From Lachnoclostridium sp. An118 (GTDB lineage Bacteria; Bacillota; Clostridia; Lachnospirales; Lachnospiraceae): a DNA stretch of 64,000 nt. Below the pieces are notes generated by a model that saw only the letters and a list, made by a program, of their open reading frames with translations, had not been told where the DNA came from and did no database searches. Positions 1 through 64,000 of this stretch are shown piece after piece. A program made the position numbers and the translations under genes. How positions within the stretch are numbered: position 1 is the first letter of the stretch; the number at the start of each line of letters is the position of its first letter. Where the stretch lies: assembly GCF_002160985.1 (NCBI RefSeq), contig NZ_NFLQ01000010.1, forward strand, positions 1 through 64,000, given 5' to 3'.

Positions 1-624
1 AGCATACTGGATTTTATCCGCTTTGCGGATGATGAGAAATGCCACCGGACCATCCGCCTGTGTGATGAGCAGACGGGGAAAAAGTACACAGACCTTCTGG
101 AGATGCAGATCCTGGAGCTTAAGAAGCTGCCTGGGGACCTGCGGGAGGATGACGAGGTCGTCCGCTGGATGCGTTTCCTGGCAGGGAAGAGCAGGAAGGA
201 GTTGGAGGATATGGCAGGTACAAGCGAATATATTGAGGAGGCCTACAGGGAGCTGGAGAGGATGAGCGCGGACGAGAGGGCCAGGCTGGAGTACGAGGCC
301 CGGCAGAAGGCCATCAGGGACCACGATGCTATTATGAACAGCGCCTGGGAGACCGGACTGGAGAAAGGCCTGCAGGAAGGAAGAGAGAAGGGGTTGCAGG
401 AGGGAAGAGAAAAGGGCCTGCAGGAAGGAAGAGAACAGGGCATGGAGCAGGGCATAGAGCAGGGCATGGAGCAGGGCATAGAGCAGGGCATAGAGCAGGG
501 CCGGCTGTCCATAGTCCGGCGGATGCTGGAGGGCGGCACCAGCCCGGAAGAGATCACGCGCCTCACCGGGGCCACGGGGGAGGAAGTGGAAAAGGCACGA
601 AACATGCAGGATTGCCTGAGATGA
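1..624 (+). CDS. Rpn-family recombination-promoting nuclease / PD-(D/E)XK transposase-like protein, 3' part
   Basis: The reading frame is open from the first base, so the N-terminus lies outside the window and only about 207 residues are visible. The visible part has the helical region typical of the Rpn/TIGR01784 family after the nuclease core (DLLEMQILELKKLP, then VVRWMRFLAGKSRKELE). It then runs into a charged, glycine-spaced repeat tail of EGREKGLQ and GMEQGIEQ units and ends with a small helical domain (ARRMLEGGTSPEEITRLTG-like). Family members are DNA nucleases linked to RecA-independent recombination or to defence-like roles. The catalytic PD-(D/E)XK residues would be upstream and cannot be checked. 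Family assignment is inferred from the tail architecture. Confidence 0.72.
   Translation, partial: SILDFIRFADDEKCHRTIRLCDEQTGKKYTDLLEMQILELKKLPGDLREDDEVVRWMRFLAGKSRKELEDMAGTSEYIEEAYRELERMSADERARLEYEARQKAIRDHDAIMNSAWETGLEKGLQEGREKGLQEGREKGLQEGREQGMEQGIEQGMEQGIEQGIEQGRLSIVRRMLEGGTSPEEITRLTGATGEEVEKARNMQDCLR
361..507 (+). repeat. Coding tandem repeats in the Rpn tail
   Basis: A run of 24-base units encoding EGREKGLQ is followed by units encoding GMEQGIEQ. The identity between units is high at the nucleotide level, so copy number can change by slippage. This kind of tail is common in Rpn proteins and varies in length between strains. Confidence 0.8.
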
Positions 625-664
625 GGATGTGTGAGGAAATCCAGGATTGAAACAGAAAAACACC

Positions 665-693
665 TTGCAATTTACTGCGGAGTGTGATACGAT
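665..693 (+). promoter_or_regulatory. Putative sigma-A promoter of the tRNA pair
   Basis: TTGCAA at 665-670 and TACGAT at 688-693 are separated by 17 bases and lie about 45 bases upstream of tRNA-Glu. A hairpin with GATATC ends (691-733) sits in the presumed leader and may be removed during tRNA processing. Confidence 0.5.
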
Positions 694-738
694 ATCCCTC
701 GGTCAGCTTGCGGGAGCTGTCCGGGAGATATCATTTCA

Positions 739-810
739 GGCTCCGTGGTCAAGAGGTTAAGACATCGCCCTTTCACGGCGGTAACACGGGTTCGATTCCC
801 GTCGGAGTCA
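739..810 (+). tRNA. tRNA-Glu (anticodon UUC)
   Basis: A complete 72-base cloverleaf can be folded. The acceptor stem is GGCTCCG with CGGAGTC, allowing one G-U pair. The anticodon loop is CTTTCAC between TCGCC and GGCGG, and the T-loop is GGTTCGATTCC. The discriminator base is A and the CCA end is not encoded. Confidence 0.97.
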
Positions 811-817
811 TGTATCA

Positions 818-889
818 GGCGCAGTAGCCAAGTGGTAAGGCACAGGTCTGCAACACCTCGATCCACCGGTTCAAATCCGGTCTGCGCCT
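818..889 (+). tRNA. tRNA-Cys (anticodon GCA)
   Basis: The cloverleaf has acceptor stem GGCGCAG with CTGCGCC, D-arm AGCCAAGTGGTAAGGC, anticodon GCA in CTGCAAC, and T-arm CCGGTTCAAATCCGG. The discriminator is T (U) and CCA is not encoded. The outermost anticodon-stem pair looks mismatched. It lies seven bases after tRNA-Glu and is probably cotranscribed with it. Confidence 0.95.
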
Positions 890-904
890 CTTATAAATAA
901 AAAG

Positions 905-943
905 AAGAGAAATGCTGAAAACCGGCATTTCTCTTTCTTTTTT
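905..943 (+). terminator. Intrinsic terminator of the tRNA operon
   Basis: Arms AAGAGAAATGC (905-915) and GCATTTCTCTT (925-935) flank a nine-base loop. They are followed by a T-rich tract ending near 943. Confidence 0.85.
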
Positions 944-983
944 ATCTCTGTCCATTTGAACACCTGGCAGCCCTGGGATAGTC

Positions 984-2363
984 CTAAGCGGGGCTGCTCT
1001 TTTCCTGTCTGCCGGGTTTCCGGCCAATCAGCTCACGCTGCGTCCAGCTGCCTCTGAGATAGCAGAGGACACCGGCCGAGGATACAAGGATCCATGTCAC
1101 TCCCTCCGCCATCCAGATGCCCCAGTGCCCGATAAAGGGAAGGCCTGTCAGGAGGAAGGCACAGCCTACTCTCCCGACTACCTCCAGGACACCGCTGCCG
1201 AAGGCGAATGCGGCGTTTCCGGCTCCGTTGAGGATGCCCCGGAAGACGTAGAGAAAACCCCAGAAGATAAAGAAGAGGCTGATCAGCCTGAGGGCGTGCG
1301 CGCCGATCCGGATCACCTGGGGATCCGACACGAACCAGCCCATGAACATGGAACCGCAGGCGTACATGACAAGGAGCATGAGCAGGGTGAAACCGGCTGT
1401 GATCCAGAGGCAGCACCGCGTGCCCCGGCGTACCCGGTCCGTATCCCTGGCACCCAGATTTTGGGCTGTATAGTTGGACAGAGCTGTGTTCAGCGCAATG
1501 TAGATCTGTCCCACCAGGTTTTCGATGCGGTTGGTGGCGGTGAAAGCTGCCACGATGACAGTGCCGAAGGAGTTGATGACACTCTGGAGGACCACGCAGG
1601 AGAATGCGATCATGGCGTTCTGCAGGGCCAGGGGCATGCCGATGTGCACCATCTGTTTCATGATCTCCATGTCCGGACGGAACTCCGCTCTTCTGATCCG
1701 GAAGTAGGGATTGGTCCGCAGGGAAAAAATAAGGCATGAGCAGGCGGATGTAAACTGGGCGATGGAGGTGGCCAGGGCCGCGCCTGACACGCTCATGTGG
1801 AGCACTGTGACAAAAAGCAGGTCCAGGCCGACGTTTAAGAGCGCTGCCATTGACAGAAAGATCAGTGGGGTCCGGCTGTCCCCGAGAGCTCTCAGGATGG
1901 AGGATATGCCATTATAAAAAGCTACGGCTATAAGGCCTGCGCTTGTGATCTGAAAATAGGCGGCAGCCTCCTGCAGGATGTCCTCAGGCGTGCCAAGGAA
2001 GGTGAGGATTGGCCTGGCAAGGGTGAGACCGATCACTGTCAGGAGGATGGACGCAGAGAGCAGGATGTACACGGAACAGGCAATGCCCCTGCGCACGCTG
2101 CTGCCGTCTCCGGCGCCGAAATACTGGGATATGACAATCCCTATCCCGGCTGAGAGTCCGAGGAACAGGGAAAAAAGCAGATAGATAACGGATGAGCAGG
2201 CGCCAATGGCAGCCAGCGCGTCCGCACCGACAAACTTTCCCACGATCACAGAGTCTGCCATAGTGTAAAACTGTTGGAACATGCTCCCTATCAGCAGTGG
2301 GAGAGAGAAGGTCAAAAGCAGCTTTAAAGGTGAGCCTTTTGTCATATCCTGCATAAAGTTCAT
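984..2363 (-). CDS. MATE family efflux transporter
   Basis: This 459-residue protein is a cation-coupled multidrug exporter of the MATE family. The N-terminus (MTKGSPLKLLLTFSLPLLIG, then MFQQFYTMADSVIVGKFVG) is the family's first transmembrane hairpin, and about twelve hydrophobic segments follow, the usual number. A second methionine four codons in (MQDMTKGS) is an alternative start. An AGAAAGGA ribosome site lies upstream. The gene is divergent from the PocR/AraC regulator at 2526, and that regulator overlaps a second MATE gene, so the three probably form one drug-response or metabolite-export locus. The substrate cannot be deduced. Confidence 0.93.
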   Translation of the reverse strand: MNFMQDMTKGSPLKLLLTFSLPLLIGSMFQQFYTMADSVIVGKFVGADALAAIGACSSVIYLLFSLFLGLSAGIGIVISQYFGAGDGSSVRRGIACSVYILLSASILLTVIGLTLARPILTFLGTPEDILQEAAAYFQITSAGLIAVAFYNGISSILRALGDSRTPLIFLSMAALLNVGLDLLFVTVLHMSVSGAALATSIAQFTSACSCLIFSLRTNPYFRIRRAEFRPDMEIMKQMVHIGMPLALQNAMIAFSCVVLQSVINSFGTVIVAAFTATNRIENLVGQIYIALNTALSNYTAQNLGARDTDRVRRGTRCCLWITAGFTLLMLLVMYACGSMFMGWFVSDPQVIRIGAHALRLISLFFIFWGFLYVFRGILNGAGNAAFAFGSGVLEVVGRVGCAFLLTGLPFIGHWGIWMAEGVTWILVSSAGVLCYLRGSWTQRELIGRKPGRQEKSSPA

Positions 2364-2525
2364 AACGAAATCCTGTCCTTTCTGAATGTTTTATGACTGT
2401 GTAGTCCGGCTGATTTCCGCAGGAATATATTAATATAGCATACCGGGTAAAAACAATGTATAATATGGTCATGATTAGCATGATCGGACACACATGTCAG
2501 AAATTGCTATCTGGAGGAATGGGAA

Positions 2526-3389
2526 ATGAAAAAGGGGGACGAGCCTGTGACGGATGAAATTTCGCTGGAAGATATTTTGCGGCAGTTGTATGCCATGTCG
2601 GGAATCCTCATTGATGTGTACAATCTGGAGGGGCGCTCCATTGCCAGGTACCCGGACGACGGGGCCGCCTTCTGCCATCTTGTGTGCAGGAGCCCGGAGG
2701 GCGCCGGGCGCTGCTCAAAGGATAACAGAGAGGCGTTTGACATAGTGCGCAGAGAGCACAGGATGCATATTTATCAATGCCATATGGGACTCTATGAGGC
2801 TGTGTTCCCCCTCTATCATTACGGCCGGCTGGCGGGGTACATGATGACAGGGCAGATGCTGGAAAAAAGAGAGGGGGCAGAGGAGGAGGCTGTGCGGGAA
2901 GCAAGAAGACTGAGGCTGGGAAGCGAGGAGGAGATCCGAAAGGCTGTGGACGGGCTGGTGCGCATTGATCTGGAAGAGAGAGAGACCTTTGTCACCATGT
3001 GCCGGGTCTGTGCCGACTATATAGCCAACCACCATCAGTTCCCGGTGAACGCTACAGGAACAGCCAGGGAGATCGTCAGGTACCTGGACGAGCACTACAG
3101 GGAGGATATCACGCTGGATAGCCTGTGCCGCTGGTCCGGGTACAGCAAGACAAGGCTGAACCAGCTGTTCCGGGAATACACGGGGACATCCGTGTGCCGC
3201 TATCTGATGGATGTAAGGATGGAGAACGCCTGCAGGATGCTCCGGGGATCAGGGGAGTCCATCTACTCCATTGCCATGGAGACCGGATTTTCCAGCCAGA
3301 ACTATTTTTCCCGCCAGTTTAAAAAATATATAGGCTGTACGCCGGGGGAATACAGAAAGGCTAAAGACAGGGAGAGAAGGGAACAGTGA
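2526..3389 (+). CDS. AraC-family regulator with PocR sensory domain
   Basis: The 287-residue protein has two parts. Residues 1-170 resemble the PocR ligand-binding domain (LEDILRQLYAMSGILIDVYN, conserved cysteines in FCHLVC and GRCSKDN, IYQCHMGLYEAVFPL, YMMTGQML). Residues 178-280 are an AraC double helix-turn-helix (LDSLCRWSGYSKTRLNQLFR, then IYSIAMETGFSSQNYFSRQF). PocR domains bind small hydrocarbon derivatives such as propanediol in the founding family. The ribosome site GGAGGAATGGGAA precedes the ATG, and a TATAAT box lies at 2459-2464. The gene overlaps the following MATE gene by four bases, which implies translational coupling and suggests the regulator controls export. The ligand is unknown. 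Confidence 0.88.
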   Translation: MKKGDEPVTDEISLEDILRQLYAMSGILIDVYNLEGRSIARYPDDGAAFCHLVCRSPEGAGRCSKDNREAFDIVRREHRMHIYQCHMGLYEAVFPLYHYGRLAGYMMTGQMLEKREGAEEEAVREARRLRLGSEEEIRKAVDGLVRIDLEERETFVTMCRVCADYIANHHQFPVNATGTAREIVRYLDEHYREDITLDSLCRWSGYSKTRLNQLFREYTGTSVCRYLMDVRMENACRMLRGSGESIYSIAMETGFSSQNYFSRQFKKYIGCTPGEYRKAKDRERREQ

Positions 3390-4732
3390 GGCCGGAGAAA
3401 GCATTTTATAAAAATTTCTTTTCTATTTACATCATGCTGGTGCTCCAGAATGTGGTGACCATCAGTGTCAATCTGGCGGACAATGTGATGCTGGGAGGGT
3501 ACAGTGAGGCCGCCCTCTCCGGCGTGGCGGCTGTGAACCAGATCCAGTTTGTCTATCAGCAGCTCCTTCTGGCTCTGGGGGACGGGCTTGTAATCTTCTG
3601 CAGCCAGTACTGGGGAAAACGGCAGACAGAGCCCATGCGGAAGATCTCCTCGGTGGCCATGCGGGCGGGACTGTTTATAGCAGTCGTTCTTTTTGCGGCG
3701 GTCAGCCTCTTTCCGCAGAGAGCGGTGGGGCTCTTTACCACGGAAGAGTCCATCATACGGGAGGGGACAGCCTATCTTGGGATCGTAAAATACACCTACG
3801 TCTTCTTCGCGGTGACTATCATCCTGCTGGCCACACTGCGGAGCGTGGAGACGGTAAAGATCGCCTTCTGGCTGTCGGTCATGGCGTTCTGCGTCAACTG
3901 CTGTATCAACTATGTGCTGATCTACGGGAGATTCGGAGCGCCCGAGCTGGGGGCAAAAGGAGCGGCCATAGGGACGCTGGCGGCCAGGATCGCGGAGTGC
4001 GCTGTGCTCCTTGTCTATATAGCGAAAAAAGAAAAAAAGCTGCATTTGCAGCTGAAAGATTATTTCCGGGCGGACCGCCTGATGGCGGGGGACTATTTCC
4101 GGGTGTGCCTGCCCATGCTGGTGGTGCAGGGACTGTGGGGGCTCAACACAGCTCTGCAGACAGTCATATTGGGGCACATGAGCGCTGCCGCCATTGCGGC
4201 AAACAGTGCGGCGTCCACCCTGTTCCTGCTGGTGAAATCCATGTCTGTGGGGGCTTCCTCCACCGCGTCGGTCATTGTGGGAAAGACTATCGGGACGGGC
4301 AACATCCCTCTTGTGAAGCATTACTCCTCCATCATGCAGAGGATGTTCGTGGTGATCGGCCTTGTGTCCGGTCTGCTCCTCTTTCTGATCCGCATCCCCG
4401 TTATGACGCTCTATGACCTGTCCCCGGAGGCGATGGAGATGATGAATACGTTCCTCATCATCCTGAGCGTGGTCTGTGTGGGTATGTCCTACCAGATGCC
4501 CACCAACAACGGCATCATCCGTGGCGGCGGCAATGCCATGTTCGTAGTGAAGATGGACCTGGTCAGCATCTGGATGATCGTCATCCCCCTGTCCTTTGCT
4601 ATGGCTTTTGTGGTGAAGGCTTCTCCGGCGGTGGTGGTGTGCTGCCTCAACGCAGACCAGATATTTAAATGCGTGCCTGCCTTTCTGGAGTCCCACTACG
4701 GGAACTGGATACGGAAGCTTACGAGAGAGTAA
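3386..4732 (+). CDS. MATE family efflux transporter, GTG start
   Basis: A 448-residue protein of the MATE/MatE superfamily with about twelve membrane segments. The first helix region contains NVVTISVNLADNVMLGGYSE, the MATE signature position. The GTG start at 3386 overlaps the TGA stop of the AraC gene as GTGA, and the regulator's own 3' end supplies the ribosome site GGGAGAGAAGGGAAC. No other in-frame start would keep the first helix. It is only distantly similar to the exporter at 984-2363, so the two do not look like a recent duplication. It is likely an exporter for the compound sensed by the upstream PocR domain. Confidence 0.9.
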   Translation: MRPEKAFYKNFFSIYIMLVLQNVVTISVNLADNVMLGGYSEAALSGVAAVNQIQFVYQQLLLALGDGLVIFCSQYWGKRQTEPMRKISSVAMRAGLFIAVVLFAAVSLFPQRAVGLFTTEESIIREGTAYLGIVKYTYVFFAVTIILLATLRSVETVKIAFWLSVMAFCVNCCINYVLIYGRFGAPELGAKGAAIGTLAARIAECAVLLVYIAKKEKKLHLQLKDYFRADRLMAGDYFRVCLPMLVVQGLWGLNTALQTVILGHMSAAAIAANSAASTLFLLVKSMSVGASSTASVIVGKTIGTGNIPLVKHYSSIMQRMFVVIGLVSGLLLFLIRIPVMTLYDLSPEAMEMMNTFLIILSVVCVGMSYQMPTNNGIIRGGGNAMFVVKMDLVSIWMIVIPLSFAMAFVVKASPAVVVCCLNADQIFKCVPAFLESHYGNWIRKLTRE

Positions 4733-4788
4733 ACCCGCAGGACATATTGATGAAAACGATAAGTGGGATCATACATGTGAAAAAACGA

Positions 4789-4818
4789 TTAGACGCCCAA
4801 TTCCCTGCTTGCTATACT
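4789..4818 (+). promoter_or_regulatory. Putative promoter of the sugar ABC importer operon
   Basis: TTAGAC (4789-4794) and TATACT (4813-4818) have an 18-base spacer and lie 45 bases upstream of the binding-protein start. No clear operator palindrome was seen around it. Confidence 0.45.
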
Positions 4819-4862
4819 TTCTTTGATACCAGAGAAAAAGGTATGGTAGGAGGTATACAATT

Positions 4863-6140
4863 ATGAAAAAGAAACTGGTGAGCATGCTGCTCTGTGCAGC
4901 TATGGCAGCGACACTGACAGCAGGATGCGGCTCGGACAGCAGCGGTGAAAGCGGAGAGAAAAGCTCTTCTTCCGGTGAAAGTAAGGAAATCACTTTTATG
5001 GCGCCTGACTGGGCAAACCCGGGAGATGAGCTGCTGGCAGAATTCACGGAGGAGACAGGTATCTCTGTCATTTTTAATGAGGTGAGCTGGGATGATATCC
5101 GGGATAAGGTGTCTATTGCGGCCAGCGGCGGAGAGGCAGCAGCTGACGTGATCGAGGTAGACTGGTCATGGGTAGGAGAGATGAACAGCGCGGGATGGCT
5201 GGAGCCTATCGAGATGACAGATGAGGACAAGGAGGACATGCCTACGCTTGAGACCTTTACCATTGATGGTGAGATACTTGCTGTGCCTTATGCAAATGAT
5301 TACCGGATCGCCTACTATAATAAAGAGCATTTTGAGCAGGCTGGAATTACAGAAGTTCCTGAGACTTGGGATGAGGTATATGATGCTCTGAAAAAGATCA
5401 AAGAAGCAGGGATCGTAGAGTATCCCTACACAATGCCGATGAACGCGGATGAGTCTGCCACCACTTCTATGATGTGGATGGCCTTCTCAAGAAGTGGCCA
5501 GGTGTTCAATGATGACGATACACTGAATGAAGAAGCGGTCATGGATGCTCTGACATTTGAGAACCAGCTTGTGCAGGATGGATTTGTGGATCCAGCATCT
5601 ATTTCTTTCAATGGCATGGATTGCTACCGCAAGATCACATCGGGCGAGGCCAGCTTTATGGTAGGTCCTACCAAGTTTGTGGGTATCAGCAATGATCCTG
5701 AGCAGTGCTCAGAGATCGGAAACATTGTTCCTATCCTTCTTCCGGGAACAGACGGAACATCTCCGCAGACAATGGCTCTTCCGGAAGCAGTTGGAATTAC
5801 TTCCTTCTCAGAAAACAAAGAAGCAGCCCAGGAGTTCGTTAAATGGTACAGCTCAGCAGATGTCCAGAAGAGAATGTACGCAGTCAACAGTTCCATTCCG
5901 ACAAGAAACTCAGTCTTGGCAGAAATGGTAGAAGATGGCACATTTGAAAATGCAGGGGCCATGCTGGACGAGGCAGACCTGATCAAGTCTGTTTTTCCCA
6001 ATGGCGTTCCTTCCTACTATTCTGAGATGAGCAACACTATGTACAATAACATTAATCAGATGGTTCTCGGAGAGCAGACTCCCCAGGAGGCATTTGATGC
6101 GATGAATGCGAAAGTGAATGAATTAATTGAAAAGAAGTAA
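4863..6140 (+). CDS. ABC importer solute-binding lipoprotein (family 1, carbohydrate type)
   Basis: This 425-residue protein begins with a lipoprotein signal peptide (MKKKLVSMLLCAAMAATL, lipobox LTAGC), so it is anchored to the outer face of the membrane through Cys 21. The mature part has the features of family 1 extracellular solute-binding proteins: an ITFMAPDWANPGDELLAEF opening strand, the hinge motif AVPYANDYRIAYYNKEHFEQ, and a C-terminal EAFDAMNAKVNELIEKK helix. AGGAGG precedes the ATG at ideal distance. It heads an operon with two permeases and delivers the substrate to them. The sugar is not predictable from sequence. Confidence 0.92.
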   Translation: MKKKLVSMLLCAAMAATLTAGCGSDSSGESGEKSSSSGESKEITFMAPDWANPGDELLAEFTEETGISVIFNEVSWDDIRDKVSIAASGGEAAADVIEVDWSWVGEMNSAGWLEPIEMTDEDKEDMPTLETFTIDGEILAVPYANDYRIAYYNKEHFEQAGITEVPETWDEVYDALKKIKEAGIVEYPYTMPMNADESATTSMMWMAFSRSGQVFNDDDTLNEEAVMDALTFENQLVQDGFVDPASISFNGMDCYRKITSGEASFMVGPTKFVGISNDPEQCSEIGNIVPILLPGTDGTSPQTMALPEAVGITSFSENKEAAQEFVKWYSSADVQKRMYAVNSSIPTRNSVLAEMVEDGTFENAGAMLDEADLIKSVFPNGVPSYYSEMSNTMYNNINQMVLGEQTPQEAFDAMNAKVNELIEKK

Positions 6141-6996
6141 GATATTACCTTATGCATTACTGGCGCCCATTATTCTTATAATGGGCGTGTTGGTGTTTTA
6201 TCCGACGATCATGACATTTTCATATAGCTTAAAGGAGATGAAGCTGACCAGCCCGGAGGACACAGACTTTGTGGGCCTGTCCAACTATGTGGATGTCCTT
6301 ACTTCAGACTCTTTTATGTATAGCTTGCAAAATACTCTGTTCCTCCTTGGCGTAGTTGTTATCCTGACTACAGTCCTGGGGTTTGGTGTGGCTCTTCTGC
6401 TCAATGTGGATACAAAGATATCGGGGCTTTTGATGGCGCTGGCCGTCCTTCCCTGGGCGCTCCCGCCCATTGTAAATGGGATCATATGGCGTTTTATTTT
6501 TCATCCAGGATATGGTTTTATGAACAAGCTCCTTATCAGGCTGCATTTTATAGAAGAGCCCATTATGTGGCTGACAGACCGGTGGCTGCTTCTTCTGATC
6601 GTGGCTATCGTGGTGGCGTGGAGGAGTATTCCGTTCTGTGCAATCGTCTGCCTCTCGGGGCTGCACGCTATCCCGGAAGAACTCTATGAGGCAGCAAAGA
6701 TAGACGGCGGCGGCAGGGTGACTGTCTTCCGATATATAACGGCACCGCTCATGATGCCTTTTATCGGTATTGGCATTACATCTGCATCGATCACGGCCAT
6801 CAATATTTTTGACGAGATCGTAGCCCTTGCAGGGTACAAAGATCTGGGGAAAAATCTTCTGATCGAGAGTTATCTCACGACCTTCTCCTTTCTGGATTTT
6901 GGAAAGGGGAGCGCTCTTACTTATCTGATTATGCTGATGGCGGCCGTGCTTGGGTTCTTTTATCTTAGAAGTCTGAACAGGGAGGTGGAATTTTGA
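6127..6996 (+). CDS. Sugar ABC transporter permease, MalF-like, TTG start
   Basis: A 289-residue inner-membrane permease. The N-terminus SKILPYALLAPIILIMGVL and the EAA loop (EELYEAAKIDGGGRVTVFRY), which docks the ATPase, identify the MalF/UgpA type, with six transmembrane segments. The TTG start at 6127 overlaps the end of the binding-protein gene by 14 bases. No ATG lies close enough to keep the first helix, so translation by coupling is likely. The gene is cotranscribed with its partner permease at 6993. No ATPase gene follows, so a shared MsmX-type ATPase encoded elsewhere must power the importer. Confidence 0.9.
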   Translation: MKRSKILPYALLAPIILIMGVLVFYPTIMTFSYSLKEMKLTSPEDTDFVGLSNYVDVLTSDSFMYSLQNTLFLLGVVVILTTVLGFGVALLLNVDTKISGLLMALAVLPWALPPIVNGIIWRFIFHPGYGFMNKLLIRLHFIEEPIMWLTDRWLLLLIVAIVVAWRSIPFCAIVCLSGLHAIPEELYEAAKIDGGGRVTVFRYITAPLMMPFIGIGITSASITAINIFDEIVALAGYKDLGKNLLIESYLTTFSFLDFGKGSALTYLIMLMAAVLGFFYLRSLNREVEF

Positions 6997-7832
6997 AGAA
7001 AAAAGTTTCTCCTCTCTACAGGGTGGCGGTGGTTATCTTTCTTGTTTTGACAGTGGGACCTTTTGTGTGGGCCTTCTCGATTTCTGTCACACCGGAGTAT
7101 GAGATGTTTAAAAACACTATGAACATGTTCCCCAGCGAGATTACCTGGGATAACTATCTTACGCTGTTTGATTCTATCAGTCAGCAGCATATCCGGCTTT
7201 TCCGAGGGCTTGAGAACTCTCTGAAGGCAGTGGCGTGTACACTTGTCATCGGGATTCCTGTGGCTGCAGTCACAGCCTACACTTTGAGCAGGATGGAGTT
7301 CAGGGGGAAGAAGATCATCAAGAACGCGATCTTGATTACTATGGTCATTCCGGTGTTTGCGACTATCATTCCTCTATACAGGATGTTCTCGGCTATGGAA
7401 CTGCTCAACAGCACTTTTTGGCTGAGCATGGTATATGCCAGCTCCTTTCTGCCTATGAGCATCTGGCTGATGAGCAATTACTTTTCGACGATACCCAGGG
7501 AATTAGAAGAAGCCGCCCTTGTGGACGGCTGCGGACGGCTAAGGACATTTTTCCGGATTATACTTCCGGTGTCCTATCCTATCATATGTGCCAGTATGCT
7601 CATTATGTTCCTGAGCGCCTGGAGTCAGTTTCAGATTCCCCTGATCCTGGCGTCGAATATTGACACAAAGCCGGCGGCCATTGTGGCCTCGGAGTTTATG
7701 ACAAAAGACACAGTGCTTTACGGAATTACTGCTGCTGCGGGGATGCTGATCATTCTGCCGCCGGCCATTGCAGCGCTTGTCTTCCGGAAACTTCTCGTTA
7801 GAGGAATGACAGGGGGATCTATCAAGGGGTAA
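6993..7832 (+). CDS. Sugar ABC transporter permease, MalG-like, TTG start
   Basis: A 279-residue permease of the MalG type with six membrane segments. The EAA loop is PRELEEAALVDGCGRLRTFF. The TTG start overlaps the stop of the first permease as TTGA and is preceded by GGAGGTGG at good spacing, which settles the start. It closes the three-gene importer operon. No glycosidase, kinase or ATPase follows, so the transported substrate is not indicated by neighbours. Confidence 0.9.
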   Translation: MKKKVSPLYRVAVVIFLVLTVGPFVWAFSISVTPEYEMFKNTMNMFPSEITWDNYLTLFDSISQQHIRLFRGLENSLKAVACTLVIGIPVAAVTAYTLSRMEFRGKKIIKNAILITMVIPVFATIIPLYRMFSAMELLNSTFWLSMVYASSFLPMSIWLMSNYFSTIPRELEEAALVDGCGRLRTFFRIILPVSYPIICASMLIMFLSAWSQFQIPLILASNIDTKPAAIVASEFMTKDTVLYGITAAAGMLIILPPAIAALVFRKLLVRGMTGGSIKG

Positions 7833-7872
7833 AAGATCATGCTAGATTGATAAAATGAATCAGCAGATCTGT

Positions 7873-8394
7873 TTAAACACAGGAGGCATGGGAAATGCAG
7901 GATAATGCGAATTCCTGTGCCTTTTTCAGATCCTCCCGGTCCGGGTGAGTCATGGCGCAGTCAAAGTTTCGGATAAACCCGTCTACCTGCGGGGCGTTTT
8001 CGCTGGTGCGCATGTTCTCGTATTTCTGGCGGACCTGCATGGGCATCTTTCCCTGGCAGATGTAACAGCCCAGGTAGCGGCAGCTGCTGTTGATCCATGC
8101 GCTGACATTTTTCTCAATAAGGCTGTAGTATTCCGCGGATCTTCCCATGCCGCAGGTGCCGAAGAGGGCAATGTTCTTATTCTCCAGGGAGCTGAGCAGA
8201 TCGCTCACCTCTATGCAGCAGGAGCCTCTGTGAACGCAGAAGCCGATAAAATAAGTGGAAGCCTCGGGGATGGGCTTGCCGCTGTCTATGTCGATCAGAT
8301 CTCTGGAGCCCTCCGGCAGGGCGGAGAAGATGGCGGCAGCTACGCTCTTTGTGTTTCCGGACTGGCTGTTGTATAAAACTAAATAATCCAACAT
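7873..8394 (-). CDS. Flavodoxin-family protein
   Basis: A 173-residue flavodoxin-like protein. The N-terminal strand and phosphate loop YLVLYNSQSGNTKSVAAAI binds the FMN phosphate. The later segments FIGFCVHRG and ALFGTCGMG fit the isoalloxazine-contacting loops. An in-frame GTG lies two codons upstream at 8400, but the AGAAGG ribosome site is spaced best for the ATG at 8394. Flavodoxins of this cysteine-rich sort occur in gut Clostridia beside various oxidoreductases. The bilirubin-reduction partner BilS belongs to this general group, but no reductase gene is near, so I do not assign that role. It is convergent with the ABC operon. Confidence 0.8.
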   Translation of the reverse strand: MLDYLVLYNSQSGNTKSVAAAIFSALPEGSRDLIDIDSGKPIPEASTYFIGFCVHRGSCCIEVSDLLSSLENKNIALFGTCGMGRSAEYYSLIEKNVSAWINSSCRYLGCYICQGKMPMQVRQKYENMRTSENAPQVDGFIRNFDCAMTHPDREDLKKAQEFALSCISHASCV

Positions 8395-8424
8395 ATGCAC
8401 GTACCTTCTTTCATGATATCTTTA

Positions 8425-8820
8425 TCAGCTCTTCTTGATGAACCGGGTCTGGCATTTGGGACAGCGGATCTCGATCTTGCCCTTGCCTTTCGGAACCCGG
8501 ATCTTCTGCCGGCAGGTGGGACATTTGTAGATGTGGTGGGTCTTGCGCTGTGCCATCAGGTTTTTCTGGGTGGCGAACCAGGTGCGGATCCGGCGTGTCT
8601 TTGCCAGGTAGGCCTGGTTCTCGGCAGAGCGCCTGTAAATGTTCCTGGAAAACAGCCGGAAGTATGTGTAGATGATCAGAGCCCAGGAAAGGAGCGACAG
8701 GATGGCGCTCTCGAATAAACCGGACAGGATCATCACGATAAGAGCAACGATCAGGGTCGCCTTTCCAAAAGAGTCAAAGCCGTAGCGCCCGGCCATAAAT
8801 CGTATCAGTTTTTCTTTCAT
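8425..8820 (-). CDS. Membrane protein with C-terminal zinc ribbon
   Basis: The 131-residue product has two closely spaced hydrophobic segments at about residues 22-55. A basic linker follows, and then a C-terminal four-cysteine ribbon (YKCPTCRQKIRVPKG ... IRCPKCQTRF) that should bind one zinc. AGGAGGATGAGAAA precedes the ATG. Proteins of this build are widespread in Lachnospiraceae but have no assigned function. The gene is upstream of the flavodoxin in the same direction with a 30-base gap, so the two may be cotranscribed. The ribbon presumably faces the cytoplasm and could bind nucleic acid or protein. Confidence 0.8.
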   Translation of the reverse strand: MKEKLIRFMAGRYGFDSFGKATLIVALIVMILSGLFESAILSLLSWALIIYTYFRLFSRNIYRRSAENQAYLAKTRRIRTWFATQKNLMAQRKTHHIYKCPTCRQKIRVPKGKGKIEIRCPKCQTRFIKKS

Positions 8821-8987
8821 TTTCTCATCCTCCTATCTGCAATCATACTCCCGATGCCGGCAAAGTCAATAAACTGGAAATTAAAAATATATAAAATAAT
8901 AGAAGCGCATCTTTTGATGTGGTATACTGGGAAAGAACAGGCATCGTGCAATAAGACGTGTGTTTATGGAGAAAAGGAGTTAAGACA

Positions 8988-10025
8988 TTGAGCGAAAAGA
9001 AGCATTATCATAGAGGGAGAAGGCGCTCTTCCAGCCCGGCCGGGAGCCGCGGCAGCAGCCGGGACAGCAGCCGGGAAAGGGCTGCGCGTCAGGTGGAGAA
9101 ACGGCCGGAAGAAGATTGGGAGAACGATTGGATCGATCTGGAGGAAGATGAGGATCTGCGAACACCGGACCAGGTGAAGGCTAAAGGGAAGAGAAGAGCT
9201 GGTTCCGGAGGCAAGGCGGCCGCCGGGAAAAAGAAAGGGAAAACTCCCGGAAAGAGCGAGAAAAAGAATGGACGGAAGGGCCGCCTGGTCAGCAACATCA
9301 TCCTGGTGGTGGCCATCATTGTCTTCTGCGTGTCCGCCTTCCAGCTCTTCCGCATCCTCTCGGGCTACTATGAGGGGCGCAAGGAGTACGACGAGGTGAA
9401 GGAGCTGGCTGTCACGGAGGAGGAGACAGCGGAAGGGGAGCCCCGTTTTAAAGTGGATTTTGACGCGCTGCTGGGGATCAATCCGGACACGGTGGGGTGG
9501 ATCCGCTTTGACCCGGAACCTGCCCAGATCAATTATCCCCTGGTCCAGACTACGGACAACAGCACCTATCTGAACAAGACGTTTTCTGCCAGTGACAACA
9601 CGGTGGGGGCTATTTTTGTCAACACGTACAATAACCCGGATTTTAATGACAGGAATACCATCGTATACGGCCACCGCATGAACGACAGCTCCATGTTCCA
9701 CGATCTGGCCAAATATGAGGAGAAGTCCTTCTGGGAGTCCAATCCCTACTTCTATATCTATACGCCGGACGGGAGGGAGATCACCTACCATATCTATGCG
9801 GCAGGGCAGGTGACGGAGACATCGGACACGTATCTGACAGACTTTGCCGATGACGCTGCCTACCAGGCATTCCTGGACTATACGAAGGAGGCCTCCGCCT
9901 ACGACACGGGCGTGGAGGTGACTACCCAGGACACGGTGGTGACACTGTCCACCTGCACCAGAGCCAGCGACGAACACAGGATGGTCGTTGTGGGAGTGAA
10001 GGAAAGCGAGGAGCAGATCGATTAG
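8988..10025 (+). CDS. srtB: Class B sortase
   Basis: A cysteine transpeptidase that links surface proteins to peptidoglycan. From the TTG at 8988 it has 345 residues. AAAAGGAG at eight bases upstream supports that start over the GTG at 8958. A long, basic, low-complexity cytoplasmic head (about residues 1-95) precedes one membrane segment (NIILVVAIIVFCVSAFQLF). The extracellular catalytic domain holds His 229 in IVYGHRM, Cys 323 in TLSTCT, and the Arg of DEHRMVV, the complete class B triad. The unusually long charged head is typical of Lachnospiraceae members. No dedicated substrate is adjacent; the nearest candidate, with an SPATG motif, is encoded on the island at 13159. Confidence 0.92.
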   Translation: MSEKKHYHRGRRRSSSPAGSRGSSRDSSRERAARQVEKRPEEDWENDWIDLEEDEDLRTPDQVKAKGKRRAGSGGKAAAGKKKGKTPGKSEKKNGRKGRLVSNIILVVAIIVFCVSAFQLFRILSGYYEGRKEYDEVKELAVTEEETAEGEPRFKVDFDALLGINPDTVGWIRFDPEPAQINYPLVQTTDNSTYLNKTFSASDNTVGAIFVNTYNNPDFNDRNTIVYGHRMNDSSMFHDLAKYEEKSFWESNPYFYIYTPDGREITYHIYAAGQVTETSDTYLTDFADDAAYQAFLDYTKEASAYDTGVEVTTQDTVVTLSTCTRASDEHRMVVVGVKESEEQID

Positions 10026-10067
10026 TGTGGGAAAGTCGGATGAGACAGGAGAGAGGGGGGAAGGAAG

Positions 10068-10259
10068 ATGACACCGTACACATACGAAGTGGGAGATATT
10101 GTCAGGATGAAGAAAAAGCATCCCTGCGGGAGCTTTGAGTGGGAGATCCTCCGGGTAGGAGCGGACTTCCGCCTGAAGTGTCTCGGGTGCGGGCACCAGA
10201 TCATGATCGCGAGAAAGCTTGTGGAGAAAAACACAAAAGATTTGAGGAAAAAAGCTTGA
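10068..10259 (+). CDS. DUF951 family protein
   Basis: A 63-residue cytoplasmic protein with the conserved DUF951 pattern: GDIVRMKKKHPCGSFEWEIL, then RVGADFRLKCLGCGHQIMI. The CG..CxxC arrangement suggests a small zinc-binding beta domain, and the family is sometimes found near ribosomal or replication genes in Firmicutes. GGGGGAAGGAAG precedes the ATG. It lies just upstream of rpsF. The biochemical function is unknown. Confidence 0.88.
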   Translation: MTPYTYEVGDIVRMKKKHPCGSFEWEILRVGADFRLKCLGCGHQIMIARKLVEKNTKDLRKKA

Positions 10260-10294
10260 AATAAGCATGCTCATATGCTATCATATTAACTCGT

Positions 10295-10388
10295 GATATA
10301 TCAGTATCCGACCGGAGATCGTCCGGAAGGGTATCCTTGCTCCCGGCGAAGGCCAGGGGCCAAAAGACCAGAAGGAGGTGCAAACTAC
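10295..10388 (+). promoter_or_regulatory. Candidate S6:S18 leader of the rpsF operon
   Basis: The 5' region contains a stable CCGGA-GATCG-TCCGG hairpin near 10315-10330 preceded by an unpaired CCG. That arrangement resembles the CCG-containing leader bound by the S6:S18 complex in many bacteria. The fold was drawn by eye only, and the ribosome site AGGAGGTG follows at 10374. Confidence 0.3.
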
Positions 10389-10676
10389 ATGAATAAGTAT
10401 GAGTTAGCTGTTGTAGTCAATGCAAAGATCGAAGACGAAGAGAGAGCACAGGTCATCGAGAAGGTGAAAGAGATGATCACTCGTTTCGGCGGCAATGTGA
10501 CAGACGTTGATGAATGGGGTAAGAGAAGACTCGCTTACGAAATTCAGAAGATGAAAGAAGCTTATTACTATTTCGTCCACTTCGAAGCTGATGCTACAGT
10601 TCCAGGCGAGATCGAGCAGAGGATCCGCATCATGGACAACGTACTCAGATATTTATGCGTAAAACAAGAGGCATAG
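10389..10676 (+). CDS. rpsF: 30S ribosomal protein S6
   Basis: A 95-residue S6 protein, the partner of S18 on the platform of the small subunit. MNKYELAVVVNAKIEDEERA at the N-terminus and RIRIMDNVLRYLCV near the end are diagnostic. AGGAGGTG lies upstream of the ATG at 10389; a longer frame from 10293 has no ribosome site and is leader. It heads the conserved rpsF-ssb-rpsR operon. Confidence 0.98.
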   Translation: MNKYELAVVVNAKIEDEERAQVIEKVKEMITRFGGNVTDVDEWGKRRLAYEIQKMKEAYYYFVHFEADATVPGEIEQRIRIMDNVLRYLCVKQEA

Positions 10677-10695
10677 TATACAGAGAGGTAGAAGA

Positions 10696-11136
10696 ATGAA
10701 TAAAGTAATTTTGATGGGACGTTTGACGAGAGACCCGGAAGTGAGATACTCACAGGGAGAGAACCCGTTGGCCATCGCCAGATTTACACTGGCTGTAGAC
10801 CGCCGGTTCAAGCGTGACGGAGAGCAGAGCGCGGATTTCATTTCCTGCGTTGCCTTCGGAAAGCAGGCTGAGCATGCGGAGAGATACTACAGACAGGGGA
10901 TCAAGATCGTTGTCTGCGGGCGTATCCAGACGGGCAGCTACACCAACAGGGACGGCGTGAAGGTATACACAACAGAGGTTGTAGTGGAAGAACAGGAATT
11001 TGCCGAGAGCAAAGCTGCAAGCGATGCACATGCAGGCGGTTTCCAGTCAGCTCCCCAACCGGCACCAGCCGCACCGGCCGGTGACGGCTTCATGAATATT
11101 CCGGATGGAATAGACGAAGAATTACCGTTTAACTAA
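10696..11136 (+). CDS. ssb: Single-stranded DNA-binding protein
   Basis: A 146-residue OB-fold protein (MNKVILMGRLTRDPEVRYSQ, then ADFISCVAFGKQAEHAERY). It has a flexible proline and alanine-rich linker and the acidic tip IDEELPFN, which recruits repair and replication partners. AGAGAGGTAGAAG precedes the ATG. It sits between rpsF and rpsR in the usual order, 19 bases after rpsF, and is the housekeeping SSB. Confidence 0.98.
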   Translation: MNKVILMGRLTRDPEVRYSQGENPLAIARFTLAVDRRFKRDGEQSADFISCVAFGKQAEHAERYYRQGIKIVVCGRIQTGSYTNRDGVKVYTTEVVVEEQEFAESKAASDAHAGGFQSAPQPAPAAPAGDGFMNIPDGIDEELPFN

Positions 11137-11168
11137 GGGCATATTGTGTATAGAAAGGAGAGACCATC

Positions 11169-11435
11169 ATGGCTTTCGAGAAAGGAAATCGTCCTGAAGG
11201 CGGCTTCAAGAGAAGAGGCGGCGGACGCAGAAGAAAAAAAGTTTGCGTGTTCTGTGGAAAAGAGAACAACGAGATCGATTACAAGGATGTAGCAAAGTTA
11301 AGAAAATATATCTCTGAGAGAGGAAAGATCCTTCCCAGAAGAATTACAGGAAACTGTGCAAAACATCAGAGAGCTCTGACAGTAGCTATCAAGAGAGCAA
11401 GACATATCGCTTTAATGCCGTATGTTCAGGACTAA
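11169..11435 (+). CDS. rpsR: 30S ribosomal protein S18
   Basis: An 88-residue S18 protein with a basic N-terminus, the motif [17 protein letters not shown], then [19 protein letters not shown] and a C-terminal [22 protein letters not shown] lies before the ATG. It closes the rpsF operon and is followed by a strong terminator. The CxxC-like pair here is incomplete, as in many Firmicutes S18 proteins. Confidence 0.98.
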
Positions 11436-11465
11436 TTTAATTAGTCAAGTATGAGTGAATGAAAG

Positions 11466-11509
11466 AAAAGCCTTTAAATACCGGAGATCCGGTGTTTAAG
11501 GGCTTTTTT
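11466..11509 (+). terminator. Terminator of the rpsF-ssb-rpsR operon
   Basis: Arms AAAGCCTTTAAATACCGG and CCGGTGTTTAAGGGCTTTT around GAGAT end in a run of six Ts. Confidence 0.93.
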
Positions 11510-11616
11510 CTGTATCCGGGAAGTCTTGTATTTTCTTAACAGTTCTTAGGATTTCTTAGGAAAATGGTGTAAAATTTGGTGTATGGAATAAGCATGGTGT
11601 AAAAACAGAAGGGAAG

Positions 11617-11627
11617 AATGGAGTAAA
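11617..11627 (+). repeat. Left copy of AATGGAGTAAA, shared with the excisionase-integrase gap
   Basis: The same 11-mer occurs at 18525-18535 and inverted at 18560-18570, next to the integrase gene. Short repeats near both ends of an island are the usual arrangement of integrase arm-binding sites. A partial terminator-like hairpin (CCCTG ... CAGGG, 11669-11705) follows, so the 11436-11727 interval holds no gene. Confidence 0.4.
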
Positions 11628-11727
11628 GCAGAATAAGATGATCACTATATTTTTAATAACAGAAATACCCTGGCGAATCTGTAAAAGAAGAAATCTGTCA
11701 GGGCATTTTTGATTTAAGGATTCAATT

Positions 11728-11946
11728 TTATAATGACTGATCTGTGTCGCTTGGAATGTATTTGCAAATATCCTGAATGTCGCAGTTCAGGATACGGCAG
11801 AGATCATTCAGCGTTGTAGTATTTAATGGTTTATTCTTTCGCAGTTTATCTATCGTAGAACTGGAGATATGGTGCTTGTTAATCAGTGTATATGTTGATT
11901 CGTTCGATTTCTTTAATGTTTCCCAGAATGGACTATAATCAATCAT
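11728..11946 (-). CDS. Cro/CI-type helix-turn-helix repressor
   Basis: A 72-residue DNA-binding protein of the XRE family. The helix-turn-helix is at residues 16-45 (TYTLINKHHISSSTIDKLRK), followed by NTTTLNDLCRILNCDIQDICKYI, the standard third and fourth helices. An AGGAGGTATGAC ribosome site lies directly upstream on the minus strand. It lies at the left end of the island, transcribed outwards, where a lysogeny-type repressor is expected. AT-rich codon use sets it apart from rpsR. Confidence 0.87.
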   Translation of the reverse strand: MIDYSPFWETLKKSNESTYTLINKHHISSSTIDKLRKNKPLNTTTLNDLCRILNCDIQDICKYIPSDTDQSL

Positions 11947-12093
11947 GTCATACCTCCTACATCTAAAGGATAGTATGTGGTTGTTTTGTTGACTATAGTC
12001 ATTAAAGAGACTATAATTTATAAGAGAATGATGTAGATAGATTATTAATCAGCTAATCAGACGAAACAATATAATAAAGTAAACAGGAATAAT

Positions 12094-12351
12094 ATGTATT
12101 TTGGAAATATGAAATGGACAAAAGATCAATGGGAGCGATTTGAAAAATTTATACTGGGTGACGATATGGATTTCTATGAGGAATATACAATACACCTGAC
12201 GGATGAGGAACAGGTAAAGTTCTTTGCGGAAAACCCTGATTTCCTGTCCGGTTATCCGATAGATCGCAATAAAATAAAATTACTGAGGGATCCGATCTAT
12301 AGAGGACTGTTACGGAAGATAAAAAGATATGAGGAAAGAAAAAATAAATAG
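12094..12351 (+). CDS. Hypothetical acidic protein, 85 residues
   Basis: I do not recognise this protein. It is small, soluble and charged (MKWTKDQWERFEKFILGDD, then LLRKIKRYEERKNK), with no membrane segment. CAGGAATAAT before the ATG is a weak ribosome site. It is transcribed away from the repressor, so it may be an early gene of the island controlled from that intergenic space. Confidence 0.55.
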   Translation: MYFGNMKWTKDQWERFEKFILGDDMDFYEEYTIHLTDEEQVKFFAENPDFLSGYPIDRNKIKLLRDPIYRGLLRKIKRYEERKNK

Positions 12352-13158
12352 GAATGTCGTATTAGTCTTCCTCGCATTCATAGGTTTTTCAGTTTTGCGG
12401 ACAGAGCAGGAATTTGGGTCGTGTTTCGGTATCTTTTTTTACAATTTTCATAGGTTTACATGAGCTTTTTTGACGGCGGGTATAATCAGCTTAGGATTAT
12501 CCTGTTTGATGTTCGAATTTATGATTTGGTAATGTTTCGGTGTCATTTCTGAATAGTTACTCAGGCAAATTACTGCGAAGGCCATCAGCTGCATACATGG
12601 CTGATCAACGAGGGTTTGGGGAAATCGTAATCCCCAATAAGATGCCGACCACGGAGCATACAAAAGACAGAAATTCTGTTTTGTATTACCGGGTGGATCT
12701 TGCTCTGGAAATTTAAACTCGTTTATCTGTAGCAACTAGGAGCAAAAAGAATATAGGGGCTACTAGAGAAAAATAAAAAATGTATCTAAGGATCAGAATA
12801 GATCGAAAATCAGAGTGATTTAATAAAGTCCTCCAAAACAGTTGAAAATCAGCCGTCTTTTTTGATATGATACGTATGTAAAGTGGGGGCTTGACAATGA
12901 AAACGAGAAAGGAGACAATGCCAGATCGGCATAATGATATGCCTCTTGTCAAGAACAAACTTGTACATTTTTTAAGGCGTATTGGCAGGCGGATGACGCA
13001 AATTTTTTTGTACTAATTTTCTGTCAAATCATTCTGTCGAATGGAAGGTGGTCTATGGTGAATAAAAGAGATATGCTGAAAAGGCACATAATCTGCAATC
13101 TGCTTTGATACCTGATTAAAGCTGTTTGCAAAAGGAAACGAATGAAGGAGGAAAAAAC
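12352..13158 (+). other. Intergenic decayed DNA, no supported gene
   Basis: An AT-rich stretch of about 800 bases holds only short frames broken by stops on both strands. A 39-codon frame at 12898-13017 (MKTRKETMPDRHNDM) has no convincing ribosome site. The stretch looks like the remains of genes lost from the island. The last 50 bases hold the leader of the surface-protein gene. Confidence 0.5.
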
Positions 13159-15528
13159 ATGAAATCTAAATCATTTAGTAAAGCATTTGCGGCATTATTA
13201 TCGTTAATGCTGATTGTTATGTTATTGCCGACAACAGTATTTGCTGCTGGCTCAACAACGATTACGAAAAAAAATGAGCTTTCAGCAGCTCTGGCGGATT
13301 CGAATATCACAGAAATTCATATTGCAGGCAACATGACCGTTTATACCGGCGACTTAAATACGGATAAAACAATCGTGATAGATTCCGGTTACACGTTGAC
13401 AGTGAGCAGTGCAAGTGATTTTCAAACTGGTAACCTTATTATCTCAGATGGTGCTACATTGAAAGTTATAGCAACCAGTGTTTCATGGCCGGCACATGTG
13501 TATGGAACTGTTGAAAATAATGGTACCATTTTGATGACAAAGCAAACCGATAATGGTGGTTCTATATACTGGCATGCTAAAACAACGGGAACCGGTATAT
13601 GCAGTACAGAAACATGTAATAAAACAGTTTGTATTGATTATGGAGCGATTCCCAGCGAAATGTTTAACGCTTCCAGTACAAACTACAAGATCAATATCAT
13701 CAAAGACACATCAAAAAATGCAACTTTTACTATGAACGAAGCAGATTTAATTCCGGGTAATGCGATTACTGCTACAATTGATAATTTGGTCGACGGAATT
13801 AATCTTGACGAAGTTTTTAAGTTTCAGTGGAAAGGAAATTCTTCTACGCTCTCCAGTGAATCTACTTGCCAGATACCTCTAAATATGAGTGGCAAAAAAA
13901 TCACTGTGACTGCTTCTATTAAATCTGGCAGTCCGTATGTTATGCTGGATTCAAATTCAAATATAAAAACATCAATTTCACAATGGTCCGGCACCGTCCG
14001 AACCGTCACTAATACAACTTTATATGTTGATATGATAAACGGAAATGACAACAATGCTGGTACAGAAGATCAGCCTTTGAAAACACTCTATAAAGCGATT
14101 GACAATATTGATGCAGGCGGCACAATCTATTTGATCGGAGATTATGACGCAACAACAGATGGTGAATATGTCTATTCGTTCTTAGAAAATATTACAATTA
14201 AAGGCTCGGGTACAGAAAAAAGTACGCTGACCACATGGAAAGAAACATACATTGGAGATGGCGTTACAGTCACTTTTGATAACATCGATTTTGGCAACCG
14301 TAGTGATTTATTCACCAAATATCCAAATTCAACGGGAACCGGCAGTTTGATATTCCAAAATGTTTCCGGCGGAAATATTAGTGTTTCAAATTTAGATTCT
14401 GTGACATTGAAAAATTCTTCTTTGGGCAGTAAGAATTTACAAACCAACACTTTGGAACTGGATGAGTCAACACTGACCGGAAAATTTAGCTGTAATGATT
14501 TTGTGGCGAAAGGAAATGCAGCTTTAGTTTTGAACGGTACAGGAAGCATTGCAAAAACCAGTACGGTTAAACAGCCTGTGACCGTTACTCCAAGCAGTCT
14601 TGCAAACGGTACTCTCGTGATTGAAGTACCGGAAGAAAGTCCTGAATGGGCAGATGATTTCGTACTGAACGATACTGAAAACGGAAAGTTCACCCTAAAG
14701 TGCAGAACAAGCACTTATGGGGATCCCTGCTTGATTGTTACGGAAAAACTTGTAGCAGGCGGCCCGCTTCATGTTGCGTTCGCTCCAGAGTGCTCCGGTG
14801 ATGTAGTGGATAAAGAACCCGGTAAGACCTATATCGATGTTCCAAATGAATTTTATGCAGCTGTTACTTCCGCCGTATGGAGCGGTTATTCAGACATTGA
14901 CGGAAAAACTTGGCAGGCGGGAGATATTCCCGAATTGACAGTTGTCATGAGAACCGATATCAGTGGTACAAATAGAGATAGCTATTATTTTGCAGAGGAT
15001 TTTGATCCCAGTCAGTTTATCATATACGATTGGCAGGATTTAGATCAATTTGCAGAAAACTTCTATAAAGATGAATATCAAATACATGGTGTTACTGCGG
15101 TTGTGAAAACAGGACAGGGTGTGTCAGATGACGGAAAAATGTTCACCTTCACTTTGCAGTTCCCGACAGTTACACACAATTTACAAAAAGTAGATTATAA
15201 AGCTCCTACCTGCACAGCGGAAGGTAACGAAGAATACTGGTACTGCAAAAATTGCGGCAAGTATTTCAGTGACGCTGAAGGAGAGAATGAAATTACTTCT
15301 GAAAGCACCGTGATTCCGGCTACAGGACATAAATATAAAAACGGTAAATGCACTGTCTGCGGGGTAACTGATCCCAATTATAAGCCGACGAAAGCAGATA
15401 ATCATACCAATTCACCGGCGACCGGCGACAACAGCAATATGGTGATTTGGGTTGTAGTTATGCTGTCTGCGGGTACTGCCTTGACCGGCATCTCCCTTTA
15501 TAGCCGTAAGAGAAAATACAGCAGATAA
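13159..15528 (+). CDS. Sortase-anchored surface protein with beta-helix region
   Basis: A 789-residue secreted protein. GGAGGAAAAAAC before the ATG at 13159 and a signal peptide (SFSKAFAALLSLMLIVMLLP, cleavage near FAAG) fix the start. The middle resembles a pectate-lyase-like beta helix, with TLYVDMINGNDNNAGTEDQP followed by repeats such as TLKNSSLGSKNLQ. Near the C-terminus is a zinc-ribbon-like segment (APTCTAEGNEEYWYCKNCGK, then GKCTVCG) common in Firmicutes surface proteins. The end is a wall-anchor signal: SPATGD at about residue 752, a hydrophobic helix and the tail RKRKYSR. SPATG departs from LPXTG but is accepted by some Clostridial sortases. It is probably an adhesin carried as island cargo. 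Confidence 0.82.
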   Translation: MKSKSFSKAFAALLSLMLIVMLLPTTVFAAGSTTITKKNELSAALADSNITEIHIAGNMTVYTGDLNTDKTIVIDSGYTLTVSSASDFQTGNLIISDGATLKVIATSVSWPAHVYGTVENNGTILMTKQTDNGGSIYWHAKTTGTGICSTETCNKTVCIDYGAIPSEMFNASSTNYKINIIKDTSKNATFTMNEADLIPGNAITATIDNLVDGINLDEVFKFQWKGNSSTLSSESTCQIPLNMSGKKITVTASIKSGSPYVMLDSNSNIKTSISQWSGTVRTVTNTTLYVDMINGNDNNAGTEDQPLKTLYKAIDNIDAGGTIYLIGDYDATTDGEYVYSFLENITIKGSGTEKSTLTTWKETYIGDGVTVTFDNIDFGNRSDLFTKYPNSTGTGSLIFQNVSGGNISVSNLDSVTLKNSSLGSKNLQTNTLELDESTLTGKFSCNDFVAKGNAALVLNGTGSIAKTSTVKQPVTVTPSSLANGTLVIEVPEESPEWADDFVLNDTENGKFTLKCRTSTYGDPCLIVTEKLVAGGPLHVAFAPECSGDVVDKEPGKTYIDVPNEFYAAVTSAVWSGYSDIDGKTWQAGDIPELTVVMRTDISGTNRDSYYFAEDFDPSQFIIYDWQDLDQFAENFYKDEYQIHGVTAVVKTGQGVSDDGKMFTFTLQFPTVTHNLQKVDYKAPTCTAEGNEEYWYCKNCGKYFSDAEGENEITSESTVIPATGHKYKNGKCTVCGVTDPNYKPTKADNHTNSPATGDNSNMVIWVVVMLSAGTALTGISLYSRKRKYSR

Positions 15529-15542
15529 ATCCATATAACAGA

Positions 15543-15577
15543 GCTCCCTGTGGAACAAAACCTCAGGGAGCATTTTT
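15543..15577 (+). terminator. Terminator after the surface protein
   Basis: GCTCCCTG (15543-15550) and CAGGGAGC (15564-15571) are followed by ATTTTTA. Confidence 0.8.
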
Positions 15578-15850
15578 ATGTATGCACCGCAGGAAAACTG
15601 CGGTGTTGTTATCGTTTTCTGTCATGGGTTTTTTGCCTTGGTTTTGTTTTCTATCCTCTGCCTGCAATCGTCTAAGCTGGTAACGGGCGCTTTTCTTTTT
15701 GGGCGGCACATACCGTTCTTTTTCAGCTGGTCTACGGTTCTCTCTAACCTTGCGTTCCCATTCAGTAAGATCATGGTAGTGTTGTACTACTCCACAGCAA
15801 CCTTCGATTTGCGGTATTGAAAGCAATCTCTTGTAAGAGCCGGGTGGCAT
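15563..15850 (-). pseudogene. Possible gene remnant (basic protein tail)
   Basis: A 95-codon minus-strand frame encodes a protein-like sequence (VVQHYHDLTEWERKVREN, then PPKKKSARYQLRRLQAEDRK) that resembles the basic C-terminal tail of a plasmid or element protein. Its start lies inside a hairpin (AGCCGGGTGGC / GCTGCCCGGCT, near 15838-15868), has no ribosome site, and overlaps the surface-protein terminator. I read it as the 3' remnant of a larger lost gene. The rest of the 15529-16136 interval is AT-rich repeat DNA. Confidence 0.3.
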
Positions 15851-15901
15851 AAAGCTGCCCGGCTTTTAATATGCGTAAATTTACTACTGCAATTGTTTAT
15901 A

Positions 15902-16091
15902 GATTAAAAAAATTTTTCTTTTCGTTTGTATAACGCTTCTTTTCCTCCCTAATAAGTGAAGGGAAAATATTTGGGTGACAACGTCAAGGATCGTATTTGA
16001 TTCCTGCATTGTGGATAAATAATTAAAAAAATTTGATTTTACCTTGTAAAATTTCCCCTCCCTGTTGGGTTAAGTGAAGGGGAAAATATTT
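15902..16091 (+). repeat. Two divergent 70-base direct repeats around a DnaA-box-like 9-mer
   Basis: Two modules of about 70 bases, 118 bases apart, each run from an (A)TTAAAAAAATTT tract through CCTCCCT to AAGTGAAGGG(G)AAAATATTT (15954-15972 and 16072-16091). Between them, TGTGGATAA (16010-16018) is the exact complement of the DnaA box TTATCCACA. The block precedes the primase gene and may be a promoter-operator or an origin module. One 9-mer match alone is weak evidence. Confidence 0.45.
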
Positions 16092-16136
16092 TTTCCCTTT
16101 CAGAGACTGTCGATAAATGAAAGGAAGGGATATGAA

Positions 16137-16760
16137 ATGAACGTATTTGAAGCAGTCAAGAACACTGTAACTGCAAGGCAGGCAGCTGAACATTACGGGC
16201 TTAAGGTGACGAGAAAAGGGATGGCGTGCTGTCCGTTCCACAGAGACAGACATCCCAGTATGAAACTGGATCAGAGGTTTCATTGTTTTGGATGTCAGGT
16301 TGACGGAGATGTGATTGATTTTACAGCTGCATATTTTGGATTATCTGTCCGGCAAGCTGCCGAGAAACTGGCAGAGGATTTCGGAGTCCGGTATGAGGTA
16401 CAGCGTCCGCTGGACAGAGGAAAACACAAAAAGAAGGTGAAAGCAGAGTCCCTGGAGCAGAATTACGGGAAACTGGAACAGATCTGTTTTTCTATTCTCG
16501 GGCAGTATCGGGAGCAGCTTCAGTTTTGGAAAGTACATTATGCACCAAAGAGACCGGATGAAGAATGGGATTCCAGATTCTGCGAAGCTCTGGACAGGTT
16601 GACCAGAGTTGAGTATCTGATGGATGTCCTGCTGCATTCATCGGTGGAAGAACGGGTGGAACTGCTGCTGTCCGCCGGAAAGGAGATTGCGGGGTATGCA
16701 GGAAGACTTCAAAAGTCTGAAGCCGGAACAGCTGGAAGCTCTGAAAATACTTCTGGGTAA
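16137..16760 (+). CDS. CHC2 zinc-finger primase-like protein
   Basis: A 207-residue protein whose N-terminal 90 residues are a DnaG-type CHC2 zinc finger: VKNTVTARQAAEHYGLKV, CCPFHRDRHPSM, then FHCFGCQVDGDVIDFTA, with Cys, His, Cys and Cys as zinc ligands. The TOPRIM catalytic domain of full primases is absent, and the remaining half is helical. AAAGGAAGGGATATGAA precedes the ATG at 16137. It overlaps the following primase-helicase gene by 65 bases, so the two probably form a split priming-helicase machine that copies the island when excised. Confidence 0.88.
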   Translation: MNVFEAVKNTVTARQAAEHYGLKVTRKGMACCPFHRDRHPSMKLDQRFHCFGCQVDGDVIDFTAAYFGLSVRQAAEKLAEDFGVRYEVQRPLDRGKHKKKVKAESLEQNYGKLEQICFSILGQYREQLQFWKVHYAPKRPDEEWDSRFCEALDRLTRVEYLMDVLLHSSVEERVELLLSAGKEIAGYAGRLQKSEAGTAGSSENTSG

Positions 16761-18063
16761 ATCGTACACTGCGGAGTCTTCCGAATTTGCGGACTGGTTT
16801 GATGGAAAAAGGATCGATGAGATTGCCTTGTGTGAGTATCTGCTCCGGAAGAAGGAACGGAAATGTATTCATGGCAGGCTTTATGATCTGGACGGTGAGA
16901 TTGAAGATGAAACCGCCCGAAAAGAAATTTTAGATGAGATCCGGCCTTATCAGAAAACCAATGTTGCAAAAACCGTAGAGCGTATCCTGAACACACTGAA
17001 ATTAATGTGTCAGTGTGAAATGCCGCCAATCAGGGAAGACAGGATTCATTTCCACAACGGGACGTATCATCTGGCCGGATATTTTTCAGAAGAAAAAGAA
17101 TGGACAATGAACCGGCTTCCTGTCGCATATAATCCGGGCGCTCCGGCGCCGGAGAAATGGCTGGCTTTTCTGGATGACCTGTTGGAAAAAGAGGATATTC
17201 CGGTACTTCAGGAATTCATGGGATATGTGATGATCCCCAGCAACCGCGGTCAGAAAATGCTCCTGATGATCGGAAACGGCGGCGAAGGGAAAAGCCGGAT
17301 CGGACGGGTGCTCCGGGCGATTCTTGGGGACAACATGAATACAGGCAGCATTCAGAAACTGGAGAATGACCGGTTCAACCGTGCCGATCAGGAAGGGAAA
17401 CTTCTGTTCATGGATGATGATATGCGGACAGAAGCCCTGCCTTCCACAAACAATATTAAAAGTATCGTCACGATGGAAGATAAGATCGATCTGGAACGGA
17501 AAGGCAAACAGAGTGTACAGGGTCTTCTGTATGTACGCATTATCTGCTTTGGTAATGGTTCGCTGAAATCACTTCACGACCAGTCCTACGGATTCTACCG
17601 CAGACAAATACTCCTGACGACAAAAGAGCGTCCCGCTGACCGGAAGGATGACCGGTATCTGGGGGACAAACTGATCCGGGAGGCGGAAGGAATCGTACTG
17701 TGGTGTCTGGAAGGCCTTCACAGACTGATCTGGAACGGATTTGAATTCAGCATCAGCGACCGGGCAAAGAAGAACCTGGAAGATCTGATGGAGAACGAGA
17801 ATAATATTATTTCGTTTCTGAATTCATCCGGATACGTGAGAAAGGAAGAGGGAACCTATTCCAGTTCCAGACAACTTTATTATGCCTATCGTAAATGGTG
17901 CGAGGATAATCTGGAAAAGCCCAGGGCGGAGAATACTTTCAAAAAGTATTTGAATGAAAATGCGCAGTCGCTGGGGCTGACTTATGATAAGAACCTTTTC
18001 GGCAGCAACGGGAAGACAGTGCGTGGTTTCCGTGGGATCCACGTGGCAATCCGCACGGAGTAA
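16696..18063 (+). CDS. D5/P4-type primase-helicase (SF3 ATPase)
   Basis: A 455-residue replication protein of the phage/plasmid primase P4 C-terminal family. The D5_N-like region is followed by an SF3 helicase core. The Walker A motif is GNGGEGKSRIG near residue 195, Walker B is KLLFMDDDM, and a sensor region follows at ICFGNGSLKSL. A winged-helix end (YYAYRKWCEDNLEKPRAENT) completes it. The ATG at 16696 has GGAAAGGAG at good spacing; the longer frame from 16624 is read-through of the primase gene. An iteron array begins 12 bases after its stop, which fits self-origin recognition as in P4 alpha protein. Confidence 0.9.
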   Translation: MQEDFKSLKPEQLEALKILLGKSYTAESSEFADWFDGKRIDEIALCEYLLRKKERKCIHGRLYDLDGEIEDETARKEILDEIRPYQKTNVAKTVERILNTLKLMCQCEMPPIREDRIHFHNGTYHLAGYFSEEKEWTMNRLPVAYNPGAPAPEKWLAFLDDLLEKEDIPVLQEFMGYVMIPSNRGQKMLLMIGNGGEGKSRIGRVLRAILGDNMNTGSIQKLENDRFNRADQEGKLLFMDDDMRTEALPSTNNIKSIVTMEDKIDLERKGKQSVQGLLYVRIICFGNGSLKSLHDQSYGFYRRQILLTTKERPADRKDDRYLGDKLIREAEGIVLWCLEGLHRLIWNGFEFSISDRAKKNLEDLMENENNIISFLNSSGYVRKEEGTYSSSRQLYYAYRKWCEDNLEKPRAENTFKKYLNENAQSLGLTYDKNLFGSNGKTVRGFRGIHVAIRTE

Positions 18064-18074
18064 CGGAAATTAAT

Positions 18075-18243
18075 CCAGGCGTTTCAGGCACTTCAGGTGG
18101 GTAAAAATGAATCCCTTTTTATTTTATGATTTATTTTTTTCTCTCAAGAGTAAAAATAAACCGCCTGAACTGCCTAAAGGGACAGAAATTTAAGGATAAT
18201 CGCAGCTTTTAACTGCCTGAAGACTGCCTGACAAAGTGCCTGG
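18075..18243 (+). repeat. Iteron array and candidate origin of the island
   Basis: Eight copies of a short motif (CAGGC/GCCTG core, consensus ACTGCCTGA or its complement TCAGGCAGT) lie in two opposed groups. Cores at 18076, 18085 and 18094 point one way at exact 9-base steps. Cores at 18163, 18172, 18215, 18226 and 18239 point the other way, the first pair again 9 bases apart. Between the groups is an AT-rich stretch (18101-18160) suited to melting. The position directly downstream of the helicase gene is that of known P4-like origins. Confidence 0.6.
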
Positions 18244-18310
18244 AATTACAGTAAATGAGAGATACGTATTCTTCTCATTGTCGGGGATTATGTGAAAGGA
18301 GATTGTTTGA

Positions 18311-18508
18311 TTGAAAGAACAGATAAAAATATGCGAAAAAGCACTGTTGACTGTTCCTGAAATGATGACATATACGGGCTGGGGCGAGAACACTGTCCGG
18401 GATGAATTGAATCATCCCAAATGTCCATATGTCGTCAGAAAAGGGAATCGACTGTATGCCAATCGCAAACTGCTGGAAAAACATTTAGACAGCATTTCCG
18501 GCATATAA
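18311..18508 (+). CDS. Excisionase-like helix-turn-helix protein, TTG start
   Basis: A 65-residue winged-helix protein of the excisionase/AlpA type: LLTVPEMMTYTGWGENTVRD, then YVVRKGNRLYANRKLLEKHL. These proteins bend DNA at att sites to direct integrase towards excision. The TTG at 18311 is preceded by AAAGGAG at nine bases, and no ATG fits. It sits 93 bases before the integrase gene, the usual order in Lachnospiraceae integrative elements. Confidence 0.85.
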   Translation: MKEQIKICEKALLTVPEMMTYTGWGENTVRDELNHPKCPYVVRKGNRLYANRKLLEKHLDSISGI

Positions 18509-18524
18509 ACAAAAACGAGCAGAA

Positions 18525-18570
18525 AATGGAGTAAATACATGGTATAATGCAGTCATGCTTTTACTCCATT
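18525..18570 (+). repeat. Inverted repeat AATGGAGTAAA in the excisionase-integrase gap
   Basis: AATGGAGTAAA (18525-18535) faces TTTACTCCATT (18560-18570), with a TATAAT box (18543-18548) in between. It could be an operator over the integrase promoter, a weak terminator, or integrase arm sites, since a third copy lies at 11617-11627 near the left end. Confidence 0.5.
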
Positions 18571-18601
18571 CTTTCTCAAAAGGAAAGGATGGTAAATAAT
18601 T

Positions 18602-19687
18602 ATGGGAAAGGATCTGAAAGGGAAAGAATTAGGAACAGGCATATCTCAGAGAGCAGACGGCAATTACATGGCACGCTATGTGGACCGCTATAAAAAACGG
18701 CATACATTTTATGGGAGAGATTTAAAAGCGTTGCGCCGCAGATTAGAAAAAGAAAGATATGAATCTGAACAGGGGATAATTTCATCGGAAGGCAATATTT
18801 CACTGGCAGAATGGTTCGAAGAATATCTGAAACTGTATAAAGAAGGAAAGGTGAAAGACACTACACTGTTCCGGATCCGTCAGACGTTTTCTCCCTGTAA
18901 GAAGAACGTTTTGGGGATGATGCGTCTTCGGGAAATCAGGGCGGATCATGTGCAGAGACTGATCAATGAGTTGGATGAGAAAGGCTTTACGTATGGGACA
19001 ATCCGATTGCTGAAATCCCTGCTCAACGAAATGTTCAAGAAGGCGGTTGGAAATGGATATATGCTGATCAATCCATGCGATGCGGTGGTCATGCCCAGAA
19101 AGGTTACATATGAGCCGAGATTTTTGACTGAACGGGAACAGGAAATGTTTCTGGAAGTGGCCAGGGAATATTATCATTATGACATTTTCTGCGTAAGTCT
19201 TTCGATGGGGGCAAGGATTGGGGAAGTTCTGGGACTGAAGTGGAGTGATATCGATTTCGATAAGAAAATGATACATATACAGAGAACTCTTCATTATGGG
19301 AAGGTTCAGGAAAACGAGTCATGTCATTTCTTTTTTACTTCTCCAAAGACAACTACAAGTGACAGATGTATCCCATTACTGCCGGAAACGGAAATGATTT
19401 TAAAAAGAGTACGGAAGAGGCAACTGCGAAACCGTATGCTCTATGGTTCACAGTCGGCAACCACTCCTCCGTTTGATGATATGGTATTTACAACACAGCA
19501 GGGAGCGCCGGTCCGGTATGGAGATGTGAACAGAACAATAAAATCCGTTGTTTTAAAAGCAAACCTGCAGGAAGAAGAGCTTGCCGGTTTTGAAAAGCGG
19601 GAGCCGTTTGTATTAAAGCCATTTTCACCACTACTGTCCATAGAATTTTACAGAGCCGGTTGTGCGCAGAGGCTCCGGCATCTATAA
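18602..19687 (+). pseudogene. Tyrosine integrase, truncated before the catalytic C-terminus
   Basis: The 361-codon frame starts with a typical AP2-like/SAM-like arm and core-binding region (RYVDRYKKRHTFYGRDLKAL, TLFRIRQTFSP). It then enters the catalytic domain with the first Arg (MGARIGEVLGLKWSDIDFD) and the beta-hairpin Lys (SPKTTTSDRCIPL). Family members continue after LKPFSP with HxLRHT and later a Tyr. Here the homology stops exactly at LKPFSP and 22 unrelated residues follow. The second Arg, the His motif and the nucleophilic Tyr are missing, so the protein should be inactive. The break coincides with the promoter region of dsdA, which points to a deletion that fixed the island in place. 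Confidence 0.85.
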
Positions 19688-19688
19688 T
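19660..19688 (+). promoter_or_regulatory. Putative dsdA promoter
   Basis: TTGTGC (19660-19665) and TATAAT (19683-19688) are 17 bases apart, 31 bases before the dsdA start. GAGCC and GGCTC flank the -35 to spacer region as a small inverted repeat that could bind a regulator. The promoter lies inside the tail of the broken integrase frame, so it belongs to the flank and not to the island. Confidence 0.55.
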
Positions 19689-19718
19689 GAAAGAAAATAT
19701 GATGTCAGGAGGATGGAA

Positions 19719-21062
19719 ATGATGAACACAGATAGACTGGAAGAGAAGGCCCCCATCGTGGGAAGCTTACGGAAAGCAGAGGAAGTGACCTGGATCAACC
19801 CGCTGCTTGAGAGTACAGAGGAGGCTATGAGAAAGATCGATCTGACTATGGAGGATGTGCGGGACGCCGAGGCGCGGCTGGAGAGGTTTGCGCCCTTTAT
19901 CCGCCGGGCCTTCCCGGAGACGGAGAAGGACGGTGGCCTCATCGAGTCCCCCATCCGGGAGACAGAGAAGATGAAGGACGGGCTGAATGAAAAGCACGGA
20001 GCCGGTCTTAAGGGGAGGCTCCTTTTGAAGATGGATTCGGACCTGGCGGTGGCCGGGTCAGTGAAGGCCCGGGGAGGCATTTATGAGATCCTGAAGCATG
20101 CGGAGGTGCTTGCTCTTAGAGAGGGACTGCTCCGGGAGGGGCAGAGCTACGAGGTGTTTGCTGAGGACACCTTCCGGGAGTTCTTTTCCAGGTACGCGGT
20201 GCATGTGGGCTCAACCGGTAACCTGGGTCTGTCCATAGGCATCATCAGCGCGGCTCTGGGATTCCGGGTGTATGTCCACATGTCCCAGGATGCGAAGCAG
20301 TGGAAAAAAGACCTGCTCCGCTCAAAGGGCGTACAGGTCATCGAGTATGCCGGGGACTACGGAGCGGCGGTGAAAAAGGGCCGGGAGGAGGCCATGAGAG
20401 ACCCTGCCAGCTACTTTGTGGACGATGAAAATTCCGTCAGCCTGTTCCTTGGCTACGCGGTGGCGGCGCTGCGGCTTCAGAGGCAGCTTGAAGAGGCCGG
20501 GGTACAGGTGGATGAAGAGCATCCCCTCTTTGTCAGCATTCCCTGCGGCGTAGGCGGGGCCCCGGGAGGCATCACCTTCGGGCTGAAGCTGGTATACGGC
20601 GACCTGGTCCATGTGTTTTATGCAGAGCCGGTGCAGGCCTGCTGTATGCTCCTGGGGATGGCCACAGGACTCCACAACGAGATCTGCGTCCAGGATATCG
20701 GTCTTACCGGAAGGACGGAGGCGGACGGACTGGCCGTGGGAAGACCGTCAAAATTCGTGGGAAAGACGGTGGAGCATCTCCTCTCCGGTGAATTTACCGT
20801 GGAGGACGACAGGCTTTTCGTGTATATGAAAGAGCTCCTGGATAGAGAGGGTGTCTTCATAGAGCCCAGCTCCTGCGCGGCTTTTGAAGAGGCTGTGAAG
20901 ATGGAGAAGGACCCGGAGTGTGCCCGTTATATCCGGGAACATGGGCTGGCAGACAAAATGGAGCAGGCGGCTCATATCGTGTGGGCCACAGGCGGCTCCC
21001 TGGTGCCGGATGATGTGAGGGTGTCGTACGTGGAAAAGGCGAAGGAGACTGTGCTGCATTAA
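19719..21062 (+). CDS. dsdA: D-serine ammonia-lyase
   Basis: A cytoplasmic PLP enzyme that turns D-serine into pyruvate and ammonia. Its 447 residues match the usual DsdA length. The PLP lysine lies in VAGSVKARGG (Lys 116), preceded by LKMDSDLA, both DsdA hallmarks. Later come HVGSTGNLGLSIGI, which binds the carboxylate, and PCGVGGAPGG, the glycine-rich phosphate cup. AGGAGG at 19707-19712 serves the ATG at 19719 or 19722. It opens the D-amino-acid block and is followed by its own terminator. It detoxifies D-serine and yields pyruvate. No DsdC-type activator is adjacent. Confidence 0.92.
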   Translation: MMNTDRLEEKAPIVGSLRKAEEVTWINPLLESTEEAMRKIDLTMEDVRDAEARLERFAPFIRRAFPETEKDGGLIESPIRETEKMKDGLNEKHGAGLKGRLLLKMDSDLAVAGSVKARGGIYEILKHAEVLALREGLLREGQSYEVFAEDTFREFFSRYAVHVGSTGNLGLSIGIISAALGFRVYVHMSQDAKQWKKDLLRSKGVQVIEYAGDYGAAVKKGREEAMRDPASYFVDDENSVSLFLGYAVAALRLQRQLEEAGVQVDEEHPLFVSIPCGVGGAPGGITFGLKLVYGDLVHVFYAEPVQACCMLLGMATGLHNEICVQDIGLTGRTEADGLAVGRPSKFVGKTVEHLLSGEFTVEDDRLFVYMKELLDREGVFIEPSSCAAFEEAVKMEKDPECARYIREHGLADKMEQAAHIVWATGGSLVPDDVRVSYVEKAKETVLH

Positions 21063-21140
21063 TTTTAGTGCAGAAAGACGAAATGCGATCAGCATCTTGA
21101 CATCTAAATGTGAAAGGTCTACAATACAGTCAGATTTACA

Positions 21141-21192
21141 AAAAGGACGCAGGCAAAGAAGTCGCGCAGACAGCTTTCCTGCGCCCTTTTTT
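21141..21192 (+). terminator. Terminator of dsdA
   Basis: AAAAGGACGCAGG (21141-21153) pairs with CCTGCGCCCTTTT (21179-21191) and ends in a T run. Confidence 0.82.
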
Positions 21193-21244
21193 GCTATAGT
21201 GTCCTGCCTGAATGAAAAATAGAAAAGAAAGAGGAGAAGAGATC

Positions 21245-22090
21245 ATGAAAACTTTAGGCTACTACAACGGAAAATATGGAGAGCTGGACGAGATGACGAT
21301 CCCCATGAACGACCGGGTGTGCTGGTTCGGGGACGGCGTGTATGACGCCGGCCCGTCGAGAAATTACAAGATTTTTGCCATTGACGAGCATGTGGACCGG
21401 TTTTTCAACAGTGCGGGACTTCTGGATATCAAAATGCCGGTGACAAAGGGCGAGCTGAAAGCGCTGCTCCAGGAGATGGTGGACAAAATGGACACAGGGA
21501 ACCTGTTCGTCTACTATCAGGTGACAAGGGGGACAGGCATGAGGAACCATGTGTTCACAGAGGGACCGGGCAACCTGTGGATCATGCTGAAGCCGGCGGA
21601 GATTTCAGAGGGAAGGGAACCCATCAAGCTGATAACTACAGAGGACACACGATTCCTGCACTGCAATATCAAGACCCTGAACCTGATCCCCTCCTGCATG
21701 GCGGCGGAAAAGGCGAGAAAGGCCGGATGTCAGGAGGCGGTCTTCTACAGACCCGGTGGCCGGGTGACAGAGTGCGCCCACAGCAATGTACATATCTTAA
21801 AGGACGGGAAGCTGGTGACAGCGCCCACGGACAACCTGATCCTTCCGGGCATTGCCAGGGCCCACCTCATCAAGATATGCAAGCAGCTTGAGATTCCGGT
21901 GAGCGAGACGCCCTACACGCTGGACGACCTGTTCAACGCCGAGGAGGTCATTGTGACCAGCTCCAGCAACCTCTGCCTCCACGCGGACGAGATCGACGGG
22001 AAGCCGGTGGGAGGAAAGAACGCAGAGCTCCTGGAGAAGATACGGGCAGCCCTCCTGGAAGAATTCTACGAGGCGACAAAAGAAGACTAA
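21245..22090 (+). CDS. Class IV aminotransferase, probable D-amino acid transaminase
   Basis: A 281-residue fold-type IV PLP enzyme. Lys 143 in NIKTLNLIPS holds the cofactor. The early motif WFGDGVYDAGPSRNYKIF and the later GRVTECAHSNVHIL are typical of D-amino acid transaminases, which swap amino groups between D-alanine, D-glutamate and other D-amino acids. Branched-chain and aminodeoxychorismate lyase relatives share the fold, so specificity is inferred from these motifs and from the neighbours. GAGGAG lies at eight bases before the ATG at 21245. It starts a tight five-gene run through pxpB, pxpC and the two D-glutamate cyclase parts. Confidence 0.85.
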   Translation: MKTLGYYNGKYGELDEMTIPMNDRVCWFGDGVYDAGPSRNYKIFAIDEHVDRFFNSAGLLDIKMPVTKGELKALLQEMVDKMDTGNLFVYYQVTRGTGMRNHVFTEGPGNLWIMLKPAEISEGREPIKLITTEDTRFLHCNIKTLNLIPSCMAAEKARKAGCQEAVFYRPGGRVTECAHSNVHILKDGKLVTAPTDNLILPGIARAHLIKICKQLEIPVSETPYTLDDLFNAEEVIVTSSSNLCLHADEIDGKPVGGKNAELLEKIRAALLEEFYEATKED

Positions 22091-22126
22091 ATAAGAAAGG
22101 GAGAAGACAAAGAAGGCATGGGAGAG

Positions 22127-22855
22127 ATGAAATTCATGCCATCCGGCGACAGGGCCATGGTCGTTGAGTTCGGAAACGAGATCAGTACCGGCGTCAACAA
22201 CCAGGTACACGCCCTGGCGGAGAGGATAAAACGGGAGCAGGTGCCGGGGGTCCTGGAGCTTGTTCCCACCTTCCGTTCGCTGATGGTCTACTATGATCCC
22301 TGGCAGACCTCCTACCCGAAGCTCAGGGATACCTTTTTGGGATCCGGCGGGCTGGGAGAGAGTGCCGGGGGACGAAAAAGACGGATATTGAAGATTCCCT
22401 GCTGCTACGGCGCCAGATTTGGACTGGACCTGGCAGACATGGAGAAGCATACGGGGCTGGACCGGGACGAGATCATCACCATCCACAGCTCCGTGGACTA
22501 CAAGATTTACATGATGGGCTTCCTGCCCGGATTTGTCTATCTGGGAGGGCTTAACAAGCGGATCGAGATGCCCAGGCTGAAGACGCCCCGGGTGAAGATA
22601 CAGCCCGGAGCCGTGGGGATCGGCGGCAGCCAGACCGGCGTTTACCCCATGGCCTCCCCCGGCGGGTGGAGGCTCATGGGCGGCACGCCTGTGGATTTCT
22701 ACGACCCGGACCGGGAGGAGCCTATCCTCTGCAAAGCGGGAGAGTATATCCGCTTTGTCCCCATCACCATTGACGACTACTATGACATCCGCAGGATGAT
22801 CGTGAAGGGGACCTACAAAGTGGAGACAGTGGAGGAGGATGAGACATGTCTGTGA
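22127..22855 (+). CDS. pxpB: 5-oxoprolinase subunit PxpB (KipI family)
   Basis: A 242-residue cytoplasmic protein of the KipI/PxpB family. With PxpA and PxpC it forms the ATP-dependent 5-oxoprolinase that opens 5-oxoproline to glutamate. Diagnostic segments are FMPSGDRAMVVEFGNEIS, IPCCYGARFGLDLADM, MGFLPGFVYLGGL and the end motif GGWRLMGGTP. The AAGAAGG site fits the ATG at 22127 better than the one at 22118. The stop overlaps pxpC by ten bases. PxpA (LamB/YcsF) is not in the window. Confidence 0.92.
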   Translation: MKFMPSGDRAMVVEFGNEISTGVNNQVHALAERIKREQVPGVLELVPTFRSLMVYYDPWQTSYPKLRDTFLGSGGLGESAGGRKRRILKIPCCYGARFGLDLADMEKHTGLDRDEIITIHSSVDYKIYMMGFLPGFVYLGGLNKRIEMPRLKTPRVKIQPGAVGIGGSQTGVYPMASPGGWRLMGGTPVDFYDPDREEPILCKAGEYIRFVPITIDDYYDIRRMIVKGTYKVETVEEDETCL

Positions 22856-23766
22856 AAGTGATCATACCCGGCGCCCTGACCACGGTCCAGGACGCAGGGC
22901 GGTACGGTTATCAGAGCTCCGGCATCCAGACTTCCGGCGTCATGGACCACAAGGCCTACGAGGAAGCCAACGCTCTTGTGGGAAACACCGGCGGGGAGGC
23001 GGTTCTGGAGGCCACTCTCTTCGGGGGCATGATGGAGGTGACCGCAGACACGGTGGCAGCGGTCACCGGAGCGGACATGGAGCCAAAGGTCAACAATGTC
23101 CCCTGCGGGATGAACCGGCCGGTCCTTCTGCGGGCCGGGGACACCCTCTCCCTGGATATGGCAAAGAGCGGCTGCCGCAGCTACATCGCCTTTGCGGGCG
23201 GCGTGGATGTGCCTGTAGTCCTGGGAAGCCGCTCCACCAACATGAAGTGCCGCATGGGAGGCTATGAGGGCCGTCCCCTGCAGACAGGAGACGCGTTTGA
23301 GACAGGCCTGTGGGGGGAGGAAGCCGCCGAGCGGTACGAGGAGGTGCGGGACAGGAGCTTCCCGGCGGAGGTGTACACTTCCCCCATTGAGGTGCGGGTC
23401 ATCGAGGGACCCCAGGCAGAGTATTTTACAGAAAAAGGGAAAGAGACCTTCTACAGTGCCCGGTATACGATTTCCGACCAGAGTGACAGGATGGGATACC
23501 GCCTGGAGGGGGAGGCGATCGAGAGTGTGGACGGCACGGACATCATCTCCGACGGCATCGCCTTCGGGGCTGTCCAGGTCCCGGCCAGCGGGAGGCCCAT
23601 CGTGCTCCTGGCGGACAGGCAGACCACCGGGGGATACGCCAAGATTGCCACGGTGTGCTCCTTTGACATTCCAAGGCTTGTCCAGGGAAAGCCGGGGGAC
23701 ACGGTCTGCTTCCGGAGGATAAGCCTGGAGGAGGCCCAGAGGATCAACGAAAATAATAGAAAATAG
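22846..23766 (+). CDS. pxpC: 5-oxoprolinase subunit PxpC (KipA family, biotin-dependent carboxylase-like)
   Basis: A 306-residue partner of PxpB. The N-terminal VIIPGALTTVQDAGRYGYQ, the ALVGNTGGEAVLE segment, GCRSYIAFAGGVDVP and the closing ASGRPIVLLADRQTTGGYAK are family signatures, shared with the urea amidolyase carboxyltransferase fold. GAGGAGGATGAGAC serves the ATG inside the end of pxpB, so the subunits are translationally coupled and likely made in equal amounts. It contributes to ATP-dependent ring opening of 5-oxoproline. Confidence 0.93.
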   Translation: MSVKVIIPGALTTVQDAGRYGYQSSGIQTSGVMDHKAYEEANALVGNTGGEAVLEATLFGGMMEVTADTVAAVTGADMEPKVNNVPCGMNRPVLLRAGDTLSLDMAKSGCRSYIAFAGGVDVPVVLGSRSTNMKCRMGGYEGRPLQTGDAFETGLWGEEAAERYEEVRDRSFPAEVYTSPIEVRVIEGPQAEYFTEKGKETFYSARYTISDQSDRMGYRLEGEAIESVDGTDIISDGIAFGAVQVPASGRPIVLLADRQTTGGYAKIATVCSFDIPRLVQGKPGDTVCFRRISLEEAQRINENNRK

Positions 23767-23777
23767 AGGGATACAGT

Positions 23778-24563
23778 ATGGATTACACGACAATGACGCC
23801 CCGGGAGGTGCGAAAGCTCATCCGGGAGGAACGGATAACAGGGCAGACCTCCGGCATGTGCGCCGGATATGCCCAGGCAAACCTGGTGGTCCTGCCCAAG
23901 GACCTGGCCTACGATTTCCTGCTTTTCACGCAGAGGAACCCGAAGTCGTGCCCGGTGCTGGAGGTCAGCGATGTGGGGAGCCGGGAGCTCCACTACATTG
24001 CCAGCGATGTGGACATCGCCAGGGATATACCAAAATACAGGATTTACCGGAAGGGAGAGCTGGCGGGGGAGTACACCAGTGTGGAGGAGTTCTGGCAGGA
24101 TGATTTTGTCAGCTTCCTCATCGGCTGCAGCTTTTCCTTTGAATCCGGACTTTTGGAGGTGGGGGTGCCGGTCCGCCAGATCGAGGAGGGCCGGAACGTG
24201 CCCATGTTCAGGACCAATATCCCCTGCACGCCGGCGGGGATTTTCAGGGGAAATATGGTGGTGAGCATGCGGCCCATGCCCTACGACCAGGTGGTGAGGG
24301 CTGTCCTTGTGACCGGCGAGATGCCCAGAGTCCACGGAGCGCCCATCCACATCGGAGACCCGTCGGTGATAGGCATTTCCGATATACACAAACCGGATTT
24401 CGGCGACGATGTGACGATCCGGGAAGGGGAGGTGCCGGTGTTCTGGCCCTGCGGCGTGACCCCTCAGAATGTGGTCATGAACGTGAAGCCGGAGATCGTG
24501 ATCACCCACTCACCCGGGCATATGCTGATCACAGATGTAAAAAACGCAGAGCTTAAATACTAG
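23778..24563 (+). CDS. DUF1445 (YcsI-type) protein, D-glutamate cyclase half / putative hydro-lyase
   Basis: A 261-residue member of the YcsI/DUF1445 family. Segments such as SGMCAGYAQANLVVLP, FLIGCSFSFESGLLEVGVP, MFRTNIPC and VFWPCGVTPQNVV are conserved there, and the closing ITHSPGHMLITD is the family's most invariant stretch. In vertebrates the D-glutamate cyclase DGLUCY, which makes 5-oxo-D-proline from D-glutamate, contains this domain together with a DUF4392 domain. Here DUF4392 is the next gene. In Bacillus, ycsI also lies with the pxpABC-type genes. Its start 12 bases after pxpC has an AGAGGGATACAGT leader. The activity is inferred from family and context. Confidence 0.85.
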   Translation: MDYTTMTPREVRKLIREERITGQTSGMCAGYAQANLVVLPKDLAYDFLLFTQRNPKSCPVLEVSDVGSRELHYIASDVDIARDIPKYRIYRKGELAGEYTSVEEFWQDDFVSFLIGCSFSFESGLLEVGVPVRQIEEGRNVPMFRTNIPCTPAGIFRGNMVVSMRPMPYDQVVRAVLVTGEMPRVHGAPIHIGDPSVIGISDIHKPDFGDDVTIREGEVPVFWPCGVTPQNVVMNVKPEIVITHSPGHMLITDVKNAELKY

Positions 24564-24635
24564 TGCAGCAGTGTCAGACTGAACAGAAGGCGCGAGCCTG
24601 TTAAAAAGATGTTAAAAAGAAAGGAAGAAAAGCGG

Positions 24636-25484
24636 ATGGAAGCAGCACTTGCAGGACAGGAAACCATTGAAGATGTAGTACTCCGGCATTCCAGGCGGGG
24701 AATGACGGTGCTCCGCGGCCACATGGAGGCGGACTACTGCCAGAAGGCGGCCAGGCAGCTTCTGGCGCTGCCGCGGGGGACCATCCTCCTCACCACCGGG
24801 TTCTATGTGGCGGGCCATGCGGAGACCGACGGCCCTCTGGGCACGGTAGTCCTTGCCAGAGCCCTGGAGAGCCAGGGGTTCCGCCCGGTCATTGTCACTG
24901 ACCAGTTCTGCCGGGGGTTCTTTGAGTCTGTGCATCTGGATGTCTGCTACATGGATGTGGATGCCTATGAGGACGAGTACGAGGAAGTGCTGGATGTCTA
25001 TGAGCCTGTGGCCCTGATCTCTATCGAGAGGTGCGGGCGCAACACAGAGGATGATTATGCCAATATGCGGGGGGTCAGCATTCGGGAACATACGGCCCAG
25101 ATGGACTGGCTCTTCATCAAAGCCAGAAAGAGGGGGATCCCCACCTTTGGCGTGGGGGACGGAGGCAACGAGATTGGCATGGGGAATCTCAGGGATGTGA
25201 TCGCCGAGGAGCTGGAGCTTGTGCCCTGCAGAGTGAGGGTGGACACCCTTGTCATAGCAACTGTGTCCAACTGGGGCGCCTATGCGGTGGCCGCCTACAT
25301 ACAGAAGCTGACAGGGATCCGTGTACTTCCGAAATTTTCCGAGCTGAAGGAATATCTGGCAAGGATCGTGGACATGGGAAGCGTGGACGGTGTGACAAAG
25401 GAGCACACGCTGAGTGTGGACGGCTTCTCCCTGGAGGTGGAGAGGGAAATACTGGACGGACTGAAAAAGCTTGCCGCTGTATAG
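24636..25484 (+). CDS. DUF4392 protein, D-glutamate cyclase second half
   Basis: A 282-residue DUF4392 protein matching the C-terminal half of vertebrate D-glutamate cyclase. Recognisable parts are LLTTGFYVAGHAETDGPLG, a likely active-site glycine-rich region, ISIERCGRNTEDDYANMRG, and FGVGDGGNEIGMGNLRDV. GAAAGGAAG fits the ATG at 24636; the ATG at 24609 lacks a ribosome site. It is 72 bases after the DUF1445 gene and ends the D-amino-acid block. Together the two proteins probably remove free D-glutamate. Whether they work as one complex is not known. Confidence 0.83.
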   Translation: MEAALAGQETIEDVVLRHSRRGMTVLRGHMEADYCQKAARQLLALPRGTILLTTGFYVAGHAETDGPLGTVVLARALESQGFRPVIVTDQFCRGFFESVHLDVCYMDVDAYEDEYEEVLDVYEPVALISIERCGRNTEDDYANMRGVSIREHTAQMDWLFIKARKRGIPTFGVGDGGNEIGMGNLRDVIAEELELVPCRVRVDTLVIATVSNWGAYAVAAYIQKLTGIRVLPKFSELKEYLARIVDMGSVDGVTKEHTLSVDGFSLEVEREILDGLKKLAAV

Positions 25485-25507
25485 AAGTTTTTCTCTTTTA
25501 TTTCATA

Positions 25508-25548
25508 AATGCCCCGGAGCGCTTTTTGGGTCTGCGCTCCGGGGCATT
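25508..25548. terminator. Convergent terminator hairpin
   Basis: A perfect 15-base inverted repeat, AATGCCCCGGAGCGC (25508-25522) with its complement (25534-25548), lies between the DUF4392 gene and trpB2, which converge. Neither side has a strong T tract, so it may act mostly as a structural stop. Confidence 0.6.
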
Positions 25549-25555
25549 GCTGTTC

Positions 25556-26941
25556 CTACAGCTCCTCCGGTACCTTCGGCAGTCCGGCAAAGCCAGCCTG
25601 CAGGTCCTCGTCGGAGGGGATGTAGTCGGTCATCTGTCCGTTGTGGTATTTCTCGTAGGCCACCATGTCGAAGTAGCCGGTTCCGGTGAGGCCGAAAAGG
25701 ATGGTCTTCTCCTCCCCGGTCTCCTTACATTTCATGGCCTCGTCAATGGCAACCTTGATGGCGTGGCTGCTCTCCGGGGCGGGGAGGATGCCCTCCACTC
25801 TGGCGAACTGCTCCGCTGCCGCGAACACGGCTGTCTGTTCTACAGCCCTGGCCTCCATGAAGCCGTCGTGGTAGAGCTGGGAGAGGACGGGGCTCATGCC
25901 GTGGTAGCGCAGGCCCCCCGCATGGTTGGGGGAGGGGATGAAGCCGCTGCCCAGGGTGTACATCTTCGCCAGAGGGCACACCATGCCGGTGTCGCAGAAG
26001 TCGTAGGCGTAGACGCCCCTCGTGAGGCTGGGGCAGGAGGCCGGCTCTACGGCGATGAACTGGTAGTCCGCCTCGCCCCGCAGCTTCTCGCCCATGAAGG
26101 GGGAGATGAGGCCGCCTAAGTTAGAGCCGCCGCCGGCGCACCCGATGATGATGTCCGGCCTGATATCGTACTTATCCATGGCAGTTTTTGTCTCCAGGCC
26201 GATGATGGACTGGTGGAGCACCACCTGGTTCAGCACGCTGCCCAGCACGTACCGATAGCCTTCCCTGCCGGTGGCCACCTCCACCGCCTCGGAGATGGCG
26301 CAGCCCAGGCTTCCCGTTGTGCCCGGATGCTCGGCCAGTATTTTCCGGCCTACTTCTGTGGTGTCAGAGGGGGAGGGGGTGACACTGGCCCCGTAGGTGC
26401 GCATGACCTCCCGGCGGAAGGGCTTCTGCTCGTAGGAGCACTTCACCATGAAGACGATGCAGTCCAGGTCCAGGTAGGAGCAGGCCATGGAGAGGGCTGT
26501 GCCCCACTGTCCGGCCCCCGTCTCGGTAGTCACGCCCTTCAGCCCCTGGTCCTTTGCGTAGAACGCCTGGGCGATGGCGGAGTTCAGCTTGTGGCTGCCG
26601 CTCGTGTTGTTTCCCTCGAATTTATAGTAGATCTTTGCCGGGGTCTGGAGCTTCTCTTCCAGGCAGTAGGCCCGCACCAGGGGAGAGGGGCGGTACATCT
26701 TGTAGAAATCCCGGATCTTTTTGGGGATTTCGATATACCGGTCCTCGTTGTCCAGCTCCTGCTTCACCAGCTCGTCGCAGAACACCGCGCCAAGCTCCTG
26801 TGCCGTCATGGGCTTTAAGGTGCCCGGGTTCAGGAGGGGAGCCGGCTTGTTCACCATATCCGCTCTCACGTTGTACCATTCCTTTGGCATCTCGCTCTCT
26901 TCCAGGTAGATCTTGTAGGGGATCTTTGTCTCTGCTGTCAT
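25556..26941 (-). CDS. trpB2: TrpB2-type tryptophan synthase beta chain
   Basis: A 461-residue PLP enzyme of the TrpB2 group, which joins indole and serine to make tryptophan and works without TrpA. Lys 118 in NNTSGSHKLNSA carries PLP. TTETGAGQWGTALSMA, GCAGGGSNLGG for phosphate binding and RYHGMSPVLSQLYHDG are TrpB2-type motifs, and the long N-terminus with RPSPLVRA also marks this group. AAAGGAG precedes the ATG. No trpA or other trp gene adjoins, so it likely salvages indole. The tryptophan T-box upstream gives independent support for the role. Confidence 0.93.
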   Translation of the reverse strand: MTAETKIPYKIYLEESEMPKEWYNVRADMVNKPAPLLNPGTLKPMTAQELGAVFCDELVKQELDNEDRYIEIPKKIRDFYKMYRPSPLVRAYCLEEKLQTPAKIYYKFEGNNTSGSHKLNSAIAQAFYAKDQGLKGVTTETGAGQWGTALSMACSYLDLDCIVFMVKCSYEQKPFRREVMRTYGASVTPSPSDTTEVGRKILAEHPGTTGSLGCAISEAVEVATGREGYRYVLGSVLNQVVLHQSIIGLETKTAMDKYDIRPDIIIGCAGGGSNLGGLISPFMGEKLRGEADYQFIAVEPASCPSLTRGVYAYDFCDTGMVCPLAKMYTLGSGFIPSPNHAGGLRYHGMSPVLSQLYHDGFMEARAVEQTAVFAAAEQFARVEGILPAPESSHAIKVAIDEAMKCKETGEEKTILFGLTGTGYFDMVAYEKYHNGQMTDYIPSDEDLQAGFAGLPKVPEEL

Positions 26942-27009
26942 TGTCTTGTTCTCCTTTCTTTTTGGTGGTGAAATATATCAGGAAACGCTCTGCCCGGGGG
27001 AAGCCAAAA

Positions 27010-27298
27010 GAAAAGCCCCTGCCCCTTGCAGATAAAATGCAGGGACAGGAGCTTGTGGTCTGTTTCATGATAAATAAAAGGCTCCTGCGGTGCCACCCGG
27101 CTTGATGTAACATATACATCCACTCATGCATACTGACATATGCGTCTTTGATAACGGAGTCCTCTCTCCGGCTCACATACTTTGATTTCCGCTCGCCCTC
27201 CGAAGCCCATTCCTCTCCGGTCTGATCTGCCGCAATCCCACCGCCTGCAGCTCTCTGTGAGACAGGTGCCAGAAAGTACTCACTCTTCGTCAATGGTT
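27010..27298 (-). promoter_or_regulatory. Tryptophan T-box riboswitch upstream of trpB2
   Basis: On the minus strand the leader contains a Stem I with the conserved AGAGAGCTG and GGCGGTGGGATTG elements. A GAA-TGG specifier (TGG, Trp codon, at 27207-27209) follows, and the T-box sequence CCGGGTGGCACCGCAGG is at 27084-27100. The terminator hairpin AGCTCCTGTCCCTGCA / TGCAAGGGGCAGGGGCT (27014-27053) ends in TTTTCTTTT. Uncharged tRNA-Trp should pair with the specifier and T-box and free trpB2 expression. All required parts are present. Confidence 0.92.
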
Positions 27299-27305
27299 TA
27301 AAGAG

Positions 27306-27334
27306 ACTTTAGCACAGGATGGATAAATTGTCAA
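27306..27334 (-). promoter_or_regulatory. Promoter of the T-box/trpB2 transcript
   Basis: On the minus strand TTGACA (27334-27329) and TAAAGT (27311-27306) have a 17-base spacer, just upstream of Stem I. Confidence 0.75.
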
Positions 27335-27416
27335 TCTCTTTGACAAAATAGATCAAATTTTGCGCAAACAGTGTTTTGGGACCAGCATAAAACAGCCTGC
27401 AGGCTGGCGGAATGAC

Positions 27417-27445
27417 TTGAGAAAAGGCCTGAAATGAGATAAGAT
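27417..27445 (+). promoter_or_regulatory. Putative promoter of murL-murD2
   Basis: TTGAGA (27417-27422) and TAAGAT (27440-27445) have a 17-base spacer, 34 bases before murL. The palindrome CAGCCTGCAGGCTG lies immediately upstream (27392-27405) and could be an operator. Confidence 0.55.
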
Positions 27446-27479
27446 AGACAAAGAAAAGAATGACGAGGAAGGTGCAGGT

Positions 27480-28850
27480 ATGTTTTCATATACAGAACTG
27501 AGGAAGCGATACCCGGAGTTCATTTACCGCGGGTATGAGATAGAAGAGAGCGCGGACAGGGTGGGGATCGTCTATGATCTGGAAATCCCCGGCCTTGCTT
27601 CTTTCCGGCCTACGTGGGAGTTCCCCAAGAGGCAGGGGGAGGAGAGGTGTTTTAAGGAGAGCGGCACATTTCAGAAGCTGGTCTTCTCCCTGGGCATGGT
27701 GGAGCTCATCAGCTACTGGAAGACAGCCTGCCCCCCTGTGGTCAAGGTGGAGGCGGGAAGCCTGACAGAGGAGCAGTGTGAGTGGTGGAAGGACCTGTAT
27801 TTTAACGGGCTGGGAGAATTCTACTACACAAACGGCATTCGGGAGGACCAGCAGCACTTTATGGAGATAAGGTCCCTGGGAGCCGGGACAGCGGAGCCGG
27901 ACATGCCCCTGGGAGCCGGGGCGGAGGGCTATCTGATCCCTGTGGGCGGAGGCAAGGACTCGGCTGTGACCCTGTCCCTTCTGGAGGGGGAGAAGGAGAA
28001 GAACTGCTGCTATATCATCAATCCCCGGGGCGCTACCTTAAAGACGGTGGAGAGAGCCGGCTACGGGGAGGACCAGCTGGTGACTGTAAAGCGGACCCTG
28101 GACAAGAACATGCTGGAGCTGAACCGCCAGGGATACTTAAACGGGCATACGCCCTACTCCGCCATCGTGGCATTTTCCGCCACCATAGCGGCCTACATGC
28201 GGGGGGTGAAATACATTGCCCTGTCCAACGAGTCCAGCGCCAATGAGAGCACGGTGGAGGGAAGCACCGTGAACCACCAGTACTCCAAGAGCTTCCGATT
28301 TGAGAAGGCATTCCATGACTACGAGGCGGCGCATATCGGGAGCGGCACCTACTACTTCAGCATGCTGCGGCCCTTAAGCGAGTTCCAGATCGCCCGGTAC
28401 TTTGCGAAGTGCCGCCAGTTCCACGACATTTTCCGCAGCTGCAACGCCGGCAGCAAGGAGGACAAGTGGTGCGGCCACTGTCCCAAGTGCCTCTTTGTCT
28501 GCCTCATCCTGTCCCCCTTCCTCTCCCGGGAGGAGGTCATCGCCATCTTCGGGCGGGACATGCTGGATGACCCGGATATGCTGGAGGATTTCCGCAAGCT
28601 CACCGGGATGGAGAAGGAGAAGCCCTTTGAGTGCGTGGGCAGCAGGGATGAGGTGAACGCGGCCGTATCCCTTACAATCGATAAAATGGAAGAAGAAGGA
28701 CAGGCTCTGCCGGAGCTTTTTGCATACTACAAGAATTCCGGCCTCTACAGGAAAGAGGACCCGGAAAACAGGCGTTTCTTTACTTACTTTGACGGGGAAA
28801 ATCTTCTGCCGCCGTCCTGTCTTGCTCTGATAAAGGAAAAGTGTTTATAA
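27480..28850 (+). CDS. murL: UDP-MurNAc-L-Ala-L-Glu epimerase MurL
   Basis: A 456-residue protein of the MurL family, which inverts the L-glutamate of UDP-MurNAc-L-Ala-L-Glu to D-glutamate in the cytoplasm. The ATP-pyrophosphatase-like loop is IPVGGGKDSAVTLSLL near residue 157. ALSNESSANE near residue 249 and the four-Cys/His group CGHCPKC near residue 331 are family marks. GAGGAAGGTGCAGG precedes the ATG. It is followed after 15 bases by a MurD-type ligase, the known partner arrangement in Xanthomonas and some Firmicutes. Together they build the D-Glu of peptidoglycan without glutamate racemase. Confidence 0.9.
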   Translation: MFSYTELRKRYPEFIYRGYEIEESADRVGIVYDLEIPGLASFRPTWEFPKRQGEERCFKESGTFQKLVFSLGMVELISYWKTACPPVVKVEAGSLTEEQCEWWKDLYFNGLGEFYYTNGIREDQQHFMEIRSLGAGTAEPDMPLGAGAEGYLIPVGGGKDSAVTLSLLEGEKEKNCCYIINPRGATLKTVERAGYGEDQLVTVKRTLDKNMLELNRQGYLNGHTPYSAIVAFSATIAAYMRGVKYIALSNESSANESTVEGSTVNHQYSKSFRFEKAFHDYEAAHIGSGTYYFSMLRPLSEFQIARYFAKCRQFHDIFRSCNAGSKEDKWCGHCPKCLFVCLILSPFLSREEVIAIFGRDMLDDPDMLEDFRKLTGMEKEKPFECVGSRDEVNAAVSLTIDKMEEEGQALPELFAYYKNSGLYRKEDPENRRFFTYFDGENLLPPSCLALIKEKCL

Positions 28851-28865
28851 AGGGGGAGACAAAGG

Positions 28866-30290
28866 ATGCTGGAAAAGATACGTCAGACGATAGAAGGTAA
28901 GAAAGTGCTGATCCTTGGATTTGGAAGAGAGGGCCGCTCCAGCCTGCGGCTGGTCTGCAAGACGGGGGGCTGGGAGAGACTGGCCGTGTCGGACCTAAGA
29001 GAGGTGGACCCGTCGAAGGAGGCGGGAGGGTGCCAGGTGGAGCTCCACACCGGCGAACACTACATGGACAGGGAGCTCCTGGACTCCTTTGACATCGTGT
29101 TCAAGACCCCGGGCATCGTCCTGCCGGAGGAGCCGGATGCCTACCGGTGCCGGTTCGTGTCCCAGACAGAGCTCTTCATCGAGAGATTCCGGGACCAGAT
29201 CGTGGGGATCACCGGGACAAAGGGAAAGAGCACCACGTCCTCCCTCCTGTACCATATCCTGAAGGAGACGGGAGAAGATACGGTGCTGGCGGGCAACATC
29301 GGTATCCCCGTGTTCGACATTGCGGAGGATATCATGCCCGGGGAGGTCATCGTGCTGGAGCTCTCCTGCCACCAGCTTGAGCACATCCGGGTGTCACCCC
29401 GCATCGCGGTCCTTCTCAACCTCTACGAGGAGCACCTGGACCACTACGGGACCATGGCGAGATACGTCCGGGCCAAGCAGAACATCTACGCCTGGCAGAG
29501 GGAGGGGGACATCCTCTTCTGCAGCGTGGATGTGCTCCCCGGGAAGGAGATCGAAGGAGCGGGCAGGGAGAGTGCCCGCGTGCCCTGCCGGGGAGAGGTC
29601 ATCTCCGCCGTCATGGTGCCGGAGGGGGAGAAGGCCCGGGGCGCCGGGGACATCGAGGTGGCCGGGAACGCGGTCCGCTACAGGGGCAGCGGCCTGCGCA
29701 TCCCGGAGGAGGGCATCTCCCTGTTCGGGCGGCACAACTACTTTGACATCGGCGTGGTCTACGGGATCTGCAAGGAGTTCTCCGTGACGGACGAGAAATT
29801 CCTGAAGGCGCTGCGCACCTTCCAGACCCTTCCCCACAGGCTCCAGTACCTGGGCGTGAAGGAGGGACTGCGGTTTTACGACGACTCCATCTCCACCATC
29901 GGTGAGACCACCATCCAGGCCCTGGAGAGCGTGAAGAATGTGGACAGCATCCTCATCGGCGGCATGGACCGGGGCGTGGACTACAGCCAGCTGGAGGAAT
30001 ATCTGGCAGGCAGCAGCGTGCGCCATATCATCCTCATGGAGGCCACGGGAAAGAGGATCTACAGAGAAATACAGGAAAACTATCCCACCCTCTTTGCCAG
30101 CGGGCGGCTGGAGCTGACCGGTCACCTGGGGGAGGCAGTGGACCTGGCCAGGAGACTGGGAGAGGAGGGGGGAGCCTGCGTGCTGTCGCCGGCAGCCGCC
30201 AGCTACGGGATATTCAAAAATTTTGAAGAGCGGGGAGAGTACTTCAGACAGTATGTTTTCGGTGAGGAAGGACGGCAGACGGCCTCCTGA
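28866..30290 (+). CDS. murD2: UDP-MurNAc-L-alanine:L-glutamate ligase (MurD2 type)
   Basis: A 474-residue Mur ligase. The N-terminal Rossmann part (KVLILGFGREGRSSLRL) binds UDP-MurNAc-L-Ala. GITGTKGKSTTSSLLYHIL from residue 114 is the ATP loop. LELSCHQLEHI replaces the usual SSFQL-type stretch of MurD, and NLYEEHLDHYG and the C-terminal ACVLSPAAASYG are MurD-like. The pairing with murL is what assigns L-glutamate rather than D-glutamate as substrate; sequence alone would say MurD. The GGGGGAGAC ribosome site follows the murL stop. A housekeeping murD may exist elsewhere. Confidence 0.85.
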   Translation: MLEKIRQTIEGKKVLILGFGREGRSSLRLVCKTGGWERLAVSDLREVDPSKEAGGCQVELHTGEHYMDRELLDSFDIVFKTPGIVLPEEPDAYRCRFVSQTELFIERFRDQIVGITGTKGKSTTSSLLYHILKETGEDTVLAGNIGIPVFDIAEDIMPGEVIVLELSCHQLEHIRVSPRIAVLLNLYEEHLDHYGTMARYVRAKQNIYAWQREGDILFCSVDVLPGKEIEGAGRESARVPCRGEVISAVMVPEGEKARGAGDIEVAGNAVRYRGSGLRIPEEGISLFGRHNYFDIGVVYGICKEFSVTDEKFLKALRTFQTLPHRLQYLGVKEGLRFYDDSISTIGETTIQALESVKNVDSILIGGMDRGVDYSQLEEYLAGSSVRHIILMEATGKRIYREIQENYPTLFASGRLELTGHLGEAVDLARRLGEEGGACVLSPAAASYGIFKNFEERGEYFRQYVFGEEGRQTAS

Positions 30291-30310
30291 CGCGACAGGG
30301 ATACAGCGGC

Positions 30311-30344
30311 GGGGGATTTCAGACCTTACGGTTTGAAATCCCCC
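30311..30344. terminator. Terminator hairpin between murD2 and the AraC gene
   Basis: GGGGGATTTCA (30311-30321) pairs with TGAAATCCCCC (30334-30344). The hairpin includes the last codons of the convergent AraC gene, so it may serve both directions. Confidence 0.65.
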
Positions 30345-31246
30345 TCTGCCATTGCTTTTATGGAGGAGGCGTACTCAGAGGGAGTCATGCCTGTGACCTT
30401 CTTGAACTGGCGGGAGAAGTAGTGGATGGAGGTGTAGCCCAGCTGCTCGGAGATCTGGGTGAAATTCATCTTGTTTGTCCGGATCAGCTGCTTGGCCGCG
30501 TTGACCTTCATCAGAGAGAAATACTCGATGATGCCAAGTCCGCTCTGTTCCCGGAAGATCTTCTGGAGCTGGGAGCGGCCGATGAGGTTTTCCCGGCACA
30601 CCTGCTCGATGGTGACATGCAGGCCCAGATGCGCCTCCAGATAATCCACCACCCGGTTGAACAGCTCGATGTCGCTCTTCTTTTTCGTGGCCTTCTGGGG
30701 CTGGGGGCGGATGGCTGATTTCACCAGCGGGATGGGGTGGGAGCAGCGGCGCAGCAGATGGATCAGGAAGTGCTCCAGGTAGAGGCGGATCAGCTGCTCC
30801 GCCCCGAACTGCTCCGCCTCCTTCTGGGGCATGTTCTGGAGATAGGGGTCATCCAGCCGGCAGTCAAAGCAGTGCCGGGCTTCTATGACAATGTCTGCCA
30901 GGAGGTTGCGCTCCGTCTCGTCCACCTGGAGGATCTTCTCCCGGAAAAAGTCCATGGCCGGGCTGTCGCACTGGAAAGATATGACCACCAGGTTGGGGGC
31001 GCTGTGGCCCGTGGCCTGCACGGTGTGGAACTCGCCGGGCTGGTGGAAGGCCACCTCCCCCCGGTTCAGGATCATATGCCTGTCCCCGCCGGTGACAGCC
31101 ACATCCCCCTTGTCCACGCAGATGAACTCCCAGAAGTCGTGGGCTTCCCCTGGAAATTTAAAGTCGCTCATATATTCAAAATAGTGGATGCTGTACAGCT
31201 TTCCCACGGTGATGGAGTCCTTCAGGTCAATTCCGATATAGGGCAC
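30326..31246 (-). CDS. AraC-family regulator with cupin sensor domain
   Basis: A 306-residue regulator. The N-terminal 110 residues form a cupin (IHYFEYMSDFKFPGEAHDFW, then VTGGDRHMILNRGEVAFHQP) that usually binds a sugar or metabolite. The last 100 residues are the AraC double helix-turn-helix (VTIEQVCRENLIGRSQLQKI, then FTQISEQLGYTSIHYFSRQF). It is transcribed away from the nucleotidyltransferase-galE pair, so it may control those genes, but no operator was identified. AAGGAGGCGCACACC-type leader bases lie before the ATG. Confidence 0.88.
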   Translation of the reverse strand: MPYIGIDLKDSITVGKLYSIHYFEYMSDFKFPGEAHDFWEFICVDKGDVAVTGGDRHMILNRGEVAFHQPGEFHTVQATGHSAPNLVVISFQCDSPAMDFFREKILQVDETERNLLADIVIEARHCFDCRLDDPYLQNMPQKEAEQFGAEQLIRLYLEHFLIHLLRRCSHPIPLVKSAIRPQPQKATKKKSDIELFNRVVDYLEAHLGLHVTIEQVCRENLIGRSQLQKIFREQSGLGIIEYFSLMKVNAAKQLIRTNKMNFTQISEQLGYTSIHYFSRQFKKVTGMTPSEYASSIKAMAEGDFKP

Positions 31247-31428
31247 GGTGTGCGCCTCCTTCCTTTTTCTTTATGCTTATCATAGCCTAATTTTGCAGAA
31301 AAAGCAAAAACAAAATGCAGATTGTACAAATCAATCATAAAATAGGATAAAGATTTTTCCCGGCATTTATACTACAATAAGCGTAGCAGTTGAGAACATC
31401 AGAAATATTCAGAAAGGATATGAAAGAG

Positions 31429-32355
31429 ATGAAAAAACCAGTATTAGTCATTATGGCAGCAGGAATGGGAAGCCGTTACGGGGGGCTTAAGCAGATCGAT
31501 CCGGTGGACAATGAGGGGCATATCATCATGGACTTCTCCATGTACGACGCAAAGAGAGCCGGATTTGAGAAGGTGATATTCATCATCAAGAAGGAGATAG
31601 AAGAGGATTTCAAGAATAGAGTGGGCAACCGCATGAGCCAGATCATGGAGGTGGAGTACGCCTACCAGGATCTCCACAATATCCCGGAGGGCTTTGAGGT
31701 GCCGGAGGGAAGGGTGAAGCCGTGGGGGACCGCCCACGCTGTCCTCTCAGCCATCGACCTCATCGATGGCCCCTTTGCGGTCATCAACGCGGATGACTAC
31801 TATGGAAAAGAGGCCTTCCAGGTGATCTACGATTACCTGTCCACTCACGAGGATGATGAGAAATACCGCTATACCATGGTGGGATACCAGCTTGGAAACA
31901 CAGTGACGGACAACGGACATGTGGCCAGAGGACTGTGCGACATGAACGCGGCCGGAGAGCTGACAGGCATCCACGAGCGCACCCGCATCGAGAAGAGGGA
32001 GGGCGGCATTGCCTACTCTGAGGACGACGGGGAGACATGGGTATCCGTGCCGGCAGACACGACAGTCTCCATGAACATGTGGGGATTCACAAGGAGCATC
32101 CTGGACGAGATCAAAAAAGGGTTCCCGGCCTTCCTGGAGGAGGGGCTTAAGACGAATCCCATGAAATGCGAGTACTTCCTTCCGTCTGTAGTCAGTGACC
32201 TGATCGGACAGGACAAGGCCTCCGTGGCAGTGCTCCACTCTGCGGATAAATGGTACGGCGTCACATACAAGGAGGACAAGCCGGTAGTCATGGCTGCCAT
32301 CCAGAAGCTGAAAGACGATGGCGTATACCCGCAGCACCTGTGGGAACAGAAATAG
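31429..32355 (+). CDS. Sugar-phosphate nucleotidyltransferase family protein
   Basis: A 308-residue protein with the nucleotidyltransferase opening VLVIMAAGMGSRYGGLKQID, where the glycine-rich loop binds NTP. Later come PWGTAHAVLSA and VINADDYYG, with the metal-binding aspartates. The family makes nucleotide sugars, but this subgroup is not biochemically defined. AAAGGA at 31412-31417 favours the ATG at 31429 over those at 31390 and 31420. galE follows 123 bases downstream, so a UDP-sugar or cell-envelope role is likely. Confidence 0.87.
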   Translation: MKKPVLVIMAAGMGSRYGGLKQIDPVDNEGHIIMDFSMYDAKRAGFEKVIFIIKKEIEEDFKNRVGNRMSQIMEVEYAYQDLHNIPEGFEVPEGRVKPWGTAHAVLSAIDLIDGPFAVINADDYYGKEAFQVIYDYLSTHEDDEKYRYTMVGYQLGNTVTDNGHVARGLCDMNAAGELTGIHERTRIEKREGGIAYSEDDGETWVSVPADTTVSMNMWGFTRSILDEIKKGFPAFLEEGLKTNPMKCEYFLPSVVSDLIGQDKASVAVLHSADKWYGVTYKEDKPVVMAAIQKLKDDGVYPQHLWEQK

Positions 32356-32478
32356 GCCAGGAAGAAAAATCCGCAATATATTTATAGTTTCAGCCACTAT
32401 TATTATAGAAATCGCAGAGCGGCCAAATTATAATTACAGTAGATACAGGAAAACAGATCCAAAAAGGAGGAGACCATC

Positions 32479-33495
32479 ATGACGATTTTGATCACAGGAG
32501 GAGCCGGATACATCGGAAGCCATACGGCTCTGGAGCTGCTGAACGAGGGATATGACGTAGTTGTGTACGACAACCTGTGCAATTCTTCCAGGGAGTCCCT
32601 GCGGCGCGTGGAGGAACTGACAGGAAAGCAGATCCGCTTCTACGAGGGGGATGTGCAGGATGAAAAGGCTCTGACAGACATGTTCAAAGAGCAGAGGATC
32701 GATGCAGTCATCCACTGCGCGGCCCTGAAGGCAGTGGGCGAGTCTGTGCAGAAGCCTCTCGAGTACTACCAGAACAATATTTCCGGAACCCTGACACTTC
32801 TGAAAGTTATGCGGGAAGTGGGCGTGAAGAACATCGTGTTCAGCTCTTCCGCCACTGTGTACGGAAGCCCGGAGGAGATGCCCATCACAGAGGCCTGCCC
32901 AAAGGGACAGTGCACCAATCCATACGGCTGGACAAAATCCATGATGGAGCAGATCATGTCAGATGTGCAGAAGGCTGATCCGTCCTGGAACGTGATCCTC
33001 CTGCGCTACTTCAACCCGGTTGGAGCCCACAAGAGCGGACGCATCGGAGAGGACCCGAAGGGTATCCCCAACAACCTGATGCCCTACATCTCACAGGTTG
33101 CTGTCGGAAAGCTGGAGAAGCTTGGCGTGTTTGGAAATGACTACGACACACCGGACGGGACCGGCGTCCGCGACTACATCCATGTGGTGGACCTGGCCAT
33201 CGGGCATGTGAAGGCCATCAACTATATCTTCACAAACCCGGGACTGGATGTCATCAACCTGGGAACCGGACAGGGCTACTCTGTGCTGGATATGGTGAAG
33301 GCATTCTCCAGGGCATGCGGGAAGGAAATCCCCTACGAGATCAAACCCCGCCGGGAAGGAGATATCGCCATGTGCTACGCAGACCCGTCCAAGGCGGCCA
33401 GAGTGCTTGGCTGGAAGGCCGAGAGAGGACTGGACGAGATGTGCGAGGACACATGGAGATGGCAGTCACAGAACCCCAACGGATACGAGGAATAA
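32479..33495 (+). CDS. galE: UDP-glucose 4-epimerase
   Basis: A 338-residue short-chain dehydrogenase family enzyme that interconverts UDP-glucose and UDP-galactose. The NAD site is [33 protein letters not shown] and [12 protein letters not shown] carry the catalytic Ser/Thr and the YxxxK-type motif, here as [14 protein letters not shown] and [11 protein letters not shown] complete the GalE pattern. AAAAAGGAGGAGACCATC precedes the ATG. It likely supplies UDP-galactose for the Leloir pathway or surface polysaccharide. Confidence 0.97.
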
Positions 33496-33655
33496 GCCGA
33501 AAAAGAAAAGGCACGGAAAACAAAAGGACACAGATAGCTACACAGGCAGGGACGAGGGCCGTCAGAAGGCTCCCCCTGCCTTTTCTCTTTTCTTTTCCGC
33601 AGAAAAGTGCTATAATACGGTGAGCAGCTTTTTAGTTTTTTTCGAGGGAACGGAT

Positions 33656-35716
33656 ATGAAGAAGAAAGCAAAACAAAATGTGCGCCTGAAGGGACAGCTG
33701 AAGCTCTATATGCAGTGGCCGGCGTTCATGACCATCCTCCTGATCGCCATGAATATATGGATCTACCGCCTGGATAAGCGGGCCGGTGTGCTGATGCTGT
33801 TCTTCGTCCTGATCTATATCGCGATCGTGGGGATCATGTATGTCTACAACAAATCCCTTGTCATGAAGGACCTGGTGGACTTTGCGGCGCAGTATGGCAT
33901 CATACAGAACACGCTTCTGAAAAAGCTGGCAGTGCCCTATGCCCTCCTGCTGGAGGACGGCAGGCTCATGTGGATGAACGACCAGTTCAGAGAGATCCTG
34001 GGCAGCAAGCTGAAGGGGGAGGCGGTGCTGAGCCGGTATATACCCGAGCTGAACCGGAGCATTTTCCCCAGGGAAGAGGATCAGATCGTGGAGATGGAGG
34101 TCTACTACCACGACAAGGAGTACCGGGCCGAGCTGCGGAAGGTGTCCGTGGAGGGCTTCAGCGACTCCGAGCGCCTTCTGGACATGCCGGAGGAGAAGGA
34201 GTACTTTATCGCTGTCTACCTGTCCGATGTGACAGAGCTGAACACGGCGCTGCGCCAGAATGAAGAGCAGCGGCTTGTGGCAGGCCTTATTTACATTGAC
34301 AACTACGACGAGATGATCGACAGTGTGGAGGAGGTGCGCCAGAGTCTTCTGGTGGCTCTCATCGACAGGAAGATCAACCAGTATATCGCGCGTCTGGACG
34401 GCATTGTCAAGAAGATGGAGACGGACAAGTATTTTATCGTCATGAAGAAGTCCTGCTTCAAGGAGCTGGAGGCGGACCGCTTCTCTCTTCTTGAGGACGT
34501 GAAGGCCATCAACATTGGGAACAGCATCCCGGCCACCTTAAGTATCGGCCTGGGTCTGAGCAAGAACGCCTACGTGCAGAGCTACACCTACGCCAGAGCG
34601 GCCATCGACCTGGCCCTTGCAAGAGGCGGCGACCAGGCGGTCATCAAGGACTGCAATGGCATTACCTACTACGGAGGCAAGAGGGAGCAGACCTCCAAGA
34701 ATACCAGGGTGAAAGCCAGAGTGAAGGCGGAGGCTCTGCGGGAGTTCATCACAGTGAATGACACCATTCTCGTCATGGGGCACAAGATGACAGACATGGA
34801 TTCCTTTGGCGCTGCCATCGGCATTTACCGGGCTGCAGCCGCGCTGGAGAAGAAGGCCCACATTGTTATCAACGACGTGTCGGCTACCATCCGGCCGTTG
34901 TATGAGGAATTCCAGGAGCATCCCTCCTACCCGGATGACATGTTCGTCACATCCGGGGAAGCCAAGGAGATGACAGGTGACAGCTCCATGGTCATTGTGG
35001 TGGACACCAACCGGCCGGGTATGACGGAGTGCCCGGAGCTCCTGAACATGACCCGCACTATCGTGGTCTTCGACCACCACAGGCAGGGAAGCGACAATAT
35101 CGACAACGCCCTTTTGTCCTACATCGAGCCCTATGCCTCCTCGTCCTGCGAGATGGTTTCCGAGGTGCTCCAGTATATCACGGACGACGTGAAGATACCG
35201 GCCGTGGAGGCCAACAGCCTGTATGCGGGCATTGTCATTGACACCAACAACTTTATGAACAAGACCGGCGTGCGCACCTTTGAGGCGGCCGCCTTCCTGC
35301 GCCGCTGCGGGGCAGATATCCCCTTTGTACGGAAGATGCTGCGGGACGATATGAAGTCCTATCAGGCCAAGGCCGGCATCATCAGCAGCGCGGAGGTATA
35401 CCGGGATATATATGCCATTGCCCGGGGGGAGGAGCTTCATATAGAGAGCCCCACCATCATCGGCGCCCAGGCGGCCAACGAGCTGCTGGACATCGACGGC
35501 ATCAAGGCGACCTTTGTCCTTACCACCTACAATGGGCGCATCTATGTGAGCGCCCGCTCCATTGACGAGGTGAACGTGCAGGTGATCATGGAGAAGCTGG
35601 GCGGCGGCGGCCACATGAACGCATCCGGCGCCCAGTTCGACCACACCAACATGGACGAGGCTGTGACAGCCCTCAAGAGAGTTATCGACGAAATGACAGA
35701 AAAAGGAGATTTATAG
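33656..35716 (+). CDS. gdpP: Cyclic-di-AMP phosphodiesterase GdpP
   Basis: A 686-residue membrane enzyme that hydrolyses c-di-AMP. Two N-terminal transmembrane helices (about 20-40 and 45-65) are followed by a PAS-like region and a degenerate GGDEF domain. The DHH/DHHA1 phosphodiesterase core comes last: VMGHKMTDMDSFGAA near residue 374, VVDTNRPG near 447, DHHRQG near 472 and GGGGHMNASGAQ near 649. The ATG at 33656 has a GAGGGAACGG site, and TATAAT is at 33611-33616. The stop abuts rplI. The gdpP-rplI-dnaB order is conserved in Firmicutes. Confidence 0.95.
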   Translation: MKKKAKQNVRLKGQLKLYMQWPAFMTILLIAMNIWIYRLDKRAGVLMLFFVLIYIAIVGIMYVYNKSLVMKDLVDFAAQYGIIQNTLLKKLAVPYALLLEDGRLMWMNDQFREILGSKLKGEAVLSRYIPELNRSIFPREEDQIVEMEVYYHDKEYRAELRKVSVEGFSDSERLLDMPEEKEYFIAVYLSDVTELNTALRQNEEQRLVAGLIYIDNYDEMIDSVEEVRQSLLVALIDRKINQYIARLDGIVKKMETDKYFIVMKKSCFKELEADRFSLLEDVKAINIGNSIPATLSIGLGLSKNAYVQSYTYARAAIDLALARGGDQAVIKDCNGITYYGGKREQTSKNTRVKARVKAEALREFITVNDTILVMGHKMTDMDSFGAAIGIYRAAAALEKKAHIVINDVSATIRPLYEEFQEHPSYPDDMFVTSGEAKEMTGDSSMVIVVDTNRPGMTECPELLNMTRTIVVFDHHRQGSDNIDNALLSYIEPYASSSCEMVSEVLQYITDDVKIPAVEANSLYAGIVIDTNNFMNKTGVRTFEAAAFLRRCGADIPFVRKMLRDDMKSYQAKAGIISSAEVYRDIYAIARGEELHIESPTIIGAQAANELLDIDGIKATFVLTTYNGRIYVSARSIDEVNVQVIMEKLGGGGHMNASGAQFDHTNMDEAVTALKRVIDEMTEKGDL

Positions 35717-36166
35717 ATGAAAGTTATTTTACTACAGGACGTAAGATCCCTTGGAAAAAAGGGAGACATCGTGGAAGTGAACGACGGATACGCAAGAAAC
35801 TTCCTTCTCAAGACAAAGAAGGGCGTGGAGGCGAACAATAAGAATATGAACGACCTGAAGCTCCACAAGGCCAACCAGGATAAGATCGCCCAGGAGCAGC
35901 TGGAGGCTGCCCGCGAGCTGGGCAGGAAGCTGGAGGAGAGCAAGGTGACTGTCTCCATCAAGACGGGAGAGGGCGGAAGGGCCTTTGGCTCTGTGTCCTC
36001 CAAGGAGATCGCAGCGGCGGCTCAGGAGCAGCTTGGCCTGGATATCGACAAGAAGAAGGTGCAGCTGAAGGAGCAGCTGAAATCCCTGGGAACCTTCCAT
36101 GTTCCTGTGAAACTTCACCCAAAGGTAACAGCAGAGCTGACAGTAAACGTTACGGAGGAGGCATAG
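35717..36166 (+). CDS. rplI: 50S ribosomal protein L9
   Basis: A 149-residue L9 protein. MKVILLQDVRSLGKKGDIVE, then NDGYARNFLL, are the diagnostic RNA-binding N-domain. A long helix follows, and the C-domain contains TGEGGRAFGSVSSKEIA. AAAAGGAG lies at the end of gdpP, whose stop directly precedes this ATG. It is cotranscribed with gdpP and dnaB. Confidence 0.98.
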   Translation: MKVILLQDVRSLGKKGDIVEVNDGYARNFLLKTKKGVEANNKNMNDLKLHKANQDKIAQEQLEAARELGRKLEESKVTVSIKTGEGGRAFGSVSSKEIAAAAQEQLGLDIDKKKVQLKEQLKSLGTFHVPVKLHPKVTAELTVNVTEEA

Positions 36167-36170
36167 AAGG

Positions 36171-37520
36171 ATGCCGGATATGGAGGAAGCCCTCATCAAG
36201 CGTGTGCCGCCCCACAGTATCGAGGCGGAGCAGTCGGTAGTCGGCGCCATGCTGATGGACAAGGACGCCATCATGACCGCTTCCGAGATCATCAGCGGCA
36301 GTGACTTCTACCAGACCTCATACGGGGTCATCTTTGACTCCATGACAGAGCTTTTTAACGAAGGCAAGCCGGTGGACCTCATTACCCTGCAGGAGCGGCT
36401 CAAGGAGAAGAATGTGCCGGAGGAGATCTCCAGCCTGGAGTTTGTCCGCGAGCTGGTAGCCGCTGTGCCAACATCCGCCAATGTGAAATACTACGCGGAG
36501 ATCGTCTTTGAGAAATCCATGCTCCGGAAGCTCATCAAGGTGAATGATGAGATCTCGGGTGCCTGCTATGCGGGCAGTGAGCCTATGGAGGCGGTCCTCG
36601 AGACAGCGGAGAAAAGCATATTCGAGCTGGCTCAGAAGCGGGGGACAGGGGACTATGTGCCCATCAAGGAAGTGGTCCTGAACGCGCTGGAGAAGATCGA
36701 GAAGGCGTCCAAGACCAAGGGGACTGTGACCGGTATCCCCACCGGATTCCTGGACCTGGACTACAAGCTGTCCGGTCTGCAGCCCTCGGACTTTATCCTG
36801 GTGGCGGCCCGCCCCTCCATGGGAAAGACAGCCTTTGTCCTGAACATCGCCCAGCACGCGGCTTTCAAGAGCGGGAAGACAGTGGCTATCTTCAGCCTTG
36901 AGATGTCCAAGGAGCAGCTGGTGAACCGCCTTTTCTCCCTGGAGTCCCAGGTGGACTCCCAGTCCCTGCGTACAGGTAATCTGAAGGATGACGACTGGGA
37001 GAAGCTCATCGAGAGCGCGGGCATCATCGGAAAGTCCCACCTGATCATAGACGACACGCCTGGCATCTCCATCTCGGAGCTGCGGTCCAAGTGCCGCAAG
37101 TTCAAGCTGGAGCAGGGGCTGGACCTGATCATCATCGACTACCTGCAGCTCATGAGCGGGCGGGTAGGCGGCCGGTCCGAGTCGAGACAGCAGGAGATCT
37201 CAGATATCTCCCGGTCCCTGAAAGGGGTGGCCAGGGAGCTGAATGTGCCTGTCATCTCCCTTTCCCAGCTGAGCCGCGCGGTAGAGCAGCGGCCGGATCA
37301 CAGGCCCATGCTCTCGGACCTGCGTGAGTCCGGTGCCATCGAGCAGGACGCGGACGTGGTCATGTTCATTTACCGGGACGACTACTACAATAAGGATACA
37401 GAGACCCCCAACCAGGCGGAGATCATCATCGCAAAACAAAGAAACGGCCCCATAGGGACCGTTCACCTGGCATGGCTGCCGGATTACACGAAGTTTGCAA
37501 ACTTAACCTGGAAGGAATAG
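36171..37520 (+). CDS. dnaB: Replicative DNA helicase
   Basis: A 449-residue hexameric helicase. The N-terminal part (PPHSIEAEQSVVGAMLMDKD) is the DnaB helical domain. The RecA-like core has Walker A in AARPSMGKTAFVLN, Walker B in LDLIIIDYLQLMSG, and the DLRESGAIEQDADVVMFIYR stretch. GGAGGCATAGAAGG lies before the ATG, four bases after rplI. The length is that of family members without an intein. The end overlaps the convergent gene at 37503 by 18 bases. Confidence 0.98.
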   Translation: MPDMEEALIKRVPPHSIEAEQSVVGAMLMDKDAIMTASEIISGSDFYQTSYGVIFDSMTELFNEGKPVDLITLQERLKEKNVPEEISSLEFVRELVAAVPTSANVKYYAEIVFEKSMLRKLIKVNDEISGACYAGSEPMEAVLETAEKSIFELAQKRGTGDYVPIKEVVLNALEKIEKASKTKGTVTGIPTGFLDLDYKLSGLQPSDFILVAARPSMGKTAFVLNIAQHAAFKSGKTVAIFSLEMSKEQLVNRLFSLESQVDSQSLRTGNLKDDDWEKLIESAGIIGKSHLIIDDTPGISISELRSKCRKFKLEQGLDLIIIDYLQLMSGRVGGRSESRQQEISDISRSLKGVARELNVPVISLSQLSRAVEQRPDHRPMLSDLRESGAIEQDADVVMFIYRDDYYNKDTETPNQAEIIIAKQRNGPIGTVHLAWLPDYTKFANLTWKE

Positions 37521-37862
37521 GCGTTTTAACCGCTGGGCCGCTCCCTGGCTTCCGGCAGTTTCTTTTCGAAAGGACTGCTGCTGCCGGATGAGCTGGTCCA
37601 GCTTTTTAAATTGTTCTTCCTCCTGCCGCTCCTTGGCGTCCAGGAGGAAGGACATTTCTTTTGTGATCATGGCCGCAAGAACTTCGTTGTTGTTTTCCAG
37701 CATGCGCTTGATGCGGAGCTGTTCCCTTGTCCGCTTCATGTCGGGAATGAGAGCCTTCAGCTCGTCAAAGGGAACACCCTGCTCGTACAGTTCTTTGATG
37801 CAGTTATACAGCTTTGTGTCTTCTTTTGTGGCGCTGCTTAAAGTATTCAGTGCATTTCCCAT
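37503..37862 (-). CDS. Hypothetical helical protein, 119 residues
   Basis: I do not recognise a named family. The protein is helical and charged: NTLSSATKEDTKLYNCIKEL, then a segment around PDMKRTREQLRIKRMLENN with a MerR- or helix-turn-helix-like flavour, and a coiled coil (KERQEEEQFKKLDQLIRQQQ). AAAGGGGGT fits the ATG at 37862; the ATG at 37868 touches the ribosome site. A TATACT box lies about 30 bases upstream. It is convergent with dnaB, and the tails overlap. It may be a small DNA-binding accessory. Confidence 0.65.
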   Translation of the reverse strand: MGNALNTLSSATKEDTKLYNCIKELYEQGVPFDELKALIPDMKRTREQLRIKRMLENNNEVLAAMITKEMSFLLDAKERQEEEQFKKLDQLIRQQQSFRKETAGSQGAAQRLKRLFLPG

Positions 37863-38037
37863 ATTCATACCCCCTTTACACGTAAAAGAGTATAGCATGT
37901 ACAGAGGGACAAGACTGTCAAAACGGGTCGGTATCGTGTACGAAAATACGGCAAAAAAACGGACCGCCCGCACTTTTGTGCAGACCGCCCGCCTTTTGCT
38001 ATGTTCATATGTCGGATGCGAAAAGCTTCCGTCAGGA

Positions 38038-38208
38038 TTAGCCCTGAGAGATAGCTCCTGTAGGACACTGAGCTGCGCATGCTCCGCAGTCTACACAAGC
38101 GTCCGGATCGATCTCGTAGTGGTCAGCTCCCTGAGAGATAGCTCCTACTGGACATTCAGCTTCGCAAGCGCCGCAGCTTACACATTCATCACTAATTACA
38201 TGTGCCAT
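38038..38208 (-). CDS. 2[4Fe-4S] ferredoxin
   Basis: A 56-residue clostridial-type ferredoxin. Two CxxCxxCxxxCP motifs (CVSCGACEAECP and CVDCGACAAQCP) bind two cubane clusters, and each is followed by GAISQG. AAAGGAGG precedes the ATG at 38208. The two halves share a nearly identical DNA stretch around GGAGCTATCTCTCAGGG, showing the ancient internal duplication kept at nucleotide level. It carries low-potential electrons in anaerobic metabolism. The next gene downstream of pflA in the same direction, it may be cotranscribed with the pyruvate formate-lyase genes. Confidence 0.96.
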   Translation of the reverse strand: MAHVISDECVSCGACEAECPVGAISQGADHYEIDPDACVDCGACAAQCPTGAISQG

Positions 38209-38297
38209 GATATATTCCTCCTTTGACTGTTGTCAGTTGTTTATACATATAATAATACAAATGCCTCAAATATACAAGCCTTAGTGATGTTCTAAAT

Positions 38298-39074
38298 TTA
38301 GCACAATTTTGCCTTTTTGTACGCCGCCAGGATGAGCTGCCGTGCGGCTGCCGCCTCCTCCCCTGCAGCCTCCCGGGTCCCCTCCAGAGGATAGGGGAGG
38401 CCCAGCTTCTCGTACTTGCTCCTGCCCAGCGTGTGGTAGGGGAGCACGTCAAGGGCCTGCACATTGTGGAGGGAGGCCATGAAGGTGCCCAGCTCCTCCA
38501 GGTACTCCCGGTAGAGGGTGATGCCCGGCACCACCACATGGCGTATCCAGACAGGGATGCCCTGCTCGTCCAGATGCCTGGCAAAGGAGAGGATCTGCCG
38601 GTTGGTGTGGCCTGTCAGCCTCCGGTGCCTCTCGTCGGACATGTGCTTGATGTCCAGGAGCACAAGATCTGTCAGGGGCAGGAGTTCTCCCAGCTGTGCC
38701 ATAAAGCGCTCGCTGTGTGGGTTGAACATGATGCCGGAGGTGTCCAGGCAGGTGTGGATGCCGCTGCGCTTCAGGTCCCGGAACAGCTCCGTGAGGAAAT
38801 CCATCTGCATCATGGGTTCCCCGCCTGTCACGGTGACGCCTCCGTTCCGGTAGAAGGGGAGGTTGGAATAAAATCCCTCCAGCACCTCATGGACGCTCAT
38901 GAGGCTCCCCTTCCCGTACTCCCAGGTGTCCGGATTGTGGCAGTACTGACACCGCATGGGACAGCCCTGGAAGAAGACCACGTACCGTATGCCCGGCCCG
39001 TCCACGGTGCCGCAGCTCTCGATGGAGTGGATCCAGCCCTTACATTCCCTCGTGGAAGGTACGGGAGATGACAT
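38298..39074 (-). CDS. pflA: Pyruvate formate-lyase activating enzyme
   Basis: A 258-residue radical SAM enzyme that installs the glycyl radical. The cluster cysteines are Cys 38, 42 and 45 in [15 protein letters not shown], and [13 protein letters not shown] is the SAM-binding GGE motif. The ATG at 39074 lies inside the end of the glycyl-radical gene, a 35-base overlap, with a weak AGGACG site, so translation is likely coupled. It completes the pfl-grcA-pflA operon. Confidence 0.95.
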
Positions 39075-39282
39075 CGTCCTGCTGTTCCTTTGTCAGTTTG
39101 TTAAAGTTGACCGCGTATCCGGACACGCGGACTGTGAGCTGGGGATATTTCTCGGGGTGCTTCTGGGCGTCCAGAAGGGTCTCGCGGGTGAACACGTTTA
39201 CGTTCAGGTGGTGTCCTCCCTGCTCCACATATCCGTCCAACATTGCTACAAGGTTGTCTACCTGCTGCTGATTTACTGCCAT
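39040..39282 (-). CDS. grcA: Free-standing glycyl-radical domain (GrcA/YfiD-like)
   Basis: An 80-residue protein equal to the last 75 or so residues of a normal pyruvate formate-lyase: [20 protein letters not shown], then [16 protein letters not shown] with the radical Gly 55. AAAGGAG at nine bases and an ATG at 39282 make it an independent gene, 28 bases after the stop of the large subunit. GrcA in enterobacteria is a spare part that replaces oxygen-damaged radical domains. Here the neighbouring large subunit lacks this domain, so the small protein must supply the radical every time. Confidence 0.93.
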
Positions 39283-39310
39283 GATGATATTCTCCTTTCG
39301 TGTCTTGCTT

Positions 39311-41428
39311 TTATTCTCTGTCAATGCTCTCCTCGATATTGGGGATGCTGCACGCCATGTTGGCGCACTCGTCCTCCAGACGGTCCACATCCAGGTCGCC
39401 GGCGAAGATTCGGTCATCTTTGCCCAGAGCCCCCGGGATGATGGAGAAGGTGTTGGAGATGCCGTCCTGGGCGTGGCGGAAGGGGATCTTCGCCACAGAG
39501 GCCAGGGACGCCAGGGCGCCGTGGGTATCCCGCCTGTGCATGGGATTGGCCCCCGGAGCCAGAGGCTCGCCCTGCTTCCTTCCGTCCGGCGTGTTTCCGG
39601 TCTTCTTGCCGTACACCACGTTGGAGGTGATGGTCAGGATGGACATAGTGGGGATGGAGTGGCGGTAGGTGTGGTGCTTGCGTATCTTGTCCATGAAGGA
39701 CCGCACGATCTCCACCGCGATCTCATCTACCCGGTCGTCATTGTTCCCGTATTTGGGGAAATCCCCCTCCACATCGTAGTCCACCACCAGACCGTCCTCG
39801 TCCCGGACGGGCTTCACCTTTGCGTATTTGATGGCGGACAGGGAGTCGGCCACGACGGAGAGGCCGGCGATGCCGGTGGCGAAGTACCGTTTTACTTCCC
39901 GGTCGTGGAGGGCCATCTGGAGCTTCTCGTAGCAGTATTTGTCGTGCATGTAATGGATGACGTTCAGGGTGTTCACATAGAGCCCTGCCAGCCATTCCAT
40001 CATGTCGTCGAATTTCTGCATCACATCATCGTACTCCAGGTATTCTGTGTCTACCGGGCGGTATCTGGGGCCTACCTGCACCTTCATGCGCTCGTCCATG
40101 CCGCCGTTGATGGCGTAGAGGAGGCATTTGGCCAGATTGGCCCGGGCGCCGAAGAACTGCATCTCCTTGCCCACCCGCATGGAGGAAACGCAGCAGGCGA
40201 TGGCGTAATCGTCGCCGTGGGTAGCCCGCATCAGATCGTCGTTCTCGTACTGGATGGAGGAAGTCTTGATGGACATCTTTGCGCAGTACTCCTTGAAGGA
40301 CCTGGGGAGTCTTGTGGACCACAGGACAGTCAGGTTGGGCTCCGGCGCTGTCCCCAGGTTGTCCAGTGTGTGGAGGTAGCGGAAGGAGGTCCTTGTCACC
40401 AGCGGGCGCCCGTCGATGCCCACGCCTCCGATGGACTCTGTCACCCAGGTTGGGTCACCGGAGAAGAGAGAGTTGTACTCCGGTGTGCGGGCAAACTTTA
40501 CAAGCCGCAGCTTCATGATGAAGTGGTCAATGTACTCCTGGGCCTGCTCCTCTGTGATGAGGCCCCTGTCCAAATCTCTCTGGATGTAGATATCCAGGAA
40601 GGTGGAAGTGCGGCCAAGGCTCATGGCGGCGCCGTTCTGCTCCTTGACGGCGGCCAGGTAGCCGAAGTAGAGCCACTGGATGGCCTCCTTTGCGTTCTTT
40701 GCCGGCTTGCTGATGTCAAATCCGTAGATGTCTCCCAGTTCTTTTAACTCGCCCAGGGCCCGGATCTGCTCAGCCAGCTCTTCCCGCAGGCGGATGTTGT
40801 CGCCGGTCATGCGGACAAGGGATGTGGCCAGCTGCTGCTTTTTGTCCTCGATGAGCCAGTCTGTACCGTAGAGAGCCACCCGGCGGTAGTCGCCGATGAT
40901 GCGGCCTCTGCCGTAGGCGTCCGGCAGTCCGGTGATGATGGCGGACTTTCTGGCCAGGCGCATCTCGGGGGTGTACACGTCAAATACGCCCTGGTTGTGG
41001 GTCTTTCTGTATTTGGTAAAAATCTCCACTACCTCCGGGTCCACCTCGTAGCCATTTTCATGGCAGGCGTTCTGGGCCATGCGGATGCCGCCGAAGGGCT
41101 GCAGGGAGCGCTTGAAAGGCTTGTCCGTCTGGAAGCCCACGATCTGCTCCAGGTCCTTGTCCAGGTAGCCGGGGCCGTGTGAGGTGATGCCGGAGACGAT
41201 CTTCGTGTCCATATCCAGGACGCCGCCTGCCTCCCGCTCCTTTGCGGACAGGTCCATGACCTGGTCCCAGAGCTGCTTCGTGGCATCGGTAGGCCCTGCC
41301 AGGAAGGAATCGTCCCCCTCGTAGGGTGTGTAGTTGTTCTGGATAAAGTCCCGCACATTTACAGAAGTGCGGTTCCATCTGCCGGGGCGGAAGCCGTCCC
41401 AGCTCTCAGCGATCCAATTTTTTTCCAT
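39311..41428 (-). CDS. pflB: Pyruvate formate-lyase large subunit lacking the glycyl-radical domain
   Basis: A 705-residue formate C-acetyltransferase that splits pyruvate to acetyl-CoA and formate. The adjacent active-site cysteines 412 and 413 lie in [20 protein letters not shown], as in E. coli Cys 418-419. The protein stops at NIEESIDRE, just where normal enzymes of about 750-760 residues continue into the RVSGYAV radical domain. The frame and stop look clean. The missing part is the next gene. GAGGAGGAACAACATAC precedes the ATG. This is a split enzyme rather than a frameshift, because the second part has its own ribosome site. Confidence 0.95.
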
Positions 41429-41478
41429 GTATGTTGTTCCTCCTCTGAAGTGAATTAGTGAACAGCTGTTGTGGCACT

Positions 41479-41508
41479 ATTATATGAGAACGCCTATCAT
41501 TTAGTCAA
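41479..41508 (-). promoter_or_regulatory. Promoter of the pfl operon
   Basis: On the minus strand TTGACT (41508-41503) and TATAAT (41484-41479) have an 18-base spacer, about 50 bases before the pflB ATG. Confidence 0.7.
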
Positions 41509-41524
41509 TAGATAGATTGTATTT

Positions 41525-41545
41525 ATTTGTATACAGTATACAAAT
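41525..41545. promoter_or_regulatory. Perfect palindromic operator in the pfl / binding-protein divergent region
   Basis: ATTTGTATA, a three-base centre CAG, and TATACAAAT form a perfect 9-base palindrome. TTGTATAC-type palindromes are typical of GntR-family operators. It is 17 bases upstream of the pfl -35 box and about 110 bases before the binding-protein gene, so it may control either side. No GntR gene is in the window. Confidence 0.65.
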
Positions 41546-41655
41546 ATGATAAAAATTATACATCTTTCAAATTTAAGAAATTTTTCAACATTTTTTCAAT
41601 GTTTTGGTGTATAGTGTTTGTAGTCAAAATTTCAATGATGTGGAGTGTAGAAAAG

Positions 41656-42861
41656 ATGAGAAGGTTATGGAGAGCTTCAGCGCTCCTGGCCGGCGCGGCA
41701 CTTGCGCTGGCAGGCTGCAGTCAGACAGGGACGGGAAACGGGGAGGAGCAGACGACCACCGTCGACGGGACAGAGGAGAAGGTGGACGCGGAGAAGGTGC
41801 GGCTGGACGCCATGGATCCCTCCGCCTACGGCAATGTGGAGGGACTTGATCTGGAGGCGGGCACCTACATATCTGTTATAGGAAAAGCCTCCGGAGGTGA
41901 TTTCTGGGACAGTGTGCAGGAGGGGGCCCAGAAGGCAATCTCTGATATCAATGAGTCACTTGGCTACAAGGGGGAGGACCGGGTGCGCATGGTGTACAGC
42001 GGCCCCTCCGAGGCGGGTGATGTGGATGAGCAGGTGAATATCCTGGATGAGGAGCTGGCCCGGTATCCCCAGGCTGTGGGGATTTCCATCATAGATTCAC
42101 AGTCAGGGGACGTGCAGTTTGACCTGGCGGCAGAGAACGGCATCTCCGTGGTGACCTACGACTCTCTGAGCAACTACCAGAATGTGATGGCAAAGATCAG
42201 CACGGACAATGACGCGGCGGCCGCTGAGGCGGCGGACCATCTGGCCGAGGCCATGGGGGAGAGCGGGGAGGTCCTCATATTTGCCCATGACTCCCGGTCG
42301 CTGACCACTCAGGAGAGGGTGGATGGCTTTACCCAGAAGCTGGCGGCGGACCACCCGGATATCACGGTGGGGAACACCTATTACCTGGATGCGCTGGAGG
42401 ACCTGAAGACGGCCATTGCAGATGAGATCAACGCGGGGACCTACGCGAAGGAGGGGCAGGAGGCCGCACCCATAGAGGATGAGGAGAGCCGGCTCACAGC
42501 GGAGGATATCTCCGACGAGGAGGCCATGGATTATATCTTTGCAAAGAACCCGGATGTCACAGCCATCTACGGGACAAGCGGGGACGCAGTCATGGCGGCT
42601 GTGGAGAATACCCAGCGGCTGGAGAAGGAGGATGTGAGCATCGTGGGCTTTGACGCCACCCAGGAGGAGGCCCAGGCCCTGGAGGAGGGACTGGTGGACG
42701 GTCTCATAGCCCAGAATCCCTACGGTATGGGCTACGCCACGGTGGTGGCCTGCTCGCGGGCCATCCTGGAGCTGGGAAATGAGGCGGAGGTGGACTCCGG
42801 CTACACCTGGATCACCGCGGACAACATGGAGGACCCGGAAGTGGCCGCCATGCTGTATTAG
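41656..42861 (+). CDS. Sugar-type periplasmic-binding lipoprotein, orphan
   Basis: A 401-residue lipoprotein. The signal peptide is MRRLWRASALLAGAALALAG with lipobox LAGC. The mature domain is the Peripla_BP_4 fold used for galactose, ribose or autoinducer-2: YISVIGKASGGDFWDSVQEG, NGISVVTYDSLSNYQNVMAK, VLIFAHDSRSLTTQERVDGF, SIVGFDATQEEAQALEEG. An in-frame start at 41527 would spoil the signal peptide. No permease or ATPase is adjacent. It faces a two-component system across a terminator, so it may be a sensor subunit or feed an importer encoded elsewhere. Confidence 0.86.
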   Translation: MRRLWRASALLAGAALALAGCSQTGTGNGEEQTTTVDGTEEKVDAEKVRLDAMDPSAYGNVEGLDLEAGTYISVIGKASGGDFWDSVQEGAQKAISDINESLGYKGEDRVRMVYSGPSEAGDVDEQVNILDEELARYPQAVGISIIDSQSGDVQFDLAAENGISVVTYDSLSNYQNVMAKISTDNDAAAAEAADHLAEAMGESGEVLIFAHDSRSLTTQERVDGFTQKLAADHPDITVGNTYYLDALEDLKTAIADEINAGTYAKEGQEAAPIEDEESRLTAEDISDEEAMDYIFAKNPDVTAIYGTSGDAVMAAVENTQRLEKEDVSIVGFDATQEEAQALEEGLVDGLIAQNPYGMGYATVVACSRAILELGNEAEVDSGYTWITADNMEDPEVAAMLY

Positions 42862-42912
42862 AGATCCTCTATCCTGCGTGCAGGAGAAAAGAATAGCTTT
42901 GCATACAAACAG

Positions 42913-43022
42913 AAAAAGGAGGGCCACATTTCCGAAGAGGATATTCCGGCGGGAGGGGTGAGAGACTGTCATGCAGGCTCGAACCCCGGAGCCGGCCTCA
43001 AGGAAATGCGGCCCTCCTTTTT
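42913..43022. terminator. Long 110-base imperfect hairpin, bidirectional terminator or structured RNA
   Basis: Nested arms pair along almost the whole length: AAAAAGGAGGGCC with GGCCCTCCTTTTT, CATTTCC with GGAAATG, GAGG with CCTC, CCGGC with GCCGG, and GGGGT with ACCCC, leaving a loop near 42961-42980. T runs flank both ends, so it can terminate the binding-protein gene and the histidine-kinase gene. The length is far beyond a normal terminator. Confidence 0.7.
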
Positions 43023-43040
43023 CGTATCTTTTATACAAAG

Positions 43041-44495
43041 CTAACTGCTTTTTTTGGACAGGGAGAAGATGAACTCCGTTCCCACTCCCTCCGTGCTGAT
43101 GACGTTGATGTTCTCCCCGTGGGCCTGGATGGCCTCCTTCACGATGGACAGGCCAAGGCCGGTACCCTTTTTATCCTTGCCTCTGGAGGCGTCTGTCTTG
43201 TAGAAGCGCTCCCATATCTTGTTCAGGGAATCCCTGGGGATGCCGATGCCGTAGTCCTTGACGGAGATGTAGACCTTGTCTCCGCGGTCCGTGGTCTCCA
43301 CCGTGATGCTGGAGTCGGAGTCGCTGAATTTGATGGCGTTGTCGATCAGGTTGTAGAGGACCTGCTGTATCTTTTTCCGGTCCGCGTACACATTCAGGTG
43401 TCGCGCGGCCAGGATGAGCTCGATGGAAATCTTCCTTTTTGTGCAGATGCCCTCGAAGGTGGCCGCCGTGTTCTTGATGACCTCGTGTATGTCAAAGACC
43501 TCCTTGTCCAGAAGGATATCCTTTGTGTCAAACTCATTCAGCGTCAGCAGGTCCTGGGTCAGGTCTGTCAGCCGCTCCGTCTCAAAGAGGATGATGTTCA
43601 GGTATTTCTGCTGCATCTCCGGCGGGATGGTGCCGTCCGCCATGGCCTCCACATAGCCCTTGATGGAGGTGAGGGGAGAGCGGAAATCGTGGGACACATT
43701 TGCCACGAATTTCTTCTGGTAGTCCTCCATGTCCCGCAGCTGTGCGGACATATAGTTCAGGGAGGCGGAGAGATACCCCATCTCGTCCTGGGTGGTCACC
43801 GGGATCTCGTACTCCAGGTTGCCGGAGGCGTACTGGGTGGCAGCCTCCGTGATCCTGCGCAGAGGCCGGTACACGAGAAACTGGAAGGCCAGCAGCACGA
43901 TAAAGGACAAAAGATAAATGATGATCACCGTGGCGTAGACAGAGCGCATCAGGGTGTTCCTGAAATCCGCCAGGTCGGCCACCTCCTTGTGGATGATCAG
44001 GTAGCCCCTGGTGGAAAAGCCCTGGACTACCGGTGCGCTGACCGTGAGTACATTCTCCTCAAAATAGCCGTGATAGTTTCCCTCCTGGTAGGTGGCGCTT
44101 CCGCTGGCGGCCGGGTCAAAATCCCGTATCCGCGCCGGGGCGGAGGGGTAACTGTCGGGGCGGGAGGAGACCAGCACATTGCCCTCCCGGTCGACCAGCC
44201 AGACAGCGGCGTCCGCGTAGGCGGAGATGCCGTTCAGCTGCATCTTTACCTCAGAGCCTGTGAGCAGGTCGCTGAAGTAGCCCGGCAGATAGTCATTTGC
44301 CATGGCGGTGGCCTGGGCGTAGAGCCGGTCCGCCTCCGAGGACTTAAGGCCGCTGTAGGTCAGCCCCGAGGCCAGAGTGGCGGCGGTAAAAAGGCTCAGG
44401 AACCCGAGGATGATATAGACGAGGATAAATTTCAGGTACAGTGTGCTGTTCAGGGGGAGCGTATTTTTTTTCGCTTTTTTTCGTCTGAAGAACAT
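43041..44495 (-). CDS. Membrane sensor histidine kinase
   Basis: A 484-residue kinase. A transmembrane helix near residues 22-44 is followed by an extracellular sensor of about 140 residues, a second helix near 185-210, and a HAMP segment (RPLRRITEAATQYASGNLEY). The dimerisation domain has the phospho-acceptor His near residue 268 in VANVSHDFRSPLTSIKGYVE. The ATPase domain has N box QVLYNLIDNAIKFS, G1 DYGIGIPRD and G2 GTGLGLSIV. Its start overlaps the regulator's stop by one base. The signal is unknown. Confidence 0.95.
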   Translation of the reverse strand: MFFRRKKAKKNTLPLNSTLYLKFILVYIILGFLSLFTAATLASGLTYSGLKSSEADRLYAQATAMANDYLPGYFSDLLTGSEVKMQLNGISAYADAAVWLVDREGNVLVSSRPDSYPSAPARIRDFDPAASGSATYQEGNYHGYFEENVLTVSAPVVQGFSTRGYLIIHKEVADLADFRNTLMRSVYATVIIIYLLSFIVLLAFQFLVYRPLRRITEAATQYASGNLEYEIPVTTQDEMGYLSASLNYMSAQLRDMEDYQKKFVANVSHDFRSPLTSIKGYVEAMADGTIPPEMQQKYLNIILFETERLTDLTQDLLTLNEFDTKDILLDKEVFDIHEVIKNTAATFEGICTKRKISIELILAARHLNVYADRKKIQQVLYNLIDNAIKFSDSDSSITVETTDRGDKVYISVKDYGIGIPRDSLNKIWERFYKTDASRGKDKKGTGLGLSIVKEAIQAHGENINVISTEGVGTEFIFSLSKKSS

Positions 44496-45196
44496 TATTT
44501 TACCTCGAATTTATACCCGATGCCCCACACGGTGGCGAGAGACCAGGAGGGGTGGTCCTTGATCTTCTCCCGGAGGCGCTTGATGTGCACGTCCACGGTC
44601 CGGGTGTCACCGATATACTCATACCCCCATATCTGGTCCAGGAGCTGTTCCCTTGTGAAGACCTGATTGGGGGAGGAGGCCAGGAAATAGAGGAGCTCCA
44701 GCTCCTTTGGCGGCATGTCCACATTTTTCCCGTCCAGAAGGACCGAGTAATTTGTGAGATTGATGACAATACCGGGATACTCCACGCATTTCCCGCGGTC
44801 CTCTTTCGGAGCCTCCTGGCGCACCGGCTGGTAGCGCCGGAGGACGGCCCGGACCCGGGCCACCATCTCCTTGGAGTCGAAGGGCTTCATGATGTAGTCG
44901 TCGGCCCCCAGCTCCAGGCCGAGCACCTTGTCAAACACCTCCCCCTTGGCGGAGAGCATGATGATGGGGGTCTGGGAGCGGCTGCGGATCTCCCGGCATA
45001 CCTGGTATCCATCGATGCCGGGCAGCATCAGGTCCAGGAGGATGAGGCTGGGGCGGTACAGGTCAAAGGCCTTCAGCGCCTCCTCCCCGTCGTGCACGAT
45101 CATGGTGTCAAAGCACTCCTTTGTCAGATACAGGGAAATCAGCTCCGCGATATTTTCATCGTCGTCTACGATCAGTATTTTCTGTTTGTTTACCAT
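44495..45196 (-). CDS. OmpR/PhoB-family response regulator
   Basis: A 233-residue regulator. The receiver domain has acidic pocket VDDDE, phospho-acceptor Asp 55 in LILLDLMLPG, a conserved Lys in DDYIMKPFD, and an output winged helix (VFTREQLLDQIWGYEYIGDT, then TVDVHIKRLREKI). The AGGGAGGATATAT site precedes the ATG. It is cotranscribed with the kinase that follows and is the first gene after mutS2 in this direction. Target genes are not evident. Confidence 0.96.
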   Translation of the reverse strand: MVNKQKILIVDDDENIAELISLYLTKECFDTMIVHDGEEALKAFDLYRPSLILLDLMLPGIDGYQVCREIRSRSQTPIIMLSAKGEVFDKVLGLELGADDYIMKPFDSKEMVARVRAVLRRYQPVRQEAPKEDRGKCVEYPGIVINLTNYSVLLDGKNVDMPPKELELLYFLASSPNQVFTREQLLDQIWGYEYIGDTRTVDVHIKRLREKIKDHPSWSLATVWGIGYKFEVK

Positions 45197-45237
45197 ATAT
45201 ATCCTCCCTCTCAGATGGTCACGGCGCTTGCCGTCCT

Positions 45238-47616
45238 CTATTTGAATTCCACGATAGTGACGCCCGCGTCTCCCTCGCCGAAGGCGGCCAGATGGAACTC
45301 CTTCACATGCTTCTGCCTGCGCAGGTATTTGTGGATGCCGCTGCGCAGAGCACCGGTGCCTTTGCCGTGGACAATGCGGACCTGGCTTATGTGGGCCAGG
45401 TAGGCGTCATCCAGGTATTTGTCCAGCTCTGCCACAGCCTCGTCCACGGTCTTCCCCAGGAGGTTGATCTCCGGGCTGACGGACATGGATTTGCCCATCT
45501 TCATCTTGCCCTGGGAGGTGCGCCGCAGATTTTTCGCCGCCGAGTACACAGGCTTCTCCTCGATGATCTCCAGGTCGGAGATGTTCACCTGGGAGTTGAG
45601 GATGCCCATCTGCACGTTCACATTTCCCTTTGCGTCGGGCAGTGAGGTGACGGTGCCGTTCAGGTTCAGGCTCAGCACACGGACAGACTCGCCCAGCTTG
45701 AAATCGCCGGGCTTATGCTGCTTCCTGGGCTTTGCGGTCTCCAGCTTTTTGCCGGAGCCGGTGGAGGCGATCTTTTTGCGGAGACGCTCTCTTTCCTTCT
45801 CCATCTCCGCGGCGGAGATGTTCTCCCTGCCGAATCTGCGGAAATTTTTCATGGTCTCGTCGGCTATCTCCTTGGCCTCCTCCAGGATGGCCCGGGCCTT
45901 GTCGTTTGCCTCCTCCAGGATGCGGTCCCTCTGGGCGTCCAGCTTCTCCTGGCGGGCGGCGGTCTCATTCTTCAGTTTCTCCAGCTCCCGGCGGTAGGCG
46001 CTGATCTCCTCCTTCTCCTTGTCGATGGTGCGGCGGCTCTGCTCCAGGTCCGTCAGCAGGTCCTCAAAGGACTCCTCCTGCTCGGAGAGCTGCTTCCTGG
46101 CCTCGTCGATGATGTAGTCCGGCAGTCCCAGTCTGCTGGAGATGGCAAAGGCGTTGCTCTTGCCGGGAATGCCGATGAGGAGCCGGTAGGTGGGCCGCAG
46201 GGTGGCTACATCGAACTCGCAGCAGGCATTTTCCACGCCTTTTGCGGAGAGGGCAAACACCTTCAGCTCGCTGTAGTGGGTGGTGGCCATGGTGCGGATG
46301 CCCTGCCGGTGCAGGTGCTCCAGGATGGCGATGGCCAGGGCGGCTCCCTCGGTGGGATCCGTGCCGGCCCCCAGCTCGTCGAAGAGCACCAGGCTGTCCG
46401 GGGTGATATGCTTTAAAAAGGACACGATGTTCGTCATGTGGGAGGAGAAGGTGCTGAGGCTCTGCTCGATGCTCTGCTCGTCCCCGATGTCCGCAAATAC
46501 GTTTGTAAATACGCCCAGCTCGGAGCGGTCCAGGGCCGGGATGTGGAGGCCTGCCTGTCCCATCAGGGTGAAAAGTCCCACGGTCTTTAAGGAGACCGTC
46601 TTTCCTCCCGTGTTGGGGCCCGTGATGATGAGCAGGTCGAAATCCTCCCCCAGCGTGAGGGAGATGGGGACCACCGTCTTCGGGTCCAGGAGAGGATGGC
46701 GCCCCTGGCGGATCCGTATCCTCCTCTCATTATTAAAGAGGGGGCGGCTGGCATTCATGGAGAGGGCCAGAGCGCCCCTTGCGAAGATGAAGTCCAGCTC
46801 TGTCATGGCCTTGTAGTCCGCCCGGATGGCGTCCACGTGCCCGGCGGTCTCGTTGCTCAGGTCCGCCAGGATGACCTGGATCTCCTCCTGCTCTTTTCCG
46901 TAGAGCTCCTTCAGGTCATTGTTCAGCTTCACGATGGACATGGGCTCGATGAACAGGGTGGAGCCGGTGGAGGACTGGTCGTGGATCATGCCCGGCACCT
47001 GGCTCCTGTACTCGGCCTTCACGGGGATGCAGTACCGGTCCCCCCTCATGGTGATGAGGGCGTCCTGCAGGTAACTGCGCAGGGGGCCGTTTACAAGGGA
47101 GGACAGAGTGGAGTGTATCTTATCCCCGGCCAGACTGATCTGGCGGCGGATGTGCTTCAGCCCCGGACTGGCCTCGTCGCTGATCTCCTCCTCGCTGATG
47201 ATGCAGCGCTCGATCTCGCCCGCCAGATTGGTGAGAGGCTCGATCTGGTCAAAGTAGACGTCCAGGCAGTCGGCCGCCTCGTCCACTGTCTCGTGGCGCC
47301 CGTAGGACTTTGCCCTGCCGGCGGCCTTCAGGACCTTGCAGATGCGCAGGAGCTCTCCGGCTCCCAGGGTCCCGCCGATCTCCAGGCGTTTCAGGGAGTC
47401 GCTCACCGGGTCGCAGCCGGAGAAGGACAGGCGGCCCTTCTTCACGATCCTCGTGAAGGCGGCCTGGGTCTGCTCCTGGGCGGTCTCGATCTTATTGATA
47501 TCTGTGTATGGCTTCAGGGAGCGGCAGGACCGGACGCCGCCCGGGCAGGTTGCCTGGGCGGTGAGGAGGTCCACCACTTTGTCAAATTCCAGTTTTGTCA
47601 ATGTCTTATGATCCAT
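45238..47616 (-). CDS. mutS2: Endonuclease MutS2
   Basis: A 792-residue MutS homologue without the mismatch-recognition domain. The ATPase has Walker A in IITGPNTGGKTVSLKTVGL near residue 332, and DELGAGTDPTEGAALA as Walker B. A long coiled coil (about 500-620) follows. The C-terminus is the Smr nuclease domain, with VDEAVAELDKYLDDAYLAH and VRIVHGKGTGALR. MutS2 acts on recombination intermediates and on stalled, collided ribosomes in Bacillus. Length and domain order are normal. Confidence 0.97.
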   Translation of the reverse strand: MDHKTLTKLEFDKVVDLLTAQATCPGGVRSCRSLKPYTDINKIETAQEQTQAAFTRIVKKGRLSFSGCDPVSDSLKRLEIGGTLGAGELLRICKVLKAAGRAKSYGRHETVDEAADCLDVYFDQIEPLTNLAGEIERCIISEEEISDEASPGLKHIRRQISLAGDKIHSTLSSLVNGPLRSYLQDALITMRGDRYCIPVKAEYRSQVPGMIHDQSSTGSTLFIEPMSIVKLNNDLKELYGKEQEEIQVILADLSNETAGHVDAIRADYKAMTELDFIFARGALALSMNASRPLFNNERRIRIRQGRHPLLDPKTVVPISLTLGEDFDLLIITGPNTGGKTVSLKTVGLFTLMGQAGLHIPALDRSELGVFTNVFADIGDEQSIEQSLSTFSSHMTNIVSFLKHITPDSLVLFDELGAGTDPTEGAALAIAILEHLHRQGIRTMATTHYSELKVFALSAKGVENACCEFDVATLRPTYRLLIGIPGKSNAFAISSRLGLPDYIIDEARKQLSEQEESFEDLLTDLEQSRRTIDKEKEEISAYRRELEKLKNETAARQEKLDAQRDRILEEANDKARAILEEAKEIADETMKNFRRFGRENISAAEMEKERERLRKKIASTGSGKKLETAKPRKQHKPGDFKLGESVRVLSLNLNGTVTSLPDAKGNVNVQMGILNSQVNISDLEIIEEKPVYSAAKNLRRTSQGKMKMGKSMSVSPEINLLGKTVDEAVAELDKYLDDAYLAHISQVRIVHGKGTGALRSGIHKYLRRQKHVKEFHLAAFGEGDAGVTIVEFK

Positions 47617-47737
47617 GATATGTTCACCTGTACAGCTTTTTTGTCGGATGCGCGGTATCAGGCTGCATCAGGCCCTGAGATACCCCGCCAAGTGTTCATA
47701 TTATAACTCATTTACAGGGGAAAGAAAAGGATAATTA

Positions 47738-47766
47738 TTGAACATTGCGGGGGGATATTGTATACT
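47738..47766 (+). promoter_or_regulatory. Promoter of the HtrA-like gene
   Basis: TTGAAC (47738-47743) and TATACT (47761-47766) have an exact 17-base spacer, 33 bases before the ATG. Confidence 0.7.
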
Positions 47767-47798
47767 AAAACAAGGATTGCACAAGGAGAAGATGGGTC

Positions 47799-49085
47799 AT
47801 GGAATATCATGAAAATCCTGAGGAGCGCAGAGAGGAAAACGGAGAAGAAAAGAAAGAAGAATTTTCCTTTATGCAGGAGACCATCAAGGATGAAGATGCA
47901 GGATACAGGAAGAGCCGGAACACGGTCATGAAATATGCGGGCCTTGGTCTGATATTCGGACTTGCGGCCTGTCTGGGATTTTATGCCCTCAGACCGTGGG
48001 TGGAGGACCGGTTTTCCAGCAATCCAAGGACGATCACCATCCCGGAGGAGGAAGAGGAGGAGACCCAGGAAGGAGAGGAAGGACAGACAGAAGAGACCTC
48101 CCCTGTTCTCACGGTGGATGATTACGAGCAACTGAACCAGTCTCTTGTGACAGTGGCAAACACGGTGAACAGGAGCATGGTGGAGATATCTGTCCAGGTT
48201 TCCCAGCCGGAAGAGCAGGACCAGACGCTTGTGGACGAAGACAGTGTGGCCGGCGTCATTTTTGAGGACAACGGCGTGGAGCTCCTGGTGGCTGCCAGGA
48301 GCCTGACGGTGCCCGAGGGGGGCTCCCTGCGTGGCCGGCTCATGGACGGAAATTACTACAGTGTCAGCGTGAAAAAGCAGGACGCCAACCTTGGTATCGC
48401 CGTCTATGCCATCGCGAAAAACGCGCTGTCGGAGGGAGCCTGGAACCAGATCCAGACAGTGGCCCTGGGCAGCTCCGGGGGCGTGTCAAAGGGGGACATC
48501 GTCATCGCCGTCGGCAGTCCCTTCGGGTATTATGGCGGCATGGGCTTTGGCGTCATTTCCTCTACCCGGGAGACGGCCCGGAGGGCGGACGGGGAATACA
48601 GCCTCCTGTGCACGGATATCGGCGGCAGCACCAGCGGTACAGGGATACTGGTCAACACAGAAGGCCAGATCATCGGCATGATAGACCAGGAGCGCTTCTA
48701 CAGCGACGGGGAGTCGGGGCCTGTGGCGGCCTACGGCATCTCTGACCTGAAGGAAGCCCTGGAATTCCTCTCAAACGGGCAGTCCGTGCCGTACGTTGGC
48801 ATACAGGGTGTCACGGTGACAGAGGAGCTGACAGCCAGCCAGGGTATCCCTGCCGGTGTTTACGTGCAGGAGGTGAGCGCTGACTCCCCGGCTATGGCAG
48901 CTGGGATACAGAGCGGCGATGTGATCACGGAGGTGGACGGCACCGCGGTGACCACCCTGTCCGGCTACAACAGTGTCCTGATGCAGCAGGAGGAAGGAGA
49001 CGAGATCCGGGTCGAGGGACAGCGTCAGGGGACCGGCGGCTATGTGGATATCACCTTCCGGGTGACTGTGGGAAGTAAAGAGTAA
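47799..49085 (+). CDS. HtrA-like membrane protein with PDZ domain, catalytic triad lost
   Basis: A 428-residue protein. A cytoplasmic acidic head precedes one membrane segment (residues 47-66). An extracytoplasmic trypsin-like domain follows, and a C-terminal PDZ domain (PAGVYVQEVSADSPAMAAGI, then GDVITEVDGTAVTTLSGYN). The architecture is that of HtrA. The His position reads LLVAARSLTV instead of TNNHV. The Asp position reads LGIAVYAI instead of TDIAVLKI. The nucleophile loop reads GGSTSGTGILVN instead of GNSGGPLVN. It is therefore probably a pseudoprotease that binds rather than cuts misfolded or envelope proteins. AAGGAGAAGATGGGTC leads the ATG. Confidence 0.85.
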   Translation: MEYHENPEERREENGEEKKEEFSFMQETIKDEDAGYRKSRNTVMKYAGLGLIFGLAACLGFYALRPWVEDRFSSNPRTITIPEEEEEETQEGEEGQTEETSPVLTVDDYEQLNQSLVTVANTVNRSMVEISVQVSQPEEQDQTLVDEDSVAGVIFEDNGVELLVAARSLTVPEGGSLRGRLMDGNYYSVSVKKQDANLGIAVYAIAKNALSEGAWNQIQTVALGSSGGVSKGDIVIAVGSPFGYYGGMGFGVISSTRETARRADGEYSLLCTDIGGSTSGTGILVNTEGQIIGMIDQERFYSDGESGPVAAYGISDLKEALEFLSNGQSVPYVGIQGVTVTEELTASQGIPAGVYVQEVSADSPAMAAGIQSGDVITEVDGTAVTTLSGYNSVLMQQEEGDEIRVEGQRQGTGGYVDITFRVTVGSKE

Positions 49086-49156
49086 GAAAACGCAAAAGAC
49101 TCAAGGTTCAAAAGACACGAGAGAATTGCAATTTTAATCAGAAAGAGGCATTTTAT

Positions 49157-50101
49157 ATGAGATATATCAACACCCTCTGCGAGGGAGAGACCATCAGGAA
49201 CATTTACCTGTGCAAGGGCAAGCGTTCCGCTGAGACAAGAAACGGCAAACCATACGACAACCTGATCCTCCAGGACAAGACAGGGACGCTGGACGGAAAG
49301 GTGTGGGACCCCAACTCCAGCGGCATCGCGGACTACGATGAGATGGATTTCATCGAGGTGTACGGCGAGGTCATCAGCTACAACAACGCGCTGCAGCTGA
49401 ATATCAAGCAGATCCGGAAGGCATACGAGGACGAGTACAACCCGGCGGACTACATGCCCTCCACGGAGAAGGACCCGGAGGCCATGTACCAGGAGCTCTT
49501 ATCCTACGGCCGGCAGGTAAAGAACCCGTACCTTCGGAAGATCATAGAATACTACTTTGAAAATGACCCGGATTTTATTAAGAAATTCAAGAACCATTCC
49601 GCGGCCAAGACGGTCCACCACGGCTTTGCAGGGGGCCTTCTGGAACACACCTTAAGCGTGGTGAAGTTCTGCGAGTACATGGCGGGAGCCTATCCCATCC
49701 TGAACCGGGACCTTCTCTACACCGGGGCCATGTGCCATGACATCGGGAAGATCAGGGAGCTGTCTCCCTTCCCGGCAAACGACTACACGGACGACGGCCA
49801 GCTTCTTGGCCACATCGTCATCGGCGTGGAGATGATCAGCGACGCCATCCGCACCATCCCGGATTTCCCGGAGGTGCTGGCAAGCGAGCTGAAGCACTGC
49901 GTCATCGCCCACCACGGCGAGCTGGAGTACGGCTCCCCGAAGAAGCCGGCCCTGGCCGAGGCCATGGCCCTCAACTTCGCGGACTGCACGGACGCCAAGA
50001 TGCAGACGCTGACCGAGATCTTCAAGGATAAGCAGGGCAGCAGGGAGTGGCTGGGCTACAACCGGCTCTTCGAGACAAACCTGCGCCGGACGGAGATGTA
50101 A
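49157..50101 (+). CDS. yhaM: 3'-5' exoribonuclease YhaM family
   Basis: A 314-residue protein with an N-terminal OB-fold (YNDLILQDKTGTLDGKVWD-like, VYGEVISYNNALQLNI) and an HD phosphohydrolase domain (KTVHHGFAGGLLEHTLSV, GAMCHDIGKIREL, AHHGELEYGSPKKP). This is the YhaM pattern, in which the OB-fold binds single strands and the HD domain trims RNA or DNA from the 3' end. A GAAAGAGGCATTTTAT leader precedes the ATG. It stands as a single gene. Confidence 0.94.
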   Translation: MRYINTLCEGETIRNIYLCKGKRSAETRNGKPYDNLILQDKTGTLDGKVWDPNSSGIADYDEMDFIEVYGEVISYNNALQLNIKQIRKAYEDEYNPADYMPSTEKDPEAMYQELLSYGRQVKNPYLRKIIEYYFENDPDFIKKFKNHSAAKTVHHGFAGGLLEHTLSVVKFCEYMAGAYPILNRDLLYTGAMCHDIGKIRELSPFPANDYTDDGQLLGHIVIGVEMISDAIRTIPDFPEVLASELKHCVIAHHGELEYGSPKKPALAEAMALNFADCTDAKMQTLTEIFKDKQGSREWLGYNRLFETNLRRTEM

Positions 50102-50115
50102 ATTGTATTAAATGT

Positions 50116-50157
50116 ATTTGGGGACGTAACAAAGTTTAAAAGTGTTACGTCCCAAAT
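50116..50157. repeat. REP-like inverted repeat after yhaM
   Basis: ATTTGGGGACGTAACA (50116-50131) and TGTTACGTCCCAAAT (50143-50157) pair with one bulged G. There is no T tract, so it is not a classical terminator. GGGGACG-headed hairpins of this sort are found as dispersed elements in many bacteria. Confidence 0.6.
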
Positions 50158-50199
50158 TCATATAACTGGTGCGTAAAAGTGACACAAAGGGGAATATTT

Positions 50200-51579
50200 A
50201 TGCAGAAAAATGATTTGGTGACAGTGCGGATAGAGGACATGGGCACTGGGGGAGAGGGCATCGGAAAGGTAGACGGATGCGCTCTTTTTATTAAGGACGC
50301 GATCATCGGGGACCTGGTGGAGGCAAAGGTCATGAAGATGAAGAAAAACTATGGGTATGCAAGGTTAATGAATATTCTTGCGCCCTCACGTGCCCGCCAA
50401 AATGCAAGGTGTAAGGAGGCCAGAAGATGCGGCGGCTGCCAGATCCAGGAGATGGATTACAGGCAGCAGCTTGACTTTAAAAAGGACAAGGTGGAGAACA
50501 ATCTTCTGAGGCTCGGCGCAGTGCCAAAAGAGGTGCTGGACGCCGCTATGGAGGGGATCATCGGCATGGACGAGCCCTTCCGCTACCGCAATAAAGCCCA
50601 GTATCCCATTGGCAGAGACAGGGAAGGACATCTGACAGCAGGATTCTACGCCGGCCGGACCCACCAGATCATCCCCCTGCCGGACATGGACTGTGCCCTG
50701 GGGACAGAGGAAAATCAGCCTATCCTGCAGGAAATCCTGGCATTTATGGAGGAATGCCATGTGCAGCCCTACGATGAGGAGACCCACGCAGGGCTGGTGC
50801 GCCATGTGCTGATCCGCAAGGGCTTTGCCACCGGAGAGCTGATGGTCTGTCTTGTCATCAATGGAGACACCCTTCCCCACAGCGACGTGCTGGCAGAGCG
50901 GCTGTCCCCCATCCAGGGCATGACGAGCATCACCTGCAGCGTCAACAAAGAGAAGACAAATGTGATCATGGGAAAGGATATCCAGACCATCTGGGGCCAG
51001 GACTATATCACAGACTATATCGGCGATGTGAAATTCCACATCTCGCCCCTCTCTTTTTACCAGGTGAACCCGCTGCAGACGGAGCGGCTCTACGGCACGG
51101 CCCTGGAGTTCGCTGGGCTGACAGGGGAGGAGACGGTGTGGGATCTGTACTGCGGTATCGGCACCATCTCCCTCTTCCTCGCCCGGAGGGCAGGCCGCGT
51201 CTACGGGGTGGAGATCGTTCCCCAGGCTATCCGGGACGCCAAAAACAATGCCGCTATCAACGATATTTCCAACGCCCGGTTCTATGTGGGAAAGGCGGAG
51301 GAGGTGCTGCCCGGCATGTACGAAAAAGAGGGGGTGCAGGCGGATGTCATCGTGGTGGACCCGCCCCGGAAGGGCTGTGAGCAGGTCGTGCTGGAGACCA
51401 TGGTGAAGATGCAGCCGGAGCGGATCGTGTACGTCAGCTGCGACCCCGCCACCCTGGCCCGGGACGTGAAGTACCTGCGGGAGAACGGGTATGAGCTGGA
51501 CAGAGTGAAGGCGGTGGATATGTTTCCGCATACGGTGCATGTGGAGACCGTCTGTTGTCTACATCGGGTGAATTCGTAG
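50200..51579 (+). CDS. rlmD: 23S rRNA (uracil-5-)-methyltransferase RlmD, 3' end altered by insertion
   Basis: A 459-residue SAM-dependent RNA methyltransferase. The TRAM domain (VTVRIEDMGTGGEGIGKVDG) and iron-sulphur cysteines (ARCKEARRCGGCQ) precede the catalytic domain: YCGIGTISLFLA binds SAM, DPPRKGC and the nucleophile in YVSCDPATLARD follow. AAAGGGGAATATTT fits the ATG at 50200. Family homology runs to HVETV and then breaks into CCLHRVNS and a stop. Clostridial relatives go on for about 100 residues, so an element has probably inserted at this codon. The truncated enzyme still holds all catalytic motifs. Confidence 0.9.
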   Translation: MQKNDLVTVRIEDMGTGGEGIGKVDGCALFIKDAIIGDLVEAKVMKMKKNYGYARLMNILAPSRARQNARCKEARRCGGCQIQEMDYRQQLDFKKDKVENNLLRLGAVPKEVLDAAMEGIIGMDEPFRYRNKAQYPIGRDREGHLTAGFYAGRTHQIIPLPDMDCALGTEENQPILQEILAFMEECHVQPYDEETHAGLVRHVLIRKGFATGELMVCLVINGDTLPHSDVLAERLSPIQGMTSITCSVNKEKTNVIMGKDIQTIWGQDYITDYIGDVKFHISPLSFYQVNPLQTERLYGTALEFAGLTGEETVWDLYCGIGTISLFLARRAGRVYGVEIVPQAIRDAKNNAAINDISNARFYVGKAEEVLPGMYEKEGVQADVIVVDPPRKGCEQVVLETMVKMQPERIVYVSCDPATLARDVKYLRENGYELDRVKAVDMFPHTVHVETVCCLHRVNS

Positions 51580-51753
51580 AAATCCTTTGTTTCAGGCATT
51601 TTGCGAGGTATATAAGTTTCGCACCGACAGGCAAACAGGGACGAAAAAAACAGATTATGGATGGCATAGAAGTGTCTGTAGTTTTGCATGTGGTATGAGT
51701 AGACACATAAAAGTTGATGTAACATTTCAATCTGAATATCGTAGATAAGAGTG

Positions 51754-51806
51754 AAAAGGACGCTTGTTTTCAGAGCTTTTCTGGAAGGTAAGAGTCCTTT
51801 TTCTTT
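51754..51806 (+). terminator. Leader hairpin with T tract before parB
   Basis: AAAAGGAC (51754-51761) and GTCCTTTT (51794-51801) are followed by TCTTTTG. The hairpin lies between the element end and parB and may stop transcription coming from rlmD or attenuate parB. The 51580-51753 stretch holds no gene. Confidence 0.5.
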
Positions 51807-51831
51807 TGTACGGAATAGGAGGAAAATTCAA

Positions 51832-52827
51832 ATGGTAAAAAAGAAAGCGATGTGTTCATTACAGACTGACGCGCCGCGTGCAGACATTGGAATGATTAAA
51901 ATAAGGGAATTACATGACTTCAAAGAACATCCGTTTAAAGTAGAACGAAATCAGGAACTCTTTGAGTTGCGCAGAAGTATTCAGCAGGAAGGTATACTGG
52001 TGCCGCTGCTGGTTCGTAAAAATCCGGATGGAGAAGGATTTGAAATCATTGCAGGGCATCGAAGAAAAGAAGCTGCCCTCTGGGCAGGAATCAAAGAAGT
52101 TCCGGTTATCATCTGTACTATGGATGATGATCAGGCAGTTATTGCAATGATAGACAGTAATTTACAGAGAGAAAAAATTCTGCCGAGTGAAAAAGCCTTT
52201 GCTTATAAGATGAGGTTACAGGCAATGAACCGGCAGGGAAAACGAAAGGACTTGTCTTCGGACCCATTGGAACCGAAGTGTATTGAGGAAATGATTGAGA
52301 TATCTTTATTAAAAGCGGATGTCTCTGAAAATGGTAAGGTAAATATTAAAAAGACAGATTCTGCAGGCGGTTATCGGAGCAATGAACAGCTTGCCCGGAT
52401 GGTGGGGGAAAGTGTGACCCAGATTAAGCGTTATATTCGTCTCACAAAACTGATACCGAAGATTTTGGATATGGTTGACCGGGAATTGCTGGCAATCCGT
52501 TCTGCAGTGGAAATTTCATTCCTGACAGAAGAAGAACAGTATGAGCTTCATGCTGTAATGGAACTGGAACAGTGTATTCCGAATATTTCACAGGCCAACC
52601 GGTTAAAGAGGATGAGTCAGCAGAAACAGCTTGATATGGACATGATTTATGATATTCTGCAGGAAATCAAGCCTAACCAGAGGGAACAGATAAAAATTCC
52701 CTTTGAACGGATTGGAAAGTATTTCCCACCAGATTATACACCGGCTCAACAGGCAGATCTGATCGAAAAACTACTGAAAGGATGGGCACATCAAAATAAG
52801 AAAAAAGATGTTCAACAGGAAATATAA
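51832..52827 (+). CDS. parB: ParB/RepB/Spo0J-family partition protein
   Basis: A 331-residue ParB-like CTPase. The N-terminal ParB nuclease-like domain has [16 protein letters not shown] and [19 protein letters not shown], followed by [21 protein letters not shown] helix-turn-helix region lies around [33 protein letters not shown] serves the ATG at 51832; the frame from 51751 is leader. It is the first gene of the element. No ParA partner is visible; an actin-type ParM is encoded nearby instead. Confidence 0.92.
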
Positions 52828-52847
52828 TGGGAAGAGAGGGTAGATTT

Positions 52848-53198
52848 ATGGAACTGAATTATAAAAATGTGAATGGGTATTTGCTACCGGAACTGGAATA
52901 TAAATCTGGAGAACAGATGTTGCATATCGGAAAATACGGATTCTTGCGCAGGGATTACCTGAAAAACTGCAAACGGGCAAAATATCAGGTGATGCTTTTA
53001 AAAGATACGCTTGGGGAGCATTTGTTGGAGATTGACCGGGCGGCAAAGGAGCGGGAAGAAATTATATTGAAACAGCTGGAAAAGAGTGATCCTTTGCCAG
53101 ATAAAGGGGATGACCAGATGGCGTGGGTAAGAGCAGTCAATCAGCATAGGGCAATTGCAGAGGAAATGATTTTGGCGGAGCTGATTTACGTTTTGTGA
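52848..53198 (+). CDS. TnpV-like protein
   Basis: A 116-residue protein of the TnpV type found in transposons and ICEs of gut Firmicutes: MELNYKNVNGYLLPELEY, IGKYGFLRRDYLKN, and DQMAWVRAVNQHRAIAEEMI. The function is unknown. The ATG at 52848 has AGAGAGGG at seven bases; one at 52827 overlapping the parB stop is also possible. It is coupled closely to parB. Confidence 0.82.
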   Translation: MELNYKNVNGYLLPELEYKSGEQMLHIGKYGFLRRDYLKNCKRAKYQVMLLKDTLGEHLLEIDRAAKEREEIILKQLEKSDPLPDKGDDQMAWVRAVNQHRAIAEEMILAELIYVL

Positions 53199-53276
53199 AA
53201 GAATAGATAAACAGAAAATAGTAGATAAGGCACAGGTCATGAAAGGCTTTGTGCCTTTTTCATTGGAGGTGGAGCT

Positions 53277-53591
53277 ATGTCACAGGTGTTCCAGGTGGAG
53301 CGGACGAAGAATTTTACAGTTATGAGCAATCATCATTTCAAGAATAAGAAACTCTCTTTAAAGGCAAAAGGCCTTCTTTCTCTGATGCTGAGTTTGCCAG
53401 ATGACTGGAATTATAATATGCAGGGGCTGGCATCTTTAAGCAGGGATGGAATTGATTCTGTAAGATCAGCTATAAAAGAATTAGAACATCATGGATATGT
53501 GGAGAGACACAGGAACAGGTATTACGACGGCTGTTATGGGGATACGGAATATATTGTCCGTGAAGTACCTTTGGGGAAGGAAAATGAATGA
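53277..53591 (+). CDS. RepA-N-like winged-helix protein, shortened
   Basis: A 104-residue protein with the N-terminal winged helix of RepA-N or replication-initiator-like element proteins: VMSNHHFKNKKLSLKAKGLL, LPDDWNYNMQGLASLSRDGI, and IKELEHHGYVERHR. Full family members have a longer, repetitive tail. Here a stop at 53589 is followed by 150 bases of tail-like sequence in shifting frames, so the gene appears truncated by stop and frameshift. GGAGGTGGAGCT precedes the ATG. Confidence 0.8.
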   Translation: MSQVFQVERTKNFTVMSNHHFKNKKLSLKAKGLLSLMLSLPDDWNYNMQGLASLSRDGIDSVRSAIKELEHHGYVERHRNRYYDGCYGDTEYIVREVPLGKENE

Positions 53592-53852
53592 GCAGATATG
53601 AAAATATGCTGTACAGGTTTTACAATCTGGATACATCAGACCATAGGAAATCCCTGCATGGGTTATTCCCATCTGGGAATGTCAGGCCATAGGAGAAACC
53701 TATGTGGGAAAAACCTGTGCAGGATCATGGGATACTATTAAGTATGTAAGAAATTCAATATTAAAGAATTAATGAAAGAGATAATAAAATATCTATCTTA
53801 TCAAAGAGCGTAAGTATTAATTTGGTTCAAAAAAATAAAGGAGAAAGATAAT
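53592..53852 (+). other. Decayed tail of the RepA-like gene
   Basis: Related units around CCATAGGAAATCCCTGCATGG and CCATAGGAGAAACCTATGTGG (53641-53712) repeat about 50 bases apart. They would encode GNP- and GKP-type repeats if frames were restored, but stops occur in all frames. The last 100 bases are AT-rich leader for parM. Confidence 0.45.
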
Positions 53853-54797
53853 ATGAGAATGATGAAAAATAAGGAAAATCAGATAATTACAGTGATTGGT
53901 GTGGATCATGGATATGGAAACATGAAAACAGCCTGCAAATGTTTTCGGACAGGTGTAACTAGATATGAAAAGGAGCCTACCTTCCAGAATAACCTTCTGG
54001 TTTACCAAGGAGTGTATTACCAGATTGGAGAAGAACACAAGGAGTTTCGGGCAGAAAAAACGGAGGATGAGGACTATTACATCCTTACACTTGCGGCCGT
54101 TTCCAGTGAGTTGGAAAGTAAAGGGGTGGATCAGGCGAAAGTACATCTGGCTGCCGGACTTCCATTGACATGGGTGAGCAGTCAGAAAGAAACTTTTCGT
54201 GATTATCTGCTTCAGAATGCAGTGGTGGATTTTGTGTTTCGTGGAAAAGCTTATCATGTGGAGTTTATCGGGGCAGATATTTTTCCACAGGGTTTTGCAG
54301 CCGTCGGATATCATCTACAGGATTTTAAGGAAATCAATATGCTGGCGGACATCGGAAATGGGACAATGAATATCATGTATATCAATAATTCACGACCGGT
54401 AGAAAAGAAATGTTTTACTGAAAAATACGGGACACATCAATGTGTGCTGGCTGTCAGGGAACAGTTATTAAGGAGGATGGGAGCAGTAGTGGACGATCTG
54501 GTTATTGAACAGGTGATTCGAAAAGGAACGGCAGATATCGGGGAAAAATATCTGGATGTTATGAAAGCGGCTGCAAGAGATTATACAGCAGAAATCTTTC
54601 GGAAACTGAGGGAACACGAATATAATCCGGAATTAATGCGGCTGTATGTAGTCGGGGGCGGTGGCTGTATGATCGAAAACTTTGGAGATTATGTCAGGAA
54701 CCGGGTAACCATTATCCATGATATTTGTGCAGCAGCAAAAGGTTATGAGATGCTGGCAGTCAGAAAAATTCAGAAGAATGGAGGCAGAATGATATGA
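53853..54797 (+). CDS. parM: ParM/StbA-like actin-type segregation ATPase
   Basis: A 314-residue actin-fold protein that forms filaments to push element copies apart. GVDHGYGNMKTA is phosphate loop 1, LADIGNGTMNIMYI phosphate loop 2, and VVGGGGCMIENFG the adenosine motif. AAAGGAGAAAGATAAT serves the ATG. The stop overlaps the start of the next gene by four bases (ATGA), as expected for a ParM-ParR pair. Confidence 0.9.
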   Translation: MRMMKNKENQIITVIGVDHGYGNMKTACKCFRTGVTRYEKEPTFQNNLLVYQGVYYQIGEEHKEFRAEKTEDEDYYILTLAAVSSELESKGVDQAKVHLAAGLPLTWVSSQKETFRDYLLQNAVVDFVFRGKAYHVEFIGADIFPQGFAAVGYHLQDFKEINMLADIGNGTMNIMYINNSRPVEKKCFTEKYGTHQCVLAVREQLLRRMGAVVDDLVIEQVIRKGTADIGEKYLDVMKAAARDYTAEIFRKLREHEYNPELMRLYVVGGGGCMIENFGDYVRNRVTIIHDICAAAKGYEMLAVRKIQKNGGRMI

Positions 54798-55231
54798 GCA
54801 TGAGAAAGGAACGGAAAATCATCAATACAAATATCCGCCTGAACCTGTTGGACGAGGCAGACCGTCAGGCCTGGAAGTATTTACAGACCATGAACAGGAA
54901 AAAATATAAATCCTATACACGGGCGGTAGTAGCTGCAGTGAATGATTATTTTGGTCGAGAATATGAGAAGGAAGAAGATCCTTACCTGGAGACTCGGGAA
55001 AAGGAAGATGCGTTTCTGAGACAGGTGCAGAACGCTATCAAAGAAGGGGTAAAAGAATCGGTTCCTATGTTGCTTGCGAAAAATCTCATGGAGTTGCTGT
55101 ATCCGTATATGAATGGTGTCGGACAGCCGTTTATGCAAGAAAAAGAAGAAGGTGGTTTTGCTTTTGATTCGGTGGACAGGGAGCAGGAAGAAAATGCAGA
55201 TGCGGCATTGGATTTTGCAGACAGTTTTTAA
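54794..55231 (+). CDS. ParR-like adaptor protein
   Basis: A 145-residue acidic protein with a ribbon-helix-helix-like N-terminus (KIINTNIRLNLLDEADRQAW, then SYTRAVVAAVNDYF) and a long acidic C-terminus ending DAALDFADSF. The position directly after parM and the ATGA overlap point to ParR, the DNA-binding adaptor that links ParM filaments to a centromere. Sequence similarity to known ParR is not obvious by eye. Confidence 0.7.
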   Translation: MSMRKERKIINTNIRLNLLDEADRQAWKYLQTMNRKKYKSYTRAVVAAVNDYFGREYEKEEDPYLETREKEDAFLRQVQNAIKEGVKESVPMLLAKNLMELLYPYMNGVGQPFMQEKEEGGFAFDSVDREQEENADAALDFADSF

Positions 55232-55249
55232 AATAAAATAAAAAAAGAG

Positions 55250-55282
55250 CAGAAAAACTGCCCGGAACGAGAATCCGGGCAG
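55250..55282 (-). terminator. Terminator of the XRE repressor gene
   Basis: On the minus strand CTGCCCGGA-TTCTCGT-TCCGGGCAG (55282-55258) is followed by TTTTTCTG and a further T-rich tract. Confidence 0.85.
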
Positions 55283-55285
55283 AAT

Positions 55286-55528
55286 CTATTGATTTCCATC
55301 CTTTTTACGGGGGTAGGGGCGCTTGTCATCTGTCAGTTCAAGCAGATAATCAACGCTGGTTTTGTGAAATTTGGCCAGTTTGATCAGGATTTGTGTGGGA
55401 ATGTCTACATCGCCGCATTCATAATTACTGTAGATTCGCTGGCTGCAATTTAAGATCTCGCCCATTTGTTTTTGCGTGAGATCACGATCCTCTCTTAGAT
55501 TTCGGATTCTACTATACATTATTTTCAC
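55286..55528 (-). CDS. XRE-family transcriptional repressor
   Basis: An 80-residue Cro/CI protein: SRIRNLREDRDLTQKQMGEI and LNCSQRIYSNYECGDVDIPT form the helix-turn-helix, and LIKLAKFHKTSVDYLLELTD the rest of the five-helix fold. It is divergent from the small membrane gene at 55615 with operator-like repeats between them, so it probably represses both. A weak GAGG-type site precedes its ATG. Confidence 0.92.
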   Translation of the reverse strand: MKIMYSRIRNLREDRDLTQKQMGEILNCSQRIYSNYECGDVDIPTQILIKLAKFHKTSVDYLLELTDDKRPYPRKKDGNQ

Positions 55529-55547
55529 CTCATGGATTCATAATATC

Positions 55548-55592
55548 TTAGCGAAATATTCACTATTGATATTTAGCGAAAAAATCGCTAAA
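55548..55592. promoter_or_regulatory. Operator repeats of the XRE repressor
   Basis: TTAGCGAA occurs at 55548-55555. A palindrome TTTAGCGA-AAAAA-TCGCTAAA lies at 55572-55592. The three half-sites in the 86-base divergent gap are well placed for repressor binding. Confidence 0.65.
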
Positions 55593-55614
55593 CTTATTTT
55601 GAGGAGGTGTAAAG

Positions 55615-55863
55615 ATGGGAAATAAAATGTGGAAATTTTTAAAAGGGATGTTTTGTACATCTTTATTTTGTGGATATTTTTATATCCTATTCGTCAATCT
55701 TGTGTGTGGATTTTCCAGGAGTGGAATAGAATCCAGATGGGATGCTTTGAAGGTGTTGGTTTGTGCCTTTCTTATGGCTGCAGGTCTGCCAGGGGTAATC
55801 TGGTATCAGCACCATCGTATTGAGAAATTGGAGAAAGAGTTGGAAGAGCTTCAGCACTTTTGA
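55615..55863 (+). CDS. Small membrane protein, 82 residues
   Basis: I do not recognise the family. Two membrane segments (about residues 10-32 and 44-62) are followed by a short charged helix HHRIEKLEKELEELQHF. GAGGAGGTGTAAAG is a strong ribosome site. It lies across the operator region from the repressor and may be an element maintenance or exclusion protein. Confidence 0.72.
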   Translation: MGNKMWKFLKGMFCTSLFCGYFYILFVNLVCGFSRSGIESRWDALKVLVCAFLMAAGLPGVIWYQHHRIEKLEKELEELQHF

Positions 55864-56451
55864 AAAGTGGATCTGCTTGGATGGAAGTTTAACAGAATTT
55901 GATGAATGGACAATTGAATAATAGCAGTAAAAGATCATAGCAGTTGAGACAATTTCCCCGGGAAAAAACGGTTATTGTTTTTAACTGCTATTTTTGTTCC
56001 TGGGTAGTGGAAAAGAGTGCGGTGAACGGTAGAGATTGGCAGGATGTACAAAAAGTACAGACAGATATGTCTGGTTAGGTGCCGGATACGGCACATGATT
56101 GTCCGGTACTGCGCACCGGAGTGGGATGCCCAAAAGATATTCTGGAAAATAGAAATTCTCTGGAAAGGTGAGAACTTCTATTTCCTTCACATCCTTTTTG
56201 CATCCCACAAAACCACTGTCATCTTCCTGCCTTTCTTTTATTTGTGTGAAGAGGAGCAGAAGCAATCAGCACGTATGGAATGGCAGCAGATGACAGGCAA
56301 GTTTCGCAAAGTGGCAAGCCACTATGCACCGGAATCAGCCTATGGGCTGTTCCTAAACTTGCCAGAGGACGCTGTCCCTTGGAACCCTGGCCGCCAATGC
56401 TATGAAGTTCTGTTCCTGAAATGTCCACCGGACATTCCATTCACAGATTGA

Positions 56452-56560
56452 CTAGGGCTTGTCTCCGTTGCCACTTCGGTCCGCGCAAAACTGACGTCCA
56501 CCGGACGTCATGCGCCCTGCGCCCACCAAAGGGGCGATGCTGCCCCTTATGGAATCCCCG
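56452..56560 (+). other. Candidate origin of transfer (oriT)
   Basis: The 55864-56616 interval holds no supported gene. Its right part has several strong inverted repeats just upstream of mobC: TGACGTCC-ACC-GGACGTCA (56492-56510) and AAGGGGC-GATGCT-GCCCCTT (56529-56548), with GCGCCCTGCGCCC between them. The block is GC-rich inside AT-rich DNA. A position directly before MobC and relaxase genes is usual for oriT. Confidence 0.5.
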
Positions 56561-56616
56561 CGTAGTTGGAAGTGTTTAGAAATAACAGTGTAGATTATGG
56601 AAGGAGTGAAAGGATT

Positions 56617-56997
56617 ATGAGAAAAAGAAACCATACCGTTACGATACGGATGAATGAGAAAGAATATGCCCTGCTTCAGCAAAAGATCAAAGCATCGGGT
56701 CAGACACAGCAGGCAGTGATACTTGCCGCAATTGAAAATGTGGATCTAATGTCAGCGGAGGTAAAAGAGGAATTGAATGTATTAAATCAAAGGCTTGGGG
56801 AAATAAACCGTCTGCTGCGAGGTGCAACAACCAATATCAACCAGATCGCACATCATATGAATGCTGGCGGTTTTTATCCCAGAGCAGATGTGCTAAACAG
56901 TCTCAGTGAAAACATATCGGGGTATCGGAAGGAGTGTGAAACGATATGGCAATCAATAAGACAATTAATAAGCGGACAAATTCCCATGGGGCAATGA
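56617..56997 (+). CDS. mobC: MobC-type relaxosome accessory protein
   Basis: A 126-residue protein: HTVTIRMNEKEYALLQQKIK and KASGQTQQAVILAAIENVD form a ribbon-helix-helix, and GATTNINQIAHHMNAGG is the MobC signature. It binds oriT and helps the relaxase nick. AAGGAG and AAAGGATT lie before the ATG at 56617. It overlaps the relaxase gene by 52 bases. Confidence 0.92.
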   Translation: MRKRNHTVTIRMNEKEYALLQQKIKASGQTQQAVILAAIENVDLMSAEVKEELNVLNQRLGEINRLLRGATTNINQIAHHMNAGGFYPRADVLNSLSENISGYRKECETIWQSIRQLISGQIPMGQ

Positions 56998-58187
56998 GAA
57001 ACTGTATTGAGTATATCCTGCGGGAGGGAAAAACGGAGCAGCATCTTGTTCATATCATTGGGCCGTATCCGTATGAAAAAGTAAATTATGATCTGGTATA
57101 TCAGTCGTTTTTAGCGGAAAAACGATTATGGGGGAAGGATTCTGGTCGGATGTATTCCCATAATGTGATTTCCTGGCATAAGGATGAGAAAATCACATCT
57201 GAGCAGGCTTTGGAATTTGGAATAGAATTTGCTGAAAAATGGTTTGCCGGTTTTCAGACAGTTGTCAGTGTCCACAAAGATAAAGACCATATTCACTGCC
57301 ACATAGTTACCAATTCTGTAAGTTACGAAAATGGGAAAAAACTGCATAATTCCAGAAAAGATCTGGAACGTATGAAGCAGCTGACGAATCGGATGTGCCG
57401 GGAACGTGGACTCTCCATAGCGGAAAAAGGCAAGCATTTTGATGGTAGTCAGATTGAGAACGGAGAAGTGATCGCATGGAGTAAAGATAAATACAATCTA
57501 TTTCGTAACCATGCAAAGGATAGTTATGTGGCGGATTGTGCCATGGCTGTGTTGAATGTGATGGAGTATTGTAGCAGCCGGGAGCAATTTATCAGAGAAA
57601 TGAAGAATGCAGGATGGAGCGTCAATTGGACAGAGAAAAGAAAGCATATCACATTCCAGAACCAGGAAGGAAAGAAGGTACGTGACAGCAACCTTTCTAA
57701 GACTTTTCATTTAAAAATCAGTAAGGGGGAATTAGAGGATGAATTTATCAGAAATGAACAAAAAGAAAACCATGATATCCACAGATATGACACAGTTGAT
57801 GCCGATCTCACACGATACTATCAACAAGTGGAAGAAGCTGTCGCAGGAACAAGCGGAGGCCCTGTCGAAAGTGACTGCAGAGAGGGACGAGTTGTTGAAA
57901 GCCCAGACAAAAGATCGAGAATTGATACGGAAATGTATGGAACGAATCGGAGAGTTTCGAGAAGGGATTCGGAGTCTCTCATCCGAAAGTCTGAAGCTGC
58001 AAGACGAGCTTCAGAAGTTAACCGAGGAAAATCAGAAACTGCAAATAGAATTGTCCAAAACGCAGAATATCAGTCAGTCTCTGCAGAGAAGCAACGACGA
58101 TCTGCGGAACAGGAACGGATTGCTGAGCAGGAAAGAGCAAGAGCAGCTCAAAGAAAGAATAAAAGACGTTCAGGCCCGGAACTCTAA
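56946..58187 (+). CDS. MobA/VirD2-family relaxase
   Basis: A 413-residue DNA-nicking transesterase that starts element transfer. HGAMRNCIEYILREGK contains the early relaxase motif. The metal-binding histidines are in VVSVHKDKDHIHCHIVTNSV. The last 140 residues, after QKENHDIHRYDTVDAD, are a charged, serine- and arginine-rich tail read in the frame opposite to another gene at 57739-58500. The catalytic part is complete. The tail is oddly biased, consistent with constraint from the overlapping frame. Confidence 0.9.
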   Translation: MAINKTINKRTNSHGAMRNCIEYILREGKTEQHLVHIIGPYPYEKVNYDLVYQSFLAEKRLWGKDSGRMYSHNVISWHKDEKITSEQALEFGIEFAEKWFAGFQTVVSVHKDKDHIHCHIVTNSVSYENGKKLHNSRKDLERMKQLTNRMCRERGLSIAEKGKHFDGSQIENGEVIAWSKDKYNLFRNHAKDSYVADCAMAVLNVMEYCSSREQFIREMKNAGWSVNWTEKRKHITFQNQEGKKVRDSNLSKTFHLKISKGELEDEFIRNEQKENHDIHRYDTVDADLTRYYQQVEEAVAGTSGGPVESDCREGRVVESPDKRSRIDTEMYGTNRRVSRRDSESLIRKSEAARRASEVNRGKSETANRIVQNAEYQSVSAEKQRRSAEQERIAEQERARAAQRKNKRRSGPEL

Positions 58188-58500
58188 ACTGGAAAAGATG
58201 GTGGTACAGTCTTCTGTAGATGTGGTGAAGGCAGCACAGAAAAAGCAGAAAGAAGCTGATGATAGGGCACAATCGGCAATATATGTGGCTAAGAATGAAA
58301 AACGGAAGGCAGAATCAGAAATCCGGAAAGTAAAGAAAAAGGCAGATCAGAGAATAGAACAAATGAAAGCAACGGAATTATTATGGGATATAGGTGTGGG
58401 TATTATTGTATTGATACTTATAGTTATGAATATGGAAGAGAAACTTATTTTGTTTGTTTTGTTGATTTGCATTGTTCGAATATTTGTTCGAGGAAAATAA
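57739..58500 (+). CDS. Coiled-coil membrane protein overlapping the relaxase
   Basis: A 253-residue protein whose first 449 bases lie inside the relaxase gene in another frame. It has a long heptad-rich coiled coil (LSQEQAEALSKVTAERDELL to about residue 205) and then two closely spaced membrane segments (LLWDIGVGIIVLILIVMNM, KLILFVLLICIVRIFV). GGGGGAATTAGAGG precedes the ATG. The part after the relaxase stop keeps the same helical register, so this frame is coding. It may tether the relaxosome to the membrane; no family name is known to me. Confidence 0.75.
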   Translation: MNLSEMNKKKTMISTDMTQLMPISHDTINKWKKLSQEQAEALSKVTAERDELLKAQTKDRELIRKCMERIGEFREGIRSLSSESLKLQDELQKLTEENQKLQIELSKTQNISQSLQRSNDDLRNRNGLLSRKEQEQLKERIKDVQARNSKLEKMVVQSSVDVVKAAQKKQKEADDRAQSAIYVAKNEKRKAESEIRKVKKKADQRIEQMKATELLWDIGVGIIVLILIVMNMEEKLILFVLLICIVRIFVRGK

Positions 58501-59687
58501 AAATAGGAAATGGTAAATAAAAAGGTAGGAGAGAATGTAAGTACACATATTTCATTAGAGGGTGATGTCAAATAGTTTCAAGGAGAATTTCATAGAGCGT
58601 GCCTATCCATGAATGATGAAATTGCCATATATATCTGTGAATGGGTAAATGATATACCATTAACGGATATTTTTGTGGGCAAATATTCTATGCAGATGAT
58701 TCTTGCGATTTGGAAAAGCACGCAATTTTTAAGAGCACTGGAGATGATGAAGGAGTTGTTGGAGGGCCTTACAGAGAAAGCAGAGTTTGTTATATAAGAA
58801 TTATGGGATGGAATTGGAACATGTGGATGAGACATTATTAATGGTATAATTGGAAGAACAGCATAGTAACTACGGAGCACGTGGAGTAAAAGAAGCGTTG
58901 ACAAAGGAGACTATCTATGACTGTAATATTGGCACATATAAAGGGAAGAAGGTGAGACTGTCCAGAGATATTGAAGTTATTAAGATAAACATAATCTCTG
59001 AATGCTAGAAATCCTGGTATCATTTTTCGTTGCTTGGTATATATGCTGAGATGTATAATAAGAGTAATGATATAGGGATATTCTCGTATATACTTTTTTA
59101 TTGAGAAAATCAGCAGGAGGAAAGAAGACTATATCTAATGTGATAAAAAATTATTAGATTTACTTTGAATAAGAGTGTAAAAAACGTGAAATGAAATTAC
59201 AATACTTTTGCCCTAAAGTAAAATCCAGTTTTGGTAACATGGGGAGAGAATTTAGTTTGGAAAATAAACGGAGTTTTTTATTGCATAAGAAAACTGATTT
59301 TGAATATGTTTATTTCACTCTATTTGAGATATCATAAGATTAGCACCTCGTCTGGTTAAAGAAGGAGTATCCTTATTTTGTATATACTTCAGAAAGGAAG
59401 CACGAAAGAGTGGTCTCCGACCGATATGGAGCGTGCCGGTTATTATATAAATGAATGCATGGGATACCCGAAGGCGAAATGAAAGCAACGGAGTATCTGA
59501 AGAAAGACAGATCGCCGAAAGAAGATTATAAAATTACATAGCTGTTTCTGGATCCTGAAGGCCGGTTTTGCGACAAGGAGTATGGAATGAATATAGACGC
59601 CAGGCAGCGAATCGAGGGTGTAGGGAGGCACAGAACTGTCTGCGTCTCCTGAACATGGATTTTGAAGGAGGTTCCTTGTGAAAATCA
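58501..59687 (+). other. Decayed AT-rich region without supported genes
   Basis: Short protein-like frames occur, such as 58609-58797 (MNDEIAIYICEWVNDIPLTD) and 58850-59008 (NYGARGVKEALTKETIYDCN), but they lack ribosome sites and are cut by stops. At 59455-59640 two adjoining fragments (IPEGEMKATEYLKKDRSP and LFLDPEGRFCDKEYGMN) look like one broken gene. This is the worn end of the element. Confidence 0.55.
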
Positions 59688-61673
59688 ATGAATGAGAGCA
59701 AAGAAAAGAAAACCACAGCTACGAAGAAAATCATAGTCATACAGATTTTTCTTCTGATCTGCATCCTGACCGCGCTGTTCATCTGGAAAAGTGCATTATC
59801 CCGTAACCTCAGTGCTTATGTCCAGAGGGCAGTGCCATATGAAGAGACCGGATCAGCGGGAGAACACTATACCATGGAAATCAATTCCATGGATGATTGG
59901 CTGGACTTTTCCGAAAACGTTAATCAAGGGAGAAGCTACCTGGGGTATCGGATCGAATTAAATACGGATCTGGACTTTGCAGACCAGACTTATCTGGATC
60001 CAGTAGGAAGCTACACAAGCCCTTTTGAGGGAAATTTTTATGGGAACGGGCATACGCTCAGGAACATAAGCATATCTTCCGATGAAAATTATGTGGGTGT
60101 GTTCGGCTATACCCAAGGAGCTGTGATTCGGGAACTGAATGTTATTGACTGCCAGCTATACAGCTACTCTGCCACGGGAACTGGCGGGATAGCCGGTTAT
60201 GTTTCGGGATATGTCCTAGAGTGTAGCTTTAGCGGCACAGTAGAGGCAGATGCGGGCTCTGCTGGAGGGATTGCGGGAAATAACTGGGGCGGTATAGACG
60301 ACTGCTCCGTATCTGGAGAGATCAGAGGCTCCGGCGTGAGCGGCGGCTATGGGGGAGGAATGTCTGCTTCCTTTGGAACGGGAGGCATCACCGGAGATAA
60401 TAGCGGGACAGTCAGCAGATGTATCAACTATGCGGAAGTATCCATCGACTCGGACTTTTATGATCTGGGCGGGATATCCGGATATAATCAGGGATTCATA
60501 CAATCCTGCGGGAATTTTGCAGATATGAACGGCGGCGGGATCGTTGACAATAATTCGGATTACGCAGTCATTCGGGGATGCTTTAGCTTTGGCGATACAT
60601 ACGCTGGCATAGCGGTTGGAAGCTACAGCGAAAGTACCATAGAGTACTGTGTGAATCTGGGTCTTACATCGGGCCGGTATGCGGCAGGTATCGTTTCCTT
60701 CTGGGGGCAGGATAATGAAGAGAATTATCAGGGAAGGATTTCACAGTGTTTATCTGCGGGGACTTTCGGAAATGAACTGGTCAGAAGCAGGTATTTTGAC
60801 AGCAGTTTCCTGACTGCAAATTACCGGATACATACGCTGTCGAACGCGGAAACAGAACAGTTGACCGCCCTTCTGGAGGAAAACGAATATGAAGAGGCCT
60901 ATGGATTTGCGGCAGAAACGGAGAATCAAAGGAGAAACATCATATTTTGTGTAACAGCGGTGGGGCTGACTCTTTTGCTTGCGGTCGGCGACAGTATCTA
61001 TTTTGGAAGAAAAACATTAGAAAAGCAGAGAATTTATATCCGGGCAGGAAAACTGGTGAAAGAGGGAGCGCTTCGGGAAGGCGCCTGCTTGTATGGTACA
61101 GTTCTGGATTATAAGGACAGCGCCGACCGGGGAAAAAGCTGTTTTAGGGATTATCTGCAGAAGTGTACGGAGTCAGGAAAATTTGAAATCGGTAGGATCC
61201 ATGGAGAATCCATCTTGTGGGAGTGTATCAGCAGGAAAGAAACAGAATACCGTCTGCTGTGCGGAGCGGTTCTGAAAGTAGAGTGTATCCATGCTGCCCC
61301 GGAGCTTGTCTCATGGAAGAATTCTGATCTGTATAAGAAGTTGAATTCTGTTTACAGGCAGGAATGGTTCAGCACGATAGAGCAGGGATTCCTGAAGGGA
61401 GAGGTTGATCTTCTGACAATGGAGGAAGCAAAGCAGATTTCGAAAAACAAAGAACGCATGCGGTGCAAATCTGCTGGCGGACCGGGAGATATCCTCACCG
61501 GCAGCGGCTGTGTATACTGGTGGATTCGAAATGAAGATAAAAGAGAAACTGCTAGAATGCCATTTGTAACAGGCGAAGGACTGATCAGTGAGAGAGGAAT
61601 GTGGAACACAGCGGAGAATATAGGCGTCCGTCCGGTGATAACCATAAAGGTGGAAAATGAAGATTCTATTTAA
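59688..61673 (+). CDS. Membrane protein with GLUG beta-solenoid ectodomain and DUF6273-like end
   Basis: A 661-residue protein. A membrane helix at residues 14-35 is followed by about 380 residues, with GLUG-type repeats (GNFYGNGHTLRNISI, GTGGIAGYVSGYVLECSFSG, AGGIAGNNWGGIDDCS, GGITGDNSGTVSRCINYAEV) that form a right-handed beta solenoid, probably outside the cell. A second helix lies at about 415-437. The cytoplasmic part has a repeat-like stretch (LDYKDSADRGKSCFRDYLQ) and ends with WWIRNEDKRE and ENIGVRPVITIKV, resembling DUF6273. AAGGAGGT is 15 bases before the ATG, rather far. First gene of an unrecognised operon. Confidence 0.75.
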   Translation: MNESKEKKTTATKKIIVIQIFLLICILTALFIWKSALSRNLSAYVQRAVPYEETGSAGEHYTMEINSMDDWLDFSENVNQGRSYLGYRIELNTDLDFADQTYLDPVGSYTSPFEGNFYGNGHTLRNISISSDENYVGVFGYTQGAVIRELNVIDCQLYSYSATGTGGIAGYVSGYVLECSFSGTVEADAGSAGGIAGNNWGGIDDCSVSGEIRGSGVSGGYGGGMSASFGTGGITGDNSGTVSRCINYAEVSIDSDFYDLGGISGYNQGFIQSCGNFADMNGGGIVDNNSDYAVIRGCFSFGDTYAGIAVGSYSESTIEYCVNLGLTSGRYAAGIVSFWGQDNEENYQGRISQCLSAGTFGNELVRSRYFDSSFLTANYRIHTLSNAETEQLTALLEENEYEEAYGFAAETENQRRNIIFCVTAVGLTLLLAVGDSIYFGRKTLEKQRIYIRAGKLVKEGALREGACLYGTVLDYKDSADRGKSCFRDYLQKCTESGKFEIGRIHGESILWECISRKETEYRLLCGAVLKVECIHAAPELVSWKNSDLYKKLNSVYRQEWFSTIEQGFLKGEVDLLTMEEAKQISKNKERMRCKSAGGPGDILTGSGCVYWWIRNEDKRETARMPFVTGEGLISERGMWNTAENIGVRPVITIKVENEDSI

Positions 61674-63486
61674 ATCTATCGGAACAGGAATATTGTGTTT
61701 TGTGGCGTTCATTCTGCTGATCGCTATGGCAGATAATATGCCCACAATGATTTCCAGTGTCTTTGAGGTCAGCCTGAGAGACTGGTGGTATGATTTTGTG
61801 ACAGAGAAAACGCTGGAGTATGTCGCGGCAACAGCAGTGCTGACCGCTGTGATGTATCTGGTCTGGCAGTTGGGAAGCAGGGCAGGAAGATCTGCAGGGA
61901 CGGTTCTGGCGATTCTGGTTGCGGGAGAGCTGATCCTGGCGGCGTCCTTTGGCCAGTACTGGAACTATATAGAAGAAAACTGCGTCCCGGCGGAATGGTC
62001 GGGCCTGGAGCTGGCCTATACAGAGTCTTTCGGCTCCCTGCAGGCTGCGAGGCTGTATTTTTTCATATTTGTGTGTGTTATTTTCGCGGCAGGAATCATT
62101 TTGAATTACCTGAAAGTTTTCTTCCGGGACCAAATCGAAAAGGAGACCGCAGATCAGGTTTTCAGCGGAAACAGACTGTTTCAGGAGATGCTCTGCACGG
62201 GAATTCCTGTATGTATTATTCTGACGGGAACCTATAGTTTGGCCGGCTTTTTGGATTTCCCTGTAGCTGAGCTTTTTGCGATTGTGTTTGTGGCCATGAT
62301 TTTGGGGCATGTCCTCCTCTCATCTTTTTATTTCAGAAAAATCTTGCAGTATTACAGATCAATTATCGAAGACAGAGAAATCAAAAGATATCTTGTAATC
62401 GTGAGAGAAAACAGTTCCTCACAGAAGTCCTTTCTTTATGAAAGATTCTGGCGGAAAGGAAACTGCATTGAGAAATTGCAAAAACAGGAGATTTATCTAC
62501 TCCCCCGGAACCTGTCAGAAGGAAATGACGGCAGCTTCATTATGCTGGACGTGTACAGCGGGGAGGCGGCGGGAAAAGAGCTGAAGGACAAAGAAAAGTT
62601 TGAAAAAACTAGGCTTCAGGAAAGAGGTACGTTCAACATTGCATACTGTGAGGATACATATGCCTTCCGAGACTATATCCGTTTCTACGACCGGTACGCT
62701 TCCGATCTGGAGACATTAATGAAAGAAATCATAGCGTTAAAAGGTTTTCTGCAGTACCGTGAGAGGCAGACCGGGATTATTTCAAGACTGCAGACGGACA
62801 GTCTTACGGTTACGAACTGCATCGTAGATGAAATCATTGCCTTCCGGCGGTATTTTGACCAGAATATAAACCGGTTTCTTGTGTTTGATTATGCGATTAA
62901 ATGGCTGGAGACTGTGAACTACCTATATACTATGATCGCTGTTTCCCATCAGGCAGTCCCGCTGTCCGGGAAAGTCAGAAACCGGATCGTGATGGCGGAT
63001 TTTAAAAAGTGGACAGAGCTGAGAGAGAATGTTGTCCATGATAGGGATATAGATGGGATCATCAGCCGCAGTCACCGCGGGGATTCGGTTTTCCAGAGCT
63101 TTCAAAGGATATGGAAAGCCGTTACGGTAAGGGAGTACTCATTCTCAAAATACACGGTAGGCGAGCTGATTGCGGCTTCCAATCGGCTGCGGAATTATAC
63201 AAGAGGCCACGGGGTATTTACTTTTGAGATATCGGATGAAATCAACCTGGATCTGCTTGAGATTCTGGTGTTTCTGATCAATCAGATGATAGTAAATGAT
63301 CAGCTTGATGGAGATTTTTCCAATCTGGAGGAACTCGGCTGGATGGTCTATGTCGGGGATACCCCTTATTTCCTGTATTCTTACAACAAGACCTACGATG
63401 AATACTGCTTTAATTCATTCCGGAACAGCAGCAGTATTATGCTGCCGGCAGATATCAGGAGAAAAGAAGATGAACAGATACATTAG
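61657..63486 (+). CDS. Polytopic membrane protein with large soluble C-terminal domain, unknown family
   Basis: I do not recognise this 609-residue protein. About six membrane segments lie within the first 225 residues (for example GTGILCFVAFILLIAMADN, LYFFIFVCVIFAAGIILN). They are followed by about 380 soluble residues, rich in aromatic and charged residues, with helical parts such as YASDLETLMKEIIALKGFLQ. No enzymatic motif is visible. It starts 17 bases inside the end of the preceding gene, which supplies the GTGGAAAATGAAG context, so the two are translationally coupled. Confidence 0.72.
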   Translation: MKILFKSIGTGILCFVAFILLIAMADNMPTMISSVFEVSLRDWWYDFVTEKTLEYVAATAVLTAVMYLVWQLGSRAGRSAGTVLAILVAGELILAASFGQYWNYIEENCVPAEWSGLELAYTESFGSLQAARLYFFIFVCVIFAAGIILNYLKVFFRDQIEKETADQVFSGNRLFQEMLCTGIPVCIILTGTYSLAGFLDFPVAELFAIVFVAMILGHVLLSSFYFRKILQYYRSIIEDREIKRYLVIVRENSSSQKSFLYERFWRKGNCIEKLQKQEIYLLPRNLSEGNDGSFIMLDVYSGEAAGKELKDKEKFEKTRLQERGTFNIAYCEDTYAFRDYIRFYDRYASDLETLMKEIIALKGFLQYRERQTGIISRLQTDSLTVTNCIVDEIIAFRRYFDQNINRFLVFDYAIKWLETVNYLYTMIAVSHQAVPLSGKVRNRIVMADFKKWTELRENVVHDRDIDGIISRSHRGDSVFQSFQRIWKAVTVREYSFSKYTVGELIAASNRLRNYTRGHGVFTFEISDEINLDLLEILVFLINQMIVNDQLDGDFSNLEELGWMVYVGDTPYFLYSYNKTYDEYCFNSFRNSSSIMLPADIRRKEDEQIH

Positions 63487-64000
63487 TTGGAATAACCGGA
63501 GACGGGACAGAAACTATTGGATAGGAATATGGATTTTGCTGGCTTCCGCGGTAAATTTCCATGTCTGGCTTAACATAGAGAATGGCCCTGCCGCTGTAAT
63601 CAGGGACGTGCTGGAGCGTTTTTACAGAAGAATTATTCCCAGCCTGCTGATCAGCGGGGCCGGATATATACTCTTTGCAGAACTTACATTCATAGCGGGG
63701 ACAGTAATGATCGTCTTTCTGCTGAATCATCTTGCTGGTATGCTGCCGGATACGGAGCTTCAGGGTGTATCCGGAAAGTACCGGTTTGTATACAGAACTT
63801 CTTTTCTGTGTGATGTCTTTGCAGGACTGTTTCTTGAACTGGCGGCAGCGGCAGGACTGGGAGGGATGACAGAAATACTGACAGGCGAATCTGCTGCCGC
63901 GTGGCTTTTTATGCTGTTTTTTGTCTGCGGCAGTGTTCTGTACTGGAGAAGTATCCTGCCTGCTGCGCAGTATCATAAGGTGTGGAACCTGTTAAAAGCA
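63470..64000 (+). CDS. Polytopic membrane protein, 5' part, unknown family
   Basis: The ATG at 63470 lies 17 bases before the end of the previous gene and is preceded by AGGAGAAAAGAAG. The frame stays open to the window end (177 codons). The product starts with a basic segment (SWNNRRRDRNYWIG) and has about four hydrophobic segments (WIGIWILLASAVNFHVWL, LLISGAGYILFAELTFIA, TSFLCDVFAGLFLELAAA, AAWLFMLFFVCGSVLYW). The C-terminus is missing. It belongs to the same operon as the two preceding genes. Confidence 0.72.
   Translation, partial: MNRYISWNNRRRDRNYWIGIWILLASAVNFHVWLNIENGPAAVIRDVLERFYRRIIPSLLISGAGYILFAELTFIAGTVMIVFLLNHLAGMLPDTELQGVSGKYRFVYRTSFLCDVFAGLFLELAAAAGLGGMTEILTGESAAAWLFMLFFVCGSVLYWRSILPAAQYHKVWNLLKA

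Follow-up and report, generated by a model that had tools for sequence, protein, structure and literature searches.

Four consecutive genes carried on a mobile element of roughly 60 kb may together form a membrane-anchored, TIR-armed defence module, a reading to which we assign a probability of a little under 0.4. Gene 1 would act as a two-pass membrane sensor with a GLUG solenoid outside the cell and a DUF6273 domain inside, and genes 2 and 3, as diverged paralogues, would assemble into a complex in the membrane whose large domains reach into the cytosol. An envelope signal, such as an adsorbing phage, incoming DNA or contact with a mating partner, could then pass through the membrane complex to the cytosolic TIR protein of gene 4, whose TIR domain would degrade NAD+ or make a signalling product, and growth of the affected cell would stop. 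We infer the joint action of the four genes, the direction of signalling, the NADase activity and the role in defence from sequence. GLUG, DUF6273 and TIR domains are known, but the libraries searched contain no match to their combination or to the two orphan proteins. An earlier sequence-only reading had proposed an unrecognised membrane operon at this place; that proposal is supported, with genes 2 and 3 having no family over cut-off and the operon lying inside a mobile element.

Layout of the genes and of the element that carries them

The window analysed here is a stretch of 64,000 nt, and its coordinates are those of contig C2 (NZ_NFLQ01000010.1) of the source genome. Genes 1 to 3 are long open reading frames (ORFs) located exactly where the earlier reading had put them, and both junctions do overlap by exactly 17 bases (Table 1). 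The start of gene 2 is tightly bounded, its open frame comprising 612 codons. For gene 3, an earlier in-frame ATG at 63296 would lengthen the overlap with gene 2, and the start at 63470 is preferred on account of the motif GGAGA 5' of it. The two equal overlaps suggest translational coupling across genes 1 to 3; the fixed stoichiometry that had also been read from them does not follow, as overlaps of equal length say nothing firm about it.

Table 1. Coordinates of the four genes, their junctions and landmark genes of the element (contig positions, identical to window positions up to 64,000).
Feature	Position	Strand	Description
Relaxase of the element	56946–58187	+	Pfam Relaxase, 1.5e-32
Broken element-gene copies 5' of the operon	58639–59126	+	101-aa gene, 54% over 52 aa; AAA gene of contig 80391, 64% over 73 aa
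Gene 1	59688–61673	+	Intact ORF, 661 aa
Gene 1, parts			N-terminal tail; transmembrane segment aa 15–33; predicted external GLUG-like segment; transmembrane segment aa 419–437; predicted cytosolic diverged DUF6273, aa 502–656
Overlap of genes 1 and 2	61657–61673	+	17 nt
Gene 2	61657–63486	+	Intact ORF, 609 aa
Overlap of genes 2 and 3	63470–63486	+	17 nt; GGAGA 5' of the gene 3 ATG
Gene 3	63470–65194 (in the window to 64000)	+	ORF crossing the window edge, 574 aa
Gene 4	65284–66777	+	497 aa; N-domain of no known family and TIR domain
Serine recombinase	111257–112609		Element gene

The surroundings had been described as an element remnant, a description that has to be given up: the mobile element extends from about 51.7 kb, where ParB, an actin-like partition protein, MobC and the relaxase are encoded, and intact element genes continue to the serine recombinase. 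Two VirD4-like ATPases and homologues of ThiF and ClpP are also carried, and VirB4 was not recognised among the element proteins scanned. Five TIR genes lie on the element (contig 65284, 66965, 68567, 82793 and 103603) and type III CRISPR-Cas genes lie beside a related element, which bears out the defence-like setting suggested earlier. Upstream of the operon, next to broken copies of element genes, a 112-nt stretch (window 59015–59126) recurs at 80% identity at contig 103407–103516, 5' of a TIR-TPR gene.

The product of this TIR-TPR gene (contig 103603–106815; L008:5713–8925) has 1070 aa, and its repeats are encoded by DNA units, each of about 126 bp and 79–87% identical to one another, the number of which likely varies. 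A NADAR protein (contig 70208–71095; L003:12209–13096) is of the DarT1-antitoxin type (2e-55); no DarT was present among the proteins scanned near it, and it could protect the element from DarT systems of the host. A Card1-like endonuclease domain (4.3e-6) is encoded at contig 97899–98744 (L008:9–854), and both this gene and the next have relatives of 41–43% identity in a related element of another genome (G203).

Domain make-up of the three membrane proteins

Hydropathy places two transmembrane (TM) segments in gene 1 (Table 1), and basic residues are more frequent before the first and after the second, a charge pattern that predicts the GLUG-like segment outside the cell and the C-terminal half in the cytosol. 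Most known occurrences of GLUG segments are in surface proteins. The profile phrog_30905 of PHROGs matches aa 88–196 of gene 1 (1.5e-5), and a tblastn search of 50,697 phage records found the GLUG part in two, with identities of 25% and 31%. The earlier assignment of a GLUG domain outside and a DUF6273-like domain inside stands for its predicted topology, by charges, and for DUF6273, by way of intermediates, whereas GLUG itself (PF07581) reaches 17.5 bits in two stretches, against a Pfam cut-off of 20.5.

Searched directly, DUF6273 (PF19789) gave no match to gene 1 at E ≤ 1 (Pfam) and none in the source genome, nor was it matched by the C-terminal half alone at E ≤ 10 (Pfam). When this half was used as the query, 22 of 250 genomes of the family, the source genome included, matched at E ≤ 0.01; 11 regions were retrieved from these matches, and ten C-terminal ends were profiled with gene 1 left out. 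Gene 1 scores 74 bits over aa 502–656 against the resulting profile, and nine of the ten profiled relatives pass the PF19789 cut-off, the tenth falling 0.9 bits short (22.6 against 23.5). As the ten had been selected for matching gene 1, this is a linkage by intermediates and no independent test. Judged by that linkage, the C-terminus of gene 1 is a diverged DUF6273 domain, and the earlier call was right in substance.

The partner domains of DUF6273 in these ten relatives were an acyltransferase in six, TIR in two and a protein kinase in one, with none of these in the last, and our own TIR profile found TIR in 2 of 20 PF19789 loci (trimmed at about 1.5 kb on each side). Among the 250 genomes, the nearest relative of the gene 1 C-terminal half is an 862-aa TIR-TM-DUF6273 protein of G265 (25% over 301 aa, 3e-14). 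In relatives with a single TM segment after an N-terminal TIR or kinase domain DUF6273 would lie outside the cell, whereas in gene 1 it is predicted inside, a difference that counts against the module reading.

A reverse transcriptase is encoded close to TIR-DUF6273 proteins in G265 (L122:13283–14530), and no adenine-biased template or variable repeat was present in the 19 kb of sequence retrieved there. A diversity-generating retroelement acting on gene 1 was likewise considered and rejected, there being no template-like repeat of the gene 1 3' end on the contig; the two RVT_1 places of the source genome are both on contigs other than that of gene 1.

Genes 2 and 3 had been called polytopic and of no recognised family, and both points were confirmed. 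Hydropathy gives gene 2 about six N-terminal TM segments followed by a soluble part of ~380 aa, and gene 3 about four followed by ~400 aa (one extra C-terminal hydrophobic peak in each was taken as not TM), and no family exceeded the cut-off in Pfam, PADLOC, NCBIfam or PHROGs, the best Pfam E being 0.05. A profile match to a secretion or polysaccharide-export system, which had been named as evidence against an undescribed system, was looked for in genes 1 to 3 with these collections and not obtained, and PADLOC had no match for the three genes, which counts against the defence reading. Near their C-terminal ends, the soluble parts carry LRNYTRGHGVF (gene 2) and LRNVLRGHGSF (gene 3), with LRN-x-x-RGHG-x-F in common. 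In one BLAST comparison the two proteins are 28% identical over 94 aa (E 0.012). In a shuffling test, 2 of 1000 shuffles of the gene 2 C-terminal part reached the observed score, and the two are probably distant paralogues.

The shared motif also satisfies the rule for HEPN domains, which PMC3710099 gives as Rx4–6H with a polar residue after the arginine: RNYTRGH and RNVLRGH are both Rx5H with N in that place. Genes 2 and 3 might then encode HEPN-type RNases anchored in the membrane, which would be the actual effectors, with the TIR protein as a second effector or a regulator. The motif occurs once per protein, at a matching place in both, and it ends a helix in the structure that AlphaFold predicts for the C-terminal part of gene 2, although that model is very poor (pLDDT 33.5) and cannot support a fold. 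However, no HEPN profile matches either protein at E ≤ 10, the Ex3[KR] companion found upstream in gene 3 is absent in gene 2, and a loose form of the rule (R[NDH]x3–5H) also occurs in 10 of the 40 ORFs that have 150 aa or more between 50 and 114 kb of the contig, so that RNase activity of genes 2 and 3 is only a guess. HEPN was thus rejected as a firm assignment made from the motif without a profile match, and we regard the RNase explanation as improbable. Very unlikely is an undescribed membrane immune complex in which the solenoid sensor would signal through two paralogous polytopic HEPN-type RNases to a TIR NADase, as a four-protein transmembrane TIR receptor system spread by the mobile element.

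Relatives of genes 2 and 3 were sought in samples of genomes, where gene 2 was matched in the source genome only (1 of 195 relatives) and so was gene 3 (1 of 397 genomes). A joint profile of the two, run on 196 genomes of the class, found the source genome and otherwise one weak match, a G866 stretch of 86 positions (E 0.005) that contains one stop and was judged to be chance. Gene 2 had no match in the plasmid and phage collections, nor had gene 3 in the plasmid collection. Short exact patterns, which would miss distant relatives, gave no confirmed match to either gene in IMG/VR, and exact peptides of gene 2, subject to the same limit, met 56 stretches in the GTDB collection, with none confirmed. 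The common motif, searched in the GTDB collection (84,980 species) with CTN-coded leucine, so that TTR-coded leucine or an altered motif would be missed, met 55 stretches, which were judged by eye to be chance, given the lengths of their frames, their composition and the absence of similarity outside the motif. Their best BLAST E values were 0.001–0.003 over 13–21 aa, and a 581-aa frame recurs among them in five Amycolatopsis loci; a scan of IMG/VR for the motif met six stretches, judged to be chance likewise. These searches thus turned up no credible relative of either gene, and the module reading is weakened by having no recurrent pairing with gene 4 to draw on.

A TIR gene beyond the window edge

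The three genes described from the window did not complete the picture: in the sequence beyond 64 kb, which the sequence-only reading had proposed to obtain, a TIR gene hidden by the window edge follows gene 3 in the same orientation. Its TIR domain matches TIR_2 of Pfam at 5.7e-11 (43.4 bits, cut-off 28), and its best solved relatives are the TIR domains of SARM1 (3.2e-13). Residue E436 aligns under the Glu of SARM1 'HKEI', which we take to be the catalytic residue; TIR domains are often NAD-destroying enzymes. The N-domain, of 350 aa, could not be placed in any family above threshold (best Pfam E 0.027) and was found in the source genome only (1 of 392), with no match in the plasmid collection or in IMG/VR. 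A profile of it matched 2 of 348 genomes, namely the source genome and G203, whose copy is broken by a stop and is itself part of the profile. This G203 piece (L022:19504–19887, minus strand) is more similar to the gene 4 N-domain than every one of 999 shuffles, and it adjoins a duplicated fragment of the element's 426-aa gene, with genes 1 to 3 absent.

Genes 3 and 4 are separated by 89 nt, and a strong ribosome-binding site precedes gene 4. A consensus scan found no terminator- or promoter-like site in this gap; the scan has little power, and overall it gives 24 promoter-like sites against 26.4 in shuffles. The GC contents at third codon positions (GC3) of genes 1 to 4 are 0.50, 0.55, 0.53 and 0.55, and those of the TIR genes 5 and 6 are 0.37 and 0.39; as NADAR and VirD4 of the element both have 0.52, composition separates genes 1 to 4 from genes 5 and 6 while leaving them indistinct from the backbone of the element. 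Genes 4 and 5 are separated by what is left of a Cro/C1-type HTH gene, its 3' end (HTH_26, 24 bits, cut-off 22). From the short gap, the ribosome-binding site, GC3 and the HTH remnant after gene 4, we infer that genes 1 to 4 are one unit.

The strongest rival, and a close one, is that genes 1 to 3 are a surface or transport complex, for example one that serves adhesion, keeps out a second copy of the element or acts in export, with the TIR gene as an unrelated neighbour; we consider it only slightly less likely than the module. Overlap coupling is restricted to genes 1 to 3, gene 4 having no overlap with gene 3, and more TIR genes of other make-up follow, yet GC3 is alike in genes 1 to 4 and differs in genes 5 and 6, and no terminator-like site precedes gene 4. 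The surface proteins in which GLUG is mostly known, and the six of ten DUF6273 relatives that are membrane acyltransferases, would suit a surface complex, but no transport or export profile was matched by genes 1 to 3, and TIR-DUF6273 proteins exist elsewhere. The broken relative of the gene 4 N-domain found in G203 apart from genes 1 to 3 favours the unrelated neighbour and counts against a joint module. The module reading draws on the TIR domain with its aligned Glu, the 89-nt gap, the ribosome-binding site, the GC3 difference from genes 5 and 6 and the TIR-DUF6273 proteins elsewhere. Its figure was kept down since GC3 is the same as in the backbone and since DUF6273, which has many partners, is commoner with acyltransferases than with TIR.

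It is also conceivable, and in our view unlikely, that genes 1 to 4 are orphan, largely inactive cargo, assembled by chance on a mobile element and without joint function. Decayed gene pieces upstream, the broken HTH gene after gene 4 and the want of relatives of genes 2 and 3 in any collection searched would fit such cargo; four consecutive intact ORFs of 497–661 aa, with two exact overlaps and ribosome-binding sites, and a codon-position composition like that of NADAR and VirD4, speak against it.

Known systems and related elements

TIR-TM-DUF6273 and TIR-DUF6273 proteins (among them L122:9437–12025, L131:224–3025 and L141:6010–7218) join the two domains that are found here in genes 1 and 4, and the TM-DUF6273 half of the L122 protein aligns with the gene 1 C-terminal half. 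They are one chain, whereas in the present case DUF6273 is on the GLUG-bearing two-pass gene 1 and TIR on gene 4, which has a different N-domain; the genes for the two orphan membrane proteins separate them. Gene 4 resembles SARM1 and bacterial TIR NADases in its FISYRR box and aligned Glu and differs from them in its large family-less N-domain; its NADase activity is putative. To Thoeris (ThsB/ThcB) only the TIR domain is alike (30.5 bits to NCBIfam ThcB4, whose cut-off is 220), and a ThsA-type partner (SLOG/SIR2) is absent among the proteins scanned, the proposed partners of gene 4 being membrane proteins instead. The likeness of genes 2 and 3 to the HEPN superfamily lies in the motif and is not accompanied by a profile match.

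Within the part of the literature covered, no paper joined any two of GLUG, TIR domain and DUF6273, and none joined RGHG and HEPN. In the same literature, DUF6273 appears in work on phages, IgA proteases and a proteome, and there is literature joining TIR, transmembrane, anti-phage, membrane-anchored and NADase. If the module reading is true, the joining of an outward-facing solenoid with two orphan membrane proteins and a TIR enzyme would make a bacterial counterpart, in layout, of transmembrane TIR receptors, and genes 1 to 4 may represent a module for surveillance or self-sacrifice that has not been described. To our knowledge, most known bacterial TIR systems sense inside the cell.

Related elements were located by their VirD4 genes. 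One search matched 12 of 150 genomes, the source included, with G203 at 76% and the other ten weak; a second matched two of 11, the source included, with G004, a genome of the same genus, at 88%. G004 keeps the run of NADAR, 92-aa, 101-aa and 426-aa genes and VirD4 at 72–88% identity (NADAR 85%). Genes 1 to 5 were unmatched among ORFs of at least 60 aa in G004:C2:15–90 kb, and gene 6 was matched there by its TIR only (30% over 94 aa). This shows, by ORF comparison, that genes 1 to 6 lie outside the block common to the source element and G004. ParB, the partition protein, MobC and the relaxase likewise had no ORF match in that region; the idea that G004 shows the cargo site cleanly empty was rejected, the ParB-relaxase half being missing together with genes 1 to 5. 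The G203 contig stops before the ParB-relaxase side. The NADAR antitoxin was also rejected as a member of the module, being conserved beside the backbone in G004, which is without genes 1 to 5; by this conservation it is element backbone.

Beyond its second VirD4-like gene, G004 encodes Cas10, Cas6, four RAMP proteins (one below cut-off), RT-Cas2, TOTE-type pieces and a TIR-DUF6273 protein, and from their position these Cas and TIR-DUF6273 genes would be cargo of the G004 element. DUF6273 is linked with TIR in several proteins, and the gene of one such protein stands amid type III CRISPR-Cas genes; the association could be tested in its own right. The protein from the CRISPR-Cas locus (L141:6010–7218; G004:C2:60990–62201) is encoded between Cas6 and Cas10, in type III-like surroundings that include RT-Cas2, and is a candidate accessory effector.
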